Assembly (NCBI RefSeq): GCF_024464655.1
Contig: NZ_JANHAV010000002.1
Location: 124,001-188,000 of the forward strand
Length of the DNA: 64,000 nt
Direction of reading: 5' to 3'
From: Halobellus inordinatus
GTDB taxonomy: Archaea; Halobacteriota; Halobacteria; Halobacteriales; Haloferacaceae
The number at the start of each line of letters is the position of its first letter. Within the stretch, counting starts at the first letter, position 1. Position numbers and translations under genes: made by a program. Below, piece by piece: positions 1 to 64,000 of the stretch. Under the pieces are notes generated by a model. That model searched no databases. It was not told the origin of the DNA and worked only from the letters and a program-made list of their open reading frames with translations.

Positions 1-947
1 CACGGCGTCGAGGCGAGACTCAGGCTGTGCCCGCCGACGAGGCCGCCGCCGAACACGTGGACCAGCGAGGCCAGGATGGCCGTCAGCGCCACGACGATGT
101 GGTTCGTCCCGATAGCGACGCGGACCGGGACCTTGGTGCCGAGCATCGAGATGATCCCGAGTTCGCCGACGCCGAAGCCGGCCAGCCCCTGGAACATACC
201 CCCGATGCTGTAGTTGGCGAAGCGGCGGAGATAGCCGCCGCGCGTGTAGCGGTAGTCGTCGCCCTCGCGGTCGACGCGGGTCACGGTCCCTTCTTCGTCG
301 GTGTGGACGCCGGCGGGGCCGAGCTTCCCGGCGTCGTCCGGCAGTTCAGCCTGGCCGCCGTCAGTCGCGGCGGCGTCGTTGTGGTCGGCGTCAGTGCCCT
401 CGTGGTCGAGATCAGCCTTGAACAGCAGATACGACGCTGCGAGCAGCGCGAGTCCGAGCAGCCCGTGGAAGAGCGGTTCGGGGATGACGAACGACAGGAG
501 CGCGCCGCCGACGACGAAGGGAACCGCGCCGCCGACGAGCGTAAGCGCCAGGCGTCGGTCGACGAGCCCGTACTGAATGAACGCGATCGCGGAACTCGAC
601 AGCCCGAACGCCTCGCTGATCAGTCCGACCTTCACGATCGTCTCCGGCTCCAGCGGGTTCGCGGCCAGCGGGAAGAGGAAGATGAGGAACGGGACGAAAA
701 GCGCCGAACCGCTGATCCCGACCGTGTTCACGATAGTGGCCCCCAGCAGGAACGCCGGGAACAGCCACCAGTACTCGAGCCAGTAGTCCATCCACGGGCC
801 CTCGAACATATTTCCGATGCCGGTCTCGGCCGGCGTCGGAGCGCTGAGCAGGACCCCGACGATGAACGCGAGGGGCGCGAGGAACACGAAGATGTGCTGA
901 TAGCGCAGGAACGACCGCTGGACACGACTGTAGGACACTGATGTCAT
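1..947 (-). CDS. TauE/SafE-family membrane exporter, C-terminus cut by window edge
   Basis: About 315 residues are visible before the frame runs off the left edge. The N-terminus has a hydrophobic helix (about residues 18-36). A family-like segment follows, with a second helix leading into NTVGISGSALFVPF, then helices around GGAVPFVVGGALLSF. A charged loop (about residues 150-215) precedes a second half with GGMFQGLAGFGVGELGIIS. This two-half layout with a G-rich first helix in each half fits TauE/SafE sulfite or organosulfonate exporters. The ATG at 947 is the first in frame. The substrate is not readable from sequence. It lies in the same direction as uvrB but 346 bp away, so it probably has its own promoter. 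Confidence 0.85.
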   Translation of the reverse strand, partial: MTSVSYSRVQRSFLRYQHIFVFLAPLAFIVGVLLSAPTPAETGIGNMFEGPWMDYWLEYWWLFPAFLLGATIVNTVGISGSALFVPFLIFLFPLAANPLEPETIVKVGLISEAFGLSSSAIAFIQYGLVDRRLALTLVGGAVPFVVGGALLSFVIPEPLFHGLLGLALLAASYLLFKADLDHEGTDADHNDAAATDGGQAELPDDAGKLGPAGVHTDEEGTVTRVDREGDDYRYTRGGYLRRFANYSIGGMFQGLAGFGVGELGIISMLGTKVPVRVAIGTNHIVVALTAILASLVHVFGGGLVGGHSLSLASTP

Positions 948-1293
948 TGGTTTCGTTTGGAGGTTAGTTGTCGACAGGAGATACGACCGGATCGACGGAA
1001 GAACGAGGGGCTATCGATCGGTGCGGTGCTGCGCTGACGGGGTCCGTGTGCTGACAGCGGTCGAACGTCGACTCGAGCGACGAACGGTCGAGCGCGCGGG
1101 ACATCTACGTGATGCCCCCTCGCGTATCGCGGTGGAAGTTGTGATCGATTCGGGCAACCGCGTCGTCGAACATCATCGTAGCCGCCGGATAGCGACGACC
1201 GAGGAATAAATCTTGAGGTTCGAACTCGCCGTGGGGACGTGTGGCGTGCGGCGTTTCGCCCATCCTTGCCCCGTCGTCGCGACCCGCGTCAGG
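948..1293. other. Intergenic region between uvrB and the TauE-type gene
   Basis: No convincing gene. On the minus strand an AT-rich box (GATTTATT, near 1205-1212) lies about 30 nt before an ATG at 1176 that opens a 23-codon frame ending at 1105. This could be a leader peptide or chance, with the box simply serving the TauE-type gene. No repeat or RNA fold was recognised. Confidence 0.4.
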
Positions 1294-3468
<2,175 letters not shown>

Positions 3469-3569
3469 TGGGGCGCTATTAGGGGTTGAGTCACTTGAGA
3501 CGGTCGGTCGGCGCAGTTCGTCGCGATCGCGATTACACAAGAAACGAGGGTGCGCCGTTTTGCCCCGGC

Positions 3570-4274
3570 CTATACGGAAAGGTACTCTTCGACGGCACCG
3601 GAGGCTTCGATCTCCTCGGGCGTCCCCTGCTCGACGACTCGTCCCGTTTCGAGGACGTAACAGTAATCGGCGACCGCCAACGCGAGGTTCAGGTTCTGTT
3701 CGACGATGAGCACCGAGATGCCGCGGTTGTCGCGGATCCGCTTGAGCTGTTCGCCGATCTCGTGGACGATCGAGGGCTGGATCCCCTCCGATGGCTCGTC
3801 GAGCAACAGATGACTCGGATCGGCGTTGAGCGCCCGGGCGATCGCCAGTTGCTGTTTCTGTCCACCGCTCAGCGTGCCCCCCTTGGCGTCGGCCTTCTCT
3901 TTGAGTGCCGGGAAGTACTCGTAGATGTACTCCGGAACCTCTCTCTTCAGGAGCAACTGATCGCCGCTGGCACTCCCGAGTCGGATGTTGTTCTCCACGG
4001 AAATCGCCCCGAAGATGTCTCGGGACTGCGGGACGTATCCGACGCCTTTCGCCGCCATCTCGAACGGCTTCAGCGTCGAGATGTTCTCGCCGTCGAGGAA
4101 CACGTGGCCGCCCTGGAGATCGTTCAGTCCCATTATTCCCCGAAGCAACGTCGTCTTTCCGACCCCGTTGCGACCGAGGACGGCGACGATCTGGTCGGTC
4201 TCGACCTTGACATCGACGTTCCAGACCACCGTACTCTCGCCGTAGCCGATCTGCACGTCCGAGGTCCTAAGCAT
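3570..4274 (-). CDS. urtE: ABC importer ATPase, UrtE/LivF type (amide or urea uptake)
   Basis: The second ATPase of a branched-chain/urea/amide-type importer, 234 residues. Walker A is GRNGVGKTT, a form typical of UrtE. The signature is [15 protein letters not shown], Walker B is [12 protein letters not shown], and the H-loop is replaced by the LivF/UrtE form VLIVEQN. It is the last gene of the five-gene minus-strand operon and overlaps the preceding ATPase gene by 8 bp, indicating translational coupling. Together with the neighbouring ATPase it would power uptake through the UrtB/UrtC permease pair. The substrate is inferred from the adjacent amidase, not from this protein. Confidence 0.92.
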
Positions 4275-5031
4275 CGGCCGTCTCCCCGAGGTAGATCTGC
4301 TGGACGGTCTCGTTTCTCTCGATCTCGTCGATCGTGCCGCTGGCGATGATTTCGCCGCGATCGAGGACGGTGATGCTCTCGGAAACCTTTCTGATGAAAT
4401 CCATATCGTGTTCGATGACGACGATCGCGACGTTCTCCGTCTCCCTGATCTCCTTGATGAGGTCGACGGTGTCGTTCGTCTCGCCGACGCTGATCCCGGA
4501 CGTTGGCTCGTCGAGGAGCAGGAGTTCTGGCTCTGCGCCGACGGCCATAACGATCTCGAGCCACTGTTTCTCGCCGTGCGAGAGCGTTCCGACCATCGTG
4601 TCCTGTTTGTCGTTCAGGTTCGCGATCTCCAGCAGTTCCTCGATCCGCTCGCGGATGTCGCTGTCGTCGTGCGTCCGCAGCAGCTTCCACGGCGACGATG
4701 CCCGCGATCGGAACGCCAGTCGCATATTCTCGATTACGGTCTCGTCCTCGTAGACGCTCGTGATCTGGTACTTGCGAATAATTCCGCGCTGGGCGCGCTC
4801 GTGCGGCGGCACGGACGTGACGTCTTCCCCGTCGAACGTGATTGTCCCCTCGGTTGCCGAGAGCTTCCCGGTCAGAAGGTTCTGGAAGGTCGTCTTACCG
4901 GCTCCATTGGGTCCGATCAGTGCCTTCGTCTCGTTCGGCTGGACAGTGAAGTCGACGTCGTTGACCGCGGTGAACTCGCCGAAGCGCTTCGTCAGTCCCT
5001 CGGCCTGTAACAGCGGTTCGATCTCAGTCAT
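4267..5031 (-). CDS. urtD: ABC importer ATPase, UrtD/LivG type (amide or urea uptake)
   Basis: 254 residues with Walker A GPNGAGKTT and Walker B LLLLDEPTSGIS. The signature LSHGEKQWLEIVMAV closely resembles the unusual LSHGQKQWLEIGM signature of UrtD proteins and differs from the usual LSGGQ. The H-loop EHDMDFIRKV is LivG/UrtD-like. Start chosen at 5031 (MTEIEPLL), because the upstream in-frame sequence overlaps the permease gene and is arginine/serine-rich out-of-frame coding. It overlaps the end of the upstream permease gene by 8 bp and the start of the next ATPase gene by 8 bp. Confidence 0.93.
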   Translation of the reverse strand: MTEIEPLLQAEGLTKRFGEFTAVNDVDFTVQPNETKALIGPNGAGKTTFQNLLTGKLSATEGTITFDGEDVTSVPPHERAQRGIIRKYQITSVYEDETVIENMRLAFRSRASSPWKLLRTHDDSDIRERIEELLEIANLNDKQDTMVGTLSHGEKQWLEIVMAVGAEPELLLLDEPTSGISVGETNDTVDLIKEIRETENVAIVVIEHDMDFIRKVSESITVLDRGEIIASGTIDEIERNETVQQIYLGETADA

Positions 5032-6052
5032 CGACCTCACCTCCCGCGCCGATCTCGTTTCTGCTCGTGGACACGAGGGTCGCCTGGACTCCCTCGACAA
5101 TATCGGAGAGGAGCCCGACGATTCCACGAGGCGCACCGATCACGACGGCGATGAACAGCAGTGCGAGGCCCATCTCCCAGTAGTTGATCAGCACGTCGCT
5201 CAGCGTGGAGTTGAGGTATTGGATCAACAGCGCCCCGAACACCGCCCCGATGAGGGTGCCACGGCCGCCGACAGCGATCCAGATGACCACCTGCGTCGAG
5301 AGCACGAAGCCCAAGAGCGGCGGCGAGACGAAGCCGTCGATGGTCGCGTACATACTGCCTGCGACGCCAGCCATAACACCGCTCAGAGTGAATATGATGA
5401 GCCGGTACTGCTGTGTGTCGTAGCCGAAGAACTCGGTCCGTTCCTGATTCCCACGAATCCCGCGCAGGACGCGGCCGAACGCCGAATCTACGAGGGTATT
5501 GAGAAACAGGTACGACCCCACGAGGACACCGAGTGCGAGGTAGTAACTCATCGTCGCGGTTAGCTCCACGCCGACGACCTGTATCGACGGAATCCCGTAG
5601 ATCCCGTTGAAGCCGCCGAGGAAGCCCACGAACTCCCCGGCAATGCTTTCGAAGATTATCGAGACGATGAGCGTCGTGATCGCGAAGTACGACCCCTTCA
5701 CGTCGGCGCTGAAGAGGAACCAGCCCAAAGCGAGCGTTAGCAGTGCCGCCACCACGGGGGCGACGATGAACACGACGGCGATGTCGGGGACCACGGGCAC
5801 CTCTTTCAACAGTTTCGCGGTGACGTACGCGCCGACACCGAAGAACGCGGCGTGGCCGAGCGTCAACAGGCCGGTGTAGCCCCACACGAGGTCGATCGAG
5901 AGCGCAAGCAGGGCGAACGTGAGGTACGTCGACCACGTCGAAACCTGGTACTCCGAGACGAAAAGCGGGAGCGCGACGAGCGCGAGGAGTCCGACGATCT
6001 TCGCGACCGACGACGGCGTCTTCAGATTGACCGCAGCGTCTTTCGTCGCCAT
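5024..6052 (-). CDS. urtC: ABC importer permease, UrtC/LivM type
   Basis: 342 residues with about nine hydrophobic segments. It carries the LivM-family stretch around GYTGLLTLGHAAFFGVGAY and the EAA-like coupling region near FGRVLRGIRGNQERTEFFGY. It forms the heterodimeric membrane channel with the UrtB-type permease encoded just upstream. Start chosen at 6052 (MATKDAAVN), one base from the end of the upstream gene; earlier in-frame codons would lie inside the neighbour. The C-terminal cytoplasmic tail is acidic, as usual in halophiles. Confidence 0.93.
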   Translation of the reverse strand: MATKDAAVNLKTPSSVAKIVGLLALVALPLFVSEYQVSTWSTYLTFALLALSIDLVWGYTGLLTLGHAAFFGVGAYVTAKLLKEVPVVPDIAVVFIVAPVVAALLTLALGWFLFSADVKGSYFAITTLIVSIIFESIAGEFVGFLGGFNGIYGIPSIQVVGVELTATMSYYLALGVLVGSYLFLNTLVDSAFGRVLRGIRGNQERTEFFGYDTQQYRLIIFTLSGVMAGVAGSMYATIDGFVSPPLLGFVLSTQVVIWIAVGGRGTLIGAVFGALLIQYLNSTLSDVLINYWEMGLALLFIAVVIGAPRGIVGLLSDIVEGVQATLVSTSRNEIGAGGEVDD

Positions 6053-6053
6053 C

Positions 6054-6950
6054 TCACTCACCACCCCCCGTCGTGGGGACGAGCCCCTGCGGCCGGTAGC
6101 GGATGATGACCAGTGCGACCAACAGCACGGCAGCTTGCGCGATCGAAGTGTACCCGGAGATGACTGTCCGGAACAGGTTGTCGAGCCCGCCGAGGAGGAC
6201 CCCGCCGGCGATGGTTCCTGTGAAGGTCCCGATCCCGCCGACGATAACGACGAGGAAGGAGTCGGCGAGCCAGGAAATTCCCATCGTCGAGTTGACACTC
6301 AGGAGTGGGGCCATAATCGCGCCGGACAGCCCCGCCAGCGCGGAGCCGAACGCGAACGTCGTCCGGTCAGAGACGCGCGTGTTGATGCCGACAGCCGCGG
6401 CCATCTCGCGGTCCTGAATCACGGCGAGCGCCATAATCCCGATGTCGGTGTAGGCGAACAGTCCGATCGTGATCGCCATCACCACGACGGCCACCACGAT
6501 GATGAACGCCCAATGGATAGGGTAGGTCACGCCGAGCAGAGAGATCGAACCCTCCATCGGGGGCGCGACGCTCTTTTGTGACGTTCCGAACGCGATCGTC
6601 ACGGCCTCCTGCAGCACGATCGCGACGCCCCACGTGGCCAAGAGGGTGTCGAGCGGCCGGTCGTAGAGCCGTCGGATGAGAGTGACCTCCATCGCGACGC
6701 CGACGAGCCCCACGACGAGGGGCGCGATCACGATGCTGAGCCACGGGGAGAAGCCGGCGCTCTGGACGGCGTATGCGGTGTACGCTCCAACCATCATCAG
6801 CGCGCCGTGTGCGAGGTTAAGCACCCCCATCAGGCCGAAGATGATCGTCAATCCGGAGGCGACGAGGATCAGCCCCGAGATCGACGTGAGCGATATCAGT
6901 ACCCGATCGGCCAACTGTAACGGAATGGTTGTTGCTAATGTTGAGATCAT
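6054..6950 (-). CDS. urtB: ABC importer permease, UrtB/LivH type
   Basis: 298 residues, about eight transmembrane segments. The LivH/UrtB hallmark FGLMGVLNLAHGALMMVGAY appears near residue 40, and the conserved ALAVIQDREMAAAVGINT coupling segment is in the middle. It lies second in the operon, 24 bp after the binding-protein gene, and pairs with the UrtC-type permease. The translocated molecule cannot be read from the permease; context (AmiC-like binding protein, adjacent amidase) points to short aliphatic amides or urea. Confidence 0.93.
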   Translation of the reverse strand: MISTLATTIPLQLADRVLISLTSISGLILVASGLTIIFGLMGVLNLAHGALMMVGAYTAYAVQSAGFSPWLSIVIAPLVVGLVGVAMEVTLIRRLYDRPLDTLLATWGVAIVLQEAVTIAFGTSQKSVAPPMEGSISLLGVTYPIHWAFIIVVAVVVMAITIGLFAYTDIGIMALAVIQDREMAAAVGINTRVSDRTTFAFGSALAGLSGAIMAPLLSVNSTMGISWLADSFLVVIVGGIGTFTGTIAGGVLLGGLDNLFRTVISGYTSIAQAAVLLVALVIIRYRPQGLVPTTGGGE

Positions 6951-6974
6951 GATGTGTCGAATGATGGGTGTGAC

Positions 6975-8312
6975 TTAGACGTCTAGACAGCCCTCTGCGA
7001 CGGTGATCCCGTACGGTTCGATCTGGCCGAACTCGGTCAGGACTTCGAACGCTCCGCTCTCGGCGTCGAACTCGCCGACGCGCGATTGCAGCGTCGCGTG
7101 GTGTGTTGCCGGATCCATCGAGACGGTTCCCTGCGGTGCGTCCATCGAAATAGGGTTCTCCAGCGCGGCTTTGACCTCCGCGCCGGACGAGGCGCTAGGT
7201 GCGTGTTCGGTCAACGCGTTGGCCATCAGGTGCGGCCCGAAGTACGACGCCTCCGCTACGAAATTCGGCGTCGTGTCAGTGCCGTACGCCTCCTCGTAGC
7301 TCGAAATGTATTCGTCGTTGGCTTCCCCGTCGAGGCTCGTGAAGTACGGTGCGGAGGTCAGGACACCGTCGGCGGCATCGCCGGCGGCGATAGCCTCCTG
7401 TTCGCTCATAATGTTGCCGGCCCAGACCATCTCGTCTATCAGTCCGACCGAGCCGGCCTGATTCAGCATCTCGACCATGCTCGTCCCGACCGTGGTGAAG
7501 TACACTGCGTCGGCGCCGGAGGACTGGATGTCGCTGAGTTTCGAGCCCCAGTCCGTGAAGCCGAGCGGTACGTAGTCCTCGGCGACAATCGAGCCGCCGT
7601 TCTCCTGAACAAAGTCGTCGACGACGGCGTTGGTTGTGTGCGGCCACACGTAATCGGAGCCGATCAGGTAGAACGAACTAATATCGTACTCCTCCATCAG
7701 CCACGGGATGTAGGGCTGAATCTGCTGCTTCGGTACGGCACCGTTGAAGAACACCCACTCGAGACTCTCTTCGGGGATGTTGATCTCGCCGCTGAAACCT
7801 TCCGCACCTTCGATCTCGCGACAGACACCGCCCTCATAGAGCGTCGGGTAGAAGAGCGGGACTTCGTTCTCCACGTAGATGTCGGTGATGGCGTTCCGCA
7901 TCGCACTGGTGTACGCCCCGAACACGATGCTGCAACCGTCGCGGTTGATGAGCTGTCTCGACTTCTCGATCCCTGTCTGTGGCGCCGACGCCGTATCGGC
8001 CTTGACGAGTTCGATCTCGCGGCCGTTGATGCCGCCCGCGTCGTTGATCTGCTGGATCGCCAGTTCCGTGGAGTTCATCATCGGGCGGCCGATGACCTCC
8101 GTGCTCCCACTCAACGCGTACAGCGCGCCCACGGTCAGTGGTTCGTCGCTCGTGCCCGAGTCCTCGCTACTCTCACTATCGGAACTGCCACTCGAGGAGC
8201 TGCCACCGGAACACCCGGCGAGGCCGGTAATGCCGGCTCCCCCGGCCATCTTGAGTGCATTACGGCGACTGAGTTTGCGTCCGTGGTCTTCGATTGAACT
8301 TTCGTAGCCCAT
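6975..8312 (-). CDS. urtA: Tat-exported lipoprotein, AmiC/FmdD/UrtA-type amide-binding protein
   Basis: 445 residues. The N-terminus has a twin-arginine motif (SRRNALK, R16-R17) and a lipobox LAGC (Cys34), followed by a Ser/Gly/Asp linker. This is the usual haloarchaeal design for a membrane-anchored binding protein. The mature part is a periplasmic-binding fold. As recalled, Pseudomonas AmiC has very similar blocks: PLFYPTLYEGG, IGSDYVWPHTTN, APYFTSLDGEAND, DAPQGTVSMDPATHHATLQS. It should therefore capture short amides or urea for the UrtBCDE-type channel. Start chosen at 8312 because further upstream sequence is AT-rich promoter DNA. First gene of the operon, divergent from amiE. Confidence 0.93.
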   Translation of the reverse strand: MGYESSIEDHGRKLSRRNALKMAGGAGITGLAGCSGGSSSSGSSDSESSEDSGTSDEPLTVGALYALSGSTEVIGRPMMNSTELAIQQINDAGGINGREIELVKADTASAPQTGIEKSRQLINRDGCSIVFGAYTSAMRNAITDIYVENEVPLFYPTLYEGGVCREIEGAEGFSGEINIPEESLEWVFFNGAVPKQQIQPYIPWLMEEYDISSFYLIGSDYVWPHTTNAVVDDFVQENGGSIVAEDYVPLGFTDWGSKLSDIQSSGADAVYFTTVGTSMVEMLNQAGSVGLIDEMVWAGNIMSEQEAIAAGDAADGVLTSAPYFTSLDGEANDEYISSYEEAYGTDTTPNFVAEASYFGPHLMANALTEHAPSASSGAEVKAALENPISMDAPQGTVSMDPATHHATLQSRVGEFDAESGAFEVLTEFGQIEPYGITVAEGCLDV

Positions 8313-8617
8313 ACCTAATCGAGTCCGGGTGATAAGTAAACAGATGTGTATTAGCGCAGTATTTGCAAACAAATGATTAAAATAAGTGAAAATTAGTATA
8401 TAAACTTCCACTTAATATTGTTATAGGTGGTGGAATACGTGGCAAATGGGGCCTAAAGACAAACGGGACGTTGCTAGAGAGCTGCACAGCGGGGTCTGGA
8501 TATTCTGGATTCCCAAACAGCACCTAAAGGAGTGAATATTAGTTCAATTGCTGGAACAATATGGCTGTGATTTAAGAAAGAGTTAATGAATAGTCTAATC
8601 TTTGGATGATTGTATCG
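8313..8617. promoter_or_regulatory. Divergent control region of the amide importer and amiE
   Basis: This 305-bp region is clearly AT-rich against its GC-rich surroundings. On the minus strand TTTATATAC (8397-8405) is a good TATA box for the importer, predicting a leader of roughly 60 nt. An inverted repeat ATTTG-N4-CAAAT at 8361-8374 lies near that predicted transcript start. On the plus strand TTTAAG (8571-8576) is a weaker TATA candidate for amiE. Just upstream of it lies an imperfect inverted repeat ATATT-A-GTTC / GAAC-AATAT (8536-8562). Both repeats are placed where a regulator could act. No regulator gene is adjacent. Confidence 0.6.
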
Positions 8618-9664
8618 ATGAGACACGGTGACATTTCGTCGTCCGGAGACGCGGTCGGTGTAGCGGTCCATCAGACCTCGGCCCCGAGCCCGGAGTCGAA
8701 AGAAGAAGTGCTCGAACAGTGTGAAAATATCGCGAACAAGATTGAGGGGATCAAAACCGGCGCCCCGGGCGTCGATCTCGTCATCTTCCCGGAGTACTCG
8801 ACGCAGGGGATCACCTACGACGAGGAGTTGATGAACGAGCTCGCGACGGAGGTCCCCGGCCCCGAGACGGAGATATTCTCGCGGGCGTGCAAGGAGAACG
8901 ACGTCTGGGGCGTCTTCTCGATCACCGGCGAAAAACACGAGGACCACCCCGAGCGCAACCCGTACAACACGCTGCTGTTGATCGATAACGAAGGTGAGAT
9001 TCAGCAGAAGTACCGCAAGGTCATCCCGTGGACCCCGATCGAGGGCTGGACGTGCGGCGATCAGACGTACGTGACCGAGGGCCCGAAGGGTCTGAAGATC
9101 AGCCTCATCATTTGCGACGACGGCAACTACCCCGAGATCTGGCGCGACTGCGCGTACAAGGGTGCAGAACTGATCGTCCGCTGCCAGGGGTACATGTACC
9201 CGGCCAACGATCAACAGGAGATCGTCGCGCGACACGCCGCGTGGGCGAACAACGCCTACGTAGCCGTCGCGAATCTTGCTGGCAGCGACGAGGTGTACTC
9301 GTTCTTCGGCAACTCGAATATCGTCGGATTCGATGGCCGCGTGCTCGGACAGTGCGGGGGCGAAGAGGACGTCTGGCAGTACGCCGAACTCTCCGTTCCG
9401 GAGATCCGCGACGCACGCGCGAACTGGCAGAGCCAGAATCACCTGTACAAACTGCTACACCGTGGTTACACCTCGACGGAGGCCGCCGGCCTCGGCGACG
9501 GCGAAGCAGCGAACCCGTTCCAGTTCTACGAGGACTGGGTGAACAACCCCGAAAAGGCCAAAGAACAGATGGAGAGCATCACGCGCTCGACCACAGGCAC
9601 GCCCGATGCACCGATCGAAGGCCTGTCGATCCCCGAACCGGAGGACCTCCCCGCCGACGACTGA
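8618..9664 (+). CDS. amiE: Aliphatic amidase (acylamide amidohydrolase)
   Basis: A nitrilase-superfamily enzyme that hydrolyses short aliphatic amides (acetamide, propionamide) to ammonia and the acid. From the ATG at 8618 the protein (348 residues) begins MRHGDISSS exactly as I recall Pseudomonas AmiE. The catalytic residues fall at the same numbers: Glu59 (FPEYS), Lys134 (KYRKVIPW), Glu142 and Cys166 (IICDDGN). Further near-identical blocks are [20 protein letters not shown] and [14 protein letters not shown] start 12 bp upstream is possible but loses this register. The strong similarity to bacterial enzymes suggests transfer from bacteria. The neighbouring importer supplies the likely substrate. 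Confidence 0.96.
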
Positions 9665-10238
9665 TCGGTCCGTCCGTCGACGTCCGTTGTCCCGTGCAAC
9701 GCGCGTCTGCGTCCCAGTATCGACGTCCGCCATTCCGCAGTTTTTCTATTCGAGTGAGGTCCTGCGGCAGGGTCGTTTCGTGGATGCGCCCCTTCCGGGG
9801 CCACCAGTCTGTCACTGCCCGCGAACGGCCGATCAACACCAGAGAGCGGAGCACCGACTCTACTCTCTCCTTGCGGTGGATCGGCCGAGTGAGAGCGGAC
9901 GCCGTCCGAGAGGTCATACTGTCGGACAGAACTATGTGAAAATTATCGGCACCCCGTAGGTGCCAAAATGATTCACGAACTTCTGTCCGACAGTATCACT
10001 AGCTGCGGGTGTTCGACGGCGACCACACCCCTGTAGCAGGTTCCCGACCCGGCTGGAACCGGAGAACGAACTCACTGCCGATGAGCCGACGGTCGGCCCA
10101 CTCGTGCTCGACAGACCGCACGTCTACGGGCGGCGCGAACGGCGACACCTCCCCGCGCTGCTGCTCCCAGGAGTCTCTGCTCGCAGTTCAACAGACCACA
10201 GACAGTAGACCTTTGCTCCCGGTCGTCGACGTCCGCGT
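9665..10238. other. Non-coding stretch between amiE and the FAH-family gene
   Basis: 574 bp without a believable gene; open frames here lack haloarchaeal codon pattern or family features. The only structure noted is the long inverted repeat at 9916-9996. Composition shifts locally to AT-rich around 9935-9975. Confidence 0.5.
9916..9996. repeat. 81-bp inverted repeat, MITE-like
   Basis: The outer arms ATACTGTCGGACAGAA (9916-9931) and TTCTGTCCGACAGTAT (9981-9996) are perfect complements over 16 bp. Complementarity continues, with a 4-bp mismatch block, to a GTGAA/TTCAC pair, giving 25-bp arms. Inside is a second stem GGCACC (9948-9953) / GGTGCC (9959-9964). Each outer arm is itself palindromic (CTGTC-N-GACAG). 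The tips read TA-CTGTC and GACAG-TA, compatible with a TA target duplication. It contains no gene. It could be a small non-autonomous transposon relic or a terminator-type structure; I cannot match it to a named element. Confidence 0.6.
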
Positions 10239-10970
10239 ATGCGACTCGCACGGCTGCAAACTCCGGACGGAATCGTTCGCGGACGGTACGACGACGGCGT
10301 CGTCGTCGCCGACGATGGCGAATACGTCGTCGGGCGCGACGGATCCCTCATCGCGCCCTGCACCCCGTCGGCGCTGTACTGCGTCGGCCGGAACTACGCG
10401 GAAACCCTCGATCAGATGGACTACGAACGGCCCGAGGAGCCGGATTTCTTCATCAAGCCGCCCGCGTCGCTGCTCGGTCACGAGACGTCGATCAGATACC
10501 CCGCGTGGACGGACGAACTCACCTACGCGGGCGAACTCGCCGCGGTCGTCGGCCGGCGGTGTCGCGACGTCGCGCCCGAGGACGTTTCGGACGTCGTTCG
10601 CGGATACACCATCCTGAACGACGTCGACGCGCTCGATCAGGCGGGCCGAACCGCGCGGAAGGCGTTCGACGGGTCGGGACCGCTCGGGCCGTGGATCGAG
10701 ACTGACCTCGACCCGAGCGCGATCGAGATGGAGACGCAGATCAACGGCGAGGTCCGGCAGGACGCGAACACGGAGTTGATGCTGTTCGGCCCCGACGAGA
10801 TCGTCTCGTTCCTCTCCGAACGGTTCACGCTCCGCCCCGGCGACGTCGTCGCGTTCGGCAGCCCGGCAAATCCCGGCCTCATCGAACCGGGCGACCGAAT
10901 CGAGATCACCTACGAGGGCGTCGGAACGCTCCGAAACGACGTGATCGCGCCCGACGACGCATCGCGGTAG
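10239..10970 (+). CDS. Fumarylacetoacetate hydrolase (FAH) family protein
   Basis: 243 residues with the FAH-fold core: ALYCVGRNYAETLDQM at the domain entry, FIKPPASLLGH, the metal-binding acidic pattern around TYAGELAAVVG, then GYTILNDVDA and a closing GDRIEITYEGVGTLRN. The family cleaves or decarboxylates/isomerises carbon-carbon bonds in 2-oxo acids, with a Mg2+ or Mn2+ ion. The motif-rich core supports the family, but the specific substrate (fumarylpyruvate, 2-hydroxyheptadienedioate, acylpyruvate and so on) cannot be assigned. It stands alone with a 574-bp upstream gap, not in a visible catabolic operon. Confidence 0.9.
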   Translation: MRLARLQTPDGIVRGRYDDGVVVADDGEYVVGRDGSLIAPCTPSALYCVGRNYAETLDQMDYERPEEPDFFIKPPASLLGHETSIRYPAWTDELTYAGELAAVVGRRCRDVAPEDVSDVVRGYTILNDVDALDQAGRTARKAFDGSGPLGPWIETDLDPSAIEMETQINGEVRQDANTELMLFGPDEIVSFLSERFTLRPGDVVAFGSPANPGLIEPGDRIEITYEGVGTLRNDVIAPDDASR

Positions 10971-11040
10971 GCGTCGGTACGCCAACAGCTCTCGTGACAA
11001 GGGCTCAAAAGTAATGTGTCTGTGGCCGGAACCGTACGGT

Positions 11041-11310
11041 ATGTCACGCGAACTCCTCCAGGAAGCGAGCGAGCGGCTCCGCGCCGCCGCCGAAGCCGCC
11101 GACAGCGACGTCCAGCGACGTATCTACGACCAGTCCGACGCGCTCGCGACGCTGGCCGCGCGCGAGGAGCAACCGGACCACGGCCGACTCGCTCGGCATA
11201 TGAACGAACTCGCGGAACTGGCCGACGCGACCGACGGCGACGCCCACGACGCTGTCGTCGACGCTCGCTCGAAGGTCTCGACGTTCCGTGAGGGCGTCGA
11301 AGGCGTCTGA
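11041..11310 (+). CDS. Small helical haloarchaeal protein (DUF7553-like)
   Basis: 89 residues, predicted almost wholly alpha-helical and acidic, with blocks RRIYDQSDALATLA and PDHGRLARHMNELAEL. These match my memory of a short haloarchaea-only family (DUF7553). No catalytic or metal-binding motif. Start chosen at 11041 (MSRELLQ); the in-frame ATG 27 bp upstream adds an atypical sequence. Function unknown. It faces the next gene tail to tail across a 174-bp spacer with an origin-box-like motif. Confidence 0.75.
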   Translation: MSRELLQEASERLRAAAEAADSDVQRRIYDQSDALATLAAREEQPDHGRLARHMNELAELADATDGDAHDAVVDARSKVSTFREGVEGV

Positions 11311-11484
11311 CGCGCGGCAGACGAACGCGCTTATTATTGGCTGTCTCAGTCCCGAACCCCTCCGTTTCGGGTGGAGATTGACACCGAATCACAGGGTCAA
11401 GCTGGGACGTCGGCATCGGCGTTGGGACCAGCGGCTGCTGCGCGCTCCGCCACCGTGCGGTCGATCACAGACGCTTTGGTTGTC
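11311..11484. other. Convergent spacer with one origin-recognition-box-like motif
   Basis: A 174-bp spacer between two convergent genes. On the minus strand at 11357-11368 it carries GAAACGGAGGGG, flanked by CTCCACCC before it and TTCGGG after it. This closely resembles the core of haloarchaeal Orc1/Cdc6 origin recognition boxes. The same bases also allow a short hairpin (CCCGAA 11351-11356 with TTCGGG 11366-11371), so a terminator role is an alternative. Only one copy was found, no second inverted box and no orc1/cdc6 gene nearby. Confidence 0.45.
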
Positions 11485-12105
11485 CTAGCAAACGTTCTTC
11501 GGCTTGATCCCCATCGATTCGAGCGTCTCGACGTAGTCGTCGTAGGCCGCGTCGATCACGGCGTCGCCAGCGTCGCGTGCGGCGTCCCAGTCGTCGTCGC
11601 TCTCACAGACGCCGTCGAGGGCGTCGGCGACACGGTCGCGTTCGGCTTCGAGATCCGAACGAAGGCCGCGGAAGTCGTCGGCGGCCATCGGATCCGCGTC
11701 GCCGACGAAGAAGCCGACCATCTGGCCGACGTGTTCGAGCGTGACGAGGTAGCGACCGAGGAGGCCGCCGAGGCGATCAGGCGTCGATTCCAGTCCCGAA
11801 AGCGTCTCGTAGCGCTCCGGTAGGTCGTCGAGTGACGGGTCACCGACCACCGACGCGGCGTGCTCGCGAGCCGCGTCCGCGAGTTCGGAGTAAAGTGCGC
11901 CGATGTCGCCGTTTTCGGCCGTACTCGCCGTCCATTCGTCGAGCACTGCCGCGAGTGCGAGCGCGTCGTCCGCGGCGGCCGCGCAGACCTGCTCGGCCGC
12001 CATCTCGCCGCCGGTGAGGGCGTACATCGCTTTCGAGGATCCCAGCCGGGAGAAGGCGGTCTCGTGGCCGTCGCGCAGTTCCGTCGCGAGGTCGCGTCCG
12101 TTCAT
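11485..12105 (-). CDS. Uncharacterised haloarchaeal helical protein
   Basis: 206 residues from the ATG at 12105 (MNGRDLATEL); an earlier in-frame start lies 87 bp upstream but its translation looks non-native. The protein is acidic and mostly helical, with LGSSKAMYALTGGEMAAEQV near the N-terminus and the C-terminal motif ESMGIKPKNVC. It looks conserved in style, but I do not recognise a characterised family. No signal peptide, membrane segment or metal motif apart from isolated cysteines. Role unknown. Confidence 0.75.
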   Translation of the reverse strand: MNGRDLATELRDGHETAFSRLGSSKAMYALTGGEMAAEQVCAAAADDALALAAVLDEWTASTAENGDIGALYSELADAAREHAASVVGDPSLDDLPERYETLSGLESTPDRLGGLLGRYLVTLEHVGQMVGFFVGDADPMAADDFRGLRSDLEAERDRVADALDGVCESDDDWDAARDAGDAVIDAAYDDYVETLESMGIKPKNVC

Positions 12106-12221
12106 ACAGCACTGTTGGCCCGCAAATCGCTTGTAGCCATCGACACGTCGGGATAGCTGATACGCCTGCGCGCTGTCGGAGGCCCCGAACATCTATGTCT
12201 CGCGGCTGAGACGTTCGTGCC

Positions 12222-13829
12222 GTGAATCCCTCCTCAGCCCTCCGCACCGGCGGCCGGATGCTCTGGGAGCGTTCGGCGTCGGTCATCCCCGTGTACCTCC
12301 TGGTGAGCGGTCTGTACGGCGTCGCTCGCGTCCCGCTGCTCCTCGCTGCGCTTCTCGCTCTGTGGCTCGCCGCCAGCAGCGGACGGCTGCAGCCGTTCGT
12401 CGACGCGCTCCGCGACGCCGCCAGCGACTCGGCGCCGCCTGCGAGCGGTGACGGATCGGGGTCTGTCGACCTCGGTGCGGTCGATCCGGACCAACTCGGG
12501 CCGGGTCTCGACGACGCCGTCGCGAACCTCCTGACGCCCGATATCGTGGGGCTTGTCCTCCTCGGTGTGTTCCTCTCGGTGCTCCTTTCGGTCGTCGTTT
12601 CGGCCGTCGGCGGTGCGGCAGCGATTAGTACCGTCTTCGGCCTCCTGAAGGACGAGGACGGCGTCCTCGCCGCGGTCGAAGGCGCAGGGACGTACTGGCG
12701 CTCGTTCCTCGGCGTTCGCGTGCTCTTTTTGGCGGCGCTCGCGATCGTTCTCGTCCCGATCGGAGCCGCTATCGTGTGGGCCGTCGGCTCGGTCGTCGGC
12801 GCCTCGACGGGCGGTGTCGCGGCTTCCCCCTCTGCCTCGGCGGCCGCCGGTCCGTCTTCTGAGGCGTCAGTGCTCGCGCTCGCGGTCGTCGGGATCGGCT
12901 CGATCGTCGCGTTCGTCGCGGTTCTCGTCGTCTTCCTCCTCTTTGCGTTCGCCGAGCAAGCGGTCGTCGTCGACGACGTCGGCGCGGTCGCGGCCGTCCG
13001 ACGCAGCGTTCGGTTCCCGTTCCGTCGCCCGGCGGCGTTCCTCGGCTACGTCGTCGTCGCGTTCGGCGCCCTCGTTGTCACTGGTTCGGTCGCGGGCGTC
13101 GCGTCGGTCGCCGGTGCGACCCGCGTCACCGGTCTCGTGAGCGCCATCGTCGTCCCGCCGGTCCTCGACGGCTTCAAGACGTCGCTGTACGCGGAACGGC
13201 CGCTCCCGCCGACGCTAGAGGTGGCTCCTCCCGGCGACCGACTCCGATCGGCGTTCGGCGGCGGGCTCAGAGCTGTCGGGGGGTTCGTCGCTGACCGCCC
13301 GCTCGCGAACGTCGCCTCGCTCGCTATCGTCCTCGCTGGCGGCGCAATCGGGTGGCGAGCGACGGCCTCCCTCGGCGTGTCGCTCCCCGTCGGCAGCGAC
13401 GTGGGCAACGTCTTCGGCGCGTTCCCCGGCGGGACCTTCGTCAACCTGGCCGTGAACAACTGGCTGGTCGCCAGCGACGTGGCCTTCAGCGGCCTCGCAG
13501 CGGGCATTCCGGCGGTGGTGACGCTCGGGTTCAACGGGCTCATCGTCGGCGCTGTCGGCGGCGTTTTCGATCCGATCGCCTTCCTCGCGCTGGTCGCGCC
13601 GCACGGGGTCGTCGAGATCCCCGCACTCGTCGTCGGCGGCGGTCTCGGCCTGTGGCTCGGCGGCGTCGGCCTCGGTGCTGCTCGGGGGCGACTCGTCGCC
13701 GACGAGGTCGCATCGGCCATCCGTCGGACCTATCGGGTCCTCCTCGGCCTCGTGCCGCTTTTCGTCCTCGCGGCGTTCATCGAGGCGTTTCTCACGCCCG
13801 CGATCGCCAGCCTCGTGCTGACTGGGTGA
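12222..13829 (+). CDS. Multi-pass membrane protein (DUF7847-like)
   Basis: 535 residues starting with GTG at 12222 (MNPSSALRTGGRMLWERSASV). Several long hydrophobic segments are separated by Gly/Ala/Val-rich stretches, in two similar membrane blocks: one around residues 20-250, the other from about 350 to the end. The block layout agrees with haloarchaeal DUF7847 membrane proteins. There are no transport signature motifs, so transported substrate or role is unknown. It stands alone, with 30 bp to the divergent gene upstream of 12105 in coding terms (12105 to 12222 is the shared promoter gap). Confidence 0.8.
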   Translation: MNPSSALRTGGRMLWERSASVIPVYLLVSGLYGVARVPLLLAALLALWLAASSGRLQPFVDALRDAASDSAPPASGDGSGSVDLGAVDPDQLGPGLDDAVANLLTPDIVGLVLLGVFLSVLLSVVVSAVGGAAAISTVFGLLKDEDGVLAAVEGAGTYWRSFLGVRVLFLAALAIVLVPIGAAIVWAVGSVVGASTGGVAASPSASAAAGPSSEASVLALAVVGIGSIVAFVAVLVVFLLFAFAEQAVVVDDVGAVAAVRRSVRFPFRRPAAFLGYVVVAFGALVVTGSVAGVASVAGATRVTGLVSAIVVPPVLDGFKTSLYAERPLPPTLEVAPPGDRLRSAFGGGLRAVGGFVADRPLANVASLAIVLAGGAIGWRATASLGVSLPVGSDVGNVFGAFPGGTFVNLAVNNWLVASDVAFSGLAAGIPAVVTLGFNGLIVGAVGGVFDPIAFLALVAPHGVVEIPALVVGGGLGLWLGGVGLGAARGRLVADEVASAIRRTYRVLLGLVPLFVLAAFIEAFLTPAIASLVLTG

Positions 13830-14000
13830 ACGCCGCCGCCCGCCGTCGCTCACGGGCGAGAAAGCGACGGGTGACTTTGGAGAGGCCAAATCGGAGGGCC
13901 GCAGTCAGCGGACGAGAAGAGAAGGTGTCAGAGGCACCGGGTCGCGTCGGTCTGTCGAGCGCAACGTGCTGCCGCCCATGACGCCCCGACCGCGACGCGA

Positions 14001-14867
14001 TTATTGAGCGTCGCCGGTCTCGATCGGCGCGCCGACGAGGTTGCCCCACTCCGTCCAGGAGCCGTCGTAGTTGACGACGTCGTCGTAGCCGAGCAGTTCG
14101 TGGAGCGCGAACCACGCGATCGAGGAGCGCTCGCCGATCCGGCAGTAGGCGACGGTCGTCTTCGACCCGTCGATGCCTTCCTCGGCGTAGAGTTCACGGA
14201 GTTCCTCGGCGGACTTGAACGTCCCGTCGGAGTTGACGGTCGCCGCCCAGGAGATGTTGCTCGCGCCGGGGACGTGGCCGCCGCGCTGAGCCGTCTCCTG
14301 CAGTCCCGGCGGTGCGAGGATGTCGCCGCGGAACTCCTCGGGCGAGCGGACGTCGACCAGCGGAAGTCCCTCGTCGACGGCGTGCTGGACGTCGTCGCGG
14401 TACGCGCGGATGGACTCGAACGGTCCCTTCGCGGTGTACTCGACGGGGGAGAACTCGGGCACCTCGTCGGTGACCGGGTAGTCGTTGTCGATCCAGTAGT
14501 CGCGGCCACCGTTCAGGAGGCGAACGTCGTCGTGGCCGTAGTACTTGAACTGCCAGTAGGTGTAGGCGGCGAACCAATTGGAGTTGTCGCCGTACAGCAC
14601 TACGGTGGAGTCCTCGGAGATGCCGTGGCTGCCGAGGAGGTCGGCGAAGTCTTCCTTGTCGAGGATGTCGCGCGTGGTCTGATCCTGCAGTTGGCTCTCC
14701 CAGTTGAAGCCGATCGCACCGGGGGCGTGGCTGTCGTCGTACGCTTCCGTGTCCACGTCGACTTCCACCAGTCGATACGCGGGGTCGTCGCTCTGGAACT
14801 CGTCGAGGTGCTCCTCTACCCACTCGGGGGAGACGAGCACGTCTTTGGCGTAACCGTCGTCTGTCAT
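14001..14867 (-). CDS. tssA: Thiosulfate sulfurtransferase, two rhodanese domains
   Basis: 288 residues. The N-terminal rhodanese domain is inactive: where the catalytic Cys should be, the loop reads YGDNSN (Asp94). The C-terminal domain is active, with Cys242 in the loop YCRIGERSS. The second domain is preceded by the family pattern LPLVDVRSPEEF. This layout fits thiosulfate:cyanide sulfurtransferases that transfer sulfane sulfur. It is divergent from a second gene of the same type at 15121 across 253 bp. A TATA-like ATTATACC lies near 14893-14900, about 30 nt before the start codon. Cytoplasmic; no signal peptide. Confidence 0.93.
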   Translation of the reverse strand: MTDDGYAKDVLVSPEWVEEHLDEFQSDDPAYRLVEVDVDTEAYDDSHAPGAIGFNWESQLQDQTTRDILDKEDFADLLGSHGISEDSTVVLYGDNSNWFAAYTYWQFKYYGHDDVRLLNGGRDYWIDNDYPVTDEVPEFSPVEYTAKGPFESIRAYRDDVQHAVDEGLPLVDVRSPEEFRGDILAPPGLQETAQRGGHVPGASNISWAATVNSDGTFKSAEELRELYAEEGIDGSKTTVAYCRIGERSSIAWFALHELLGYDDVVNYDGSWTEWGNLVGAPIETGDAQ

Positions 14868-15120
14868 TGCGTCCTTCTATACACCCCCATCCGGTATAAT
14901 CCTCACAGCTACGGCGTGTACTGCCCATCCTCGCATTATCCAGAGAATTTTGCCGCATTAATAGGGCGTGACAGGATTCGGGGGCGCGACGGCGTCCACA
15001 CGACGACCTCCCTCGTCTCGACGCCCGAATTAATAGGTAATATAATCCCATTTCTCTGACAGCGGGCGAACCACGCCAACATCGGCCACGTTGAAGGGTG
15101 CTGCGCCGGTACTGGTAGCT

Positions 15121-15903
15121 ATGTACGAGAACGTCGTCGTCTCGGCCGACTGGCTGGCGTCGCGACTCGACGAGGTGCGGGTGATAGACGTTCGGGACGC
15201 GTGGGAGTACGACGGCATCGGCCACGTTCCGGGCGCGGTGAGCGTGCCGTTCGAGACGTTCCGCAGCGAGGCGGGCGACGAGGGGATGCTTCCCGGCGCG
15301 GAGACGTGGGAGTCGCTGCTATCGGACGCCGGCGTCGGCCCGGACGACGACGTGGTCGCCTACGACGACACGCACGGCGTCTTCGCGGCGCGCTTTCTCG
15401 TGACTGCGGAACTGTACGGCCACCCGCCGGAGCGCCTCCACCTCCTCGACGGCGACTACAGCGCGTGGAACCGCGACCACGAGACGACCTCCGAGTCGCC
15501 GTCGCCGACGGCGACCTCGTATTCGGTTCGAGAACCCGAACACTCGCCGCTCGTCGACTACGAGACGGTTCGCGCGGCGCTCGACGAGCCGAATACCGTC
15601 GTCGTCGACACCCGCGACCCAGAGGAGTACGCCGAGGGCCACCTCCCCGGCGCGGTCAACCTCGACTGGCGCGAACTCGTCGACGACGAGACGCGCGGGC
15701 TCAAGCCCGGGTCGGAACTCACGGACTCCCTCGCGGACGTCGGCGTGACGCCCGACGCGCGCGTGATCCTCTACTGTAACACGGCCCGGCGAATCAGCCA
15801 CACCTACGTCGTGTTGCGCTCGCTCGGCTACGCCGACGTGGGGTTCTACGAGGGCAGCCTGACCGAGTGGACCGAGCGCGGCGGTCCGCTGGAAACCGCG
15901 TAG
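15121..15903 (+). CDS. tssB: Thiosulfate sulfurtransferase, two rhodanese domains
   Basis: 260 residues from the ATG at 15121 (MYENVVVSADWL). The first rhodanese domain lacks the catalytic Cys (loop YDDTHG). The second has Cys219 in YCNTARRIS, preceded by TVVVDTRDPEEYAEGHLPGAVN. The active loop differs from that of the divergent partner (NTARR against RIGER), suggesting a different sulfur acceptor or donor preference; that is inference. An in-frame ATG 30 bp upstream is less likely. Both genes share one intergenic control region. Confidence 0.92.
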   Translation: MYENVVVSADWLASRLDEVRVIDVRDAWEYDGIGHVPGAVSVPFETFRSEAGDEGMLPGAETWESLLSDAGVGPDDDVVAYDDTHGVFAARFLVTAELYGHPPERLHLLDGDYSAWNRDHETTSESPSPTATSYSVREPEHSPLVDYETVRAALDEPNTVVVDTRDPEEYAEGHLPGAVNLDWRELVDDETRGLKPGSELTDSLADVGVTPDARVILYCNTARRISHTYVVLRSLGYADVGFYEGSLTEWTERGGPLETA

Positions 15904-15942
15904 GTCGAATGGTTTTATCAGCGCGCCCCGGGAGCATCAGGT

Positions 15943-16788
15943 ATGCCGATGCGTCAGCTTCGCACCTGTGACTTCTGCGGCGACGACGCGGCGGGGGTCT
16001 ACGAGGTCCTCCCGCCGGAACTGTCGCCGACCGAGGCCGAACAGCGACGGGTCGTCCTCTGTGCCGACTGTTTAGAGACGCTCGAAGGCGTGCTCGATCC
16101 GCTCCTCGCGCGTCTCGGCGTCGGCCGGAGCGACGAGGACGGCCCCGACCGCTCCGTGACTCCCGCGGCGTCGAGCGGCGCGCCCGACTCTCCGGAGTCG
16201 GCTCCGGCCCCGGATTCGCAGTCCCCTGCCGACGCCGCTGCTGCTGATACCGCCGCTGCCGATTCGAGTGAGTCGACCGATACCGACGCAGCGCCCGAGA
16301 CGGAGGCGGGCACGGACACAGAGGCGGAGGCGGACACGGATATTGAGACGGATATGGACGAAGAGACGGACGCGGACGCGGACGCGGACACAGAATCAGC
16401 GACGGGGGCCGACCCCGATTCGGACGACGCTTCCTGGGAGGACGCCAGGTCGCCACCGCCGCTCGGCGAGAACGAGGAATCGGCGCCGTCGATGCCCGAC
16501 GCCGCCAGCAACGGCACGGCAGAGGCTGACGCGTCATCCCCGCCGGAATCGTCGTCGGAGGCTCCCGAGCGCGCGTCGGAGTCGTCGACGACTGACGAGG
16601 AACCCGAGGAGTTCAGGACTGTGATGCGCCTGCTCGGCAATCGCGAGTTCCCGATCCCGCGGGCGGAGATCGTCGAACTGGCGGCGGGTGCGTACGATCT
16701 CGAGGAGTCGCACGTCGAACAGATTCTGGAGTACGCGGTCGACCGCGGCCTCCTCGTGGACGACAGCGGGACGCTCCGGAAGGCCTGA
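15943..16788 (+). CDS. Zinc-finger protein with long acidic linker and C-terminal winged-helix-like end
   Basis: 281 residues in three parts. The N-terminus (1-50) has a CxxC pair (CDFC) and a second (CADC), making a likely four-cysteine zinc ribbon. The middle (about 55-215) is low-complexity Asp/Glu/Thr/Ala sequence with short TD/AD repeats. The C-terminus (about 220-281) has MRLLGNREFPIPRAEIVELA and a helix-turn-helix-like segment ending YAVDRGLLVDDSG. Such a layout suggests a nucleic-acid or protein-binding factor, but no function is known to me. A start two codons later (15949) is possible. It follows tssB by 39 bp and may be co-transcribed. Confidence 0.8.
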   Translation: MPMRQLRTCDFCGDDAAGVYEVLPPELSPTEAEQRRVVLCADCLETLEGVLDPLLARLGVGRSDEDGPDRSVTPAASSGAPDSPESAPAPDSQSPADAAAADTAAADSSESTDTDAAPETEAGTDTEAEADTDIETDMDEETDADADADTESATGADPDSDDASWEDARSPPPLGENEESAPSMPDAASNGTAEADASSPPESSSEAPERASESSTTDEEPEEFRTVMRLLGNREFPIPRAEIVELAAGAYDLEESHVEQILEYAVDRGLLVDDSGTLRKA

Positions 16789-16805
16789 AGACGGGGCGCT
16801 ACTGC

Positions 16806-17408
16806 CTAGAGTTCGCCTTTGGTGCTCGGGGTGTCGCTCCGGCGCGGGTCGACCCGCGTGGCGTCGTCGAGCGAGCGCGCGAGCGCCTTGAACAGCGCTT
16901 CGACCTCGTGGTGAGCGTTGACGCCCTCGACCTCGGTGTGCAGCGTCAGTCCGGCGTTCATCGCCAGCGAGTACGCGAAGTGCCGCGCCATATCGCTCGT
17001 GAAGTCGCCGATCTGTGCCTGGGAGAAGTCCCCGTCGAAAGCGAAGTGCGGCCGCCCGCTCACGTCGACGACGACGCCCGCGACTGCCTCGTCCAGCGGG
17101 ACCTTCCGATCGGCGTAGCGGACGATGCCGCGCTTGTCGCCGAGCGCCTCCGCGAAGGCTTCGCCGAGGACGATCGCGACGTCCTCGACGGTGTGGTGGT
17201 CGTCGATGTCGAGATCGCCGTCGCAGTGGACGGTCAGATCGAACAAGCCGTGCTTCGCGAACGATTCGAGCATATGATCGAAGAAGCCGACGCCCGTGTC
17301 GACCGCGGCGTCGCCGTCGCCGTCGATCGTGAGCGTGAGGTCGATCGTCGTCTCCGAGGTCTCGCGGGAGACGGCCGCGGTGCGCTTCGTTCCGTCGTCG
17401 TCGCTCAT
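16806..17408 (-). CDS. hisB: Imidazoleglycerol-phosphate dehydratase
   Basis: Sixth step of histidine biosynthesis: dehydrates imidazole-glycerol phosphate to imidazole-acetol phosphate using Mn2+. 200 residues, usual for the monofunctional enzyme. Metal-binding motifs of both repeats are present: [25 protein letters not shown] and the later [17 protein letters not shown]. The N-terminus carries a haloarchaeal acidic extension before the core. The hisG gene diverges 129 bp away; other his genes in the window (hisA, hisI) are scattered rather than in an operon. Confidence 0.97.
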
Positions 17409-17536
17409 ACCGGCGAGTCGACGCGCGCGCCTATCACCGTTGTGCCTCGCTCGCTCCCGTGTCGCGCCCGCCGGGGTGCCGACTCGCCCCCGACAACGAG
17501 CGAAAGTGGTACGTCCCGGGCGCGCGACGCTCCGGT

Positions 17537-18382
17537 ATGCGCATCGCCGTGCCCAACAAGGGCCGCCTGCACGAACCGAGCGTCGACCTCCTCGAACGCG
17601 CCGGCCTCCACATCGAGAGCGCCGCCGACCGGAAACTCTACGCCGACACCGTCGATCCCGACGTGAGCGTCCTGTTCGCCCGCGCGGCCGACATCCCGGA
17701 GTACGTCTCAGACGGGGCCGCCGCGGTCGGCATCACCGGCCGCGATCAGGCCGTCGAATCCGGGTGTGACCTCGTGGAACTCCTCGATCTCGAGTTCGGC
17801 CGCTGCCGACTCGTCCTCGCGGCGCCCGAGGACGGCGACATCTCCGATCCCGCCGACGTCGCGGGCAAGAGCGTCGCGACCGAGTTCCCGCGGATCACAC
17901 AGCAGTACCTCGAGGAGGAGGGGATCGACGCCGACGTCGTCGAGGTGACGGGCGCGACGGAACTGACGCCGCACGTCGAGATGGCCGACGCCATCGTCGA
18001 TATCACCTCGACGGGGACGACGCTGCGGATGAACCGCCTCGCGGTCGTCGACGAGGTGCTCGAATCGTCGGTGCGGCTGTACGCTCACCCGGACTACGCC
18101 GACGACTCGAAGGTCGAACAGCTCGTGACGGCCTTCGAATCCGTGCTCGCCGCGGAAGACAAGCGCTACGTGATGATGAACGCGCCGCGGGATCGCCTCG
18201 ACGACGTCCGCGAGGTCATCCCGGGTCTCGGCGGTCCGACGGTGATGGACGTCGCGGGCGACGACACCGTCGCGGTCCACGTCGTCGTCGAGGAACACGA
18301 CGTCTTCGAGGTCGTCAACGACCTGAAGGCCGTCGGGGCCTCGGGAATCCTCGTCACCGAGATTGAGCGACTCGTCGAGTGA
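17537..18382 (+). CDS. hisG: ATP phosphoribosyltransferase (long form)
   Basis: First, committed step of histidine biosynthesis, joining ATP and PRPP. 281 residues from the ATG at 17537 ([11 protein letters not shown]), the typical HisG start; upstream in-frame codons translate to non-native sequence. The catalytic part includes [15 protein letters not shown] and the PRPP-binding segment [16 protein letters not shown]. The C-terminal ~80 residues form the ACT-like regulatory domain ([12 protein letters not shown] to the end), so this is the long form that is usually inhibited by histidine without HisZ. Confidence 0.97.
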
Positions 18383-18422
18383 GTTGAGAGCGGCGCGCGA
18401 GCGGACGGAAGGGGAGCCCAGC

Positions 18423-18797
18423 CTACCCCGGCGCGCTCGTCAGGAGCGCCAGCACGCCGAAGATGATGGTTCCGAGGATGACGCTGACGACGAAGTGGAT
18501 GAGCGTGATGTACGCCGACAGCCGCCGCGTCTGCTCGTAGAGCAGCGCGATCGCGACCCCATCGAGGACGAGCGCAGCCGCGAGCCCCACGAAAGGATTC
18601 ACCCCGAACGTCGTGACGAGGATGGCGACGACGGCGGGAACGGGACCGACGACGAACGCGTTGCGGACGGGGACGTCTCCGAGGACGTTGCGGGCGGCGA
18701 TGTGTGCGGTGATCGACAGGAAGATCGCGAACGAGGCGAACGTTCCGGCGATCGCGATCGGACTCCCGGCAGCGGTGGATTGGATGGGCAGCAACAT
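18423..18797 (-). CDS. Small four-helix haloarchaeal membrane protein (DUF7473-like)
   Basis: 124 residues with four hydrophobic segments, at about 12-33, 47-68, 70-88 and 99-120. Charged turns separate them (ARNVLGDVPVRNAF; YEQTRRLSAY). The layout and the position beside hisG and tbp match my memory of DUF7473-type proteins in other haloarchaea. No transporter or enzyme motif. It follows tbp in the same direction with 33 bp between, so co-transcription is possible. Confidence 0.75.
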   Translation of the reverse strand: MLLPIQSTAAGSPIAIAGTFASFAIFLSITAHIAARNVLGDVPVRNAFVVGPVPAVVAILVTTFGVNPFVGLAAALVLDGVAIALLYEQTRRLSAYITLIHFVVSVILGTIIFGVLALLTSAPG

Positions 18798-18830
18798 ACA
18801 GAACGAATCGAGAGCGTCGAGAGCGCGACC

Positions 18831-19394
18831 TCAGTCCTCTAGCAGGCCGAGTTCGCTCAGCCGAGAGACGATGACGTCGACGGCCTCGCGGGCGTCGTCG
18901 GGCTCTTTGCCGCCGGTGATGACGAGCTTCCCCGATCCGAACAGCAGCGCGACTACCGCGGGCTCGTCGAGCCGGTAGACGAGCCCCGGGAACTGCTCGG
19001 GCTCGTATTCGATGTTCTCCAGCCCGAGCCCGATGGCGATGGCGTTGAGGTTGAGATTGCGACCGAGATCCGCGGAGGTGACGATGTTCTGAACGGTGAT
19101 CTCGGGGTCGTCGTCGACGGGGATCTGCAGATCACGGAGCTTCTCGAAGACGATGTGGAGGCTCTCGTGAACGTCGTCGGTCGACTTCGCGCCGGTACAG
19201 ACGATCTTGCCGGAACGGAAGATGAGCGCCGCAGACTTTGGCTCCTGGGTCCGGTACACGAGACCGGGAAACTGCTCGGGGTCGTAATCAGCACCTTCGA
19301 GGTCCATCGCCACGCTCTGGAGGTCGAGCTCCTGACCGATTCCGGTGGAGGCGACGACGTTCTCGATGTTGATGGTGTCCTTGGGGTCGCTCAT
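18831..19394 (-). CDS. tbp: TATA-box-binding protein
   Basis: General transcription factor that binds promoters and recruits TFB and RNA polymerase. 187 residues in two direct repeats of about 90. The motif EQFPGLVYR appears in each (QEPKSAALIFRSGKIVCTG; DEPAVVALLFGSGKLVITG), giving the saddle fold. The C-terminal ends in acidic residues. TATA-like TTTTTAAA on the minus strand near 19421-19430 lies about 30 nt before the ATG, so the transcript is probably leaderless or nearly so. Confidence 0.98.
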   Translation of the reverse strand: MSDPKDTINIENVVASTGIGQELDLQSVAMDLEGADYDPEQFPGLVYRTQEPKSAALIFRSGKIVCTGAKSTDDVHESLHIVFEKLRDLQIPVDDDPEITVQNIVTSADLGRNLNLNAIAIGLGLENIEYEPEQFPGLVYRLDEPAVVALLFGSGKLVITGGKEPDDAREAVDVIVSRLSELGLLED

Positions 19395-19412
19395 TGACGA
19401 CTTAAACGACGT

Positions 19413-19430
19413 ATTTAAGGTTTAAAAAGG
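19413..19430 (-). promoter_or_regulatory. TATA region of tbp
   Basis: An AT-rich box (minus strand TTTTTAAACC then TTAAATAC) 20-36 nt before the tbp start codon, in otherwise GC-rich DNA. Spacing predicts transcription starting at or very near the ATG. Confidence 0.6.
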
Positions 19431-19569
19431 TTGGTGCGGGTGCCGACAGGCCGCAAGCACCGGACGGCGCGGCGTCTGGGGGGCGCGAACTGCCGGGACC
19501 GCGCTTTTGGAATTCCTGGATTCGACGTGCAATCGCTACTATCATTGGCGGGCAGAGCGAGGGACGAGC

Positions 19570-20559
19570 GTGTACTGTCTGGAACTCGCGGGCGAGGCGG
19601 ACGACGAGGCGTTCGCCGCCCTGGAGGCCGACCGCGCCGCTGCGTCGGCCGTCACGCGCGTCGCCCCGGGACTCGCCACCGCCCGCGGCGTCCGTCTCGA
19701 CCGCGTGCCGACGCTCGCGTACACGCGCCGCGTCTCCGAACTCCTCGGCCGGACCGACGCGTCGGTGTCGAGTGCGGTCGCGCTCCTCGAAGCGGCCTCG
19801 ATCGAGCGGCGCGGCAGCGTCGCCGTGCGGGCGCGGAACGTCCGCGCGACGGCCGAGGTGAGCACCGCGACGGCCGAGCGCGAACTCGGTGGGGTGCTCG
19901 TCGACCGCGGCTTCTCGGTCGACCTCGACGACCCCGATCACGAGCTCCGCGTCTGTTTCGCCGACGACGTCTGTCTCGTCGGCTGGATCGCCGCCGAGCG
20001 CGACGCGGCCTTCGGTTCGCGCGCGCCGACGGATCGGCCGTTCTTCCAGCCCGGGAGTATGGCCCCGATGGACGCCCGCGCGTACGTCAACCTCGCGGCC
20101 GGCCCGGCGCTCCCGGATGCGACGGTGCTCGATCCGATGTGTGGCACTGGCGGCCTGCTCATCGAAGCGGGGCTCGTCGGCGCGCGCGCCGTCGGCTCGG
20201 ACGCCCAGCCAAAGATGGCACACGGCGCGGCCGAGAACCTCGACTACTACCTCTCTGAGACCGACTGGGGCGTCGTCCGCGGCGACGCCACTGCACTCCC
20301 GTTCGCCGACGACGCGGTCGACGCCGTCGTCTTCGACGCGCCCTACGGTCGCCAGTCGAAGATCGCCGGGCACGAACTCGCGGACCTCGTCGGCGGCGCG
20401 CTCGCTGAAGCGGCTCGCGTGGCCCCCGCGTGCGTCCTCGTCGCCGACCGCTCCTGGGACGACGAGGCGCGCGAGGCTGGTTGGACCGTCGATGCGCACT
20501 TCGAGCGCCGCGTCCACCGGTCGCTGGTCCGACACGTCCACGTGTTACAGCGTGTGTGA
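19570..20559 (+). CDS. trmG10: tRNA (guanine-10-N2)-dimethyltransferase
   Basis: Methylates G10 of tRNA using S-adenosylmethionine. The N-terminal part is a THUMP/ferredoxin-like RNA-binding region; the C-terminal part is a Rossmann methyltransferase. SAM motif I is DPMCGTGGLLIEAG. The catalytic NPPY/DPPY-type motif reads DAPYGRQS, where the family usually has DPPYG. FFQPGSMAPMDARAYVNLA precedes the domain as in other Trm-G10 proteins. Start chosen at the GTG at 19570 (VYCLELAG), since archaeal orthologues begin close to YLLELAG; an ATG at 19507 would add 21 residues of doubtful sequence. Confidence 0.9.
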   Translation: MYCLELAGEADDEAFAALEADRAAASAVTRVAPGLATARGVRLDRVPTLAYTRRVSELLGRTDASVSSAVALLEAASIERRGSVAVRARNVRATAEVSTATAERELGGVLVDRGFSVDLDDPDHELRVCFADDVCLVGWIAAERDAAFGSRAPTDRPFFQPGSMAPMDARAYVNLAAGPALPDATVLDPMCGTGGLLIEAGLVGARAVGSDAQPKMAHGAAENLDYYLSETDWGVVRGDATALPFADDAVDAVVFDAPYGRQSKIAGHELADLVGGALAEAARVAPACVLVADRSWDDEAREAGWTVDAHFERRVHRSLVRHVHVLQRV

Positions 20560-20585
20560 TCCGCCGCCGTCGGAGTCCGACCCGT

Positions 20586-21191
20586 CTACCGTTCTCGTGC
20601 TGCCAGAATAGACTCGCCGGCGCGGACGCTGTCGCCCTCCTCGATAAATAGATCTTCCCGGTCATAGGCGGGCGGGAGGAGAACGTCCGCGCGCGATCCG
20701 AAGTCGATGTGGCCGATCCGCTGTGCGCGCTCGAGGCCGTCGCCGGCGGCGACGTAGGGGTGGATGCGCCGCGCGAACGCACCGGCGATGAGCGAGAGTT
20801 CCGCAGGCCCCTCGTCGGTCGCGACGTCGACGTCGACGCGCTCGTTGCGCTCTGACTCCTTCGAGAACGCCGGTCGGTGTGCGCCCGGACGGTGGATGAC
20901 GCGCTCGACGTGCCCGTCGAACGGCGCGCGGTTCACGTGCACGTCGGTGACGTTCATAAACACGCCCACGCGGAGCTGATCGCCCTCCTCGCGCACGACC
21001 GAGATGTAGCCATCGGCGGGCGAGACAACGCCCGGGCCCGTGGGCTGGCGATCGGGATCACGGAAGAACCACGCGACGAAGCCGCCGGCGGCGAGCGCGA
21101 CGACGGCCAGCGGGAACGCGAACGGCGCGAGTACTGCGGCTGCGGCGAACGCGGGAACTGCAAATCGACGAGCGCCCGGAGCGAAGCGCAT
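20586..21191 (-). CDS. asd: Archaetidylserine decarboxylase (PSD family)
   Basis: Converts archaetidylserine to archaetidylethanolamine in membrane lipid synthesis. 201 residues. It has two N-terminal hydrophobic stretches (about 10-42), then FFRDPDRQPTGPGVVSPADG, which matches the PSD core, and HVNRAPFDG. The self-cleavage site is the Gly-Ser pair in HIDFGSRADVLLPP near the C-terminus, producing the pyruvoyl group. The size fits the short archaeal/bacterial type. The stop is 3 bp before the rfcC gene's stop side region (rfcC ends at 21195), so both are in one transcription unit. Confidence 0.93.
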   Translation of the reverse strand: MRFAPGARRFAVPAFAAAAVLAPFAFPLAVVALAAGGFVAWFFRDPDRQPTGPGVVSPADGYISVVREEGDQLRVGVFMNVTDVHVNRAPFDGHVERVIHRPGAHRPAFSKESERNERVDVDVATDEGPAELSLIAGAFARRIHPYVAAGDGLERAQRIGHIDFGSRADVLLPPAYDREDLFIEEGDSVRAGESILAARER

Positions 21192-21194
21192 CGC

Positions 21195-22289
21195 TCAGGC
21201 CAGCGCCTCCTCGTCGAGTTCCGACTGGCCGCCGGCCCACGCCGCCAGGAGATGGGTGATGTGGAGGCGGCCGTCGTTGCCCTCTGCGAGGTCGAGGTCG
21301 ACGCGTCCGGCGAGCCGGTGGAGTCGCACGAGGTTCGCCTCGCCGAACTCCTCGGGGTAGGTGTCGGCGACGCGAAGCAGTTCCGAGAGGAGTTCCTGGC
21401 CGCCGAAGCCCTCGTCGTCCAGCAGCGACGTCACTTGCTTGCGAGCGTCGGTGATCTCGCTCGTGGCTGCGGCGTCGAGGACGTCCTTCAGCGCGTCGTC
21501 GTGGCCGGCCTCCGAGAGCGCCGTCTGTGCCGCGTCGACGGTGATCTCGTCGTCGCCCTCGATCGCAGCGTGCTGGGCGGCGAGTACGGCGTAGCGGAGG
21601 TCGCCGTCGGCCTTCGAGGCGATGAGGTTCAGCGCCATCGGCTCGGCGTCGACCTCCTCGACGTCGGCGATATCGACGAGTACGGCTTCGATCTCGTCGG
21701 TGGTCGGCGCGCGTACGGGAACGGGGAAACACCGCGAGCGGATCGGCGGGATGAGCTTCGAGGGCTGCCGCGTCGTGATCACGAACTGGGTGCTCTCGTG
21801 GTACTGCTCCATCACGCGGCGTAAGGCCTGCTGGAAGTCCTCGCGGATGGTCTCGGCGTTGTCGAGGAGCACTGTCTTGTACGTTCCCGAGGCGGGCTTG
21901 TACGACGCGAGCTCCTGCATCACGTGCGAGATCATATCGCGCTTGGACCACTCGCGTTTGTACTTGTTCCCCTTGCCGCCGCGCCGGTACTGTTTCGAGA
22001 ACGCCGTCTGTCCCTGCAGGAAGCGTTCGAAGCGCGGGTCCTCGCGGATCTCCTTTTTGCTTCGGCTGAAGAAGTCCGCGACGTTGATTTCGACGAGGTC
22101 GGCGTCGGGATCCTCGTGCGCCTCGCGGGCGAGCGCGCGGACGGCAGCGGTCTTCCCCACGCCCGGCGGGCCTTGCACGACGAGGTTCATCGGTTCGTCG
22201 ACGGTGCGGGCGAGTCGCTCTCGGACCTCCTGCTGTGGCAGATCCGAGAGCGAGGGCGCGTGCTTCTCCGTCCACAGGGGCGCGTCCAT
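21195..22289 (-). CDS. rfcC: Replication factor C small subunit (clamp-loader ATPase)
   Basis: AAA+ subunit of the complex that loads PCNA onto DNA. 364 residues starting MDAPLWTEKHAPSLSDLPQ, as in haloarchaeal RFC subunits. Walker A is GPPGVGKTAAV. The Walker B position reads VLLDNAETI rather than the usual DEAD box. The SRC motif is RSRCFPVPV (arginine finger), and the C-terminal collar domain follows. The degenerate Walker B suggests a weak or non-hydrolysing subunit among the three haloarchaeal RFC proteins; that is inference. It is upstream of asd in the same direction, 3 bp apart. Confidence 0.93.
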   Translation of the reverse strand: MDAPLWTEKHAPSLSDLPQQEVRERLARTVDEPMNLVVQGPPGVGKTAAVRALAREAHEDPDADLVEINVADFFSRSKKEIREDPRFERFLQGQTAFSKQYRRGGKGNKYKREWSKRDMISHVMQELASYKPASGTYKTVLLDNAETIREDFQQALRRVMEQYHESTQFVITTRQPSKLIPPIRSRCFPVPVRAPTTDEIEAVLVDIADVEEVDAEPMALNLIASKADGDLRYAVLAAQHAAIEGDDEITVDAAQTALSEAGHDDALKDVLDAAATSEITDARKQVTSLLDDEGFGGQELLSELLRVADTYPEEFGEANLVRLHRLAGRVDLDLAEGNDGRLHITHLLAAWAGGQSELDEEALA

Positions 22290-22356
22290 CGACGGCGAGT
22301 AGTCGGCGGGGGGCTAAGAAACTCTCCCTCCGCGGCCGCGACACGCTCGGTAGCCG

Positions 22357-22902
22357 TTACGGGGCGCGCTCGGTTTCGGGGTCGTTGCGTTCCCGTTCGC
22401 GAGTGTCTCCGCGCTGGCCCTCATCGTACTCCTGTCCCCGCTCTTGCGCTCTCCCCTGCTCGATGCGTTCGCGGGCGTTCTCGGGGGTGTCCGTCTCCAA
22501 GAGGACTTCGAGCTTCCGCTCGAACTGATCCTCGGAGAGGTCACCACGCGCGTAGCGGTCACGAATCCGGTCGAGCGCGGCGTCGACGCCTCCGTCGGCG
22601 CCGTTCCACTGGTCACCACCCACTGTACCGTCTGACCGTTCGACCCGAGGAGTACGCGCCGTCGACGAATCGGTCTCTGCTTCGGCGCGTTGTCTCCTAC
22701 GAGCGAGTGAGACCAGCGGAACGACGACCGCGTAGCCGACGACGAAGACGAGCCAGAAGTCGACCGCGGCGAGCAGCGGGACGCCGAAGAGCGATCCGAG
22801 CCCGGCTCCGAGGACCACGAGCGCGGTGGCGGCGACGACGGGGTCGTCCGAGTCGGCGGGACCGAAGCCCACTCGGTCCAGTCGGTCTCGGCGATCGTCC
22901 AT
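22357..22902 (-). CDS. SHOCT-domain membrane protein
   Basis: 181 residues from the ATG at 22902 (MDDRRDRLDRVG). Two hydrophobic helices occupy about residues 25-65. A charged region follows, then a SHOCT motif (IRDRYARGDLSEDQFERKLEVLLE, residues about 125-148), and a highly charged Arg/Glu/Gln tail. SHOCT segments usually mediate oligomerisation in membrane proteins. The long in-frame extension upstream is unlikely to be translated. No function can be assigned. It is divergent from rnz. Confidence 0.85.
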   Translation of the reverse strand: MDDRRDRLDRVGFGPADSDDPVVAATALVVLGAGLGSLFGVPLLAAVDFWLVFVVGYAVVVPLVSLARRRQRAEAETDSSTARTPRVERSDGTVGGDQWNGADGGVDAALDRIRDRYARGDLSEDQFERKLEVLLETDTPENARERIEQGRAQERGQEYDEGQRGDTRERERNDPETERAP

Positions 22903-22996
22903 ACCCGTCGGTTCGGGAGGACGACCAAAAAGATACGCCGCACCGATATGATCCGACACGGGTTTACCCCGTCGCCTCCCAGAACCGGATATATCG

Positions 22997-23926
22997 ATGC
23001 GCGTGACATTTCTCGGGACGGGTGGGGCCGTACCGACGACCGAGCGGGGGCCGAGTGCGTTCCTCCTCGAACGGGAGGGGGAACGGCTCCTGTTCGACTG
23101 CGGGGAGGGCACCCAGCGGCAGATGATGCGGTTCGGGACCGGATTCTCGGTCTCGCACGTGTTCGTCACGCACCTCCACGGCGATCACGTCCTCGGCATT
23201 CCGGGGCTGATCCAGACGCTCGACTTCAACGACCGCGAGGAGCCGATCGCAATCCACGGTCCACCGGGCTCGAAGGGCCACCTCGAACGCCTCGTCGAAG
23301 CCGGCGGCTATCGACCGAGTTTCCCCGTCACGGTCCACGAATCCCGTCCCGGCGGCGTCGCGCTCGACGCCGAGGACTACGAGGTTCGAACCTTCGCCAC
23401 CGAACACCGGGGCGCGAGTTCGATCGGCTACGCGCTCGTCGAGGACGACCGCCGCGGTCGTTTCGACCGCGAGAAGGCCGAGGAACTGGGCGTTCCCGTC
23501 GGTCCGAAGTTCAGCCAACTCCACGACGGCGACTCCGTCGAACTCGACGACGGGACGGTCATCTCTCCCGAGCAGGTCGTCGGCGACCCCCGTCCTGGAC
23601 GGAGCTTCGTCTACACGGGCGACACTCGCCCGGTCGACGCCACCGTCGAAGTCGTCGACGAGCCCGACCTGCTCGTCCACGACGCCACCTTCGCGACGGA
23701 GTGGGCCGACCGCGCGCGTCAGACGGGCCACTCGACCGCCCGCGAGGCCGCCGAGGTCGCCAACCGCACCGGTGCGAAGCGGCTCGCGCTCACGCACATC
23801 TCCTCGCGGTACGCCGGCGACGCCTCGCCGATCGAACGCGAGGCGAAACAGACGTTCTCCGGCGATCGAGCGTTCGTCCCCGACGACGGACAGAAAGTCG
23901 AGATTCCGTATCCAGACGACGAGTGA
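22997..23926 (+). CDS. rnz: tRNase Z (ribonuclease Z)
   Basis: Removes the 3' trailer from pre-tRNA in the metallo-beta-lactamase fold. 309 residues beginning MRVTFLGTGGAVPTTERGPS, the usual archaeal RNase Z entry. The zinc motif HLHGDHVLGIPG is complete, followed by the downstream histidines in ATEHRGASSIGYAL, HDATFATEW and LALTHISSRY. It matters for tRNA genes in this genome, such as tRNA-Arg at 53521. Expressed divergently from the SHOCT gene, with a short gap. Confidence 0.96.
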   Translation: MRVTFLGTGGAVPTTERGPSAFLLEREGERLLFDCGEGTQRQMMRFGTGFSVSHVFVTHLHGDHVLGIPGLIQTLDFNDREEPIAIHGPPGSKGHLERLVEAGGYRPSFPVTVHESRPGGVALDAEDYEVRTFATEHRGASSIGYALVEDDRRGRFDREKAEELGVPVGPKFSQLHDGDSVELDDGTVISPEQVVGDPRPGRSFVYTGDTRPVDATVEVVDEPDLLVHDATFATEWADRARQTGHSTAREAAEVANRTGAKRLALTHISSRYAGDASPIEREAKQTFSGDRAFVPDDGQKVEIPYPDDE

Positions 23927-24088
23927 GCGACGGCTCGTCGTGATCGGATCTGGTTTGCGAACAGCCGGCCACGAGTGTTCCCGCGCGGGGAGGCCGGACA
24001 ACCGCTGACCGGCGCGGGGTGAGCGTTACGTCACGGCGGCGATGGCCCCGGCCTCCGGTATAAACGCTCGTGATGCACTCCGGCGTGG

Positions 24089-24097
24089 CATATATAT
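24089..24097 (+). promoter_or_regulatory. TATA box of the DUF460 gene
   Basis: CATATATAT at 24089-24097 is the only strong TATA-like box nearby. It is centred about 27 nt before the GTG at 24120, which predicts a leaderless transcript and fixes that GTG as start. Confidence 0.7.
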
Positions 24098-24119
24098 CCG
24101 CAGACGCCCAAACGACGGT

Positions 24120-26099
24120 GTGAACGACCGGACGAGCGCACTCGACACCCTCGTCTTCGGCGTGGACATCCAGAGTGGCGACGTCCGCGGGGACGCGCCC
24201 TCGTACGCCCTCGTCGCCTTCGATGGCGAGAACGTCGACCGCGACGTGGTCTCCCACCGAAAGCTCCGCCGCCTCCTCGACCGCGAGGAACCGGCGATGC
24301 TCGCGACCGACAATATGTACGAGCTGGCGGCCGACAAGGACGAACTCGTCCACTTTCTGCGGGCGCTTCCGGCGGAGACGAAACTCGTGCAGGTGACTGG
24401 CGCAGAGCGGCCGGAACCGCTCTCGCGCGTCGCCTCCAGACACGGCGTTCCCTACGGGAAGAAGCCGATGAAGGAGGCCGAAGCCGCGGCACGGCTCGCG
24501 GCGGCGAACGTCGGATACGAGGTGGCGGCGTTCGGCGACACCACGACGGTCAAGGTGTCTCGCGGGCGCTCGACCGGCAAGGGCGGGTGGAGCCAGGACC
24601 GCTACACGCGGCGGATTCACGGCTCCGTGAAGCGCCGCTCTCGTGAGGTCCAAGAGCGGCTCCGACAGGCCGACCTCGAATTCGAAAAAGAAGTCACAGA
24701 GAAGTACGGCGGCTACGCGAACGCCGTGTTCACGGTCGAAGCGCCGCCGGCCGACATTCCGGTCTCCCGCGGTCGCTCCGGCGACACGCGAATCGAGATC
24801 GAACGTGAGCGCCACGACGGCATCGAGTTCGAGCCGTTAGTCAAGCGGCGCGACCACGTCGTCGTCGGGATCGACCCCGGGACGACGACGGCCGCGGCGG
24901 TCGTCGGCCTCGACGGATCCGTCCTCGACGTCTACTCGACGCGGACCGCCGATACGGCCGACGTGATCGAGTGGCTCATCGAGCGCGGGCGACCGATCGT
25001 CGTCGCGGCCGACGTCACGCCGATGCCCGAGACCGTCGAGAAGTTCCGGCGGAGCTTCGACGCCGCCGCGTGGACGCCGCATTCGGACCTCCCGGTCGAC
25101 GAGAAGCTCCATCGCACGCGCGAGGCCGCCTACGAGAACGACCACCAGCGGGATGCCCTTGCCGCGGCGCTGTTCGCCCTCGACGACCACGAGGACCAGT
25201 TCGAGCGCATCTCACAGAAGGTGCCGCCGGACGTCGAGCGCGGTACGGTAATCTCCCGCGTCGTCGCGGGCGAGGAGTCCGTCGAGGCCGTCCTCCGTGA
25301 CCTCCGGGACGACGAAGACGACGAGGAGTCCGAACCCGAACACGAGGAGCGCGAACTCACCGACGACGAAAAGGAGATTCGGCGGCTTCGCAAGCGCGTC
25401 GAACGCCTCGAATCGCACGTCGACGACCTCAACGAGACGATCGACGAGCGCGAGGCGACGATCGAGGAGTACAAAGAGAAACTCTCGGAGGCAAAGCGCG
25501 AGGAGCGCCGGAAGGCCAGAGAGCGCCGCGAGGTAAAACGTCTCGAACGCGAGAACGACCGGCTCGAACGGCGCGTCGAGACCTTAGAGGAGGAAAACGA
25601 GGAACTCGACGGGAAGTTAGAGCGACTGAAACGTCTCTGGAAGCTCGATCACTCGAACTTCGCCGACGTCGACACCGACGGCGACCTCGTCTCTGTGAAG
25701 GTGATCGAGCAGTTCACGCGGGACGCCATCGAGACGACAGACGAGCAGTACGGCCTCGCGGCGGGCGACGTCGTCTACCTTCGTGACGCCTCCGGGGCCG
25801 GGCGATCGACCGCCGAACGGCTGGCGGACGTCGATCCACTCGTCGTCCTCCGCTCGGGCGGCAACCTCTCGGGGATGGCTGACCAGATTCTCTTCGAGCA
25901 CGACATCCCCGTCGCGCCCGCCGACGACGTCGCGATCCAGGAAGTCGACGAACTCGCGGTCGCCAGCGAGGCCGACGTCGAGGCCGCGATCGACGACTGG
26001 GAGCGTCGCGCGGAGGAACGCCGGAAAGAACGGAAGGCGTCGATGGTCGATCAGATCATCTCCGAGCACCGCGCGGAGACGCGCAGCGAGAGCCGATAA
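24120..26099 (+). CDS. DUF460-family protein, RNase H-like fold with coiled coil
   Basis: 659 residues starting at GTG 24120, fixed by a TATA box about 27 nt upstream. Around residues 255-350 lies a RNase H-fold segment (VVVGIDPGTTTAAAVVGLDG; VVAADVTPMP), the core of the archaeal DUF460/COG2433 family. A Lys-rich region follows, then a long coiled coil (about 410-520, EEELDGKLERLKRLWKLDH) and a C-terminal domain. The family is widespread in archaea but its function is not established; nucleic-acid binding or cleavage is plausible. It stands alone. Confidence 0.9.
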   Translation: MNDRTSALDTLVFGVDIQSGDVRGDAPSYALVAFDGENVDRDVVSHRKLRRLLDREEPAMLATDNMYELAADKDELVHFLRALPAETKLVQVTGAERPEPLSRVASRHGVPYGKKPMKEAEAAARLAAANVGYEVAAFGDTTTVKVSRGRSTGKGGWSQDRYTRRIHGSVKRRSREVQERLRQADLEFEKEVTEKYGGYANAVFTVEAPPADIPVSRGRSGDTRIEIERERHDGIEFEPLVKRRDHVVVGIDPGTTTAAAVVGLDGSVLDVYSTRTADTADVIEWLIERGRPIVVAADVTPMPETVEKFRRSFDAAAWTPHSDLPVDEKLHRTREAAYENDHQRDALAAALFALDDHEDQFERISQKVPPDVERGTVISRVVAGEESVEAVLRDLRDDEDDEESEPEHEERELTDDEKEIRRLRKRVERLESHVDDLNETIDEREATIEEYKEKLSEAKREERRKARERREVKRLERENDRLERRVETLEEENEELDGKLERLKRLWKLDHSNFADVDTDGDLVSVKVIEQFTRDAIETTDEQYGLAAGDVVYLRDASGAGRSTAERLADVDPLVVLRSGGNLSGMADQILFEHDIPVAPADDVAIQEVDELAVASEADVEAAIDDWERRAEERRKERKASMVDQIISEHRAETRSESR

Positions 26100-26113
26100 C
26101 GGATTTTATCCCC

Positions 26114-26431
26114 TCACCGAGCGCGAGCGGTGGCATCGACTTCGTAGGGCGCGTCAGGCTGACCGAGGAAGTAGTACACGACGAAGCCCACGAACGGGAG
26201 GAAAAAGCACAGCGCCGTCCACGCTAGCACGGCATCGCTCCCGCGCCCCGTCGCGTCGAGGTAGACCCACCCCGGCAGCGCGACGTGGGCGACGAGGAAG
26301 TACAGCGCGAAGCCCGCGAAGTACGCGAACGTCCCGACGTCGGTGACGACGATCCACATCACGAGCAGCGGCAGGAACGCCACGGCGACCAACCCCCCGA
26401 GGACGATGAGCGGCGAACGGGTCGTTGCCAT
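26114..26431 (-). CDS. Small membrane protein with PLDc_N-type segment
   Basis: 105 residues, three hydrophobic segments (about 10-30, 34-56, 66-90). The last one, ALCFFLPFVGFVVYYFLGQPDAP, ends in the short pattern found in phospholipase-D-like N-terminal domains, without any catalytic part. Function unknown. It is convergent with the DUF460 gene (tail to tail) and divergent from the aldo/keto reductase. Confidence 0.75.
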   Translation of the reverse strand: MATTRSPLIVLGGLVAVAFLPLLVMWIVVTDVGTFAYFAGFALYFLVAHVALPGWVYLDATGRGSDAVLAWTALCFFLPFVGFVVYYFLGQPDAPYEVDATARAR

Positions 26432-26559
26432 CGCCGATCCGTTGGGACCGCGTGCGTATGACGCTTTCCAGTGGGGTCGGCAGTCGCCCCGGTAGTCTCT
26501 GCACGGACTGCGTCCGACCCACTTCTTTACAACGCCGCGCGAGGTATCTACGGCCGACT

Positions 26560-27393
26560 ATGAGTTCGATGCCGAGCCGGACGCTTCCGAGTGGCGATGA
26601 ACTCCCGATCGTTGGCTACGGGACGTGGGACAGTTCGGGCGAGGACCTCCGCGACGGCCTTCGAACCGCGCTCGATGCGGGCTACACCCACATCGACACC
26701 GCCGAGGGCTACCAGAACGAGGACACGATCGGTGAGGTCATCGCCGAGTACGACCGCGACGACCTCTTTTTGACGTCGAAGGTGCTCCCCTCGAACCTCC
26801 ACTACGAGGACGTCCTGGAGTCGCTGTCGGCATCGCTCGACCGCCTCGGCACCGACTACCTCGACCTGTATCTGATCCACTGGCCGAACCCGACTATTTC
26901 GCTGCGCGAGACGTTCCAGGCGCTCGAACGCGCGTACGACGACGGCCTGATCCGCAACGTCGGCGTGAGCAACTTCACGCCCTATCAGCTCCGGTTCGCC
27001 CAGAAGGTCGCCGACGTACCGATCGCCGCGAACCAGATCGAGTTCCACCCCTGGTACTTCCAGGAGGACCACCTCGAATTCTGTGACGAACACGACATCG
27101 TCGTCGAAGCGTCGGCCCCGCTGGCCCGCGCGGAGTTCCTCGACGACCCGCTCGTGACCGAACCAGCCGACGCCTACGGCGTCTCGCCCGCCCAGATCGT
27201 CCTGAAGTGGGCGGTCGAGAAAGGCGTCGTCGTGCTCCCGAAGTCGTCGGACCCCGACCACATCGAGTCGAACATCGACCTCTTCGACTGGGACCTCGAC
27301 GCGGACACGGTCGCCCGCCTCGACGGCGTCGACCGGATGGAGAACGTCTATATGATCGACCTCGACGACGAGATCTACGGGATTCCGTCGTAA
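26560..27393 (+). CDS. Aldo/keto reductase
   Basis: 277 residues, start chosen at 26560 (MSSMPSRTLPSGDELP). TIM-barrel NADPH-dependent carbonyl reductase. The four-residue active site is visible: Asp in DAGYTHIDTAEGYQNE, Tyr (GYQN), Lys in LTSKVLPSN, His in YLIHWPNP. The family signature VGVSNFTPYQL and the coenzyme-binding end VLPKSSDPDHIESNI are present. Resembles 2,5-diketogluconate reductase-type enzymes, but substrate is unknown. It precedes tyrS by 84 bp. Confidence 0.94.
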   Translation: MSSMPSRTLPSGDELPIVGYGTWDSSGEDLRDGLRTALDAGYTHIDTAEGYQNEDTIGEVIAEYDRDDLFLTSKVLPSNLHYEDVLESLSASLDRLGTDYLDLYLIHWPNPTISLRETFQALERAYDDGLIRNVGVSNFTPYQLRFAQKVADVPIAANQIEFHPWYFQEDHLEFCDEHDIVVEASAPLARAEFLDDPLVTEPADAYGVSPAQIVLKWAVEKGVVVLPKSSDPDHIESNIDLFDWDLDADTVARLDGVDRMENVYMIDLDDEIYGIPS

Positions 27394-27477
27394 CCGCGTC
27401 GCGGTCGGCGGCGTCCCCGATCCTGTCCGCGAGGACATCCCAGAAGTCATATGCCGGAGTCGCGATTCTGCGCACGT

Positions 27478-28473
27478 ATGGACGCCTACGAGCAGATCAC
27501 CCGGAACGTCTCCGAGGTGGTCACAGAGGACGAAGTGCGCGCGCTAGCCGAATCCCCGGACGGAAAGCGGGCGTACGTCGGCTATGAGCCCTCCGGCGTC
27601 CTCCACATCGGTCACATGCTGACCGCGAACAAACTCATCGAACTCCAGGAGGCGGGCTTCGAGATCGTCGTGCTGTTGGCCGACGTCCACGCCTACCTCA
27701 ACGACAAGGGGACGTTCGACGAGATTCGCGAGACGGCGACCCGAATGCAAGAGCAGTTCGTCGCCTACGGCCTCGAGGAGTCCCAGACCGAATTCGTCCT
27801 CGGCTCTGAGTTCCAACTCGACGAGGAGTACGTGCTCGACCTGCACGCGCTCGAACTCGAAACGTCGCTCTCGCGGGCCGAGCGCGCGATGGCGGAGATT
27901 CAGAGCGGCGACACCGCGACCGTCGCACAGGCGGTCTACCCGCTGATGCAGGCGCTCGACATCGTCTATCTCGACGTCGACCTCGCGATCGGCGGGATGG
28001 AACAGCGCAAGGTGCATATGCTCGCCCGCGACACGCTGCCGAGCATCGACGCCGACGCGCCGACGTGTCTTCACACGCCCTTGATCGCGGATCTGACGAC
28101 CGGCATCGGCAAGATGTCGACTTCCTCGGGCGTCTCCATCTCGATGGAAGACTCCGCGTCGGACATCGAAGACAAGGTCAACAAGGCGTACTGCCCGCCG
28201 ACCGCGGATCCAGAGCCGACAGACGAGGGACAAGAGCGGGAGAACCCCGTCCTCCAGATCTTCGAGTACCACATCTTCCCGCGCTTCGGCGAAGTCGTCG
28301 TCGAACGCCCCGAGCAGTACGGCGGCGATCTGACCTACGAGCGTTACCAGGACCTCGAAGACGACCTCGAATCCGGCGAACTCCACCCGGCGGACGCGAA
28401 GGGCGCGCTCACGACGTACCTGAACGACCTCATCGCGCCCGGTCGCGAGAAGATCCGCGAGCAGCGGGACTGA
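27478..28473 (+). CDS. tyrS: Tyrosyl-tRNA synthetase
   Basis: Archaeal-type TyrRS, 331 residues from ATG 27478. The class I HIGH motif (HIGH, residues 43-46) follows YEPSGVL. The KMSKS-type loop reads GKMSTSSGVS. The helix with QAVYPLMQALDIVYLDVDLAIGG recognises tyrosine. It charges tRNA-Tyr. Stop codon TGA at 28471-28473 touches the 82-bp palindromic element at 28473. In-frame ATG 27 bp upstream is a less likely start. Confidence 0.97.
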   Translation: MDAYEQITRNVSEVVTEDEVRALAESPDGKRAYVGYEPSGVLHIGHMLTANKLIELQEAGFEIVVLLADVHAYLNDKGTFDEIRETATRMQEQFVAYGLEESQTEFVLGSEFQLDEEYVLDLHALELETSLSRAERAMAEIQSGDTATVAQAVYPLMQALDIVYLDVDLAIGGMEQRKVHMLARDTLPSIDADAPTCLHTPLIADLTTGIGKMSTSSGVSISMEDSASDIEDKVNKAYCPPTADPEPTDEGQERENPVLQIFEYHIFPRFGEVVVERPEQYGGDLTYERYQDLEDDLESGELHPADAKGALTTYLNDLIAPGREKIREQRD

Positions 28474-28554
28474 TAGTGATTACTCTCACTGTGTACCGCC
28501 GAGCGCCACTCCCGGAGGCGATGGTCGGCGGTAAGAGACGAGAGTAATCATTAT
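28473..28554. repeat. 82-bp palindromic repeat element, copy A
   Basis: Terminal arms ATAGTGATTACTCTC (28473-28487) and GAGAGTAATCATTAT (28540-28554) match with one mismatch. Six bases (ACTGTG / AGAGAC) follow each arm and are identical in copy B (37831-37912). The inner stem TACCGCCGA (28494-28502) / TCGGCGGTA (28525-28533) then encloses a variable centre. The left edge shares the last base of the tyrS stop codon. Lengths, arm positions and stem offset (21 bases from each end) are identical in both copies. MITE-like or REP-like; no gene inside. Confidence 0.85.
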
Positions 28555-28662
28555 GAAGCTCCGCCGTCGGTCTCCCCCACCGACGTCGCCTCCTTGCCAC
28601 TGCGGCCGTCTGACGCCCGTCTTGCTGAGATTGATATTCGCGAGCCGCTAATTTACCCGATT

Positions 28663-28815
28663 ATGGGGATCAAGGGAGTAGTGCTCGGCACGTATGCGCT
28701 CTGTCTCGGGGGACTGCTGTTGTTCTCGGACTCGGGCGTCGCGACCGGGTTGGGGGTAACGCTCGTCGCGCTCACGGGCGTCGCAGTCGTCGCTCAGTAC
28801 GGGACTATACAGTAG
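28663..28815 (+). CDS. 50-residue membrane protein
   Basis: Starts MGIKGVVLGTYALCLGGLL, with two hydrophobic helices (about 5-22 and 27-45), and ends QYGTIQ. An in-frame extension upstream is possible but has no membrane character. AT-rich DNA (CTAATTTACC) precedes the ATG. No family recognised. Its stop codon lies inside the inverted repeat shared with hisA. Confidence 0.6.
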   Translation: MGIKGVVLGTYALCLGGLLLFSDSGVATGLGVTLVALTGVAVVAQYGTIQ

Positions 28816-28861
28816 CGTTTGCAAGCGTTCGCACGCTGACCGAGTTGCAAACGCTACTGTA
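28808..28861. terminator. 17-bp perfect inverted repeat shared by two convergent gene ends
   Basis: TACAGTAGCGTTTGCAA (28808-28824) is the exact reverse complement of 28845-28861, with a 20-nt loop that has its own small stem (GCGT/ACGC). The repeat covers both TAG stop codons: the small plus-strand gene ends at 28815 and hisA (minus) ends at 28854. It would form one hairpin in either transcript, so a two-way terminator is plausible, though oligo-T stretches are missing. Confidence 0.65.
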
Positions 28862-29582
28862 CAGCCATCGCGTCCGCGAGAGTGAACGTCCCTTCGTAGA
28901 GCGCGGTCCCGACGACGACAGCCGCCGCGCCGGCGTCTTTCAGCGTTCGGACGTCGTCGAGCGACGCGACCCCGCCGGAGGCGACGACCGGGATGTCGAC
29001 GGCGTCGACGACGCGGCGCGTCACGCCCGCCTGGACGCCCTCGTGTTGGCCTTCGACGTCGACGTCGGTGAACAGAATCGCGCCCGCGCCGAGGTCCGCA
29101 TAGCGCGCCGCGGCGTCTGCGGGATCGAGTCCGGTGCCCTCGGTCCACCCGGAGACGACGACCTCGCCGTCTTTGGCGTCGAGGCTCACCATCACGCGTC
29201 CGGGGTACTCCGCGGAGATCTCTTCGACCAGTTCGGGCTCTTCGACGGCCGCTGTCCCGAGAATGACGCGCTCGACGCCGCGGTCGAGCAGGTCGATCGC
29301 GTCCGCCGCAGTGCGAATCCCGCCGCCGAGTTGCACCGGCACGTCGACGGCGTCGACGACGGCCTCGACCGCGTCGGCGTTCTGTCTCTCGCCCTCGAAC
29401 GCCCCGTCGAGATCGACGAGGTGCAGGGTCTCGGCGCCGGCGTCGACCCAGCGCTCGGCGGCCGCGACCGGGTCGCCGTAGCGTTTCTCGGTGCCGCGTT
29501 CGCCCTGTACGAGCTGGACGACCTCGCCGTCCTGCATATCGACCGCGGGGACGACCTCGAAAGTGGGGAATGGATCGCTCAC
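28854..29582 (-). CDS. hisA: Phosphoribosylformimino-5-aminoimidazole carboxamide ribotide isomerase
   Basis: Fourth histidine-pathway step, a TIM barrel isomerase. 242 residues starting at GTG 29582 (VSDPFPTFEVVPAVDMQDGEVV), the usual HisA opening; an earlier ATG adds Arg-rich sequence. Catalytic Asp in PAVDMQDG and the second in ILFTDVDVEGQ; phosphate-binding loops VPVQLGGGIRT and PVVASGGVAS are clear. Ends within the shared inverted repeat. Confidence 0.96.
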   Translation of the reverse strand: MSDPFPTFEVVPAVDMQDGEVVQLVQGERGTEKRYGDPVAAAERWVDAGAETLHLVDLDGAFEGERQNADAVEAVVDAVDVPVQLGGGIRTAADAIDLLDRGVERVILGTAAVEEPELVEEISAEYPGRVMVSLDAKDGEVVVSGWTEGTGLDPADAAARYADLGAGAILFTDVDVEGQHEGVQAGVTRRVVDAVDIPVVASGGVASLDDVRTLKDAGAAAVVVGTALYEGTFTLADAMAVQ

Positions 29583-29688
29583 GCGCGAGTGTCGGCGGGG
29601 GAGCGGCCTAAAGTCTCCGGAGCGAGGGGCCGCTGCGCGGTCAGATCGGATGCGGCACCGCGAAGTCACGACTCGGTCGGGGCGGCGT

Positions 29689-29919
29689 TCACTCGGTCAG
29701 CGGCAGCAGGATGCCGAACACGAACGGGGACAGCAGTGCGAGCAACACGCCGAGGAACTCGGCGTCGACGAGCAGCGTGTGCTCCCACGCGGGCACAGCC
29801 GCGCCGGTCGTAGCGATCGCAAACTCACCGAGCGCACCGACTGCGAACAGCCCGATTCCGAGGAGGAAACTCCGTTTCGTGAGGGTCGGGTAGTCCAGGT
29901 TGCCGTATCGACCTGTCAT
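29689..29919 (-). CDS. Small two-helix membrane protein (DUF7860-like)
   Basis: 76 residues starting MTGRYGNLDYPTLTK, the beginning that I recall for DUF7860 proteins of haloarchaea, followed by two hydrophobic helices (about 16-38 and 52-74). Function unknown. TATA-like AATATAC lies about 25 nt before the ATG on the minus strand. Divergent from the next small membrane-protein gene. Confidence 0.75.
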   Translation of the reverse strand: MTGRYGNLDYPTLTKRSFLLGIGLFAVGALGEFAIATTGAAVPAWEHTLLVDAEFLGVLLALLSPFVFGILLPLTE

Positions 29920-29970
29920 ATATGATGGACAATCGCAGATATTAATATACGTTCCTCTTGCGAACCAAAA

Positions 29971-29988
29971 GAGTCACACCAGTGACTC
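29971..29988. promoter_or_regulatory. 18-bp palindrome between divergent small genes
   Basis: GAGTCAC-ACCA-GTGACTC, perfect 7-bp arms, 14 bp before the ATG at 30003. Position in a divergent promoter gap makes it a candidate regulator site. It could also be part of the 5' leader. No matching regulator seen. Confidence 0.4.
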
Positions 29989-30002
29989 CTCGATAGGACG
30001 GT

Positions 30003-30263
30003 ATGACTACCGCACCCCTCGAACTCGTTCCCGAACTGCTTGAGGTCCTGTTTTTCAGTCTGGGCTCCGTCGGCCTCTCGCTCGTCGGGGCGTCTCTCGA
30101 ACGCTTCGCGCTCACGAGCGCCCAGGGCGGCGAGCTAACGCTCGGCCTGTGGGCCGCGATCATCGGCGCCGTCGCGCTGTATTTCGCGTACTACGTCGCC
30201 GTCGACAAGGCCCTGCCGACGATGACCGAGTTCAAGCGCGCTCTCGGCGGCGCTGCCGAGTGA
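30003..30263 (+). CDS. Small membrane protein
   Basis: 86 residues, two hydrophobic helices (about 14-35 and 47-66), acidic N-terminus. Ends ALPTMTEFKRALGGAAE. Resembles unassigned haloarchaeal small membrane proteins; no known family recalled with certainty and no function. Confidence 0.65.
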   Translation: MTTAPLELVPELLEVLFFSLGSVGLSLVGASLERFALTSAQGGELTLGLWAAIIGAVALYFAYYVAVDKALPTMTEFKRALGGAAE

Positions 30264-30389
30264 CGCGTTGAACCAATCGAGCCGGTGCCGGCGCGCGATT
30301 GCTCGTCCGGCTCACGGCAGGCGATCGGCGCTCTCTGACCGGCGATTCCTTCGCAACCGCTTTTACGGCGCGATGAGGAAGACGACGTA

Positions 30390-31751
30390 ATGAAACTGTT
30401 CGGTTCGAGCGGCACTCGCGGCGTCGTCGGCGACGGCCTGACGCCCGAGTTCGTCCTCCGCGTCGCGAAGGCGGCGGGGACAGTGTGGGAGACGGACCGC
30501 GCCGTCGTCGCACGCGACACCCGAACCACCGGCGAGATGCTCGCGAATGCGGCCGTGAGCGGCTTAGAGAGCGTCGGCGTCGACGTCGACCGGCTCGGGA
30601 CGACCCCGACGCCGAGCGCCGTCCGCTACGCCGGCGAGTACGAGCGTCCGGGGATCATCATCACGGCCTCGCACAACCCGCCGGAGTACAACGGCGTCAA
30701 ACTCGTCGGCGCCGACGGCGTCGAACTCAGCGTTGCCGACCTCGAACGGATCGAAGAGCACGTTCTCAGTGAGGACTTCGGGACCGCCGCCTGGGACGAG
30801 GTCGGCGCCTCACGAACGATCGACGCAGTCAACCGCGAGTACGTCGAGGAGCTCCTCGCGTCGGTCGACCGCGAGACGATCGCCGACGCCGACCTCACCG
30901 TCGCGCTCGACCCGGGCCACGGCGCGGGCGCGCTCACGAGCCCCGAGTTCTACCGCGAACTCGGCTGTGAGGTCGTCACCGTTAACGCCAACCCCGACGG
31001 GCACTTCCCCGGCCGCGAGTCCGAGCCAGTCGAACCGAACCTCGCCGACCTCAAATCGCTCGTGAAGGCGGCCGACGCGGACGTCGGCATCGCCCACGAC
31101 GGCGACGCCGATCGAGCCGTCTTCGTCGACGAGACCGGCGCGTTTGTCGCGGGCGAAGCGTCGCTCGCCGCGCTGGCCGCCGCCGAACTGGAGGCAGGCG
31201 ACACGACTGTCGCTGCCGTCAACGTCTCGCAGCGGCTCGTCGACGTCTGTGAGGAGGTCGGCGCCGCGCTCGAACTGACCCCGATCGGCTCGACGAACAT
31301 CATCACCCGGATTCGGGAACTCCGCACGATGGATGCGCACGTCCCGATCGCCGGCGAGGGCAACGGCGGGATCTTCTTCCCCGAATACCGACTCGTCCGC
31401 GACGGCGCATACGTCGGCGCGAAGTTCCTCGAACTCGTCGCCGAGCGCCCCGTGACCGAGATCATCGCCCCCTACACCGACTACGAGAACGTCCGCATCA
31501 ACCTCGAATACGACACGGACGCGGAACTCGACGCGATGCTCGGCGCGGCCCGCGAGTTCGCCGAGTCCGCGGACGCCGACCCGAACACGATCGACGGGTA
31601 CCGCCTCGATTACGGTGACGCCTGGGTGCTGGTCCGTCCCTCCGGCACCGAACCGAAAGTGCGCGTCTACGCCGAGGCGCGCTCGGAGTCACGTGCTCGT
31701 ATTCTCGCCGAGGAGGCGGCCGACGCACTCCGCGCCGCGCTTGAGGAGTGA
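30390..31751 (+). CDS. glmM: Phosphoglucosamine/phosphomannose mutase
   Basis: 453 residues, complete alpha-D-phosphohexomutase. The phosphoserine loop is TASHNPPEYNGVKL (active Ser), the metal-binding loop is DGDADRAVF, the sugar loop GEGNGGIFFPE and the phosphate-binding loop RPSGTEPKVRVY. It interconverts hexose 6- and 1-phosphates for glycan or UDP-sugar synthesis; haloarchaeal members are usually called GlmM or phosphomannomutase, and the sequence does not settle which. Stands alone. Confidence 0.93.
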   Translation: MKLFGSSGTRGVVGDGLTPEFVLRVAKAAGTVWETDRAVVARDTRTTGEMLANAAVSGLESVGVDVDRLGTTPTPSAVRYAGEYERPGIIITASHNPPEYNGVKLVGADGVELSVADLERIEEHVLSEDFGTAAWDEVGASRTIDAVNREYVEELLASVDRETIADADLTVALDPGHGAGALTSPEFYRELGCEVVTVNANPDGHFPGRESEPVEPNLADLKSLVKAADADVGIAHDGDADRAVFVDETGAFVAGEASLAALAAAELEAGDTTVAAVNVSQRLVDVCEEVGAALELTPIGSTNIITRIRELRTMDAHVPIAGEGNGGIFFPEYRLVRDGAYVGAKFLELVAERPVTEIIAPYTDYENVRINLEYDTDAELDAMLGAAREFAESADADPNTIDGYRLDYGDAWVLVRPSGTEPKVRVYAEARSESRARILAEEAADALRAALEE

Positions 31752-31790
31752 GGCTGTCGCCTGCGTCGTCCAGCGTGTTCGGGCGTTCAG

Positions 31791-31841
31791 AGTCCCCAGT
31801 TGTCCACAGCTCCCAGTCGTCCAGAGTTCTCAGTTGTCCTG
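31791..31841. repeat. Three imperfect 17-bp tandem repeats
   Basis: Units at 31791-31807, 31808-31824 and 31825-31841 share the pattern AGTYCCCAGTYGTCCAN, in the gap after glmM where genes converge. No gene inside. Could be slippage product or a binding array. Confidence 0.5.
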
Positions 31842-31859
31842 ACGTGAGGACGCCGCCGT

Positions 31860-32177
31860 TCACAGCGCGAAAAACCCGAATAGCAGACAGACCACGCCGA
31901 GCACCAGGAGGACGAAGCCGCGCTCGACGGAGACGTCGTCGCGGCGGTTCGTCGCCGACTCGGTCGTCGTCGGAGTCGAGTCGTCCGACGAGGACCGCTC
32001 GCCGGGTGGTTCGAGCCAATCTGTCGGGTGTGCGAGCCCCGTCTCGGTCCCCGCGTCGAGTCGCTCGTCGCCGTCGGCGTCGAGTCGTTCGAGCGCGCGC
32101 TTCGTCCGCAGCGACCGCGCCCCGTAGTAGAGGCTGAGTGCCCCGGCTGCGAACGCCACCGCCGAGACGGCGACCAT
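31860..32177 (-). CDS. Two-helix membrane protein with acidic linker
   Basis: 105 residues: N-terminal helix (about 1-20), a charged Asp/Glu/Ser/Thr-rich segment (about 25-80) and a C-terminal helix (about 84-105). Start overlaps the stop codon of the upstream gene (32179-32177) by one base, so the two are translationally coupled. No family recognised. Confidence 0.65.
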   Translation of the reverse strand: MVAVSAVAFAAGALSLYYGARSLRTKRALERLDADGDERLDAGTETGLAHPTDWLEPPGERSSSDDSTPTTTESATNRRDDVSVERGFVLLVLGVVCLLFGFFAL

Positions 32178-33361
32178 CAGCCCTGTTGCCTGCCGGTCTC
32201 GTTCGCGTCCTCCAGCGCCGCCGACAGGCGCTCGCGGGCGTCGCGGAGGCGTTCCAGTTCGGCTGCTGCGACGCCGGACTGAACGCGCTCGCGTTCGTCG
32301 GCGTCGAGTTCTTCGTGCGCGCGAGCGGCGAGCCTGAGATCCGCGTAGTCGTCGCGACGGGTCAGATCCCGCACCTCTCGAAGCCGTGCGACAGTCTCCT
32401 CGGAGGCGAACCGTCCGAGTAGCGAGATCGCTTCGCCGGCGAAGCGGCGGAGCGTCCCCGCCGACGGCGGCGGGAGCGAGACGGTCAACGGCTCGGCCGA
32501 GAGCCGTTCGAGGTACGTTCGGTGGACGGCGACGCTCGTCTGGAGCGTTGCGGGGTCCTCGGCGTAGTGATCCAGTTTCGACCCGGAGTAATCGGCATAC
32601 TCCAAGAGCGTCGGAATCGGTTCGTCGGCGTCGGGACTCTCCCGAACGAACTCGCGGAGGTCGCGCGGCGGCGACCGGAACGCGACGAGCGGGAACGACT
32701 CCGCCCGTTCGAGGAACTCGATCACGGCGGTCGCCGACGCCGACTCGTAGAACGACTGGAACTCGGCGCTGACGGCGTCGTTGTACGCCTCGATCGGGTC
32801 TCGGAGTTTCTCGACCGGCGCGCCGAGGTCGGCGTCGGCGAAGGCGAGCGTCTCCGCACGCGATTCGATCTCCTCGTCGAGGTCGCGGAGACAGAGCTTC
32901 GCGTCCCGGCGTGCCTCCGAGAGCGTCTCTTTCGTCTCTTCGCGCCGGTCGAGGAGGTCGACGTACTCCGCGGCGGGTTCGAGGTCCTCGCGCGCCGCGT
33001 CGAAGTGGTCCTCGCTGAGTCGCCGTCGGTCCATCCGCTCGGCGGCGGCCTCGAAGCCGTCGTGCGCCGGGACCGACTCCGGGAGGTCTTCGACGAGGCC
33101 GAGAAAGCGATCCTGGAACTCGACGTACGCCTGGAAATCCCCCGTCCCGGTGGCGGAGTCCTCGTAGTTCTCGAACAGTCGGATCGACTTCCGGTAGGCG
33201 TCCGCAGCGGCGACGACGGACTCCTCGCCCACGTCCTCGATCCGCGATTCCACCTTCTCGCGCCGCTCGCGCGCCGCCTGCAGGTCCTCGATCCGCGCGT
33301 CGACTTCGGCGAGCAGCGCATCCACGTCGGCGTCGTCAGCCGTCGATTCCGGTCCGGACAT
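32177..33361 (-). CDS. Coiled-coil haloarchaeal protein (DUF7118-like)
   Basis: 394 residues, highly acidic and helical, heptad-like stretches (about 15-50 DARIEDLQAARERREKVES; later VDLLDRREETKETLSEARR). No membrane segment or enzyme motif. Matches the DUF7118 type as I remember it. May work with the small membrane protein coded 1 base downstream, and hisI follows upstream (33368) in the same direction with a 6-bp gap. Confidence 0.75.
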   Translation of the reverse strand: MSGPESTADDADVDALLAEVDARIEDLQAARERREKVESRIEDVGEESVVAAADAYRKSIRLFENYEDSATGTGDFQAYVEFQDRFLGLVEDLPESVPAHDGFEAAAERMDRRRLSEDHFDAAREDLEPAAEYVDLLDRREETKETLSEARRDAKLCLRDLDEEIESRAETLAFADADLGAPVEKLRDPIEAYNDAVSAEFQSFYESASATAVIEFLERAESFPLVAFRSPPRDLREFVRESPDADEPIPTLLEYADYSGSKLDHYAEDPATLQTSVAVHRTYLERLSAEPLTVSLPPPSAGTLRRFAGEAISLLGRFASEETVARLREVRDLTRRDDYADLRLAARAHEELDADERERVQSGVAAAELERLRDARERLSAALEDANETGRQQG

Positions 33362-33367
33362 CGGTCC

Positions 33368-33736
33368 TTACTCGTACACCGCGTCGGGATCGAACACTTG
33401 CTCGCCGACGTTCTCGCCGTCGATCGTCCGGTAGAAACACGAGCGGTGGCCGGTGTGGCACGCACCGCCCGTCTGGTCGACGAGATACAGAAGCGTGTCG
33501 GCGTCGCAGTCGACGCGAATCTCCTGAACCTCCTGGGTGTGGCCGCTCGTCGCGCCCTTCTCCCAGAGTTCGTCGCGACTGCGGGAGTAGTAGTGTGCGC
33601 GCCCCGTCTCGCGCGTTCGTTCGAGCGCCGCCGGTGAGACGTACGCCAGCATCAACACCTCGCCGGAGTCGGCGTCCTGTGCGACGGCGGGGACGAGTCC
33701 GTCATCGCCGAAGTCCACCTCGACGTCGTCGGTCAT
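33368..33736 (-). CDS. hisI: Phosphoribosyl-AMP cyclohydrolase
   Basis: Third histidine step. 122 residues starting at ATG 33736 ([14 protein letters not shown]). Zinc- and Mg-binding residues: [28 protein letters not shown], plus the conserved VLMLAYVS opening. The monofunctional type; hisE is not visible nearby. A longer frame reaches 33871, but homology begins near 33736. Same strand and only 6 bp from the DUF7118-like gene, so it is probably the first gene of that unit. Confidence 0.95.
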
Positions 33737-33870
33737 TACCTCGACCGAGGAGTGTCCGTCCGATAGGTCTTTTGCCCCGTTCTGGACCCGAAATCGCGCT
33801 GTCATAAAAATAGTTTGACAAAATAGTGAAACTCCAGAAAACCCAAAACTACGACCGCAGACTGATCGCA

Positions 33871-34140
33871 ATGACTGACCCTCCAGATGGAGAAATCGTC
33901 CATCGGACTCTCGAGACGGATCGAGAACAGCCGGTCGTCCAGATTGCAGAGGTCGTCGCCGAACTCGAAGGAAAGAGCCACGAACAACTGACGACGACGT
34001 ACGAGCACCTCGATCACGTTCTCGAATACATATTCACCACGCCGCCGGTCCCGGAAGCACAGGTGGAAATTACGTTCAGCTACGAGGGATACCGAATCAC
34101 CGTCGAGCAGGACGGGAGTGCGCAGTTCGTCAAAACGTGA
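33871..34140 (+). CDS. HalOD1 output-domain protein
   Basis: 89 residues from ATG 33871 ([13 protein letters not shown]). Contains the HalOD1 pattern: an N-terminal helix [20 protein letters not shown], the motif [15 protein letters not shown], then two strands around [18 protein letters not shown]. HalOD1 domains act as output modules of haloarchaeal two-component and light-sensing systems, here as a free-standing copy. It is encoded alone, between divergent hisI and convergent pibD. Confidence 0.85.
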
Positions 34141-34152
34141 CTCGGCCGGCGC

Positions 34153-35214
34153 TCACAGCACGCCGAGCGCCCCGAGGACGCCGAACACGACGTCGCCGTA
34201 CGTGAACGCCAGCAGTGTCCCGACGAACATCGGGACGATGAACGGGATGCCCGGCGAGATCCACACGTCGTTCTGATCGGCGACGATCTCTAGGCCGCCG
34301 CGGAGTTTCTCCGGTGTCGTGCCGTAGGCCGTCCCGTCGATGCTGTCGAGGAACGCCTCCGCACCCCACTGATCGTCGGCGCTGACGTCAGTGTCGCTCG
34401 CGGCGGCCGCTCTGCCGTTCGTATCGCTCGCGAGTGCCGTTCCCTCATCCGTTCCGCCGTCAGTGTCGATATCGGCCGCTCCCGTCTCGGGAACCGGTGA
34501 GTCGCTCTCGACGCCGACTGCGCCGTCTGTCGGCTCGTACGTCGCACCGATGCTCTCGGGGTCCCGGAACCCATCGGGGTCCGCCCGGAGGTCGGCGAGG
34601 TTCGCGCCGCGCCAGCGGAGGTACATCCGCAGTGCGTCGATGTCGAGGCCGTTCCGCGAGAAGCCGTCGGGCGTCTCGAACAGGCGGCCGTGCGCCGTCG
34701 AGAGCGCCGAGACGTCGATCCGCCGGCCGAGGAAGACGACCGGAAATCGGACGTCGCCGTCGAGCAGATTCCGTCCCGCGAGCGCGAGCGGATAGACGGC
34801 CGCGAGGACGACCGTGTTCGTCAGGACAGTCATCGAGAAGACGCCGAGCGTCGTCACAGTCGAGGGCAGCGTGAACCCCGCGAAGTAGTACGTCGGAAAC
34901 GTCGGGAGGAGAATCGCGATCGTGATGAGCGCCTTCGCGTCTGCGCCCCCGAAGCCGCCGAGCAGCCAGAAGATGTAGGCGATCGGTGCGACGAGAAAGA
35001 GGCTGATCGCGACGCGCACGAAGAACAAGACGTCCGCAGACGTCGCCATCGAGACGTGTCCGAGGGCGTCCCACACGACCAAGAGGACGCCCAGCGCGAC
35101 CAGCGGGTACCAGGTCCGACTCGGCACCCGTCGCGTCTCGACGTCCCGCCACGCCGCCCACCCGAGGACCGGGAGGACGGCCAACCGAAGCAGATCCGGT
35201 ACGCTGGCGAACAT
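34153..35214 (-). CDS. pibD: Prepilin/preflagellin peptidase (type IV leader peptidase A24)
   Basis: Membrane aspartyl protease that trims type IV pilin and archaellin leaders. 353 residues. The catalytic Asp pair is visible: Asp24 in WAAWRDVETRRVP and Asp92 in GGFGGADAKAL (GxGD). About five helices occupy the first 150 residues. A long acidic insert (about residues 155-320) precedes the last helix, with LDIDALRMYLRWRGANLAD and an Asp/Ala/Thr-rich region. Many archaeal PibD proteins carry a large soluble insert, and this is a sizable one. Position does not form a pilus operon. Confidence 0.93.
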   Translation of the reverse strand: MFASVPDLLRLAVLPVLGWAAWRDVETRRVPSRTWYPLVALGVLLVVWDALGHVSMATSADVLFFVRVAISLFLVAPIAYIFWLLGGFGGADAKALITIAILLPTFPTYYFAGFTLPSTVTTLGVFSMTVLTNTVVLAAVYPLALAGRNLLDGDVRFPVVFLGRRIDVSALSTAHGRLFETPDGFSRNGLDIDALRMYLRWRGANLADLRADPDGFRDPESIGATYEPTDGAVGVESDSPVPETGAADIDTDGGTDEGTALASDTNGRAAAASDTDVSADDQWGAEAFLDSIDGTAYGTTPEKLRGGLEIVADQNDVWISPGIPFIVPMFVGTLLAFTYGDVVFGVLGALGVL

Positions 35215-35336
35215 ACAGGGGAAGTGACCCCGGGGGAGTTGTAGTTTGCGTCTGCGTCGGCTCTACCTCGCACACCGCGTCGGCGCTCACACGTGACAAC
35301 TACGACACTCGCTGGCCCGTCGTCTTCCATCCAAGC

Positions 35337-35759
35337 TTACTCGCCGGGCGACTCGACGACGCCCAGTTGTTGGAGGAAGCTGAGGTTGTCGGGCAGCACC
35401 CACCATTCAGCGACCTTTCCGTCCTCCAACCGGAGGAAAGCCATCGTCTGATGCTCGAACTCGTTGCCGGTCGGTTCGATCCCCATCAACTCCCCGTCGT
35501 GGACGCCGCGCTCTGTCAACCTGGCAGCGACGGTATCTCCCTCCGCGATCATATCCTCGACGGTCACCGTGTAGTCCGAAAACGCGTCGAGCGTCTCCGC
35601 GAAGCTCTCTTTGATCTCTTCGTGGCCACGGAAATCACGCATTGGGCTGTGTTCCACCGCGTCCGTCGCATACAGCTCCTCGACTGCGTCGAGGTTTCTC
35701 TGTTCCAGTACGTCTCGCAGGATCCGATGGGCGATTTCTTTGTTTTCCTCACTCGACAT
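35337..35759 (-). CDS. SnoaL-like / ester cyclase-type protein
   Basis: 140 residues with an NTF2-like (SnoaL) fold signature: AHRILRDVLEQRNLDAVEELYATDAVEHSP, then FRGHEEIKESFAETLDAFSDYTVTVED and EPTGNEFEHQTMAFLRLEDGKVAEWWVLPD. Members are mostly uncharacterised in archaea; some are polyketide cyclases. No substrate inferred. Confidence 0.85.
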   Translation of the reverse strand: MSSEENKEIAHRILRDVLEQRNLDAVEELYATDAVEHSPMRDFRGHEEIKESFAETLDAFSDYTVTVEDMIAEGDTVAARLTERGVHDGELMGIEPTGNEFEHQTMAFLRLEDGKVAEWWVLPDNLSFLQQLGVVESPGE

Positions 35760-36033
35760 CGGCGTCCCCTGTATGCTGGAGCCACGACTATTGTTAGCGA
35801 GTGCTGTATCGAACTATGACCGACGTAAACGAGAGAAAGGCCCGCCTATTTTCCGGTCGATCAGATCCGGGACGGCGATTGATCTGCAGCGGCGATCGAG
35901 GACGGTTCTCCCCGGCGTTGGCCGTCTGCGCTGCCGACGAGGTCGCGGGCGCAAAAAGCGCGAATGTTGGGATTTCGGTTCTCGGTGCGACCGAGAACGG
36001 GTGTTAGAGGAACCGTTCGTCGTACAGCCTTCG
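35760..36033. other. Intergenic region upstream of the SnoaL-like gene
   Basis: 274 bp. It holds the promoter region of the 35759 gene and the hairpin at 35978-35998 after the ferredoxin gene. A 62-codon open frame (plus strand, 35819-36007) has no family match and poor codon character. Confidence 0.4.
35978..35998. terminator. Possible terminator hairpin after ferredoxin gene
   Basis: GTTCTCGGT-GCG-ACCGAGAAC, perfect 9-bp arms with a 3-nt loop. It lies 36 nt after the ferredoxin stop on its coding (minus) strand, followed a further ~25 nt on by a T-run. Fits a hairpin-assisted terminator. Confidence 0.5.
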
Positions 36034-36423
36034 TTAGATGACGCGGTTCTGGAGGTAGTCGAGGTGCTTCGCGTTGTAGACGATCTTGACCTCGTCGGCT
36101 GCCGGCGAGCCGATACAGGTCAGGCGGACGTTCTTTTCGGAGACTTCCTCGTCGGAGAGGATCTGCTGCATATCCATATCGATCTCGCCCTCCTTGAGGA
36201 TGGACGCGCAGTTCGCGCAGGCACCCGCGCGGCACGAGAAGGGCCAGTCGTAGCCCTGCGCCTCGGCGGCTTCGAGGATGTATTCGCCCTGGTTGACTTC
36301 GAGAGAGCCGTAGTCTTCGTCGTCCAGACCCGCGTCAGCGGCCTTCTCGAAGAGGTCGTCGTCGTCCATGTCCCAGCCCTGGTCGTCCAGCACTTCGTAG
36401 TTGAGGTATTCTACGGTAGGCAT
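36034..36423 (-). CDS. fer: Halophilic 2Fe-2S ferredoxin
   Basis: Plant-type ferredoxin, electron carrier for pyruvate/2-oxoglutarate oxidoreductases. 129 residues, matching the length of classic halobacterial ferredoxin. Iron-sulfur ligands are Cys64, Cys69, Cys72 (CRAGACANC) and Cys103 (LTCIGSP). The N-terminal acidic insertion ([20 protein letters not shown], residues 18-37) is the halophilic add-on known from Haloarcula and Halobacterium structures. Start [10 protein letters not shown] at 36423; an in-frame extension is not credible. Confidence 0.97.
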
Positions 36424-36561
36424 CAGCAAGCGGTTTGTATGCCACCCCATTAGACTTTGCTGTTCGATTCGTCGATTACGAGCGATTGTTCGGGACGTAT
36501 CACTGCTGTGTGCGGTGACAGTGGGGGTCACTCCGCCGGAGGCGCGGCCGACTGCGACGAC

Positions 36562-37758
36562 TTACAGCGGGACGGCCGCGAAGAGCGCGTACGACGCCGC
36601 GGCCGAGAGACTCGGCGTGAGGAGCCAAAAGAAGATCACGCGACCGGTCGTCCCCGGGTCGAACAGATCGGTGCCGCCGAGATCGCGTGCGGACTCTTCG
36701 CCCACTGGCGGGACTTCGTCGCTCGTTTCGGTCGTCAGCGCGTCGACGGACATCTCCGGCGCGGTGCCCCCGAGCGCTTCGCCGAGGGTCACCGTCCGCG
36801 TGGCGCGACCCCAGCCGAGGCCGACGATGCACATCGTCGCCGAGACGGCGAGACTCGCCGGAATGCCGAGATACGACAGCATCGCGATCAGCGACGCCGA
36901 CACCGTCTCGACGACGAGCGCGGCCAGGATCGGCAGTTCCGTGAGGTCGTTGCCGACGGTGTCGAGCGTCCGCCGTGCGATGGTGAACGCGCCGAGACCG
37001 ATCGCGCCGGCCGCGAGGAAGATGCCCTGATTGATCGACACCGCGCCGTTGCCGACGAGCGGGGCGACGGCGTTGGCGGCGTTCGACGCGCCCGCCGAGT
37101 AGGCCATATAACAGGCGATGACGACGACGAGGCCGACGCTGCCGAGTTCTCGGGGCGTCGTGTTCGGCCCGAGTCGGGGCCGCGGAAACCCGTCCTCGCG
37201 GTCGAGGACGACGATCGGGCCGGGAGAGCGGTCGAGTTTCAGTTTCGCGTCGAGGTAGGGGTAGACGTACCGGCCGATGACCGCACAGACCCAGAAGGCG
37301 ATCACCGGGGCGACGATCCACCACGAAATGATCTCGAGCATCACGGCTTCGTTCAGCGTTCCGGAGGCGACGCCGAGGCCGGCGATCGCGCCGACCGCCG
37401 TCATCGACGTCGACGCGGGGACGCCGAACGTGTTCGAGATGAGGAGCGCCAGGCCGACGAAAAAGAGGACGGCGACGCTGGCGGCGAGCGTGAACTCGCT
37501 TTGGGGGACGATGCGCCCGCCCATCGTCTCGATGACTTCGCGCCCGGCGGTCCACGCGCCGAGGAGCGCGAAGCCGGTCATCAGGATCGCCGCGCCCAGT
37601 TTCGAGACGAGGTCGCTCCCGACGGCGGGGCCGAACGCGACGCCCGTCGAGGAGCCGCCGATGTTGAAACCGACGAAGACAGCGACGAAGAGACCGACGG
37701 CGAGGAGTGTTTCGACCACGACGCGTGGTTTGCAGTACCGGCGGAAAAACGTCACCAT
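36562..37758 (-). CDS. Inorganic phosphate transporter, PiT family
   Basis: 398 residues, about ten membrane segments in two halves. The first half has FVGFNIGGSSTGVAFGPAVGS and the second has YSAGASNAANAVAPLVG; both are forms of the Pit signature (GANDVAN-like) in archaeal transporters. A charged loop separates the halves. Pit proteins are secondary symporters of phosphate with H+ or Na+, of lower affinity than Pst. No PhoU is visible next to it. The upstream promoter gap contains copy B of the 82-bp element. Confidence 0.93.
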   Translation of the reverse strand: MVTFFRRYCKPRVVVETLLAVGLFVAVFVGFNIGGSSTGVAFGPAVGSDLVSKLGAAILMTGFALLGAWTAGREVIETMGGRIVPQSEFTLAASVAVLFFVGLALLISNTFGVPASTSMTAVGAIAGLGVASGTLNEAVMLEIISWWIVAPVIAFWVCAVIGRYVYPYLDAKLKLDRSPGPIVVLDREDGFPRPRLGPNTTPRELGSVGLVVVIACYMAYSAGASNAANAVAPLVGNGAVSINQGIFLAAGAIGLGAFTIARRTLDTVGNDLTELPILAALVVETVSASLIAMLSYLGIPASLAVSATMCIVGLGWGRATRTVTLGEALGGTAPEMSVDALTTETSDEVPPVGEESARDLGGTDLFDPGTTGRVIFFWLLTPSLSAAASYALFAAVPL

Positions 37759-37830
37759 CGACGCCGAGAACGCCCGGCACGCCGCAGTAAGATCGGTCAG
37801 GCCGCTCGAGTGCGTCCGGGCACGACGCTC

Positions 37831-37912
37831 ATAATGATTACTCTCACTGTGTACCGGTGAGCGCCGGCAATCGAGGTGGCGCTCATCGGTAAGAGACGAG
37901 AGTAATCATTAT
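37831..37912. repeat. 82-bp palindromic repeat element, copy B
   Basis: Terminal arms ATAATGATTACTCTC (37831-37845) and GAGAGTAATCATTAT (37898-37912) are perfect complements. Inner stem TACCGGTGAGCGCC (37852-37865) pairs with GGCGCTCATCGGTA (37878-37891) with one mismatch. Offsets and flanking 6-mers equal those of copy A (28473-28554), while the stem bases differ yet still pair. The right edge shares its last base with the TGA stop codon (37914-37912) of the neighbouring sulfhydrylase gene. Confidence 0.87.
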
Positions 37913-39213
37913 CAGTTCGTCGCGGCGTCGATCGCCTGTTCGAGGTCGGCGATGATGTCGTCGACGTCCTCGATGCCGACCGAGAGGCGGACCATATCGG
38001 GCGTCACGCCCGCGGCGTTCTGTTCTTCTTCGGTGAGTTGTTGGTGCGTCGTCGAGGCGGGGTGGATCACGAGCGTCTTCGCGTCGCCGACGTTCGCGAC
38101 CAGGGAAGCGAGTTCGACGTTGTCGACAGTGTCGCGGGCGGCCTCGTAGCCCGCTTCGAGGCCGAAGGTGATCATCCCGCCGTAGCCGCCCTCTAAGTAC
38201 TCGGAGGCCTCCTCGTGCGTCTCGTGGCTCTCCAAGCCGGGGTAGTTGATCCACGAGACAGCGTCGTGGCCTTCTAAGAACTCCGCGACGGCCATCGCGT
38301 TCTCGCAGTGTCGCTCCATCCGCATCGGCAGCGACTCCAGTTTTTCGAGGGTGTTCCACGCGTCGAACGGCGACTGGGCGTTCCCGAGATCGCGCAGGCC
38401 GCGGGCGATGGCCGCGTACGTGAACGCGGCGTCGCCGAAGCGCTCGGCGAAGTTGACGCCGTGGTAGGCGGGGTTCGACGCGCCGATCTCGGGGTACTTC
38501 TCGGCGTGCTCGCTCCAGGGGAACGAGCCGCCGTCGACCAGAATCCCACCGATCGTCGTCCCTGCGCCGGTGAGCCACTTGGTCGTGGAGTTCCACACGA
38601 GGTCTGCGCCGTGTTCGATCGGGCGGCAGAGATACGGCGTCGCGAAGGTGTTGTCGACGAACAGCGGCACGTCGTGCTCGTGAGCGATGTCGGCGATGCG
38701 TTCGATGTCGGGCGTGACGAGCGCGGGGTTGCCGATCGTCTCTAAGTGGACGTACGCCGTGTCCTCGTCGATTGCCTCCTCGTACGCCTCGTAATCGAGC
38801 GTGTCGACGAACTTCGTCGTGATCCCGCGTCGCTCGACGGTATGCGTGAAGTAGGTGTAGGTGCCGCCGTACAGCGACGCCGCCGTGACGATGTTGTCGC
38901 CGGCGCTGGCGAGCAGGAAGGTCGCGAGGTCGAGTGCGGCCATCCCGGACGCCGTCGCTGCCGCACCGACGCCGCCTTCGAGCGAGGCGAGGCGCTCCTG
39001 CAACATTCCGACCGTCGGGTTCATCAGCCGGCTGTAAATGAAGCCCTCCTTCTCTAAGGCGAACTGGCCGGCAGCGTCTTCGGCGTCCTCGAAGACGTAG
39101 GAACTCGTCTGATAGATCGGCGGTGCGCGTGAGCCAGTCGTCGGGTCGGGTTCCTGTCCCGCGTGGAGGCTCCGCGTCCCGAATCCGAGTGGTGTGTCGT
39201 CGTCGTCAGCCAT
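37912..39213 (-). CDS. O-acetylhomoserine aminocarboxypropyltransferase (sulfhydrylase)
   Basis: PLP-dependent enzyme (Cys/Met metabolism family) making homocysteine from O-acetylhomoserine and sulfide. 433 residues. The opening [32 protein letters not shown] is family-typical, the PLP lysine is in NSTTKWLTGAGTTIGG, and PFDAWNTLEKLESLPMRMERHCENA follows. It is a close paralogue of the gene at 41734, but in a different operon and without the metX neighbour. Its stop codon touches the 82-bp element. Confidence 0.93.
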   Translation of the reverse strand: MADDDDTPLGFGTRSLHAGQEPDPTTGSRAPPIYQTSSYVFEDAEDAAGQFALEKEGFIYSRLMNPTVGMLQERLASLEGGVGAAATASGMAALDLATFLLASAGDNIVTAASLYGGTYTYFTHTVERRGITTKFVDTLDYEAYEEAIDEDTAYVHLETIGNPALVTPDIERIADIAHEHDVPLFVDNTFATPYLCRPIEHGADLVWNSTTKWLTGAGTTIGGILVDGGSFPWSEHAEKYPEIGASNPAYHGVNFAERFGDAAFTYAAIARGLRDLGNAQSPFDAWNTLEKLESLPMRMERHCENAMAVAEFLEGHDAVSWINYPGLESHETHEEASEYLEGGYGGMITFGLEAGYEAARDTVDNVELASLVANVGDAKTLVIHPASTTHQQLTEEEQNAAGVTPDMVRLSVGIEDVDDIIADLEQAIDAATN

Positions 39214-39472
39214 AGCGCACCCTTCTCGGAGCGGGGGCCTAACGGACGTGGCGCGTGCAATTTCCGCCGGTATCTGCGACGAGCGCTTCTGTCGCGCGGA
39301 TTTATTTCGTCAGCTAACCGACTGACAATTGTGGAATATGAACCATTCTGGATGGCGACCTGTCGCTGGCCAAGTTACGGAATAGCGCCACCTCCGTGAT
39401 CCGCCCCGTCATCCTATGGACGTCTACGGTCATCGAAACGGTATTGTAACGGTGCAGAATATGAGGTTAGAG

Positions 39473-40051
39473 ATGACAGACGAGACCGAAGATACGCCGG
39501 GAAGATTCACGAAAAAGCGATTCACGCCGCGTTCTCTCCTGACTGGTACTGCAAAATCCGTGCACAACCTTCCGGATCTGGTGCGCGCAAAACGAGCAGA
39601 CAGAGTCAGCGACCAGTTCGCAGAGAAGATTATGCTCGCGGTCACTGCCGTCAACGAGTGCCAGTACTGCACTCGCTACCACACCGACCTCGCTCAGGAG
39701 ACGGGCGTCGATCAAGCGACCATCGACCGAATCCTCGAAAACGACGTCGACGGGGCTGTCGACGACGAGGAACGGACCGCGCTCCTGTTCGCACAGGCGT
39801 ACGCCGAGGCCGACGAGGATCCGAATCCGGACGCAGTCGCCGAGCTACGCGAAACCTACGGACCCGAGACGGCCGCCGACGTGCTGGCGTTCGTTCGCGC
39901 GATCTACTTCGGCAATCTGCTCGGAAACTCCTACGACGCGCTCAAATTCGGCATCCGACGACGGACGCGTCGCGCTCGTCGCTGTCTCCGCCGCGGGGCC
40001 GAGAGCGCACAGCGAGCGGTCGAGCGCCTGCGAGAGCGCTGTCCGGTCTGA
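39473..40051 (+). CDS. Carboxymuconolactone decarboxylase / AhpD-family protein
   Basis: 192 residues from ATG 39473 (MTDETEDTPGRF); an ATG at 39461 is an alternative. The AhpD-type active motif NECQYCTRYHTDLA has the redox CxxC pair plus the downstream His. Likely a peroxidase- or disulfide-type thiol protein. The C-terminal tail is Arg-rich (RRRTRRARRCLRRG). No ahpC is present beside it. Confidence 0.88.
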   Translation: MTDETEDTPGRFTKKRFTPRSLLTGTAKSVHNLPDLVRAKRADRVSDQFAEKIMLAVTAVNECQYCTRYHTDLAQETGVDQATIDRILENDVDGAVDDEERTALLFAQAYAEADEDPNPDAVAELRETYGPETAADVLAFVRAIYFGNLLGNSYDALKFGIRRRTRRARRCLRRGAESAQRAVERLRERCPV

Positions 40052-40079
40052 ATCGCAGGGGCACCTGCTCCGGATGGCC

Positions 40080-40463
40080 TCACGCCGCTGCACCACTTCC
40101 GACCGACGACCCCACGAGCAGAAGTACCAGCGCCACGAGCCCGACGCCGAGCACGCTCTGTGTCGAATTCGTCCCGACGGCGAGTAGGGCGACGGCAGCG
40201 ACGAGGACGACTCCGCCGACGCTGACCGCGAGCGCACGGCCGCGATCGACGAGCACAGCGAGTCCGGCGAGGACGAAGGCGACGCCGGCGACTCCCCCGG
40301 CGACGACGACGTTCAGGACCGCGCCGCGAGCGAGCAGCGCGATGCCGGGCGCGCCCGCGGTCGGCACGAAGAAGCCGCCCAGGACGAGGACGCCGCCGAC
40401 AACGGCGACGGAGAGGCCAGCGAGGCGTGCGAGGAGATCTGCCGGAGACATACCGTCGGACAC
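40080..40463 (-). CDS. Four-helix membrane protein
   Basis: 127 residues, four hydrophobic segments (about 15-32, 42-60, 66-100, 103-122) rich in Val/Ala/Gly. Starts MSDGMSPADLLARLAG. No family recognised. Ends against the AhpD-like gene (convergent). Confidence 0.6.
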   Translation of the reverse strand: MSDGMSPADLLARLAGLSVAVVGGVLVLGGFFVPTAGAPGIALLARGAVLNVVVAGGVAGVAFVLAGLAVLVDRGRALAVSVGGVVLVAAVALLAVGTNSTQSVLGVGLVALVLLLVGSSVGSGAAA

Positions 40464-40531
40464 AGCGCGCAGCGAAAAGTGCGTTCGGGTTCAGCGGGAC
40501 CGTCCGGTCGGCCCGCTGGGGCGGCGCGGAC

Positions 40532-41737
40532 TCACCGACTGAACAGCGACGCGTGAACGGGCGCGAAGTCGCCGCCGGTGTTGGGTTCGGCTTCGACGGT
40601 GTCGTGGACGGAGCGCCCGTTGACGCCCTCCGCGAGGAAATCGCGGAGCGGTGGCCCGACCTTCTCGGGTTCGACGAGGAACGCGTCGTGGCCGTGGTCG
40701 GAGTCGATGACGTGGTGCGACACCGGCACGCCCGTCTCGCGGAACGCCTCGGCGACGGTCTCCGATTGCTCGGTGGTGAAGTGCCAATCGCCCGTGAACG
40801 AGAGCAACAGCGCCTCGCCCTCGAAGGCGGCAAGCGCGCGCGAGTCGTTCTCGTAGCCCTCCGAGAGGTCGTAGTCGTCCATCGCCCGCGTGAGATACAG
40901 ATAGGAGTTGGCGTCGAAGCGGTCGACGAACTTCTCGGCCTGGTAGTCGAGGTAGGACTCCACGTCGCGGTAGGGGAAGAACGCCGCGGCGGGGTCGGCG
41001 GGGAAGGAGTCCCGGCGCGCGTCGCGGCCGGCGGCGCGCCGCCCGAACTTCTGCTCCATCGACGACTTCGAGAGGTACATCACGTGGCCGATCTGGCGGG
41101 CGAGCGCGAGGCCGTCGGTCGGCTGTTCGTCGTTTCCGTAGTAGTCGCCGCCGTTCCAGTGCGGATCGGTCGTGATCGCCCGGCGCGCGATGGCGTCGAG
41201 CGCGAGACACTGCGCGTCGAGGCGTGCCGCTGCGGCGACGGAAACGACGTACCGGGCGTCGTCGGGGTAGCGCTTCGCCCAGTCGAGGGCGTTCATCCCG
41301 CCGACGCTCCCGCCGACGACCGCGTGCAGGCGGCCGACGCCGAGCTCGTCGAGCAGTAGGCGCTGCGAGCGCGTCCAGTCGCCGATCGTGACCGGCGGGA
41401 AGTCGGTGCCGTACACCTCGCCCTCGGGATCGGTCGATGCGGGGCCGGAGGTGCCGTAGCACGAGCCGGGGATGTTCGCCGAGACGACGTAGTACTCGTT
41501 GGTGTCGATCGCCTTGCCGGGGCCGACGATGTCGTTCCACCACGCGCGAGCCTGGCCCGCGGTCTCGGAGCCGTAGCCGGCGACGTTCTGGCTGCCGGTG
41601 AGGGCGTGACAGACGAGCACCGCGTTGTCACCGTCGAACTCGCCGTAGGTCTCGTAGGCGACTTCGAGGTTCTCGATCTCGTCGCCGGAGGCGAAGTCGA
41701 ACCGCCCGAGGTCGACGGTTCCGCTGTCTGTTTTCAT
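40532..41737 (-). CDS. metX: Homoserine O-acetyltransferase
   Basis: Acetylates homoserine for direct sulfhydrylation to homocysteine. 401 residues, alpha/beta-hydrolase fold. Nucleophile Ser in the elbow [12 protein letters not shown], the acid Asp and His in [13 protein letters not shown], and the substrate loop [14 protein letters not shown]. The start ATG (41737) overlaps the TGA of the upstream sulfhydrylase (41736-41734), so the two are translationally coupled: metX makes the substrate of the upstream enzyme. Confidence 0.95.
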
Positions 41738-43071
41738 CGTGTTTCCTCCCCCTCGGAGTCCGAGGCCGAAACGCCTTGCGTTGCGGCGCGGATCGCCCGG
41801 TCCAGGTCGGCGATGACGTCGGCGGCGTCTTCGATGCCGACCGAGAGGCGGACCATCTCGGGGCTGAGCCCCGCCGCGCGCTGTTCTTCCTCACTCAACT
41901 GTGCGTGCGTCGTCGAGGCGGGGTGAATCACGAGCGTCTTCGCGTCACCGATGTTCGCGAGGAACGACGCGAGGTCGACCTCCTCGCAGGTCCGCTTGGC
42001 CGCCTCGAAGCCACCTTCGAGGCCGAAGGTGACCATTCCGCCGTACTCGAACTCGCTGTCGCCGTTCTCCTCGGAGCCCAGATACCGGGTCGCGTTCTCG
42101 TGGGTCGGGTGTTCCTCGAACCCCGGATACGACACCCACGCGACGTCCGCGTGTTCGCGGAGGAAGGTCGCGACCTCGCGGGCGTTCTCACAGTGGCGCT
42201 GCATTCGCAGCGGGAGCGTCTCCAGCCCCTGGATCGTCTGCCAGGCGTCGAAGGGCGACTGCTGATTCCCGAGCGTCCGGAGCGCCCGCTGGCGGGTGGC
42301 GTTGGCGAACGCGGCCTCACCGTAGCGCTCGACGAAGTCGATTCCGAACGCCGGATTGGGTCCAGAAAGCTCGTCGTAATCGGCGTGTTCCCACGGGAAG
42401 GTGCCGCCGTCGACGAGGACGCCGCCGACGGTCGTCCCCGAGCCGTGGAGCCACTTCGTCGTCGACTCCCAGACGATGTCCGCGCCGTGTTCGAGCGGCC
42501 GACAGAGATACGGCGTCGCGAAGGTGTTGTCGACGACGAGCGGCGCGGCCGCTTCGTGGGCAATGTCTGCGAGGCGCTCGAAGTCGGGCGTCTTCAGCGA
42601 GGGGTTCGCGATGGTCTCGACGTGGACGAACGCGGTATCCTCGTCGATCCGGTCTGCGAAGGCGTCGTAGTCGAGGGTGTCCACGACCCGGATGTCGACG
42701 CCGCGGCGCGTCGCCATCTTCGTCAGATAGGTCGCCGTCCCGCCGTACATATCCGCGCTCGCGACGACGTTGTCGCCGGCGTTGGCGAGCATACTGGTGA
42801 TCGAATCGAGCGCAGCCATTCCCGAAGCGGTCGCGACCGCGGCGACACCGCCTTCGAGGGCAGCGAGTCGCTCTTCGAGGATCCGCGTCGTCGGATTCGA
42901 GATCCGCGAGTAGACGTCGCCGTCGACCGAAAGCGCGTAGAGGTCGGCGGCGTGGTCGGCGTCCTCGAAGGCGTAGGAGGTCGTCTGATAGAGCGGCGGT
43001 GCGCGAGCGCCCGTCGCCTCGTCCGACTCCTGACCGGCGTGTAGACTCCGGGTGTGGAACCCATCGACCAT
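41734..43071 (-). CDS. O-acetylhomoserine aminocarboxypropyltransferase (sulfhydrylase), metX partner
   Basis: PLP enzyme, 445 residues from ATG 43071 ([15 protein letters not shown]); two further in-frame ATGs just upstream are possible. PLP-binding [42 protein letters not shown]. It is paralogous to the gene at 37912 with many shared blocks, but has a distinctive insertion [14 protein letters not shown]. First gene of the sulfhydrylase-metX unit, with a palindrome at its promoter. Confidence 0.93.
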
Positions 43072-43086
43072 ACTATGTGTAGTATG
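43069..43086. promoter_or_regulatory. Operator-like palindrome at the start of the sulfhydrylase-metX operon
   Basis: CATACT-ATGTGT-AGTATG, perfect 6-bp arms. On the minus strand the TATA-like TTATAAG (centre 43105) lies ~20 bp upstream, so the predicted transcription start (about 43080) is inside the palindrome. A repressor bound there would block the start codon region. Methionine or sulfur control is inference. Confidence 0.55.
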
Positions 43087-43165
43087 CATATTCCCACACA
43101 AACTTATAACCAGCGGTTACGGGACACGGGTCCCAGTTGTGGGGCCGGTGCGACGAAGCACCTAA

Positions 43166-45325
<2,160 letters not shown>

Positions 45326-45362
45326 CCGGCCAATCTGGCTCGGCGTGACCGAGCAGCGGTCC

Positions 45363-46280
45363 TCAGAGGTCCTCGCGCTCGAACGCCCAGTAGCCGACGG
45401 CGGCCGGCACGGCGATCCACGCGAGCAAGAGCAGAAAGAGGAACCAATCTGTGAAGTAGAACGGCATCGACTCCTGCAGGGTCGATCCGAGGACCGCTCG
45501 CTCCCCGAGCGTGGTGCTGAGAAGCCGCGCTCGCGCCGGCTCGTAGTACAGCCCGGCCGCGAGCGTCTCGTAGACCTTCAGCGGGTTCACGTACTTCAGG
45601 AACACGCCAAGCTTGACGCGGGTGAGCTCTCCGACGCTCATCCCGACCTGCTCTGCAGTGTAGTTCAGGAGCTTCGGGATCCCCTCCGCGATCGATCCCC
45701 AGAGGACGGCGAAGACGAAGTACAGCCCCATCGTCGCGAGCGTCGCCTCGCGGTTCGAATCCGCGAGCGCGGAGAGACTCAGTCCGATCGAGACGAAGGC
45801 GACGCCGAGAATCGCCGTGAGAGCGACCTGCGGCGCGAACGCGCCGAGCTGCAGTCGCGTCCCGGTCGCGACGAGGGCTACGAACGTCGCGAGGAACCCG
45901 ACGAGCAGCGCGGCCACGATGACTGTCGACCGGCCGAGAAGCTTCCCGACGACGACGTCGAGACGCGAGTTCGGCAGCGACAGCAGGAGCTTGATCGATC
46001 CTGTCTCGCGTTCCTCGGTGATCGAGCCGTACGACGTCGAGAGCGCGATGAAGCCGAGCACGAGCGCGAGTAGCGCCGGGAACGAGAAGCTGAACACGCC
46101 GAGGTTCGCGAAGAACCCGAAGAGGTTCGATACCTGTCGGTTCGCCGGCGGGAGCAGGACACCGAAGAACAGTGCGCTGGCTCCGCCGAGGAACAGCGCG
46201 AAAAACAGCGTCGAGCCGTGGAGCCACCGCGAGCGGATCGCGTCGCGGAACTCCTTGCGGGCGACGGCCTGCCAGCTCAT
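45363..46280 (-). CDS. ABC-2 type exporter permease
   Basis: 305 residues with about six helices: long N-terminal one, then QVSNLFGFFANLGVFSFSFPALLAL, a middle group and a last hydrophobic segment near YFTDWFLFLLLLAW. ALSTSYGSITEERETGSIKLLLSLP is typical of ABC-2 permeases (NosY-like) after the second helix. Pairs with the ATPase gene, whose stop overlaps this start by 4 bp. Substrate unknown. Confidence 0.9.
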   Translation of the reverse strand: MSWQAVARKEFRDAIRSRWLHGSTLFFALFLGGASALFFGVLLPPANRQVSNLFGFFANLGVFSFSFPALLALVLGFIALSTSYGSITEERETGSIKLLLSLPNSRLDVVVGKLLGRSTVIVAALLVGFLATFVALVATGTRLQLGAFAPQVALTAILGVAFVSIGLSLSALADSNREATLATMGLYFVFAVLWGSIAEGIPKLLNYTAEQVGMSVGELTRVKLGVFLKYVNPLKVYETLAAGLYYEPARARLLSTTLGERAVLGSTLQESMPFYFTDWFLFLLLLAWIAVPAAVGYWAFEREDL

Positions 46281-47269
46281 TGTCGCACCTCCACGTCGTC
46301 GGCGGCCGACTCGGGCGATCCACTGTCAGTCGTCTCGACGGCGTCGGCCTCGGCAACGCCTCCACCCTCGGTGTACGCGAGGAACAGGTCTTCGAGGGAC
46401 GCCTCCTCGGTCGTGAAGTCGGTGACGGCGACGCCGCGGTCTTCTAGCTCTGTGACGACTCGGGTCTTTGCGTCGCTGTCGCAGGCGACCCGAAGTGAAC
46501 CGTCGCCGTCGCGGTCGACGCTCTGGACTCCGTCGAGGTTGCCGACGGCAGCCAGCACCTCGTCGCCGACCGGGTCGCCGACGGAGACAGAGAGCGTGGC
46601 GTCGGCGTCGGTCGCCTCCCGGAGGCCGTCGATGGAGTCGACGGCGACGAGTTCGCCGTCGCGGAGGATCCCGACCCGGTCACAGACGGCCTCGACCTGT
46701 TCGAGGATGTGGCTGGAGAAGAAGACGGTCGTGCCTCGGTCGGCCTCCTCGAGTACGATCTCGCGCATCTCCTTCGCGCCGGCCGGGTCGAGCCCCGAGG
46801 ACGGTTCGTCGAGGACCAGGAGGTCGGGGTCGCCGACGAGCGCCATCGCGAGCGCGAGGCGCTGGCGCATCCCCTTCGAGTACCCTCCGGCCTGTCTGTC
46901 CGCGGCGTCGGCGAGCCCGACGCGCTCTAATACGGCGTCGGGGTCGTCGTCGACCTCCTTGGAGTCGATCGCGAATTCGACGTGGGCACGGCCGGTCAGC
47001 CGATCGTAGACGTCGAATCCCTCCGGGAGGACGCCGGTTCGCTCGCGGACGGCGACGCTCTCCGCACGGGCGTCGTGACCGAGTACGGTCACAGCCCCCG
47101 TGGTGGGGCGGACGAAATCGAGGAGGACGTTGATCGTCGTCGACTTCCCCGCGCCGTTCGGGCCGAGAAAGCCGAACACCTCCCCCTCTTCGACAGTCAA
47201 CGAGAGGTCCGAGACGGCGGTGACGTCCTCGAACCGCTTTGTCAACCCGTCGAGTTCGATGGCGGCCAT
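46277..47269 (-). CDS. ABC exporter ATPase
   Basis: 330 residues. Walker A GPNGAGKSTTI, Q-loop GVLPEGFDV, signature YSKGMRQRLALAMAL, Walker B LLVLDEPSSGLDPAG, and H-loop FFSSHILEQVEAVCDR. The C-terminal extension (about 220-330) is typical of CcmA/NatA-type exporters. It would energise the permease encoded 4 bp overlapping downstream. Substrate unknown; no neighbour gives a hint. Confidence 0.93.
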   Translation of the reverse strand: MAAIELDGLTKRFEDVTAVSDLSLTVEEGEVFGFLGPNGAGKSTTINVLLDFVRPTTGAVTVLGHDARAESVAVRERTGVLPEGFDVYDRLTGRAHVEFAIDSKEVDDDPDAVLERVGLADAADRQAGGYSKGMRQRLALAMALVGDPDLLVLDEPSSGLDPAGAKEMREIVLEEADRGTTVFFSSHILEQVEAVCDRVGILRDGELVAVDSIDGLREATDADATLSVSVGDPVGDEVLAAVGNLDGVQSVDRDGDGSLRVACDSDAKTRVVTELEDRGVAVTDFTTEEASLEDLFLAYTEGGGVAEADAVETTDSGSPESAADDVEVRQ

Positions 47270-47377
47270 AGGCGAGGGTTGTCAGGTCCGTGCATAAAGC
47301 GTTTGGTGGCAGAATCAGCTCTGAGATTCGTTCAGGACGAGGCTCGCCGTGTCTGCGTCGCGTTCTCTTCGGATGGA

Positions 47378-47668
47378 CTACACTTCGTCGTCGGGCTCGT
47401 GCTGTTCACGCATCCGTTCGACTTCCGCAGCGTAGCGCTCTCGGACTTCGTCGTCGACCGGTTCGAGGTCGTCACGGTCGACGTCCACGGCGGCCGTCGT
47501 CCCGACCCCGCGCTGTCGCATAATCGTCGTCGACACCTGCTTTCGACGGAGCTGTGACCCGTCCGGCGTCGCGTACACCATATCGACGAGTCCGCGGTCG
47601 GTGTACGTCCGTTCGACGAGCCAGCAGCGAACCGTGTTGTCGTCGGTGGAATCGTCGCCGTCGTCCAT
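47378..47668 (-). CDS. Small uncharacterised haloarchaeal protein
   Basis: 96 residues from ATG 47668 ([12 protein letters not shown]). Body has [23 protein letters not shown] and [20 protein letters not shown], then an acidic helix end. No known family recalled with certainty. Divergent from the membrane-protein gene at 47767. Confidence 0.65.
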
Positions 47669-47766
47669 ACTCCGAGGATCGGCGAGGAGCGGTTTGTAGC
47701 TACCGCCTCGGTGGCTCGACGGCTGCGCGGTCAACTTTCTTACTGTCGTTCGGCGTATCTCCCACT

Positions 47767-48162
47767 ATGCCCTCCACACGACCCGCCGCCGTTTATCGGT
47801 GGCTCACCGCACAGCGACAGCTCACGATATTCACGGCGATCGCGATCGCGCTCCCCACGGCCTACGCGTTCCAGTCGCGCGTCGGAACGGATGCAGGCGG
47901 CTTCCTGCTCTTGCTGCTCCTCGGTGTCGGCGTGCCGACGGCGTACGACGAGTACTGGCCGCCCTACGATCGGGCGTGGCAGGCGGTCCTCTGGACCGTC
48001 CTCGTGGGAGCGGTGGCAGCAGCAGAGTTCACGGCGTTCTATCTCATCGGGACGGACATTCTGGAGCTTGCTCCCCGTTCGAGCACCGCCGGCGCGTTCC
48101 TCCTCACGAGTCTCCAAAACCTCGCGTTCCTCACTGTCCGCCGCCGAGCAGCGCAACCGTAA
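47767..48162 (+). CDS. Four-helix membrane protein
   Basis: 131 residues with hydrophobic segments at about 19-36, 43-58, 70-90 and 102-122. Starts [18 protein letters not shown]. Upstream in-frame sequence is unlikely to be coding. No function recognised. Precedes uvrC by 70 bp. Confidence 0.65.
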
Positions 48163-48232
48163 CTGTCTCAGGTCACATCGCCACCCGCGGATCACGTCAC
48201 TCTCAAGCCTATTCGCCCGCTACATCGACTCG

Positions 48233-49966
48233 ATGGAGCGCAGCGAACTTCGCGACCGCGCCGCGGAGTTACCGACCGACCCCGGCGTCTATCAGTTTCT
48301 CGACGGCGAGGACGTCCTCTACGTCGGCAAGGCCGTCGACGTCCGAGATCGCGTCCGCTCGTACGCCGATCCGCGCGGCGAGCGCATCCGGCAGATGGTC
48401 GAGCGCGCTCGGTCTATCGACGTCGCCGTAACCGACACCGAGACGCAGGCGCTGCTTCTCGAAGCGAATCTGATAAAGCGGCATCAGCCGCGGTACAACG
48501 TCCGGTTGAAGGACGACAAGTCCTATCCATTGGTCCAGCTCACCGACCATCCAATCTCACGGATCGCGGTCACGAGAGATCCCGACCCCGGTGCGACCGT
48601 CTTCGGCCCGTTCACCGACAAGGGCCGAGTCGAGACCGTGGTGAAAGCGCTCAGAGAGACCTACGGCCTCCGTGGCTGCTCGGATCACAAGTACGCGAAC
48701 CGCGACCGCCCGTGTCTGGACTACGAGATGGGCCTGTGTAGCGCGCCCTGTACCGACGAGATCGACGCCGACGCCTACCGGGAGGACGTCGCGTCGGTGG
48801 TCCGCTTCTTCGAGGGCGAAACCGGCGTCCTTGCCGACCCGCTCCGGCGTGCGATGGAGAACGCGGCGGAGGCCGAACAGTTCGAGCGCGCGGCGAACCT
48901 CCGCGACCGACTCGATGCGGTCGAATCGTTCCACGGCGCGGGCGAGGAGGCCGTCTCAGCGCAGTCCGACGAACGAGCGGTCGACGTTCTCGGTGTATCG
49001 GTCGAAGGGGACACCGCAACCGTCGCGCGACTCCACAGCGAACGCGGCCAGCTAGTCGACCGCTCGCGGCACCGTCTCGACGCGCCCGAGGGCGGCGAGC
49101 GGTCCGCCGCCGTCCTCACGGCGTTCCTCACGCAGTACTACGCCGAGCGCGACTTCCCCGATGCGATCCTCTGTTCGGAGCGTCCGGACGACGACGACGT
49201 GACGGCGTGGCTCAACGCCGAGGGCGTCGAGGTCCGCGTGCCTGGCGCGGGACGCGAGGCGAAGCTCGTCGACCTCGCGCTCAAGAACGCCCGGAGCGGG
49301 CCGGACCACGGCGACGAACTCGGGCCCCTCGCGAACGCGCTGGGGCTGTCGACCGTCGACCGGATCGAGGGGTTCGACGTGAGCCACGCCGGCGGAAAAG
49401 CCGTCGTCGGCAGCGACGTCTGTTTCGTCGACGGCTCCGCCGAGAAATCCGACTACCGGCGGAAGCGACTCCCCGACGGCAACGACGACTACGCGAGTAT
49501 GCGCGCACTCGTCCGCTGGCGGGCCGAACGGGCGATCGAGGGACGAGACGATCGACCCGATCCCGACCTTCTGTTGATCGACGGTGGCGACGGCCAACTC
49601 GGGGCCGCGCAGGCCGCACTCTCCGAGACCGGCTGGGACGTGCCAGTCGTCGCGCTCGCGAAGGAAGACGAACTCGTCGTCACCCCTGATCGGGTTTACG
49701 ACTGGGCGGACGACGACCCCGCGTTGCACGTCCTCCAGCGCGTCCGCGACGAGGCGCACCGCTTCGCGGTCCAGTACCACCAGACGCTCCGCGACGACGT
49801 CCGGACGGTGCTCGAAGACGTCCCGGGTGTCGGCGCCGAGACGCGGCGGGCGCTCCTCAGGCGGTTCGGGAGCGTCGAGAACGTCCGCGCGGCGTCGACT
49901 GCAGATCTGATCGACGTCCCGGGCGTCGGCGAGAAGACGGCGCAGTCGATACGCGAACGGCTGTGA
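48233..49966 (+). CDS. uvrC: UvrABC excinuclease subunit C
   Basis: Makes the two incisions in nucleotide excision repair. 577 residues from ATG 48233 ([14 protein letters not shown]). GIY-YIG nuclease domain at the N-terminus ([23 protein letters not shown]; the catalytic region includes [17 protein letters not shown]). Then a UVR motif ([21 protein letters not shown], ~207), the RNase H-like nuclease ([20 protein letters not shown]), and the C-terminal helix-hairpin-helix repeats ([36 protein letters not shown]). UvrB is encoded at 1294 in the same window. Confidence 0.97.
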
Positions 49967-50064
49967 TGCGCCTTTGGGGTCCTGCGACCGCGCGAATATG
50001 GCCTGTTGGGGCGAACAGTCGACACACGTCCCTGCTCCCGCGCCGACGTGCCGAGCGACCGCTA

Positions 50065-50097
50065 CCCGGCGCGGGACCTCGTTTAGGTCACGCCGGG
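50065..50097 (+). terminator. Compound hairpin after uvrC
   Basis: CCCGGCG (50065-50071) pairs with CGCCGGG (50091-50097); inside it GACCT (50075-50079) pairs with AGGTC (50085-50089) around a CGTTT loop. About 100 nt after the uvrC stop. No T-run follows, so either a processed 3' end or part of an RNA. Confidence 0.5.
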
Positions 50098-50113
50098 CCT
50101 GGTCCCGGAATCG

Positions 50114-50142
50114 GATATAAACGCTCGGTCGGTGACCGACCG
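50114..50142 (+). promoter_or_regulatory. Orphan TATA box with 17-bp palindrome
   Basis: GATATAAAC at 50114-50122 is followed by CGGTCGGT-G-ACCGACCG (50126-50142), a perfect palindrome around one central base. It lies within the region between TATA and predicted transcription start (~50142). Palindromes at this place commonly bind repressors. The CBS start codon is ~85 nt further on. Confidence 0.5.
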
Positions 50143-50228
50143 CGCCTCCGCTCTGCAATGCAGTTCGCAGTGTAGTTTGGTACCACTAGGCAGAATCCTT
50201 AATAGTCCTTCCTGCACCAGGTCGAGGT

Positions 50229-50627
50229 ATGGACGACATCTTCGTCGCACGGGTAATGTCCTCGCCAGTACACACTGTCTCGCCGGACACGCTCGTCGAG
50301 GAGGCCGCACAGAAGATGCTGGACGCAGAGATCGGCTCGGTCGTCGTCGTCGACGACGGCCAACTCGTCGGGATCTTGACCAACACCGACTTCGTGAAGA
50401 TCGTCGCCGAGCGGAAGCCGAAGGACCAGACGCCCGTCTCCGCGTACATGTCCGACGCCGACGTCACGACGACGGCGCAGGTCCCGATCGCCGACGTCGC
50501 CGACTCGATGATCGAACACGGCATCCACCACGTGCCCGTCGTCGACGCCGACGACGCGGTCATCGGGATGGTCACGACGACCGACCTGGCGTCGTACATC
50601 TCGCATCTCGAAGCCGCGAAGGCGTAG
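50229..50627 (+). CDS. CBS-domain pair protein
   Basis: 132 residues: two CBS domains, the first around VMSSPVHTVSPDTLVEEAAQKML, the second near DADVTTTAQVPIADVADSMIEHG. Likely binds adenosine nucleotides or S-adenosylmethionine as a sensor; no effector domain attached. Free-standing CBS pairs often regulate IMP dehydrogenases or transporters in trans, but no partner is indicated here. Confidence 0.93.
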   Translation: MDDIFVARVMSSPVHTVSPDTLVEEAAQKMLDAEIGSVVVVDDGQLVGILTNTDFVKIVAERKPKDQTPVSAYMSDADVTTTAQVPIADVADSMIEHGIHHVPVVDADDAVIGMVTTTDLASYISHLEAAKA

Positions 50628-50690
50628 CCGGGCCGAACGACTGTCGCGCCGACGAAAAGACGTATTAGCGTCACTTTCGAAGCGCGTGGC

Positions 50691-51959
50691 GTGACTGGTC
50701 CCTCCCTCTCACGCCGTTCCCTCCTCCGCGGTGGCGCCGCCGCGGGCCTCGCCGCGCTCGCTGGCTGCGGCGCCGTGGCCGCCGCGGGGCCGTGGGCCGT
50801 CCCCGTGCCCGACGGGGTCTCACACCAGGACGTCGCCGTCGTGCGCCCGCCACACCGGGATGTCGCGATCGAGCACCTCCGCGACCTCCTCGAGCGTGCC
50901 GAACCGATCGTCGAACGCGCGCGCTCGGCTGGCGTCTTCGAGGGCGAACGGTTCCTCGGCTACGAAGGAAGCGTCGCGTCCGCGCGAGAGTTCCTCGACG
51001 GCTCGCACGCGGCCTCGTTCGATACGATCAGTGAAGCCCGGTACCACGTCCGGTACGTCGCCGAGACGTTCGGCGTTGCCGCCGCCGGCCTCGACGACGT
51101 GTCTATCGAGCTATCCGGTGCGGCACAGACTGGCCCGGCCGCGGGCATCGAAGACCTGCGCGGGACGCTCAGTTACGAGAGCGACGGGCCCGCGGAGACG
51201 ATGGTCTGGATCGACCTCGTGGAGTCGTGGCTCCACGCGGCGGTGATCGCCGGCAAGAACGCCGAAGTCGACCGCGACGAACTCGCAGAGAAGCCCGAAC
51301 GCGTCCGCAAGAAGGCGCTGGCTCGGGCCGTCCGAAACCACGAGCGCTCCGTCCGGTTTCTGAGCGACGCCCGCCAGTTCTATCGGACGTTCCGTGCTCG
51401 GCAGTCCGCTCCCGCGTCGATCGGACTCACGGCGGCCCGCGAGGCGTACCGCGAGCGTGCACAGGAGTCGTCGCACGACAACGAGTGGTACCACGAGCGT
51501 CACACCGACGAGGAGACGCCGCGCGACACCGCGTGGAACCGCCTCCTGACGCTCCATCCGGGTGAAAACAGCCTCGACGACGCCGAGTGGGCGCGTCGAG
51601 ACGGGCTCTCCGGGCTCGAAACGGTCCAACTCGCGGAAGCGGCCGTCGAATTCCAGGGCTTTTCGACCGGCCGTGACGCCGTCGAGCGGTTGCGCGGTCG
51701 CCAGTCGGTCCCGAAGCGACTGCTATTTGACGCGAAACGGCGGGCCGTCGACGGCGCGTATCGGATTGCCGCCGCAGGCGACCCCTTCGAGAAATGGCTC
51801 CTGCGTCGGGCAGCGATGTACCTCTCGAAGGGGGACCGATTCCTCACCGACGGCGAGATCCTCGACAACTATCCGCGAGCGCACGCGCTGGCCTGCTACG
51901 GGGTTGCGGTCGGCGTCGTGGACGCGATTCCGTCGGTCGCGAGCGTCGTGACGGACTGA
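50691..51959 (+). CDS. Tat-exported lipoprotein of unknown function
   Basis: 422 residues, GTG start at 50691. Tat motif SRRSLLRG (Arg8-Arg9), hydrophobic run and lipobox LAGC (Cys26). The mature protein is long, helical and acidic, with repeated charged stretches and no metal or enzyme motif that I recognise (for example EIARYHVRYVAETFGV-like patterns do not help). Probably anchored on the outside of the cell membrane. No close neighbours share its strand nearby apart from the CBS gene. Confidence 0.8.
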   Translation: MTGPSLSRRSLLRGGAAAGLAALAGCGAVAAAGPWAVPVPDGVSHQDVAVVRPPHRDVAIEHLRDLLERAEPIVERARSAGVFEGERFLGYEGSVASAREFLDGSHAASFDTISEARYHVRYVAETFGVAAAGLDDVSIELSGAAQTGPAAGIEDLRGTLSYESDGPAETMVWIDLVESWLHAAVIAGKNAEVDRDELAEKPERVRKKALARAVRNHERSVRFLSDARQFYRTFRARQSAPASIGLTAAREAYRERAQESSHDNEWYHERHTDEETPRDTAWNRLLTLHPGENSLDDAEWARRDGLSGLETVQLAEAAVEFQGFSTGRDAVERLRGRQSVPKRLLFDAKRRAVDGAYRIAAAGDPFEKWLLRRAAMYLSKGDRFLTDGEILDNYPRAHALACYGVAVGVVDAIPSVASVVTD

Positions 51960-52019
51960 GGCCCGTTCGAGCGGCGAAAAAACCAGGTGCAGGGAAGGTT
52001 CCGGCTGCTCCGTTCGGGT

Positions 52020-52934
52020 CTACGCGATCTTCTCGTACTGCTCTGAGAGCTTCTCTGCGGCGTCGTCCATCAGGTCCGCCTCGTAGTCGTCGAGGTCCCA
52101 CTCGACGACCTCCTCGACGCCGTCGGAGCCGAGTTTGACGGGGACGCCGAAGGCGGTGTCTTCGTAGCCGAATTCGCCGTCGAGCGCGATCGACCCCGGG
52201 AGGACCTCGCCGGTGTCGCGGAGGATGGCCTCGACCATGTGTGCGACGCCGGTCGCGGGCCCCCACTGGGTCGCGCCCTTCCGTTCGATAACGTCCATCG
52301 CGGACTCCTGAAGGTCGCCGAGGATCTCCTCGCGCTCGTCGGCGGAGAACTCGGGGTCCGTGCCGTCGACGCGGACCTTCGAGAAGACGGGGACCTGCGC
52401 GTCGCCGTGTTCGCCGAGGATCGTCGCCTCGACGTTCTTCACGGGCACGTCGAAGCGCTGGCTGAGCACGTAGCGGAAGCGCGCGGAGTCGAGGCGGCCG
52501 CCGAAGCCGATCACCTTGTGGCGGTCGCGGTCGCCGGACTCGTAGAGGTGGCGGTTCAGCAGGTCGACGGGATTCGAGGTCGTCACGGACACGAAGTCGT
52601 CGTTGTGCTCGGCGAGCGAGGAGCCGATATCGGCCATAATCGGCGCGTTGTCGCCCGCGAGGTCGATTCGCGTCTGTCCGGGCTGGCGGGGGATCCCGGC
52701 GGTGATGACGACGACGTCCGAACCGGCGGTGTCTTCGTAGGTGCCCTGTACGACTTCGGTGTTCGAGTCGTAGGCGATCCCGTGGTTCGTGTCCGCGGCC
52801 TGTCCGATCGTCTCGTCTTCCTTGTCGGGGATGTCGACGAAGACGAGTTCGTCTACGACGTCACGAAGCGCGAGGTTGTACCCGGCGGCGGCACCGACCG
52901 TACCGGCGGCACCGACTACACTGACTTTCGTCAT
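52020..52934 (-). CDS. mdh: Malate dehydrogenase (LDH-like)
   Basis: Interconverts malate and oxaloacetate with NAD. 304 residues, the size of the halophilic LDH-like MalDH. NAD-binding [17 protein letters not shown], Asp-rich [11 protein letters not shown], catalytic loop [13 protein letters not shown], and the active His in [14 protein letters not shown]. Arg-binding residues [10 protein letters not shown] fit malate rather than lactate. TATA region GCGTTTAATCG lies about 35 nt upstream on the minus strand. This is the well-known halophilic TCA-cycle enzyme. Confidence 0.97.
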
Positions 52935-53022
52935 ATCAGCCGAAACAGGGTTCGGAATTCGATTAAACGCTTCGGCTTCGCGGGTCGTCGGATCGCAGTG
53001 AAACAGGTGGACGGAACGGAAC

Positions 53023-53175
53023 TCAATTACAGTTCGGACAGGCCTTGATCTCCGCGCCGACGCCGCGGGAGATCCATTCTAGTTTGGTGCCGCAGTCCGA
53101 ACAGTACCCCGAACACTCTTTCAGTTCGTCGTGCCCTTTGCCACACGCACAGCTCATTCCGGGTGCGTCTTGCAT
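53023..53175 (-). CDS. 50-residue zinc-ribbon microprotein
   Basis: Translation from ATG 53175 to TGA 53025-53023. Nine cysteines are visible: Cys9 and Cys11 (CAC), Cys21 (KECS), Cys25 and Cys28 (YCSDC) and Cys46 and Cys49 (CPNC), with a Lys/Gly-rich middle ([12 protein letters not shown]). An alternative start is Met7 (MSCAC). Small proteins with CPxCG-type motifs are known as a large group in haloarchaea, several of them regulators of growth or motility. No exact function inferred. It is too small for routine gene calling. Confidence 0.75.
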
Positions 53176-53520
53176 AGATGAAATACTCGACTCGGAGATG
53201 AAATAGCCCCGTCAGACGTCGAGTTTTGACCGACCGTGAGCGATCTTCGTCGAGTGAAAACGGACACCCGTACTCGGCAGAACGCGACGGGACTCCCGAG
53301 AGGGAACCGACCGGGAGTACGTCTCGCGAGTGAAATATCCGATTTCACGAGCGCGACGGGATTCGAACCACGGTCGCTCCTTGCAGTCGCTCCCTGATTC
53401 GAATCCCTTACGATACGGTTCGACACGCCTCGCTATTCTCGGCGGTCACAACGAGCGCGACGGGACTCCCGAGAGGGAACCGATCGGGAGTACGTCGCGC
53501 GAGTGAAATCTCTGATTTCA
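53176..53520. other. Non-coding region with repeat units next to tRNA-Arg
   Basis: 345 bp without a convincing protein gene. It contains the direct repeats described at 53283-53542 and, between them, 53370-53455 of unassigned sequence. The region is best read as decayed tRNA-linked DNA. Confidence 0.5.
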
Positions 53521-53542
53521 CGAGCGCGACGGGATTCGAACC
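53283..53542. repeat. 87-bp direct repeat carrying the 3' end of tRNA-Arg
   Basis: Unit 1 (53283-53369) and unit 2 (53456-53542) are 87 bp each, 173 bp apart, with only four differences that I count. Unit 2 ends inside the tRNA-Arg gene. Each contains two hairpins (ACTCCCGA/TCGGGAGT at 53465-53491; TGAAATC/GATTTCA at 53504-53520). The tRNA 3' end motif CGAGCGCGACGGG is found at 53521, 53452 and 53348, plus a shorter form near 53283. It could mark repeated integration at the tRNA, or tandem duplication. Confidence 0.75.
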
Positions 53543-53594
53543 CGCGACCATCGGATTAGAAGTCCGACGCTCTGTCCAACTGAGCTACGCGCCC
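53521..53594 (-). tRNA. tRNA-Arg (anticodon TCT)
   Basis: 74 nt without CCA. Acceptor arm GGGCGCG (53594-53588) pairs with CGCGCTC, with discriminator G. D-arm GCTC...GAGC, anticodon stem TCGGA/TCCGA around loop CTTCTAA, so the anticodon is TCT (reads AGA/AGG). T-arm GCGGG-TTCGAAT-CCCGT. All arms pair, so the gene looks functional. Its 3' end is repeated downstream. Confidence 0.93.
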
Positions 53595-53699
53595 TCGTGG
53601 GTAGGCACTCGGTGGGCAGTAAAAAGGGATGTGGCTTTCGTCGCCGGCGCGCCCGCGCGAGCGGAACTCGTAAGGTCGGGTGCCGTGAATCGACGCGTA

Positions 53700-54344
53700 A
53701 TGAAGGTCATCGGTACCGTCGGACTGCCCGGAAGCGGCAAGGGCGAGGCCGCCGCGGTCGCCCGCGAGGCTGACGTTCCGGTCGTCACGATGGGCGACGT
53801 CATCCGTGAGGCCTGCCGCGAGCGCGGCTTCGACCCCGCAGAACACCACGGCGAGATGGCGCGAACGCTCCGCGAGGAGGACGGCCCCGCGGCGATCGCC
53901 GAACGCTCGCTGCCACTGATCGAAGCCGAACTGGAAACCCACGACACCGTCCTCGTCGACGGCCTGCGCTCGGAGGTCGAACTCGACCGCTTCCGCGAGG
54001 CGTTCGGCGAGGAGTTCCTGCTCGTGAGCATCGAAGCGCCGTTCGAGACCCGCGCCGAGCGATTGCTCGACCGCGCTCGCGACGACTCCGACATCGACAG
54101 AGAGGCGCTCCGCGACCGCGAGGAGCGCGAACTCGGATTCGGGATGGGCGAGGTGATGGACCGCGCCGACGTCGTCGTCGAGAATACCGACACCCTCGAC
54201 GCGTTCCGCGAGCGCATCCGCGCGATCCTCGACCGCGACCTCGCGAGCGTCGACGACGACGAGTCCGTCCAGGTCGCGTCCGACGTCCTCGACCCGTCGG
54301 CATCGGACCCGAAACCTGAAGCGAACGCGGGTGATCACCGATGA
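53700..54344 (+). CDS. UPF0200-family P-loop kinase-like protein
   Basis: 214 residues from ATG 53700. P-loop GLPGSGKGEAAAVA, Walker-B-like strand with DTVLVDGLRSEVEL, lid-like RAERLLDRARDDSDI. Looks like adenylate-kinase or dephospho-CoA-kinase-type enzymes, and is annotated as UPF0200 in many archaea; the true substrate is not settled. Ends overlapping the next gene's ATG by 4 bp. Confidence 0.9.
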   Translation: MKVIGTVGLPGSGKGEAAAVAREADVPVVTMGDVIREACRERGFDPAEHHGEMARTLREEDGPAAIAERSLPLIEAELETHDTVLVDGLRSEVELDRFREAFGEEFLLVSIEAPFETRAERLLDRARDDSDIDREALRDREERELGFGMGEVMDRADVVVENTDTLDAFRERIRAILDRDLASVDDDESVQVASDVLDPSASDPKPEANAGDHR

Positions 54345-54760
54345 TCTACCGCGTGAAGGCTCGGATCGTCGCACCGGTCTGCGATACAGAGGTGACCGCC
54401 CGCGTCGAAGACGCCGTCCGGAATCTCTTTCCGAACGTCGAGTTCGAGCACGAAACGGGCGAACTCGCCGGTGAGACGCACTCGCTGGAGCGATTCTCCG
54501 AACGACTCCACGAACAGGAGATCCTCGACACGGCCCGCCGAGAGTTCTTCAAGCGAGCGGACGAGGACGGCTTCTCCTTCGCGCTGAAGAAGCAGGCGGC
54601 GTTCAAAGGCGTCATCAACTTCGCCGTCGGCAACCCCGACGAACTCGGCGACATCCAGGTCCACGTCACCGTACACGAACCCGACGTCGAGGCGTACATC
54701 GACCACGTCGCGCCGCCGACCGAGGACGGCCGTCCGGTCGACGTCGACGACCGCGACTGA
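54341..54760 (+). CDS. UPF0201/COG1325 RNA-binding-type protein
   Basis: 139 residues, translationally coupled with the kinase-like gene (ATGA overlap). Sequence MIYRVKARIVAPVCDTEV and TARREFFKRADEDGFSFALKKQAAFKGVINF match the archaeal COG1325/UPF0201 family, described as exosome-linked RNA-binding proteins in places. Pairing with UPF0200 is conserved in haloarchaea as far as I recall. Confidence 0.87.
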   Translation: MIYRVKARIVAPVCDTEVTARVEDAVRNLFPNVEFEHETGELAGETHSLERFSERLHEQEILDTARREFFKRADEDGFSFALKKQAAFKGVINFAVGNPDELGDIQVHVTVHEPDVEAYIDHVAPPTEDGRPVDVDDRD

Positions 54761-54805
54761 ACTGCGGCCCCAAGTCGTCCGCCCGGACCGAGTCGGCTCC
54801 GACGG

Positions 54806-55849
54806 TCAGACCGGCGCGAGCAGTATCGCCAACGCGGCGGCGATGAAGACGATTTTCAGCGCCGTGTTGACGACGATGACTTTCGAGCCGAAGCGCGGTC
54901 CCCAGATCCCGTACTGGAACGGGATCGAGCGCTTGAACGTCGAAACCGCGAAGGAGATGATCCCGCCCAGGAGCATCGTCGCCACCGCGGTCCGCGGCGT
55001 GAACGTCGACCCCACCATCGGCGCGATCGTCGCGGCTCCGGTCGTCGTGTCGAACGCGAAGACGCCAACCACCAGCAGCGACGCCGCCGGCAGTCCGAGC
55101 AGCGACGTCAGTGGCTCTGCGACGCTCGTGATCGACTGGACGTCTTGCGTTCGCACGAGCAGCGTCACGAGGACGTAGACGACCGCGAGCCGCGGGACGA
55201 TCCGCCGGATCTTCGGCCAGGTCTTCTCGGCCGCGGTGTGGAGTACGTCGGGGATCGACTCCGACTCGTCGTCGGTGGCGTGGTCCGCCGTCGCCGCACG
55301 CCCGCCGTCGCCGACTGCGCTCTCTGCGCCGCCGTCGGTCGTCACCGAGTCGTCCTGTCGATCCACCTCTGTCCCTCCCCGCGGGAGCAACACCGCGCCG
55401 GCGAGGACGCCGGCGATCGTAATCCCGAGCGCGATCGCGGCGCGCGAACCGACGTAGAGCAGTCCGACTTCGAGACCGAGAATCGGGATCAACACCGGCG
55501 CGTAGAAGGTGAAGATGTGCTGGACGAAGCCGAAGAACGTGTTCATCGTGACCGCGATGAGCGTCTCGGCGTCGTCGAGCCGTCCCGATTCGCGGAAGTC
55601 CGCGAGCATTCCGTACCCCGCCGTCGTCGAGGCGGCGGTGGTGACGATCGCAGTTCCGACCTCGTCTGGGAGGTTCGCGGGTCGCGTGAGGTACTTCGAG
55701 AACGTGGCGATCTTCTCGACGAGGCCGAAGCCGACGGCGACGTTGGCCAGAAAGACGCCGCCGGCGATGAAGACCGCGATGCGGGCGACTCTCGGCGCTA
55801 CCTCGACGAGCACGGGCCAGACGGTGTCGACGGCCGCTCCCGGTTGCAC
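54806..55849 (-). CDS. Nucleoside-recognition (GATE) domain membrane protein
   Basis: 347 residues, about ten helices in two nucleoside-recognition-type domains (for example TTAASTTAGYGMLADFRESGRLDD and GVFAFDTTTGAATIAPMVGSTFTP). A long acidic soluble loop (about residues 150-205) lies in the middle. GATE-domain proteins are related to transporters such as SpmA/YjiH, with unclear substrates. No partner gene beside it. Confidence 0.85.
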   Translation of the reverse strand: MQPGAAVDTVWPVLVEVAPRVARIAVFIAGGVFLANVAVGFGLVEKIATFSKYLTRPANLPDEVGTAIVTTAASTTAGYGMLADFRESGRLDDAETLIAVTMNTFFGFVQHIFTFYAPVLIPILGLEVGLLYVGSRAAIALGITIAGVLAGAVLLPRGGTEVDRQDDSVTTDGGAESAVGDGGRAATADHATDDESESIPDVLHTAAEKTWPKIRRIVPRLAVVYVLVTLLVRTQDVQSITSVAEPLTSLLGLPAASLLVVGVFAFDTTTGAATIAPMVGSTFTPRTAVATMLLGGIISFAVSTFKRSIPFQYGIWGPRFGSKVIVVNTALKIVFIAAALAILLAPV

Positions 55850-55925
55850 GTCTCACCCTCGGAACCCGGCGGACTAATCGGCGTCGGTTCACGGAGACGG
55901 GATGGCGGAGCAGCGCCGGCCTCGA

Positions 55926-56483
55926 TCACAGGAGCAGTTGCACGGTCGCAAAGAGGACCACTACCCCGAGGACGTCACAGGTGTTGGTCACGATCGGGAT
56001 CACGACGTCGTCGGGATCCAGCCGGAAGCGGTAGGCCACGTAGGTTACGGCGACCGTCACCGCGATCGCGAGAATCGCCAGCGCGATGCCTGATGCGAGC
56101 GAGATTGCGACGACAGTCTGGGGTGCCAACTGCGCGCCGCTCACGAGCGCTGTGAGCCCCCACGCGCCGACGCCGACGACCGGGAAGATCGAGACCGCGA
56201 GCGCGAACGTCGCGAGCGCGTTGCCGGCGAGGTTCTCGTCGCGAGGGTCGAACGAAAGCGTCCCGAGGTGGAACGCCGTCGAGAGCCGAGCGGCGAGGAT
56301 GCTTCCGAGGTTCCCGGCCGTCCCGATCGTCACGGGAACGAGCGCGAGCAGTGTCGGATACTGGAGCAACTGGGTCTCGAAGCGGCCGAGCACGAGGCCG
56401 CTCCCGACCTCGACGAGCGTCAGGACGAGCAGGATCGGCAGCATCGCCCGCGTGATCGCCCGAACGGTCCACTCGGTAGACAC
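55926..56483 (-). CDS. MgtE-type cation transporter, half-size membrane domain 2
   Basis: 185 residues with about five helices, starting at GTG 56483. Family motif PVTIGTAGNLGSILAARLSTAFH corresponds to the Mg2+ pore region of MgtE/SLC41. The cytoplasmic CBS and N domains are missing. Directly after the paralogous gene (TAA followed by GTG, no gap), so the two may form a heterodimer. Confidence 0.87.
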   Translation of the reverse strand: MSTEWTVRAITRAMLPILLVLTLVEVGSGLVLGRFETQLLQYPTLLALVPVTIGTAGNLGSILAARLSTAFHLGTLSFDPRDENLAGNALATFALAVSIFPVVGVGAWGLTALVSGAQLAPQTVVAISLASGIALAILAIAVTVAVTYVAYRFRLDPDDVVIPIVTNTCDVLGVVVLFATVQLLL

Positions 56484-57065
56484 TTAGATCACCTCTGCGA
56501 GCGCGAGGACGATCCTGACCGCCGCGAGCAGGAAGAACACGCCGAAGACGTCGCCGGTCGTCGTCACGAGCGGTCCGACGAGCGTGTCGGGGTCGCGGCC
56601 GCGTCGGTAGCCGGCGAACACCGCGGTGACCACGACCGCAGAGAGCGCGACGCCGGAGAGCAGCCCCGCGAGCAGCGCGATCGCGACCAGTACGGGGAGC
56701 GGCGCGACCGAGCTTCCGAGCAGCGAGAGAATCGTGAAGACGGCGACGGCGGCGAACGCCGACGCCAGGAGACCGTTCGCGAGCGCGGCCGCCACCGCCG
56801 ACTTGAGTCGTTCGTCGCCGCCGCGGACCCGCGGTTCGACGAGCCCCTGGTGGAGCGCGGTCGAGATCCGCGCCCCGAGCGAGCCGTAGACGTTGCCACG
56901 GGTCGCAAGTAGTGCAGGCACGAGCACGAGGAGTCCCGAGACGTCGCGCAGTTCCGCGCGCATCCCGCTGAGTACGACGCCGGCGATGAGGCCGCCGACG
57001 AGGCTCGCGGCGAGCGCCGGGAGCGCCTCGCGGTAAGCCTCGCGTGCGGCGTCCCGGACGGTCAT
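56484..57065 (-). CDS. MgtE-type cation transporter, half-size membrane domain 1
   Basis: 193 residues, about five helices. VPALLATRGNVYGSLGARISTALHQG is equivalent to the other gene's pore motif, with TRGN in place of GTAGN. No CBS domain. COG1824-like. Together with the downstream gene it likely makes a two-subunit transporter; the ion is not fixed by sequence (Mg2+ or another divalent). Confidence 0.87.
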   Translation of the reverse strand: MTVRDAAREAYREALPALAASLVGGLIAGVVLSGMRAELRDVSGLLVLVPALLATRGNVYGSLGARISTALHQGLVEPRVRGGDERLKSAVAAALANGLLASAFAAVAVFTILSLLGSSVAPLPVLVAIALLAGLLSGVALSAVVVTAVFAGYRRGRDPDTLVGPLVTTTGDVFGVFFLLAAVRIVLALAEVI

Positions 57066-57148
57066 ACGGGAGTCGAGAACGCGGGGGGTAAAAAATCGGG
57101 CGTGTCCTGGATGCGGACGCCGCCACAGACGCTACGTTCGAGTCGAAG

Positions 57149-58558
57149 TTAGCCGAACGGTCCGAGACCGCCGCCACCGCCGCCGCCGAGGCCGCCCATT
57201 CCGCCGCCTCCGCCCTGATTCTGGAGCTTCTTCATCATCCGCTGCATATCGCCGTCGCCCATCCCCTGGAACTGCTGGATGGTCTGCTCCATCATCTTGT
57301 GCTGTTCGAGGAGTTCCTGGACCGTTTCCTCGTCCTTCCCGGAGCCGCGGGCGATCCGGCGGACGCGGGAGGCACCGATCGAACGCGGATTCTCCAGTTC
57401 GTTCTCGGTCATCGAGTCCATAATGACGTCGAACGAGTGCATCCGGTCCTGGGTGACGTCCATCGCGTCGTCGGGGAGTTGATCCTTGAAACCGCCGCCG
57501 AGGCCCGGGATCATATCGAGGACCTGATCGAGCGGGCCCATCCGGTTCATCGCCTCCATCTGCTTTTGCATATCCTTGAGGGTGAACGAGCCCTCCATGA
57601 TGTCCTCGGGGTCCCAGTCGTCGTCTTCCTCCTGGGTCTCGGCCATCGCGCGCTCGACGCGCTCGGAGAGCTGTTTCAGGTCGCCCATCCCGAGCAGCCG
57701 GGAGATGAAGCCGTTGGGCTCGAAGCGCTCGATGTCTTGGACGGTCTCGCCCGTCCCGAGGAAGGCGATCGAGGAGCCGGTTTCGTTGACGGCCGTCAGC
57801 GCGCCGCCACCCTTCGCCGTCCCGTCGAGCTTGGTGACGACGACGCCGCCGATGCCGATGGCGTCGTCGAACTCGCGGGCCTGCTCTTTCGCGCCCTGCC
57901 CGATCGCAGCGTCCAGCACCAGGAGCGAGCGGTCCGGTTCGACGACGTCTTCGATCTCCTCGATCTCGGCGATGAGGTCGTCCTCGAGCGCGTGTCGCCC
58001 GGCGGTGTCGACGATGTGAACGTCGGCGTCTTCCGTCGCTTCGAGGCCCTCGCGGGCGATCTTGACGGGGTCGGACTCGTCGGGGTCGCCGTAGAACGAC
58101 ACCTCGGCGCGCTCGCACATCTGCTTGGCCTGGTCGTACGCGCCGGGGCGGAAGGTGTCCGTCTGGATGACGGCGGGACGGAGTCCCTTCTTCGAGAACC
58201 ACCACGCCATCTTCGCGGCGCTCGTGGTCTTCCCCGACCCCTGGAGGCCAGCGAGGAGAATCGTCTGCGACTCCAGCGGTAGCTCGGTGGATTCGCCGAC
58301 GAGGTCGACGAGTTCCTCGTAGACGATCTTGAGGACGTGATCCCGCGCGGAGGTGCCGGCGGGCGGTTCTTCTTCTGTCGCGCGTTCTTCGATGGACGAG
58401 GAGAGGTCCATCACGAGGCTGACGTCGACGTCTGCAGAGAGCAGCGAGCGCTGGATCTCCTTGACGATCTCCTCGACGTCCTCCTCGTCGAGGCGGGATT
58501 TCCCCTGCAGCTTATCCAGACTGCTGCGGAGGGAACTCCCGAGATTGTCGAGTACCAT
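57149..58558 (-). CDS. srp54: Signal recognition particle GTPase SRP54
   Basis: 469 residues from ATG 58558. G domain motifs: [53 protein letters not shown] domain with Met-rich helices ([23 protein letters not shown], then MMKKLQNQ) and a Gly-rich tail. A good Shine-Dalgarno (GGAGGTG near 58562-58568) lies 3-4 nt before this ATG, which decides against the GTG at 58564. It targets membrane and secreted proteins co-translationally with FtsY (59703). Confidence 0.96.
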
Positions 58559-58561
58559 TAC

Positions 58562-58569
58562 CACCTCCT
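58562..58569 (-). promoter_or_regulatory. Shine-Dalgarno site of srp54
   Basis: AGGAGGTG on the minus strand before ATG 58558; complementary to the 16S rRNA 3' end. Notable because many haloarchaeal genes here lack any such site. Confidence 0.6.
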
Positions 58570-58621
58570 ACGCCGCCACGCGGGTAAAGGCTTTTTCTGC
58601 GCCGCGGACGACGCTGCGGTG

Positions 58622-59269
58622 ATGGCGGTCCTTCCCGACCTCTCGACGTATCTCGCGTTCTGTGCGGCGGCAGTCGCGCTCATTCTCACGCCGGGACCGG
58701 ACACGATGTACGTCCTCACGCGGGGGATCCAGAGCCGCGACGCCGGCGTGCGCTCCGCGCTCGGGATCGCGACGGGCGTGCTCTTTCACACCGCGGCGGC
58801 GTCGCTCGGCCTCGCCGCCCTCCTCCGCGCCGCGCCCGCGGCCTATCAGGTCGTGAAGTACGTCGGCGCGGCGTATCTGCTCTACCTCGGCGTGCAGGCG
58901 ATCCGCAACGACGAGTTCGGGTCTTCGATGGGGTCCGACTCGGGGACGGAACCGGACGGAGACGCAGCGGCCGCAACCGCAGCCGGAAGTTTCCGCCGGG
59001 GTGTCCTCGTCAACGCGCTCAATCCGAAAGTCGCGCTGTTCTTTCTCGCCTTTCTCCCCGGATTCGCCGGGTCGGGGCCGGACGCCGCGCCGCGGATGCT
59101 CCTCCTCGGAGCGACGTACGCCGCCTTGACGGCGGTGTACCTCGGCGGTATCGGCGTCGCGTCCGGGCGGGTCGGGCGGGCGCTGTCCTCGTCGGCGACG
59201 ACCTCCCGGCTGAGTTGGCTCGGCGGCGGTGCGATGATCTCGCTCGGACTGGCGCTGGCGGTCGAATAA
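58622..59269 (+). CDS. LysE/RhtB-family amino acid exporter
   Basis: 215 residues, ATG 58622 (GTG just before, 58619, is possible). About six helices, family opening CAAAVALILTPGPDTMYVLTRG, and GVLVNALNPKVALFFLAFLPGF. Probably exports amino acids or homoserine lactone-type compounds. Divergent from srp54; the promoters share about 60 bp. Confidence 0.9.
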   Translation: MAVLPDLSTYLAFCAAAVALILTPGPDTMYVLTRGIQSRDAGVRSALGIATGVLFHTAAASLGLAALLRAAPAAYQVVKYVGAAYLLYLGVQAIRNDEFGSSMGSDSGTEPDGDAAAATAAGSFRRGVLVNALNPKVALFFLAFLPGFAGSGPDAAPRMLLLGATYAALTAVYLGGIGVASGRVGRALSSSATTSRLSWLGGGAMISLGLALAVE

Positions 59270-59360
59270 CTCTCCCGAGCGCGTCCCTGACCCGTTCGCA
59301 CGGTGTTCGTCCCACGACGGCACACACTCCGATGAGGAGGGCCTCAGAAATATCATATAC

Positions 59361-59374
59361 ATTTATTATATTTC
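59361..59374 (+). promoter_or_regulatory. TATA box of the DUF5789 gene
   Basis: ATTTATTATATTT, centred about 27 nt before ATG 59395, in a strongly AT-rich patch. Predicts a leaderless transcript. Confidence 0.7.
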
Positions 59375-59394
59375 CGAACGTACTAGAGGTACGT

Positions 59395-59652
59395 ATGACA
59401 GAATCGATCAGACTCAATAGAATCGGCACGGTCTTCTCCGGGCTCTCGTTCCCCGTGTCGCCGTCGCGCGTGACCAGCGAGTGCGGCGACCTGACAGTCC
59501 GACTGGCCGAGGGCTCGGTCACCGTGGGCGAGGTGATCCAGCAGTCTGACAGCTACCGCTTCACCTCGAGCGACGACCTCGAACTGGAGTTTCTGAACCT
59601 CCTGCCCAGATCGGCGGTCGGCGAGCCGTTCCAGTCCGACGGCGACGCGTAG
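59395..59652 (+). CDS. Small haloarchaeal protein of the DUF5789 family
   Basis: 85 residues with start decided by the TATA box. RIGTVFSGLSFPVSPSRVTSECGDLTVRLAEG and DDLELEFLNLLPRSAVGEPFQSDG match the DUF5789 pattern I recall from haloarchaea. No function known. Not linked to neighbours. Confidence 0.87.
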   Translation: MTESIRLNRIGTVFSGLSFPVSPSRVTSECGDLTVRLAEGSVTVGEVIQQSDSYRFTSSDDLELEFLNLLPRSAVGEPFQSDGDA

Positions 59653-59702
59653 GCGGCGGAGTTATCGAAAATCGAAAAGCGGCTACGGCTATCGAAGAAC
59701 GG

Positions 59703-61040
59703 CTACGATTCCTCGCCCACCAGACGTTCGACCATCCGCTCGGGGTCGAATCGCTCGATGTCGTCGTAGCCCTGTCCGACGCCGAGGAACAGGATCGGCT
59801 TGCCCGTGACGTACGCGATGGAGATGGCCGCGCCGCCGTTGGAGTCGGCGTCGGCCTTCGTGAGGATCGCGCCGTCGATCTCGGCGGCGTCGTTGAACGT
59901 CTTCGCGCGCTCGACGGCATCTTGGCCCGCGACCGCCTCGTCGACGAACAGCGTCATATCGGGGTCGACGACGCGGTCGATCTTCTCCAGTTGGGACATC
60001 AGGTCGTTCGAGGTGTGGAGCCGACCTGCGGTGTCGCCGAGGACGACGTCGATGTCGTGTGCCTCGGCGTACTCGACGGCGTCGTAGAGCACGGCGGCGG
60101 GGTCGCCACCCTGCTCGTGGGCGATGAGTTTCGTGTCGAGGTTGTCCGCGTGCTTTTGGATCTGCTCGTTCGCGCCGGCGCGGTAGGTGTCGCCGTTCGC
60201 GAGGACGACCGAGAGCCCGCGGTTCTCGAAGTAGCGGGCCAACTTCGCGATGCTCGTCGTCTTCCCGACGCCGTTGACGCCGGTGAAGACGATCGTGACC
60301 GGCTTCTCCGCCGACTCGACGCGCGCGTCGAAGTCGAACTGCCCCACGCTGATGACTTCGTAGAGCGCGTCGTGGAGCGCGGTCTCGACGAGTTCGCCCG
60401 TGGTCTCGACCTGCGCGCGCGTCTCCCCGATCATCTTCTCGCGGACGGTGTCGAGGATCTCCTCGGCGACGTTCATCTCGACGTCGCTTTCGAGAAGCGC
60501 CATTTCGAGTTCCCAGAGGGGATCTTCGAGGTCTTCTTCCTCGATGATCACTTTCCCCGTGGCGAACGCTGCGGCGCGCTTGAGCCGACCGGGACCGGAG
60601 TCGTCCTCCTCGTCTTCGTCCTGCAGCGCGGCTGCGGCCTCCTCGGAGGCGAGCGAGGCGGGCTGTTCGTCCGCACCGTCTGCCTCGGTCGCTACGGTCT
60701 CACCACCGGTTTCTGCTGCGGCTTCATCGCCGGTTGCCGCTGTCGTCTCGGCCGCCGCGTGGTCTCTCTCAGCGGTCGCAGTTTCCGCGCTCTCGTCGCC
60801 GGGTTCGGCCGTTTCCGCGGTGACGGTGTCTGGTTCGGTGACCTCGCCACCCTCCGGTGTCGTTTCGGTCCCCTCCTCGGCGGATGCCGCCGTTTCGACT
60901 CCGCCGGCGGCGTCCTCGGTGTCCGCCGCCTCGGCCTCGGATTCGTCGAGTTCGGCCGCTGATTCCTCTGCTTTCTCTTCGGCCGTCTCCTCGACGTCTT
61001 CGCGGAAACTGTTGAGCTTCTTTTTCAGTCCGTCGAACAT
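59703..61040 (-). CDS. ftsY: SRP receptor FtsY
   Basis: 445 residues. The first ~135 are a highly acidic A-domain (Glu/Ala/Thr-rich, repeated EAEAADTEDAAGG-style stretches) typical for halophiles. NG domains follow: GVNGVGKTTSIAKLA, NGDTYRAGANEQ, DTAGRLHTSNDL and TKADADSNGGAAI. Docks SRP54-ribosome complexes at the membrane. Same strand as pfdA and L18Ae just upstream. Confidence 0.96.
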   Translation of the reverse strand: MFDGLKKKLNSFREDVEETAEEKAEESAAELDESEAEAADTEDAAGGVETAASAEEGTETTPEGGEVTEPDTVTAETAEPGDESAETATAERDHAAAETTAATGDEAAAETGGETVATEADGADEQPASLASEEAAAALQDEDEEDDSGPGRLKRAAAFATGKVIIEEEDLEDPLWELEMALLESDVEMNVAEEILDTVREKMIGETRAQVETTGELVETALHDALYEVISVGQFDFDARVESAEKPVTIVFTGVNGVGKTTSIAKLARYFENRGLSVVLANGDTYRAGANEQIQKHADNLDTKLIAHEQGGDPAAVLYDAVEYAEAHDIDVVLGDTAGRLHTSNDLMSQLEKIDRVVDPDMTLFVDEAVAGQDAVERAKTFNDAAEIDGAILTKADADSNGGAAISIAYVTGKPILFLGVGQGYDDIERFDPERMVERLVGEES

Positions 61041-61125
61041 AGTTGTCTGCCGCTGTTACGTGGTCGTCTACTGCCTGGGTGCTGCTTCTACGGCGGCGCA
61101 CCCGTAAATCGAGTCTGCGGTTGCG

Positions 61126-61590
61126 TTATTCGTCGTCGCCTTCCTGCATCTGCTGCATCTGCTGCATCTGCTGTTGCTGCATCTGCTGTTGCATCTGCTG
61201 GGCCTGCTGTTCGAGCTCGGAGCTCTCGTCTTCGAGTTCGTCGACGTCCTCGCGGACCTCGTCGATGCGGTCGTCGAGAGCGTCCTGCTTCGTCTGCAGC
61301 GCGCTGACGGCGTCGTCTGCGGGCTGTTCGGCCGCGAAGTCGCCGCCGAGGTCGACGATGACTTCGTCGATGTTCTGGATCTCCGCGCGGAGGTACGCGC
61401 CGCCGCCGAGGGGGACCTGCACGGTCGATCCCGTCTCGAGCGTCTCGATCGCTTCGATCGCTTCGTCGATCTCCGTCTGCTCGGACTGGAGGTCGTCGAT
61501 CTCGGATTCCAGCGTCTCGATTTCCTCGTCGATCGCCTGCAGTTCCTGGGAGAGCTGCTGGAGTTGCTGCTGACCGCCGCCGCCCATCAT
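61126..61590 (-). CDS. pfdA: Prefoldin subunit alpha
   Basis: 154 residues. N-terminal and C-terminal coiled coils flank a beta-hairpin (GSTVQVPLGGGAYLRAEIQ) and IVDLGGDFAAEQPADDAV. The C-terminus is a Gln/Met repeat (MQQQMQQQQMQQMQQMQ) before EGDDE. The start (61590; MMGGGG, or one codon later) overlaps the end of L18Ae by 4 bp. Holds unfolded proteins for the thermosome. Confidence 0.95.
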   Translation of the reverse strand: MMGGGGQQQLQQLSQELQAIDEEIETLESEIDDLQSEQTEIDEAIEAIETLETGSTVQVPLGGGAYLRAEIQNIDEVIVDLGGDFAAEQPADDAVSALQTKQDALDDRIDEVREDVDELEDESSELEQQAQQMQQQMQQQQMQQMQQMQEGDDE

Positions 61591-61772
61591 GCTGCGGCCT
61601 CCGTTGCGATTTCGTCGATCTCGATCTGAGTCCGCTTCAGACCGTGCTGACTCCCGACGTTCGCGTAGACGCGCTCGCGAGCGACGTTCTCGTTCGGAGC
61701 CTCGACGACTGTGTTGAACTCGCTGAATCCGTCGCGGCTCTGGAACCGGCCGCTCACTGCGAACTTACTCAT
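61587..61772 (-). CDS. rpl18a: Ribosomal protein L18Ae (LX)
   Basis: 61 residues: MSKFAVSGRFQSRDGFSEFNTVVEAPNENVARERVYANVGSQ fits the archaeal LX/L20e family, a short 50S protein. It overlaps pfdA by 4 bp. This gene-pair-ftsY order is conserved in haloarchaea. Confidence 0.93.
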   Translation of the reverse strand: MSKFAVSGRFQSRDGFSEFNTVVEAPNENVARERVYANVGSQHGLKRTQIEIDEIATEAAA

Positions 61773-61946
61773 ACCGTTCGATTCCCGAGCGAGCGGGAAG
61801 TATCTTCCTACTCGGGCTCCCGAAAACGGGCGCGAGTCACGCCGTGAGAGCGGCTCTCAGAAACGCCGTTCGGAGCAAAAGTCGGAGGCGGCGATCGTAC
61901 TGGACGCTCCTCTGCAGACGGTGATACCGACGGGGAGAACGCGAGG

Positions 61947-62612
61947 TTACTCGAGGTAGCCGAGGGCGTCCTCGATCCGGCTCAGTTCCGGGCCGGTGGT
62001 GTCCTCGCCGGCGACGTAGCTCGTCTCGTTGGCGACGAGCCCGGAGCCGACGAGCGGTGCGCCGTAGTTGACGGTCCCGATGTCCGCGCGAACGTCGAGG
62101 TGCGCTTCGAGCGCTTCGAGTTCGGGCTCGCGGGATTTCGGGTGACACAGCGCGCCCTCGTTGGTCGCGACGGCGGCCGTCCCGACGGTCTGGACGTCCG
62201 CGAGGTCGCCGCGCTCGGCGGGGACGCCGAGCGCGGATTCGACGGCGTCGACGGCCTCCTCGGTGAGGTCGGGGTGGACGTACGCCCCGTAGTCGTTCGC
62301 GAGAACGACGTTCCCGGCGGCGTTGATGTGGCCGGGAAGTTCTGTGACGGGGACGCCCGCGGTGGATTCGATGGCCTCCTTCTCGCGCTCGGTCGCCTGG
62401 CTCGTCACCAGGATCCCGTTCTCGTTGCCGGTCGCGAGCGCGCCGACGGTTCCGGAGCCGCCGACGGTCGTCGTCACGGCCGGAACGTCGAGTTCGTCGG
62501 CCATCGCGTCGACGACGTCGTCTTCGGCGTCCGAGCGAACGATGAGTACGTCGTCCGTCGCACGGGCGAACACGCCGACGTAGGGCGACCCGGCGAAGGA
62601 GGCGCGGAGCAC
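61947..62612 (-). CDS. eif6: Translation initiation factor 6 (eIF6)
   Basis: 221 residues starting at GTG 62612 ([18 protein letters not shown]). Fivefold pentein repeats with characteristic [21 protein letters not shown] and [11 protein letters not shown]. Binds the 50S subunit and prevents premature joining. Directly downstream of L31e (one base gap). Confidence 0.95.
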
Positions 62613-62613
62613 G

Positions 62614-62892
62614 TTATTCTGCCGGCTCCGCTTCGACGATGGACTCGCCGTCCTCGTCGAATCGGGCGGCGCGGACGCGGAGCTTGCTCGGGGGCTTCTG
62701 CTTGCCGCGTGCCCACACCGTCTCGTTGAGCGAGGGGTCCAGACGGACGTCGTCTTCCTCGACCGAGAAGTGCTTCGCGAGGTGCTCTCGGATCAGAGAC
62801 ATCGCTCGACCCGCGCGCTCGTGGGCGGGGACGACGCTGACGTCTCGGAGCGGTACCGTGATGACGCGCTCTTCGAAGTCGCTGGCGCTCAT
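62614..62892 (-). CDS. rpl31e: Ribosomal protein L31e
   Basis: 92 residues: [35 protein letters not shown] and [20 protein letters not shown] are typical L31e motifs. Ends 1 base before eIF6. Acidic C-terminus [15 protein letters not shown]. Confidence 0.96.
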
Positions 62893-62894
62893 TC

Positions 62895-63047
62895 TTACTC
62901 GTCCGTGTCACTCCGCCGCCAGTTGCGACGCTTGGGGTTTCGCGTGACTTCCATGTCCGTCTTCATCATCACCCAGGCCGGAACGCGCGTGTTCTGGCGT
63001 TCCAGTTTGGCCAGACGCTTCTTCTTGGCCTTCGACTTCTTGCTCAT
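62895..63047 (-). CDS. rpl39e: Ribosomal protein L39e
   Basis: 50 residues, translated from ATG 63047: [19 protein letters not shown] then [28 protein letters not shown]. The basic, short sequence and the NPKRRNWRR end are the L39e hallmark. First gene of the L39e-L31e-eIF6 unit; too short for routine gene calling. Confidence 0.95.
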
Positions 63048-63221
63048 AGTGCTCGTCTGTTTCCCCGGATCGCATAAAATCTTGTTCCTTCGACGCCGCT
63101 CGCGTGCGAGCGCCTCACTGCCCCGAACGATGCTGTTTCACTCTGATCTGCCCCGTGCCGAGCTGTCGCCGCCGCGCCGTTTCGAGATATTCAACACCGC
63201 CCGTGTCGTCTCTCACGTCAA

Positions 63222-64000
63222 TGCGTAATCTGACTGCCTTCGTCTTTCTGCTCGCGGCCGCCATCTGGGGCACCGCGTTTATGGTGACGAAGGCCGGCCT
63301 CGCGTGGATCCCGCCCGCTCTCTTTGCTGCGCTTCGCTTCGACCTGGCTGCGATCGTGCTCTTCGCGCTCGCGACGTGGCGCGGCGATCGGATCCGTCCC
63401 CACGGTGCGGAGTGGCGGCCGATTCTGACCGGCGGCGTTCTCCTCATCGGAATCCACCACGCGTTCTTGTTCTCCGGACAGGTGTACGTCGCGAGCGCTG
63501 TCGCAGCCGTCCTGCTCGGTCTCATCCCCGTCATCACGCCGACGCTGACGCGGCTGTCGTCGACGCGAGAGCGACTCACGCCGATCGGCGTTGTCGGGGT
63601 CGCGCTCGGCTTCATCGGCGTCGTCACCATCGCGAATCCGGATCCGGCCAACCTCGTCGGTGCGGACCTCCTCGGAGTGGTACTCGTGCTCGGTTCGGCG
63701 GTCACCTTCGCCGTCGGCGCAGTGCTCACGCACGACGCCGCCGACACGATGCCGATGCTGGCCGAACAGGCGTGGATGATGTTCGTCGGCGCGGTCGTCC
63801 TCCACGTGACGAGCGTCGTGCTGCCGTGGGAGTCGGCGGCCGACGTCGTCTGGTCGCTCGAAGCGGTCGTCTCGCTCGGCTACCTCGCCGTCGTCGCGGG
63901 CGCGGGCGGATTCGGCCTGTACTTCTGGCTGCTTCGTCGCGTCGGCCCCGTGGAGGTCAGTCTCTTAGAGTACGTCATTCCGATCTTCGCCGCCATCTCG
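63222..64000 (+). CDS. EamA/DMT-family transporter, cut by window edge
   Basis: 259 residues are visible, starting MRNLTAFVFLLAAAIWGTAF. Two EamA units: the first about residues 1-140 (GGVLLIGIHHAFLFSGQVYVASA), the second beginning near VLVLGSAVTFAVGAVLTHD. About nine helices so far; the last part is missing. Such exporters handle amino acids or other metabolites; substrate unknown. Confidence 0.88.

Follow-up and report, generated by a model that had tools for sequence, protein, structure and literature searches.

The closest described class to the element analysed here is that of the small mobile repeats (SMRs) of the haloarchaeon Haloquadratum walsbyi (PMC3119063). SMR-A and SMR-B are non-coding elements of 80-110 bp with terminal inverted repeats, and their mobilisation has been called enigmatic (PMC3119063). 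They are stated to lack a target duplication, and SMR-A targets the palindromes of IS605-type elements and of PATEs, which are haloarchaeal, non-coding, palindromic elements that have neither terminal inverted repeats nor target duplications (PMC3119063). Bacterial REP/RAYT palindromes are intergenic, and some of them lie near stop codons (PMC12306157).

Here we describe two 80-bp near-palindromes in a window of 64,000 nucleotides from Halobellus inordinatus, together with their relatives in this genome and across the Halobacteriales. No earlier description of the element was found in the open-access literature; ISfinder lay outside this comparison, so the element may already be registered as a MITE. 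It represents a widespread, apparently undescribed class of haloarchaeal mobile hairpin whose target follows a clear rule and whose landing site is harmless.

Architecture and distribution of the element

The first-pass annotation had reported two palindromic copies of 82 bp. Both copies were confirmed in the window sequence, but the true unit is 80 bp, because the outermost base on each side is part of a 3-bp flanking duplication. Copy 1 (positions 28474-28553, plus strand) is of the type common in this genome and is flanked by TGA on the left (28471-28473) and on the right (28554-28556), both on the plus strand. The left TGA is the stop codon of the upstream tyrosine--tRNA ligase (tyrosyl-tRNA synthetase) gene (27451-28473, plus strand). 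Copy 2 (37832-37911, plus strand) belongs to another sublineage, has an inverted loop and is flanked by TCA at 37829-37831 (plus strand) and at 37912-37914. The latter triplet, read on the minus strand, is the TGA stop of an O-acetylhomoserine aminocarboxypropyltransferase/cysteine synthase (sulfhydrylase) gene (37912-39213, minus strand).

In copy 1, the 14-bp outer left arm TAGTGATTACTCTC (28474-28487, plus strand) pairs with the 14-bp outer right arm GAGAGTAATCATTA (28540-28553, plus strand). Inside these arms lies a conserved motif, present in a left form ACTGTGTACC (28488-28497, plus strand) and a right form GGTAAGAGAC (28530-28539, plus strand; reverse complement GTCTCTTACC). The plan of the element is a 14-bp arm, TAN-TGATTACTCTC, followed by the left motif, an inner stem and loop, the right motif, and a complementary arm ending in NTA. 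With at most one mismatch allowed, TGATTACTCTC had four matches in the window, all within the two copies; 0.40 matches were expected, and none of 100 shuffles reached four. Both copies folded far better than shuffled sequences (z scores of -6.0 and -9.8).

Copy 2 had been interpreted as copy 1 with compensating changes in the stem. This interpretation did not hold. Copy 1 has an imperfect upper stem (GAGCGCC..GGCGATGGTC) that is typical of the common type, which has multiplied to about 25 copies in this form, whereas the upper stem of copy 2 is nearly perfect and its loop has the opposite orientation; copy 2 resembles sublineages of H. limi. The difference between the two copies is mostly that of a separate sublineage with an inverted loop. 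Almost every copy in the host genome has TAG at its left end and TTA at its right end, so that element positions 3 and 78 form a G-T mismatch, which became fixed in the recent expansion; in other species, these positions are mostly perfect pairs. One copy in the host genome (L007, contig C16:389100) lacks TNA flanks where they are normally found; CTAATGATTAC and GTAATCATTAG form its arms, and GCC lies on either side.

The window (contig C16:124001-188000) belongs to a 3.41-Mb draft genome, hereafter G000. As the annotation had proposed, this genome was searched with the 21-base ends. The left 21 bases (up to 3 mismatches) gave 27 matches and the right 21 bases gave 27 at corresponding places, and a reversed-pattern control gave 0. 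With 27 copies carrying both ends, and relatives across the order, the view of a dispersed, MITE-like family of mobile palindromes was borne out. Pattern search placed copies in 10 of the 17 Halobellus genomes. When the Halobellus copies were used to train a covariance model, this model detected related elements in 18 of the 170 genomes of the host's family, and a second model, built from 17 divergent copies, matched 162 of 392 Halobacteriales genomes in 47 of 95 genera. In the distant genome G269 there are many near-identical copies of a second subfamily, whose length is again exactly 80 bp. The conservation of the ends and variability of the core that the annotation had described are confined to Halobellus. 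Over the whole order, the outer arms of 14 bp also vary, for the most part by paired changes, and the inner asymmetric motif is kept.

In a plasmid collection, copies were found in Halobellus and Natronorubrum only. Three patterns detected no true copy in viral contigs; four matches were rejected as chance occurrences in phage-like contigs of 40-44% GC. When five distant genomes were searched with a half-element pattern, some matches at first resembled solo ends; they were rejected as such, because they belonged to a second subfamily of 80 bp. A left end without a right end is present beside a glycosyltransferase-like gene at L097 (G003, contig C2, about 363345), and this locus was rejected as a transposon. 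In H. limi, an element copy (L103, 1090-1345) is split by a different insertion, whose inverted ends are of the CTAAACA type and which has an apparent duplication of 8 bp (CGAGCGCC).

Another palindromic repeat, unrelated to the element, lies at 28805-28864 of the window (CTATACAGTAGCGTTTGCAA...TTGCAAACGCTACTGTACAG). Within 400 kb, the contig carries six more copies of this repeat, which are longer at about 85-90 bp, and the plan of this family is similar, with outer arms, an asymmetric GTCTTCAC / CTGATTGC segment and a variable inner stem.

Insertion with a 3-bp duplication and position at stop codons

Among 78 distinct Halobellus copies, both flanking triplets were TGA or TCA in 61, and the two triplets were identical in 60 of these 61. 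Identical flanks were also observed at 38 of 43 copies in distant genomes. Across the joined flanks, the target is a palindrome close to GWC-TSA-GWC, with the core C-TSA-G. C occupied position -1 at 84% of copies, compared with 47% of ordinary TGA stops in the same genome (p 5e-8), and G occupied position +1 at 81%, compared with 37% (p 2e-10). The orthologous genes in other Halobellus species have a plain stop codon without the element; the comparison is between species whose intergenic sequences have diverged, not between conspecific strains. Neither window copy was present in any congener whose site was readable, and a close relative (G012; 95% and 92% identity in the proteins of the two genes next to the window copies) had no copies by pattern search. 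Flank identity, target preference and empty orthologous sites, taken together, show that the element is DNA inserted with a 3-bp TGA/TCA duplication. The sole copy with unlike flanks, TCA and TGA (L016, G000 contig C20:29607), may be a recombination product of two copies.

Both window copies lie exactly on a stop codon, as do 62 of the 78 Halobellus copies according to a hexamer gene caller. The background was the window together with some 400 kb of contig C16; over these 464 kb the caller predicted 486 genes, with a coverage of 88%. Stops are expected at 19% of noncoding TSA sites and at 40% of noncoding CTSAG sites. Under the strictest null, in which noncoding sites outside the 60 bp upstream of genes were weighted by the symmetric target profile, 48% were expected at stops, and the observed number was significantly higher (p 9e-9; p 0.002 for G000 alone). 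On an H. limi plasmid, the NCBI annotation agreed to the base with the stop-codon position for 4 of the 5 copies checked. By contrast, in the recent expansion in G269 only 6 of 21 copies were at stops, and two differently trained gene models gave no stop bias. Pure stop-codon targeting was therefore rejected as a general rule, indicating that the target is a sequence and that the stop codon is a favoured safe site where this sequence often occurs. Because the duplication rebuilds TGA in C-TGA-G, the protein is unchanged by the insertion. The simplest idea for the additional stop bias in Halobellus is that selection retains copies at 3' ends. In this genus, a strong palindrome follows directly after many genes, and transcript ends may also be affected.

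Stem complementarity and the proposed mode of movement

To characterise pairing, we used 36 distinct Halobellus copies that had been found via the left end only and were thus unselected for pairing, apart from a loose right end required at excision. In these copies, 90% of stem cells were paired, 10 of 32 pairs had changed on both sides, and the covariation score was 0.118, as against 0.031-0.042 in shifted registers. In the 17 divergent copies, double changes occurred in 22 of 32 pairs and the score was 0.431 (0.055-0.133 in shifted registers), a figure that leans towards pairing because the distant copies came from a structure-model search. The covariation test suggested by the annotation thus showed that double changes keep the stem paired. 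Its proposal that folding is selected stands as far as pairing is preserved among relatives, but not as selection on an RNA fold. Mismatches outside column 3, summed over all classes, comprised 48 G-U and 56 A-C in a plain count over related copies with no formal test, and the two orientations relative to the gene were both used (36 vs 26). In a selected RNA strand, G-U is expected to be favoured over A-C. The near equality of the two mismatches and the use of both orientations indicate that pairing is preserved at the level of double-stranded DNA and not of a single RNA strand. We conclude that what keeps the arms complementary is the recognition of symmetric ends, the formation of cruciforms or hairpins, or correction by template switching.

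These observations bear directly on a possible role as structured RNA, in which mRNA 3'-end hairpins would be kept for their function as terminators, processing sites or stabilisers and mobility would be incidental. The location of copies directly after stop codons in Halobellus, their strong folding and their covariation are all consistent with such a role. It is nevertheless quite improbable, given not only the mismatch balance, which is that of double-stranded DNA, and the two orientations, but also the multiplication of the major G000 type despite its broken upper stem, the duplication of the triplet on the gene-distal side, the location of the G269 copies mostly away from stops, and the lack of any Rfam family above the gathering score. 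Alternatively, complementarity may be unselected: template switching during replication of the quasi-palindrome would rewrite one arm from the other, generating double changes and loop inversions at no cost. Both loop orientations do occur within one genome (G006, at least 8 copies of one and 4 of the other), which points to flipping across the stem, and the mismatches show no strand preference. The inner part of the stem behaves differently. Typically, NNTTACCG is preceded by ACT on one arm and by GTC on the other, a difference of three transitions, and this asymmetry recurs in distant genera, with some sublineages deviating (e.g., GCGATTTACCGG or ACGATTTACCGG on one arm). Its persistence mid-stem implies that such rewriting either does not occur throughout or is counteracted by selection, and we regard unselected complementarity as possible but doubtful. 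Template switching as such is compatible with our preferred explanation, and much of the covariation may be explained by it.

Movement as a REP-like hairpin through single-stranded DNA, by a TnpA_REP (RAYT, HUH Y1) type enzyme, would account for the hairpin shape and the intergenic position, and the loop inversions hint at a hairpin intermediate. However, nearly every copy has a 3-bp target duplication, which single-strand Y1 transposition is not known to make, and the length of 80 bp also argues against this mode, leaving it highly improbable. For the same reasons, the membership in the REP family entertained by the annotation could not be sustained.

Our preferred explanation is that the family probably consists of very small non-autonomous DNA transposons of the MITE or 'small mobile repeat' class, about 80 bp long, which target C-TSA-G and are moved in trans. 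A trans-supplied enzyme would cut the palindromic C-TSA-G with a 3-base stagger, the element would be joined in either orientation, and gap repair would duplicate TGA or TCA. Insertions at TGA stops inside C-TGA-G would rebuild the codon, and such insertions would accumulate. The acting enzyme may be a DDE-type transposase that recognises the two arms as element ends. From sequence comparison, the ACT/GTC asymmetry is the strongest candidate for a difference in binding sites at the two ends, and double-strand symmetry or a cruciform might keep the arms complementary.

The autonomous element with the same ends that the annotation had envisaged was looked for and not found. In G000, all ends were paired at 74 nt, and no gene-bearing element had these ends. 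The PF01609 loci of G000, G002, G003 and G006 carried neither the element's ends nor inverted repeats with a TSA duplication; the PF01609 copies in these four Halobellus genomes had other ends, several with 7-9 bp duplications. No member of PF13586 was above the cut-off in six genomes, and the half-element pattern revealed no autonomous partner among the matches listed for five distant genomes.

Several points count against the transposon explanation. The searches above yielded no transposase or longer element with these ends, and a length fixed at 78-80 bp across the order is atypical of transposon deletion derivatives, as is a conserved subterminal motif combined with variable termini. The empty sites are those of other species, and the lack of stop bias in G269 leaves selection as the only account of the additional bias in Halobellus. 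The 80-bp hairpin might instead be the whole substrate, fixed in size, of a domesticated recombinase that resides in Halobacteriales hosts; it would then be dispersed without an autonomous element and be no remnant of a transposon. We consider this unlikely; if true, the C-TSA-G rule would turn TGA stops into safe harbours.

Comparison with known mobile elements

Taken as a small non-autonomous transposon, the element resembles several known systems in part. The IS5 family, the IS1031 group and PIF/Harbinger elements generate a 3-bp TNA-type duplication, and the present element shares this feature, in the form of TSA almost exclusively. By contrast, its ends do not match theirs, and none of the IS5-family loci searched had matching ends. 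REPs are shorter (20-40 bp, as against 80 bp), are not known to make a target duplication and have a different end motif. Unlike PATEs, the present element has both terminal inverted repeats and a target duplication.

Like MITEs, the element is short, non-coding, dispersed and multi-copy (80 bp, 27 copies in G000), with 14-bp terminal inverted repeats and a TGA/TCA duplication. No parent transposon with matching ends was found in the genomes and loci searched. The element differs from ordinary MITEs in that the arms vary by lineage around a conserved subterminal motif and the length is nearly fixed over the order. With SMRs, it shares the haloarchaeal host, the size of about 80-110 bp, inverted repeats unrelated to known transposons, the lack of coding capacity and, in the case of SMR-A, a marked target preference. 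It is set apart from them, according to their description and not their sequences, by the duplication of TSA and by the targeting of C-TSA-G and stop codons. MITE or 'small mobile repeat' is the best description of the element, and the mobilisation of haloarchaeal small mobile repeats, which lack a transposase, becomes a testable question.

Follow-up and report, generated by a model that had tools for sequence, protein, structure and literature searches.

Two copies of a short palindromic element lie in the window (the whole stretch of DNA analyzed, 64,000 nucleotides of Halobellus inordinatus), and each adjoins the stop codon of a protein-coding gene. Copy A follows tyrS and copy B a sulfhydrylase gene; the features concerned are these:

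27451..28473, plus strand: tyrS (PF00579), host gene of copy A; start codon uncertain
28471..28473, plus strand: TGA, both the tyrS stop and the first of the two duplicated 3-bp target triplets at copy A
28474..28553, plus strand: copy A, element proper; its ACTGT arm adjoins the stop
28554..28556, plus strand: TGA, second copy of the target duplication at copy A
37829..37831, minus strand: TGA, read as TCA on the plus strand; the other of the duplicated target triplets at copy B
37832..37911, plus strand: copy B, element proper; its GTCTC arm adjoins the stop
37912..37914, minus strand: TGA, read as TCA on the plus strand; both the sulfhydrylase stop and one of the duplicated target triplets at copy B
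37912..39213, minus strand: host gene of copy B, the sulfhydrylase, a PLP enzyme of Cys/Met metabolism (PF01053)

The original prediction described 82-bp elements sitting exactly on stop codons. The placement is correct, but the length is not: the element proper spans 80 bp and is flanked by 3-bp direct repeats, and the stop triplet is itself the target-site duplication, a point missed in that first reading. The copies were also said to be in opposite orientation, meaning relative to their host genes, and this holds; on the plus strand both have the same orientation. The stacked stop triplets are real, reading TGA-TAG-TGA at copy A and TGA-TAA-TGA at copy B. The 14-bp element end has four matches in the window against 0.02 expected; a search of Rfam (window 28000-39000) returned no match to copy A or copy B at E up to 1.

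Comparison with relatives provides the empty sites. At tyrS, the element is absent and a single stop is present in five of five readable loci (in the sixth Halobellus locus, L150, reading halted at an upstream stop); the nearest relative, Atlit-31R, ends GAC TGA G. At the sulfhydrylase gene, none of 16 other Halobellus genomes carries the element, all 16 have a single-stop empty site, and the stop is TGA in 13. The insertions of copies A and B look lineage-specific, and the duplicated triplet is what was once the only stop codon.

The sulfhydrylase gene is one of a paralogous PLP-enzyme pair (37912-39213 and 41734-43101, 3.9 kb apart, 67% identity), a pairing that recurs in many Halobellus genomes. 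A 90-nt repeat (53280-53369 and 53453-53542, 94% identical) has a second copy that extends into the 3′ end of a tRNA-Arg gene (53521-53594), and is possibly a duplication of that gene's end.

Architecture and fold of the element

The element has inverted ends, TA(G/A)TGATTACTCTC...GAGAGTAATCATTA, and contains no transposase gene. Copy numbers reach 27 in the genome of the window (herein G000; a Halobellus, as close relatives of its tyrS indicate, 3.41 Mb in 23 contigs) and 40 in a second genome, G014. Comparison of 26 copies in G000 reveals a 3-bp direct repeat at the ends, almost always TGA or TCA, with single cases of TAA and GCC and two copies in which the ends differ; the 27th copy (L065) has one degenerate end. 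In a wider census (169 places, reduced to 160 by removal of duplicates; loci lacking an nhmmer match at E 0.001 were excluded), the two repeats are equal in 105/160 copies, with TGA in 58, TCA in 44, and TAA, GCC and CGA in one each. Outside Halobellus they are equal in 58 of 64 copies, always as TGA or TCA; the duplication lies outside the search models. The target is a palindromic site close to GNC-TSA-GNC, and the target profile displays no flanking signal beyond it.

Each element has an outer stem, formed by a 14-bp inverted repeat, and an inner stem of about 13 bp, with an asymmetric internal loop between them; folding yields one long hairpin. In an alignment of 67 of the 68 distinct Halobellus copies (L141 excluded), the 27 designated pairs are 92% paired, and 95.1% of cells in the outer 14-bp arms are paired. 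Among 16 diverse elements, both partners have changed in 19 of 27 pairs. Compensated cells number 69, compared with 19.8 in shuffled controls, and the covariation score is 0.479, compared with 0.142; the signal is lost when the partners are shifted. The inner stem varies in sequence and keeps its pairing, which plain recognition of the ends would not require. Element ends read TA(A/C/G)TG or TACGG, and an internal loop of ACTnn opposite nnGAC recurs in many of the elements inspected by eye. The evidence fits a DNA hairpin as well as an RNA hairpin.

Spread and related families

A first model (R1) matches 17/170 genomes of the family. A structure model built from the 16 diverse elements (R2) has matches at E 1e-4 in 157/392 Halobacteriales genomes, covering 48/95 genera; its E-values are rough and at most 11 matches were listed per genome. 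One genome, G466, has 90 matches of a single arm. Matches occur on plasmids (two Halobellus and two Natronorubrum records); none was found in phages, nor in viral contigs searched with one pattern.

A scan for architecture alone recovered 17 elements in 464 kb of G000, with none in the reversed sequence and none in 20 shuffles; the same scan of 400 kb of G014 returned none. The 17 include two further families unrelated in sequence, III (77-79 bp) and IV (77-78 bp). One family III element is in the window, and further copies are present in other stretches of G000:

9917..9995, no strand assigned: family III element of 79 bp, same architecture, TCA duplication; off stop, nearest predicted gene end at 252 nt

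Because the duplications of families III and IV include TAA, TTA, TTG and TCG, TNA is the best notation for the core, although some copies depart from it. At L227 (3937-3951) there is a lone 15-bp end (TACTGTCGGACAGTA), apparently a remnant after deletion between both arms of a family III element. A short palindrome with GTAGCGTTTGCAA ends lies near copy A (window about 28806-28867), and a similar one sits inside a family III element (L233, 8281-8442); such palindromes seem to be a second kind of small mobile palindrome.

Placement on stop codons

In a first set of copies, 62/80 lie exactly at a stop codon (G000, 20/26; G014, 26/29; other genomes, 16/25); four of the relatives' 58 loci (L114, L127, L137 and L145) were left out, one end not having been found. 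The census of 10 Halobellus genomes places 111 of 156 copies exactly at a stop, with the following shares by genome:

G000, 21/27; G014, 33/40; G010, 25/42; G007, 12/17; G008, 11/13
G012, 3/4; G005, 3/5; G004, 1/6; G002, 1/1; G003, 1/1

Of 112 at-stop copies, one of them outside Halobellus, 110 are on TGA and 2 on TAA. In 26 non-Halobellus genomes, 41 of 64 copies are exactly at a stop; these are a well-scoring, non-random sample that excludes two Halobellus loci, L438 and L443. Two subfamilies in G466 give 14/18 and 12/15, counts that share five copies with the 64. The insertion preference for gene ends named in the original prediction is supported, in several subfamilies, and stop placement is far above background.

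That background was derived from candidate target sites. In 464 kb of G000, 38 CTSAG sites fall at stops, 135 between genes and 276 in coding sequence; in 400 kb of G014 the corresponding numbers are 46, 160 and 140. When all TSA sites are weighted by the target profile, stops account for 23% (G000) and 22% (G014) of non-coding sites. The observed share in the two genomes is 54/67 against a weighted background of 22% (p=8e-24), a contrast that may be too large because genes were predicted with a purpose-written codon-usage gene finder that may overcount intergenic space. When the comparison is confined to sites up to 60 nt beyond a stop, 54/60 copies are at the stop, where 64% would be expected (p=6e-6; the odds ratio is about 5). 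The stop share falls with distance from the element consensus, from 71/90 in the nearest copies to 37/58 and then 3/11. Nine copies in G000 are identical, hence young, and eight of these are at stops. Empty-site comparison counts 22/156 copies inside genes, a figure that is unreliable where the duplications differ (one copy was removed); 11 of the 22 are non-stop, and some of these may truly interrupt genes.

Two plasmids carry independent annotation. On the Halobellus limi plasmid NZ_CP031312.1, 5/9 known places directly adjoin the end of a CDS. For the DFY28 plasmid NZ_CP134947.1, the count at annotated stops is 2/8 places, or 1/6 without a segmental duplication. This weaker association is compatible with a relaxation of filtering and argues against any strict rule of insertion at stops. 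The DFY28 plasmid (L365, L376, L377) has a large internal duplication, in which protein accessions found near 0-48 kb recur near 180-230 kb; it may be genuine or a product of assembly. For families III and IV, the stop shares are 5/11 and 4/13.

The limits of the gene finder raise the possibility that the pattern is an artifact of gene calling or of chance palindromes. We rule this out as exceedingly improbable based on the empty controls of the architecture-only scan, the concurrence of independent annotation at 5/9 places on the H. limi plasmid and the equality of a duplication that the search models do not include.

A second alternative is active targeting of gene ends, in which the mobilizing complex prefers the stop region through an extended DNA signal, or through the state of transcription or translation at its end, beyond the TNA core. 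The excess at stops over equally scored neighboring sites argues for this, as do the placement of the young copies and the repetition of the bias in many genera and in both G466 subfamilies. However, the bias weakens on the two plasmids and in families III and IV, the target has no signal past the short palindromic site, and fast selection yields the same picture. We regard targeting as possible, though doubtful.

The gene context bears on a third alternative, that the hairpin has been co-opted to end, protect or insulate mRNAs or to provide back-up stops; a terminator or stop cassette was named in the original prediction. A stable RNA hairpin would form directly behind the stop (z -6.6 to -9.7), the paired arms are conserved, and 30 of 62 at-stop copies lie between convergent genes. 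The other 32 are in tandem arrangements in which the gap is 50 nt or more; operon-like tandem gaps below 50 nt occur in 0/62 copies, compared with 17/82 CTGAG stops and 147/502 TGA stops. For the Halobellus at-stop copies, the next in-frame stop is immediate in 63/111 and one codon on in 33/111, so that 96/111 have a back-up stop no more than two codons away, which favors such a role. Across the order-wide sample the next stop is immediate in 18/41 and four codons on in 21/41. Back-up stops, usual in Halobellus, differ by subfamily, and this difference argues against a stop cassette; extra stops are also unneeded, because the duplication already preserves the native one. Downstream T-runs are not significantly depleted (11/111 behind elements, 52/330 behind ordinary TGA stops; p=0.16), which lends no support to replacement of a terminator. 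Orientation to the gene, 39:23 in the first set (p=0.056), becomes 64:47 in the census (p=0.13), which does not sustain an orientation-dependent function. A conserved role at particular genes is likewise rejected: only three host-gene groups are common to different species, and the two insertions in the window are absent from the relatives examined. Co-option as a 3′-end element is improbable, and the terminator or stop cassette is not upheld.

Origin of the elements and comparison with known systems

The explanation that we favor, at a probability of roughly 60%, is a non-autonomous foldback (MITE-like) transposon of about 80 bp that is moved in trans and has piled up on stops by filtering combined with target choice; the hairpins are most likely without host function. 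The transposon would cut at TNA. The class duplicates TAA, TGA, TTA or TCA, and every one of these triplets is TAA or TGA when read from one of the two strands. It follows from the sequence alone that insertion on a gene's stop rebuilds the stop and leaves the protein intact. Insertions within genes, tight operons and upstream regions would be lost, and copies would gather on stops. Sequence preference may add to this, as common last codons such as GAC produce CTGA(G) where TGA comes next. The inner stem may have stayed paired because the folded hairpin is needed for movement or survival.

Filtering and target choice would explain much of the stop placement. The residual excess (odds ratio about 5) and the highest stop share near the consensus go beyond filtering alone; either fast selection or true targeting could produce them. 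In favor of the transposon explanation are the equal duplications, the single-stop empty sites, the palindromic target profile, the young near-identical copies, the avoidance of operon-like gaps, the covariation of both stems and the TNA duplications of families III and IV. Counted against it are the non-TNA duplications (GCC, TTG, TCG and CGA) and the low stop shares on the DFY28 plasmid and in families III and IV. A bolder version, in which an order-wide class of ~80-bp hairpins is actively delivered to stops by a system that recognizes the TNA stop triplet together with a cue from the gene end, the folded hairpin being its substrate (a gene-safe transposon), is in our estimation unlikely.

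No distant pair of arms, as expected of an autonomous IS, was found in the DNA scanned for it, and isolated end matches in other genomes proved to be short copies, remnants or nothing clear. IS1031-type elements of the IS5 family make a 3-bp TNA target duplication. In contrast to a parent of that type, none of the 35 PF01609 loci examined (of 43 matches, in six genomes) carries the ends described here; other ends are found there.

The elements offer a simple rule for harmless spread in a gene-dense genome, as a TNA duplication on a stop rebuilds TAA or TGA, and they point to a widespread haloarchaeal class; our literature search, with subscription journals and ISfinder outside its scope, found no earlier description. 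They also make filtering versus true gene-end targeting directly testable; if targeting is true, the helper would be a gene-safe insertion enzyme.

Among known systems, REPs associated with RAYTs are likewise palindromic repeats near gene ends. They are 20-40 bp long and GTAG- or CGTC-tagged, and GTAG REPs reportedly supply a TAG stop to flanking ORFs (PMC3733652); the present elements differ in their 80-bp length, in their ends and in a 3-bp duplication that preserves the native stop. The small mobile repeats (SMRs) of Haloquadratum walsbyi, e.g., HqIRS41 (80 bp), are also haloarchaeal, are 80-110 bp long, and have prominent inverted ends and no known transposase (PMC3119063). As described there, SMRs make no target duplication and target other mobile elements; the present elements duplicate TGA or TCA and sit at gene ends. 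Prokaryotic MITEs such as RUP, NEMIS and ERIC are short, non-coding, multi-copy and mostly extragenic, with terminal inverted repeats and a target duplication (PMC10969869); the term "stop codon" is absent from that review. The 80-bp elements share all of these features, with a duplication fixed at 3 bp, and carry no transposase gene. They differ in that 111/156 lie on a stop and the inner stem is kept paired; in addition, their length varies little from 80 bp between genera, and a parent IS was absent from the loci and DNA examined. We file them as a variant of the known MITE-like foldback kind, with novelty limited to the literature searched; their stop placement is real and general, and is the more interesting as the stop codon is the target duplication.
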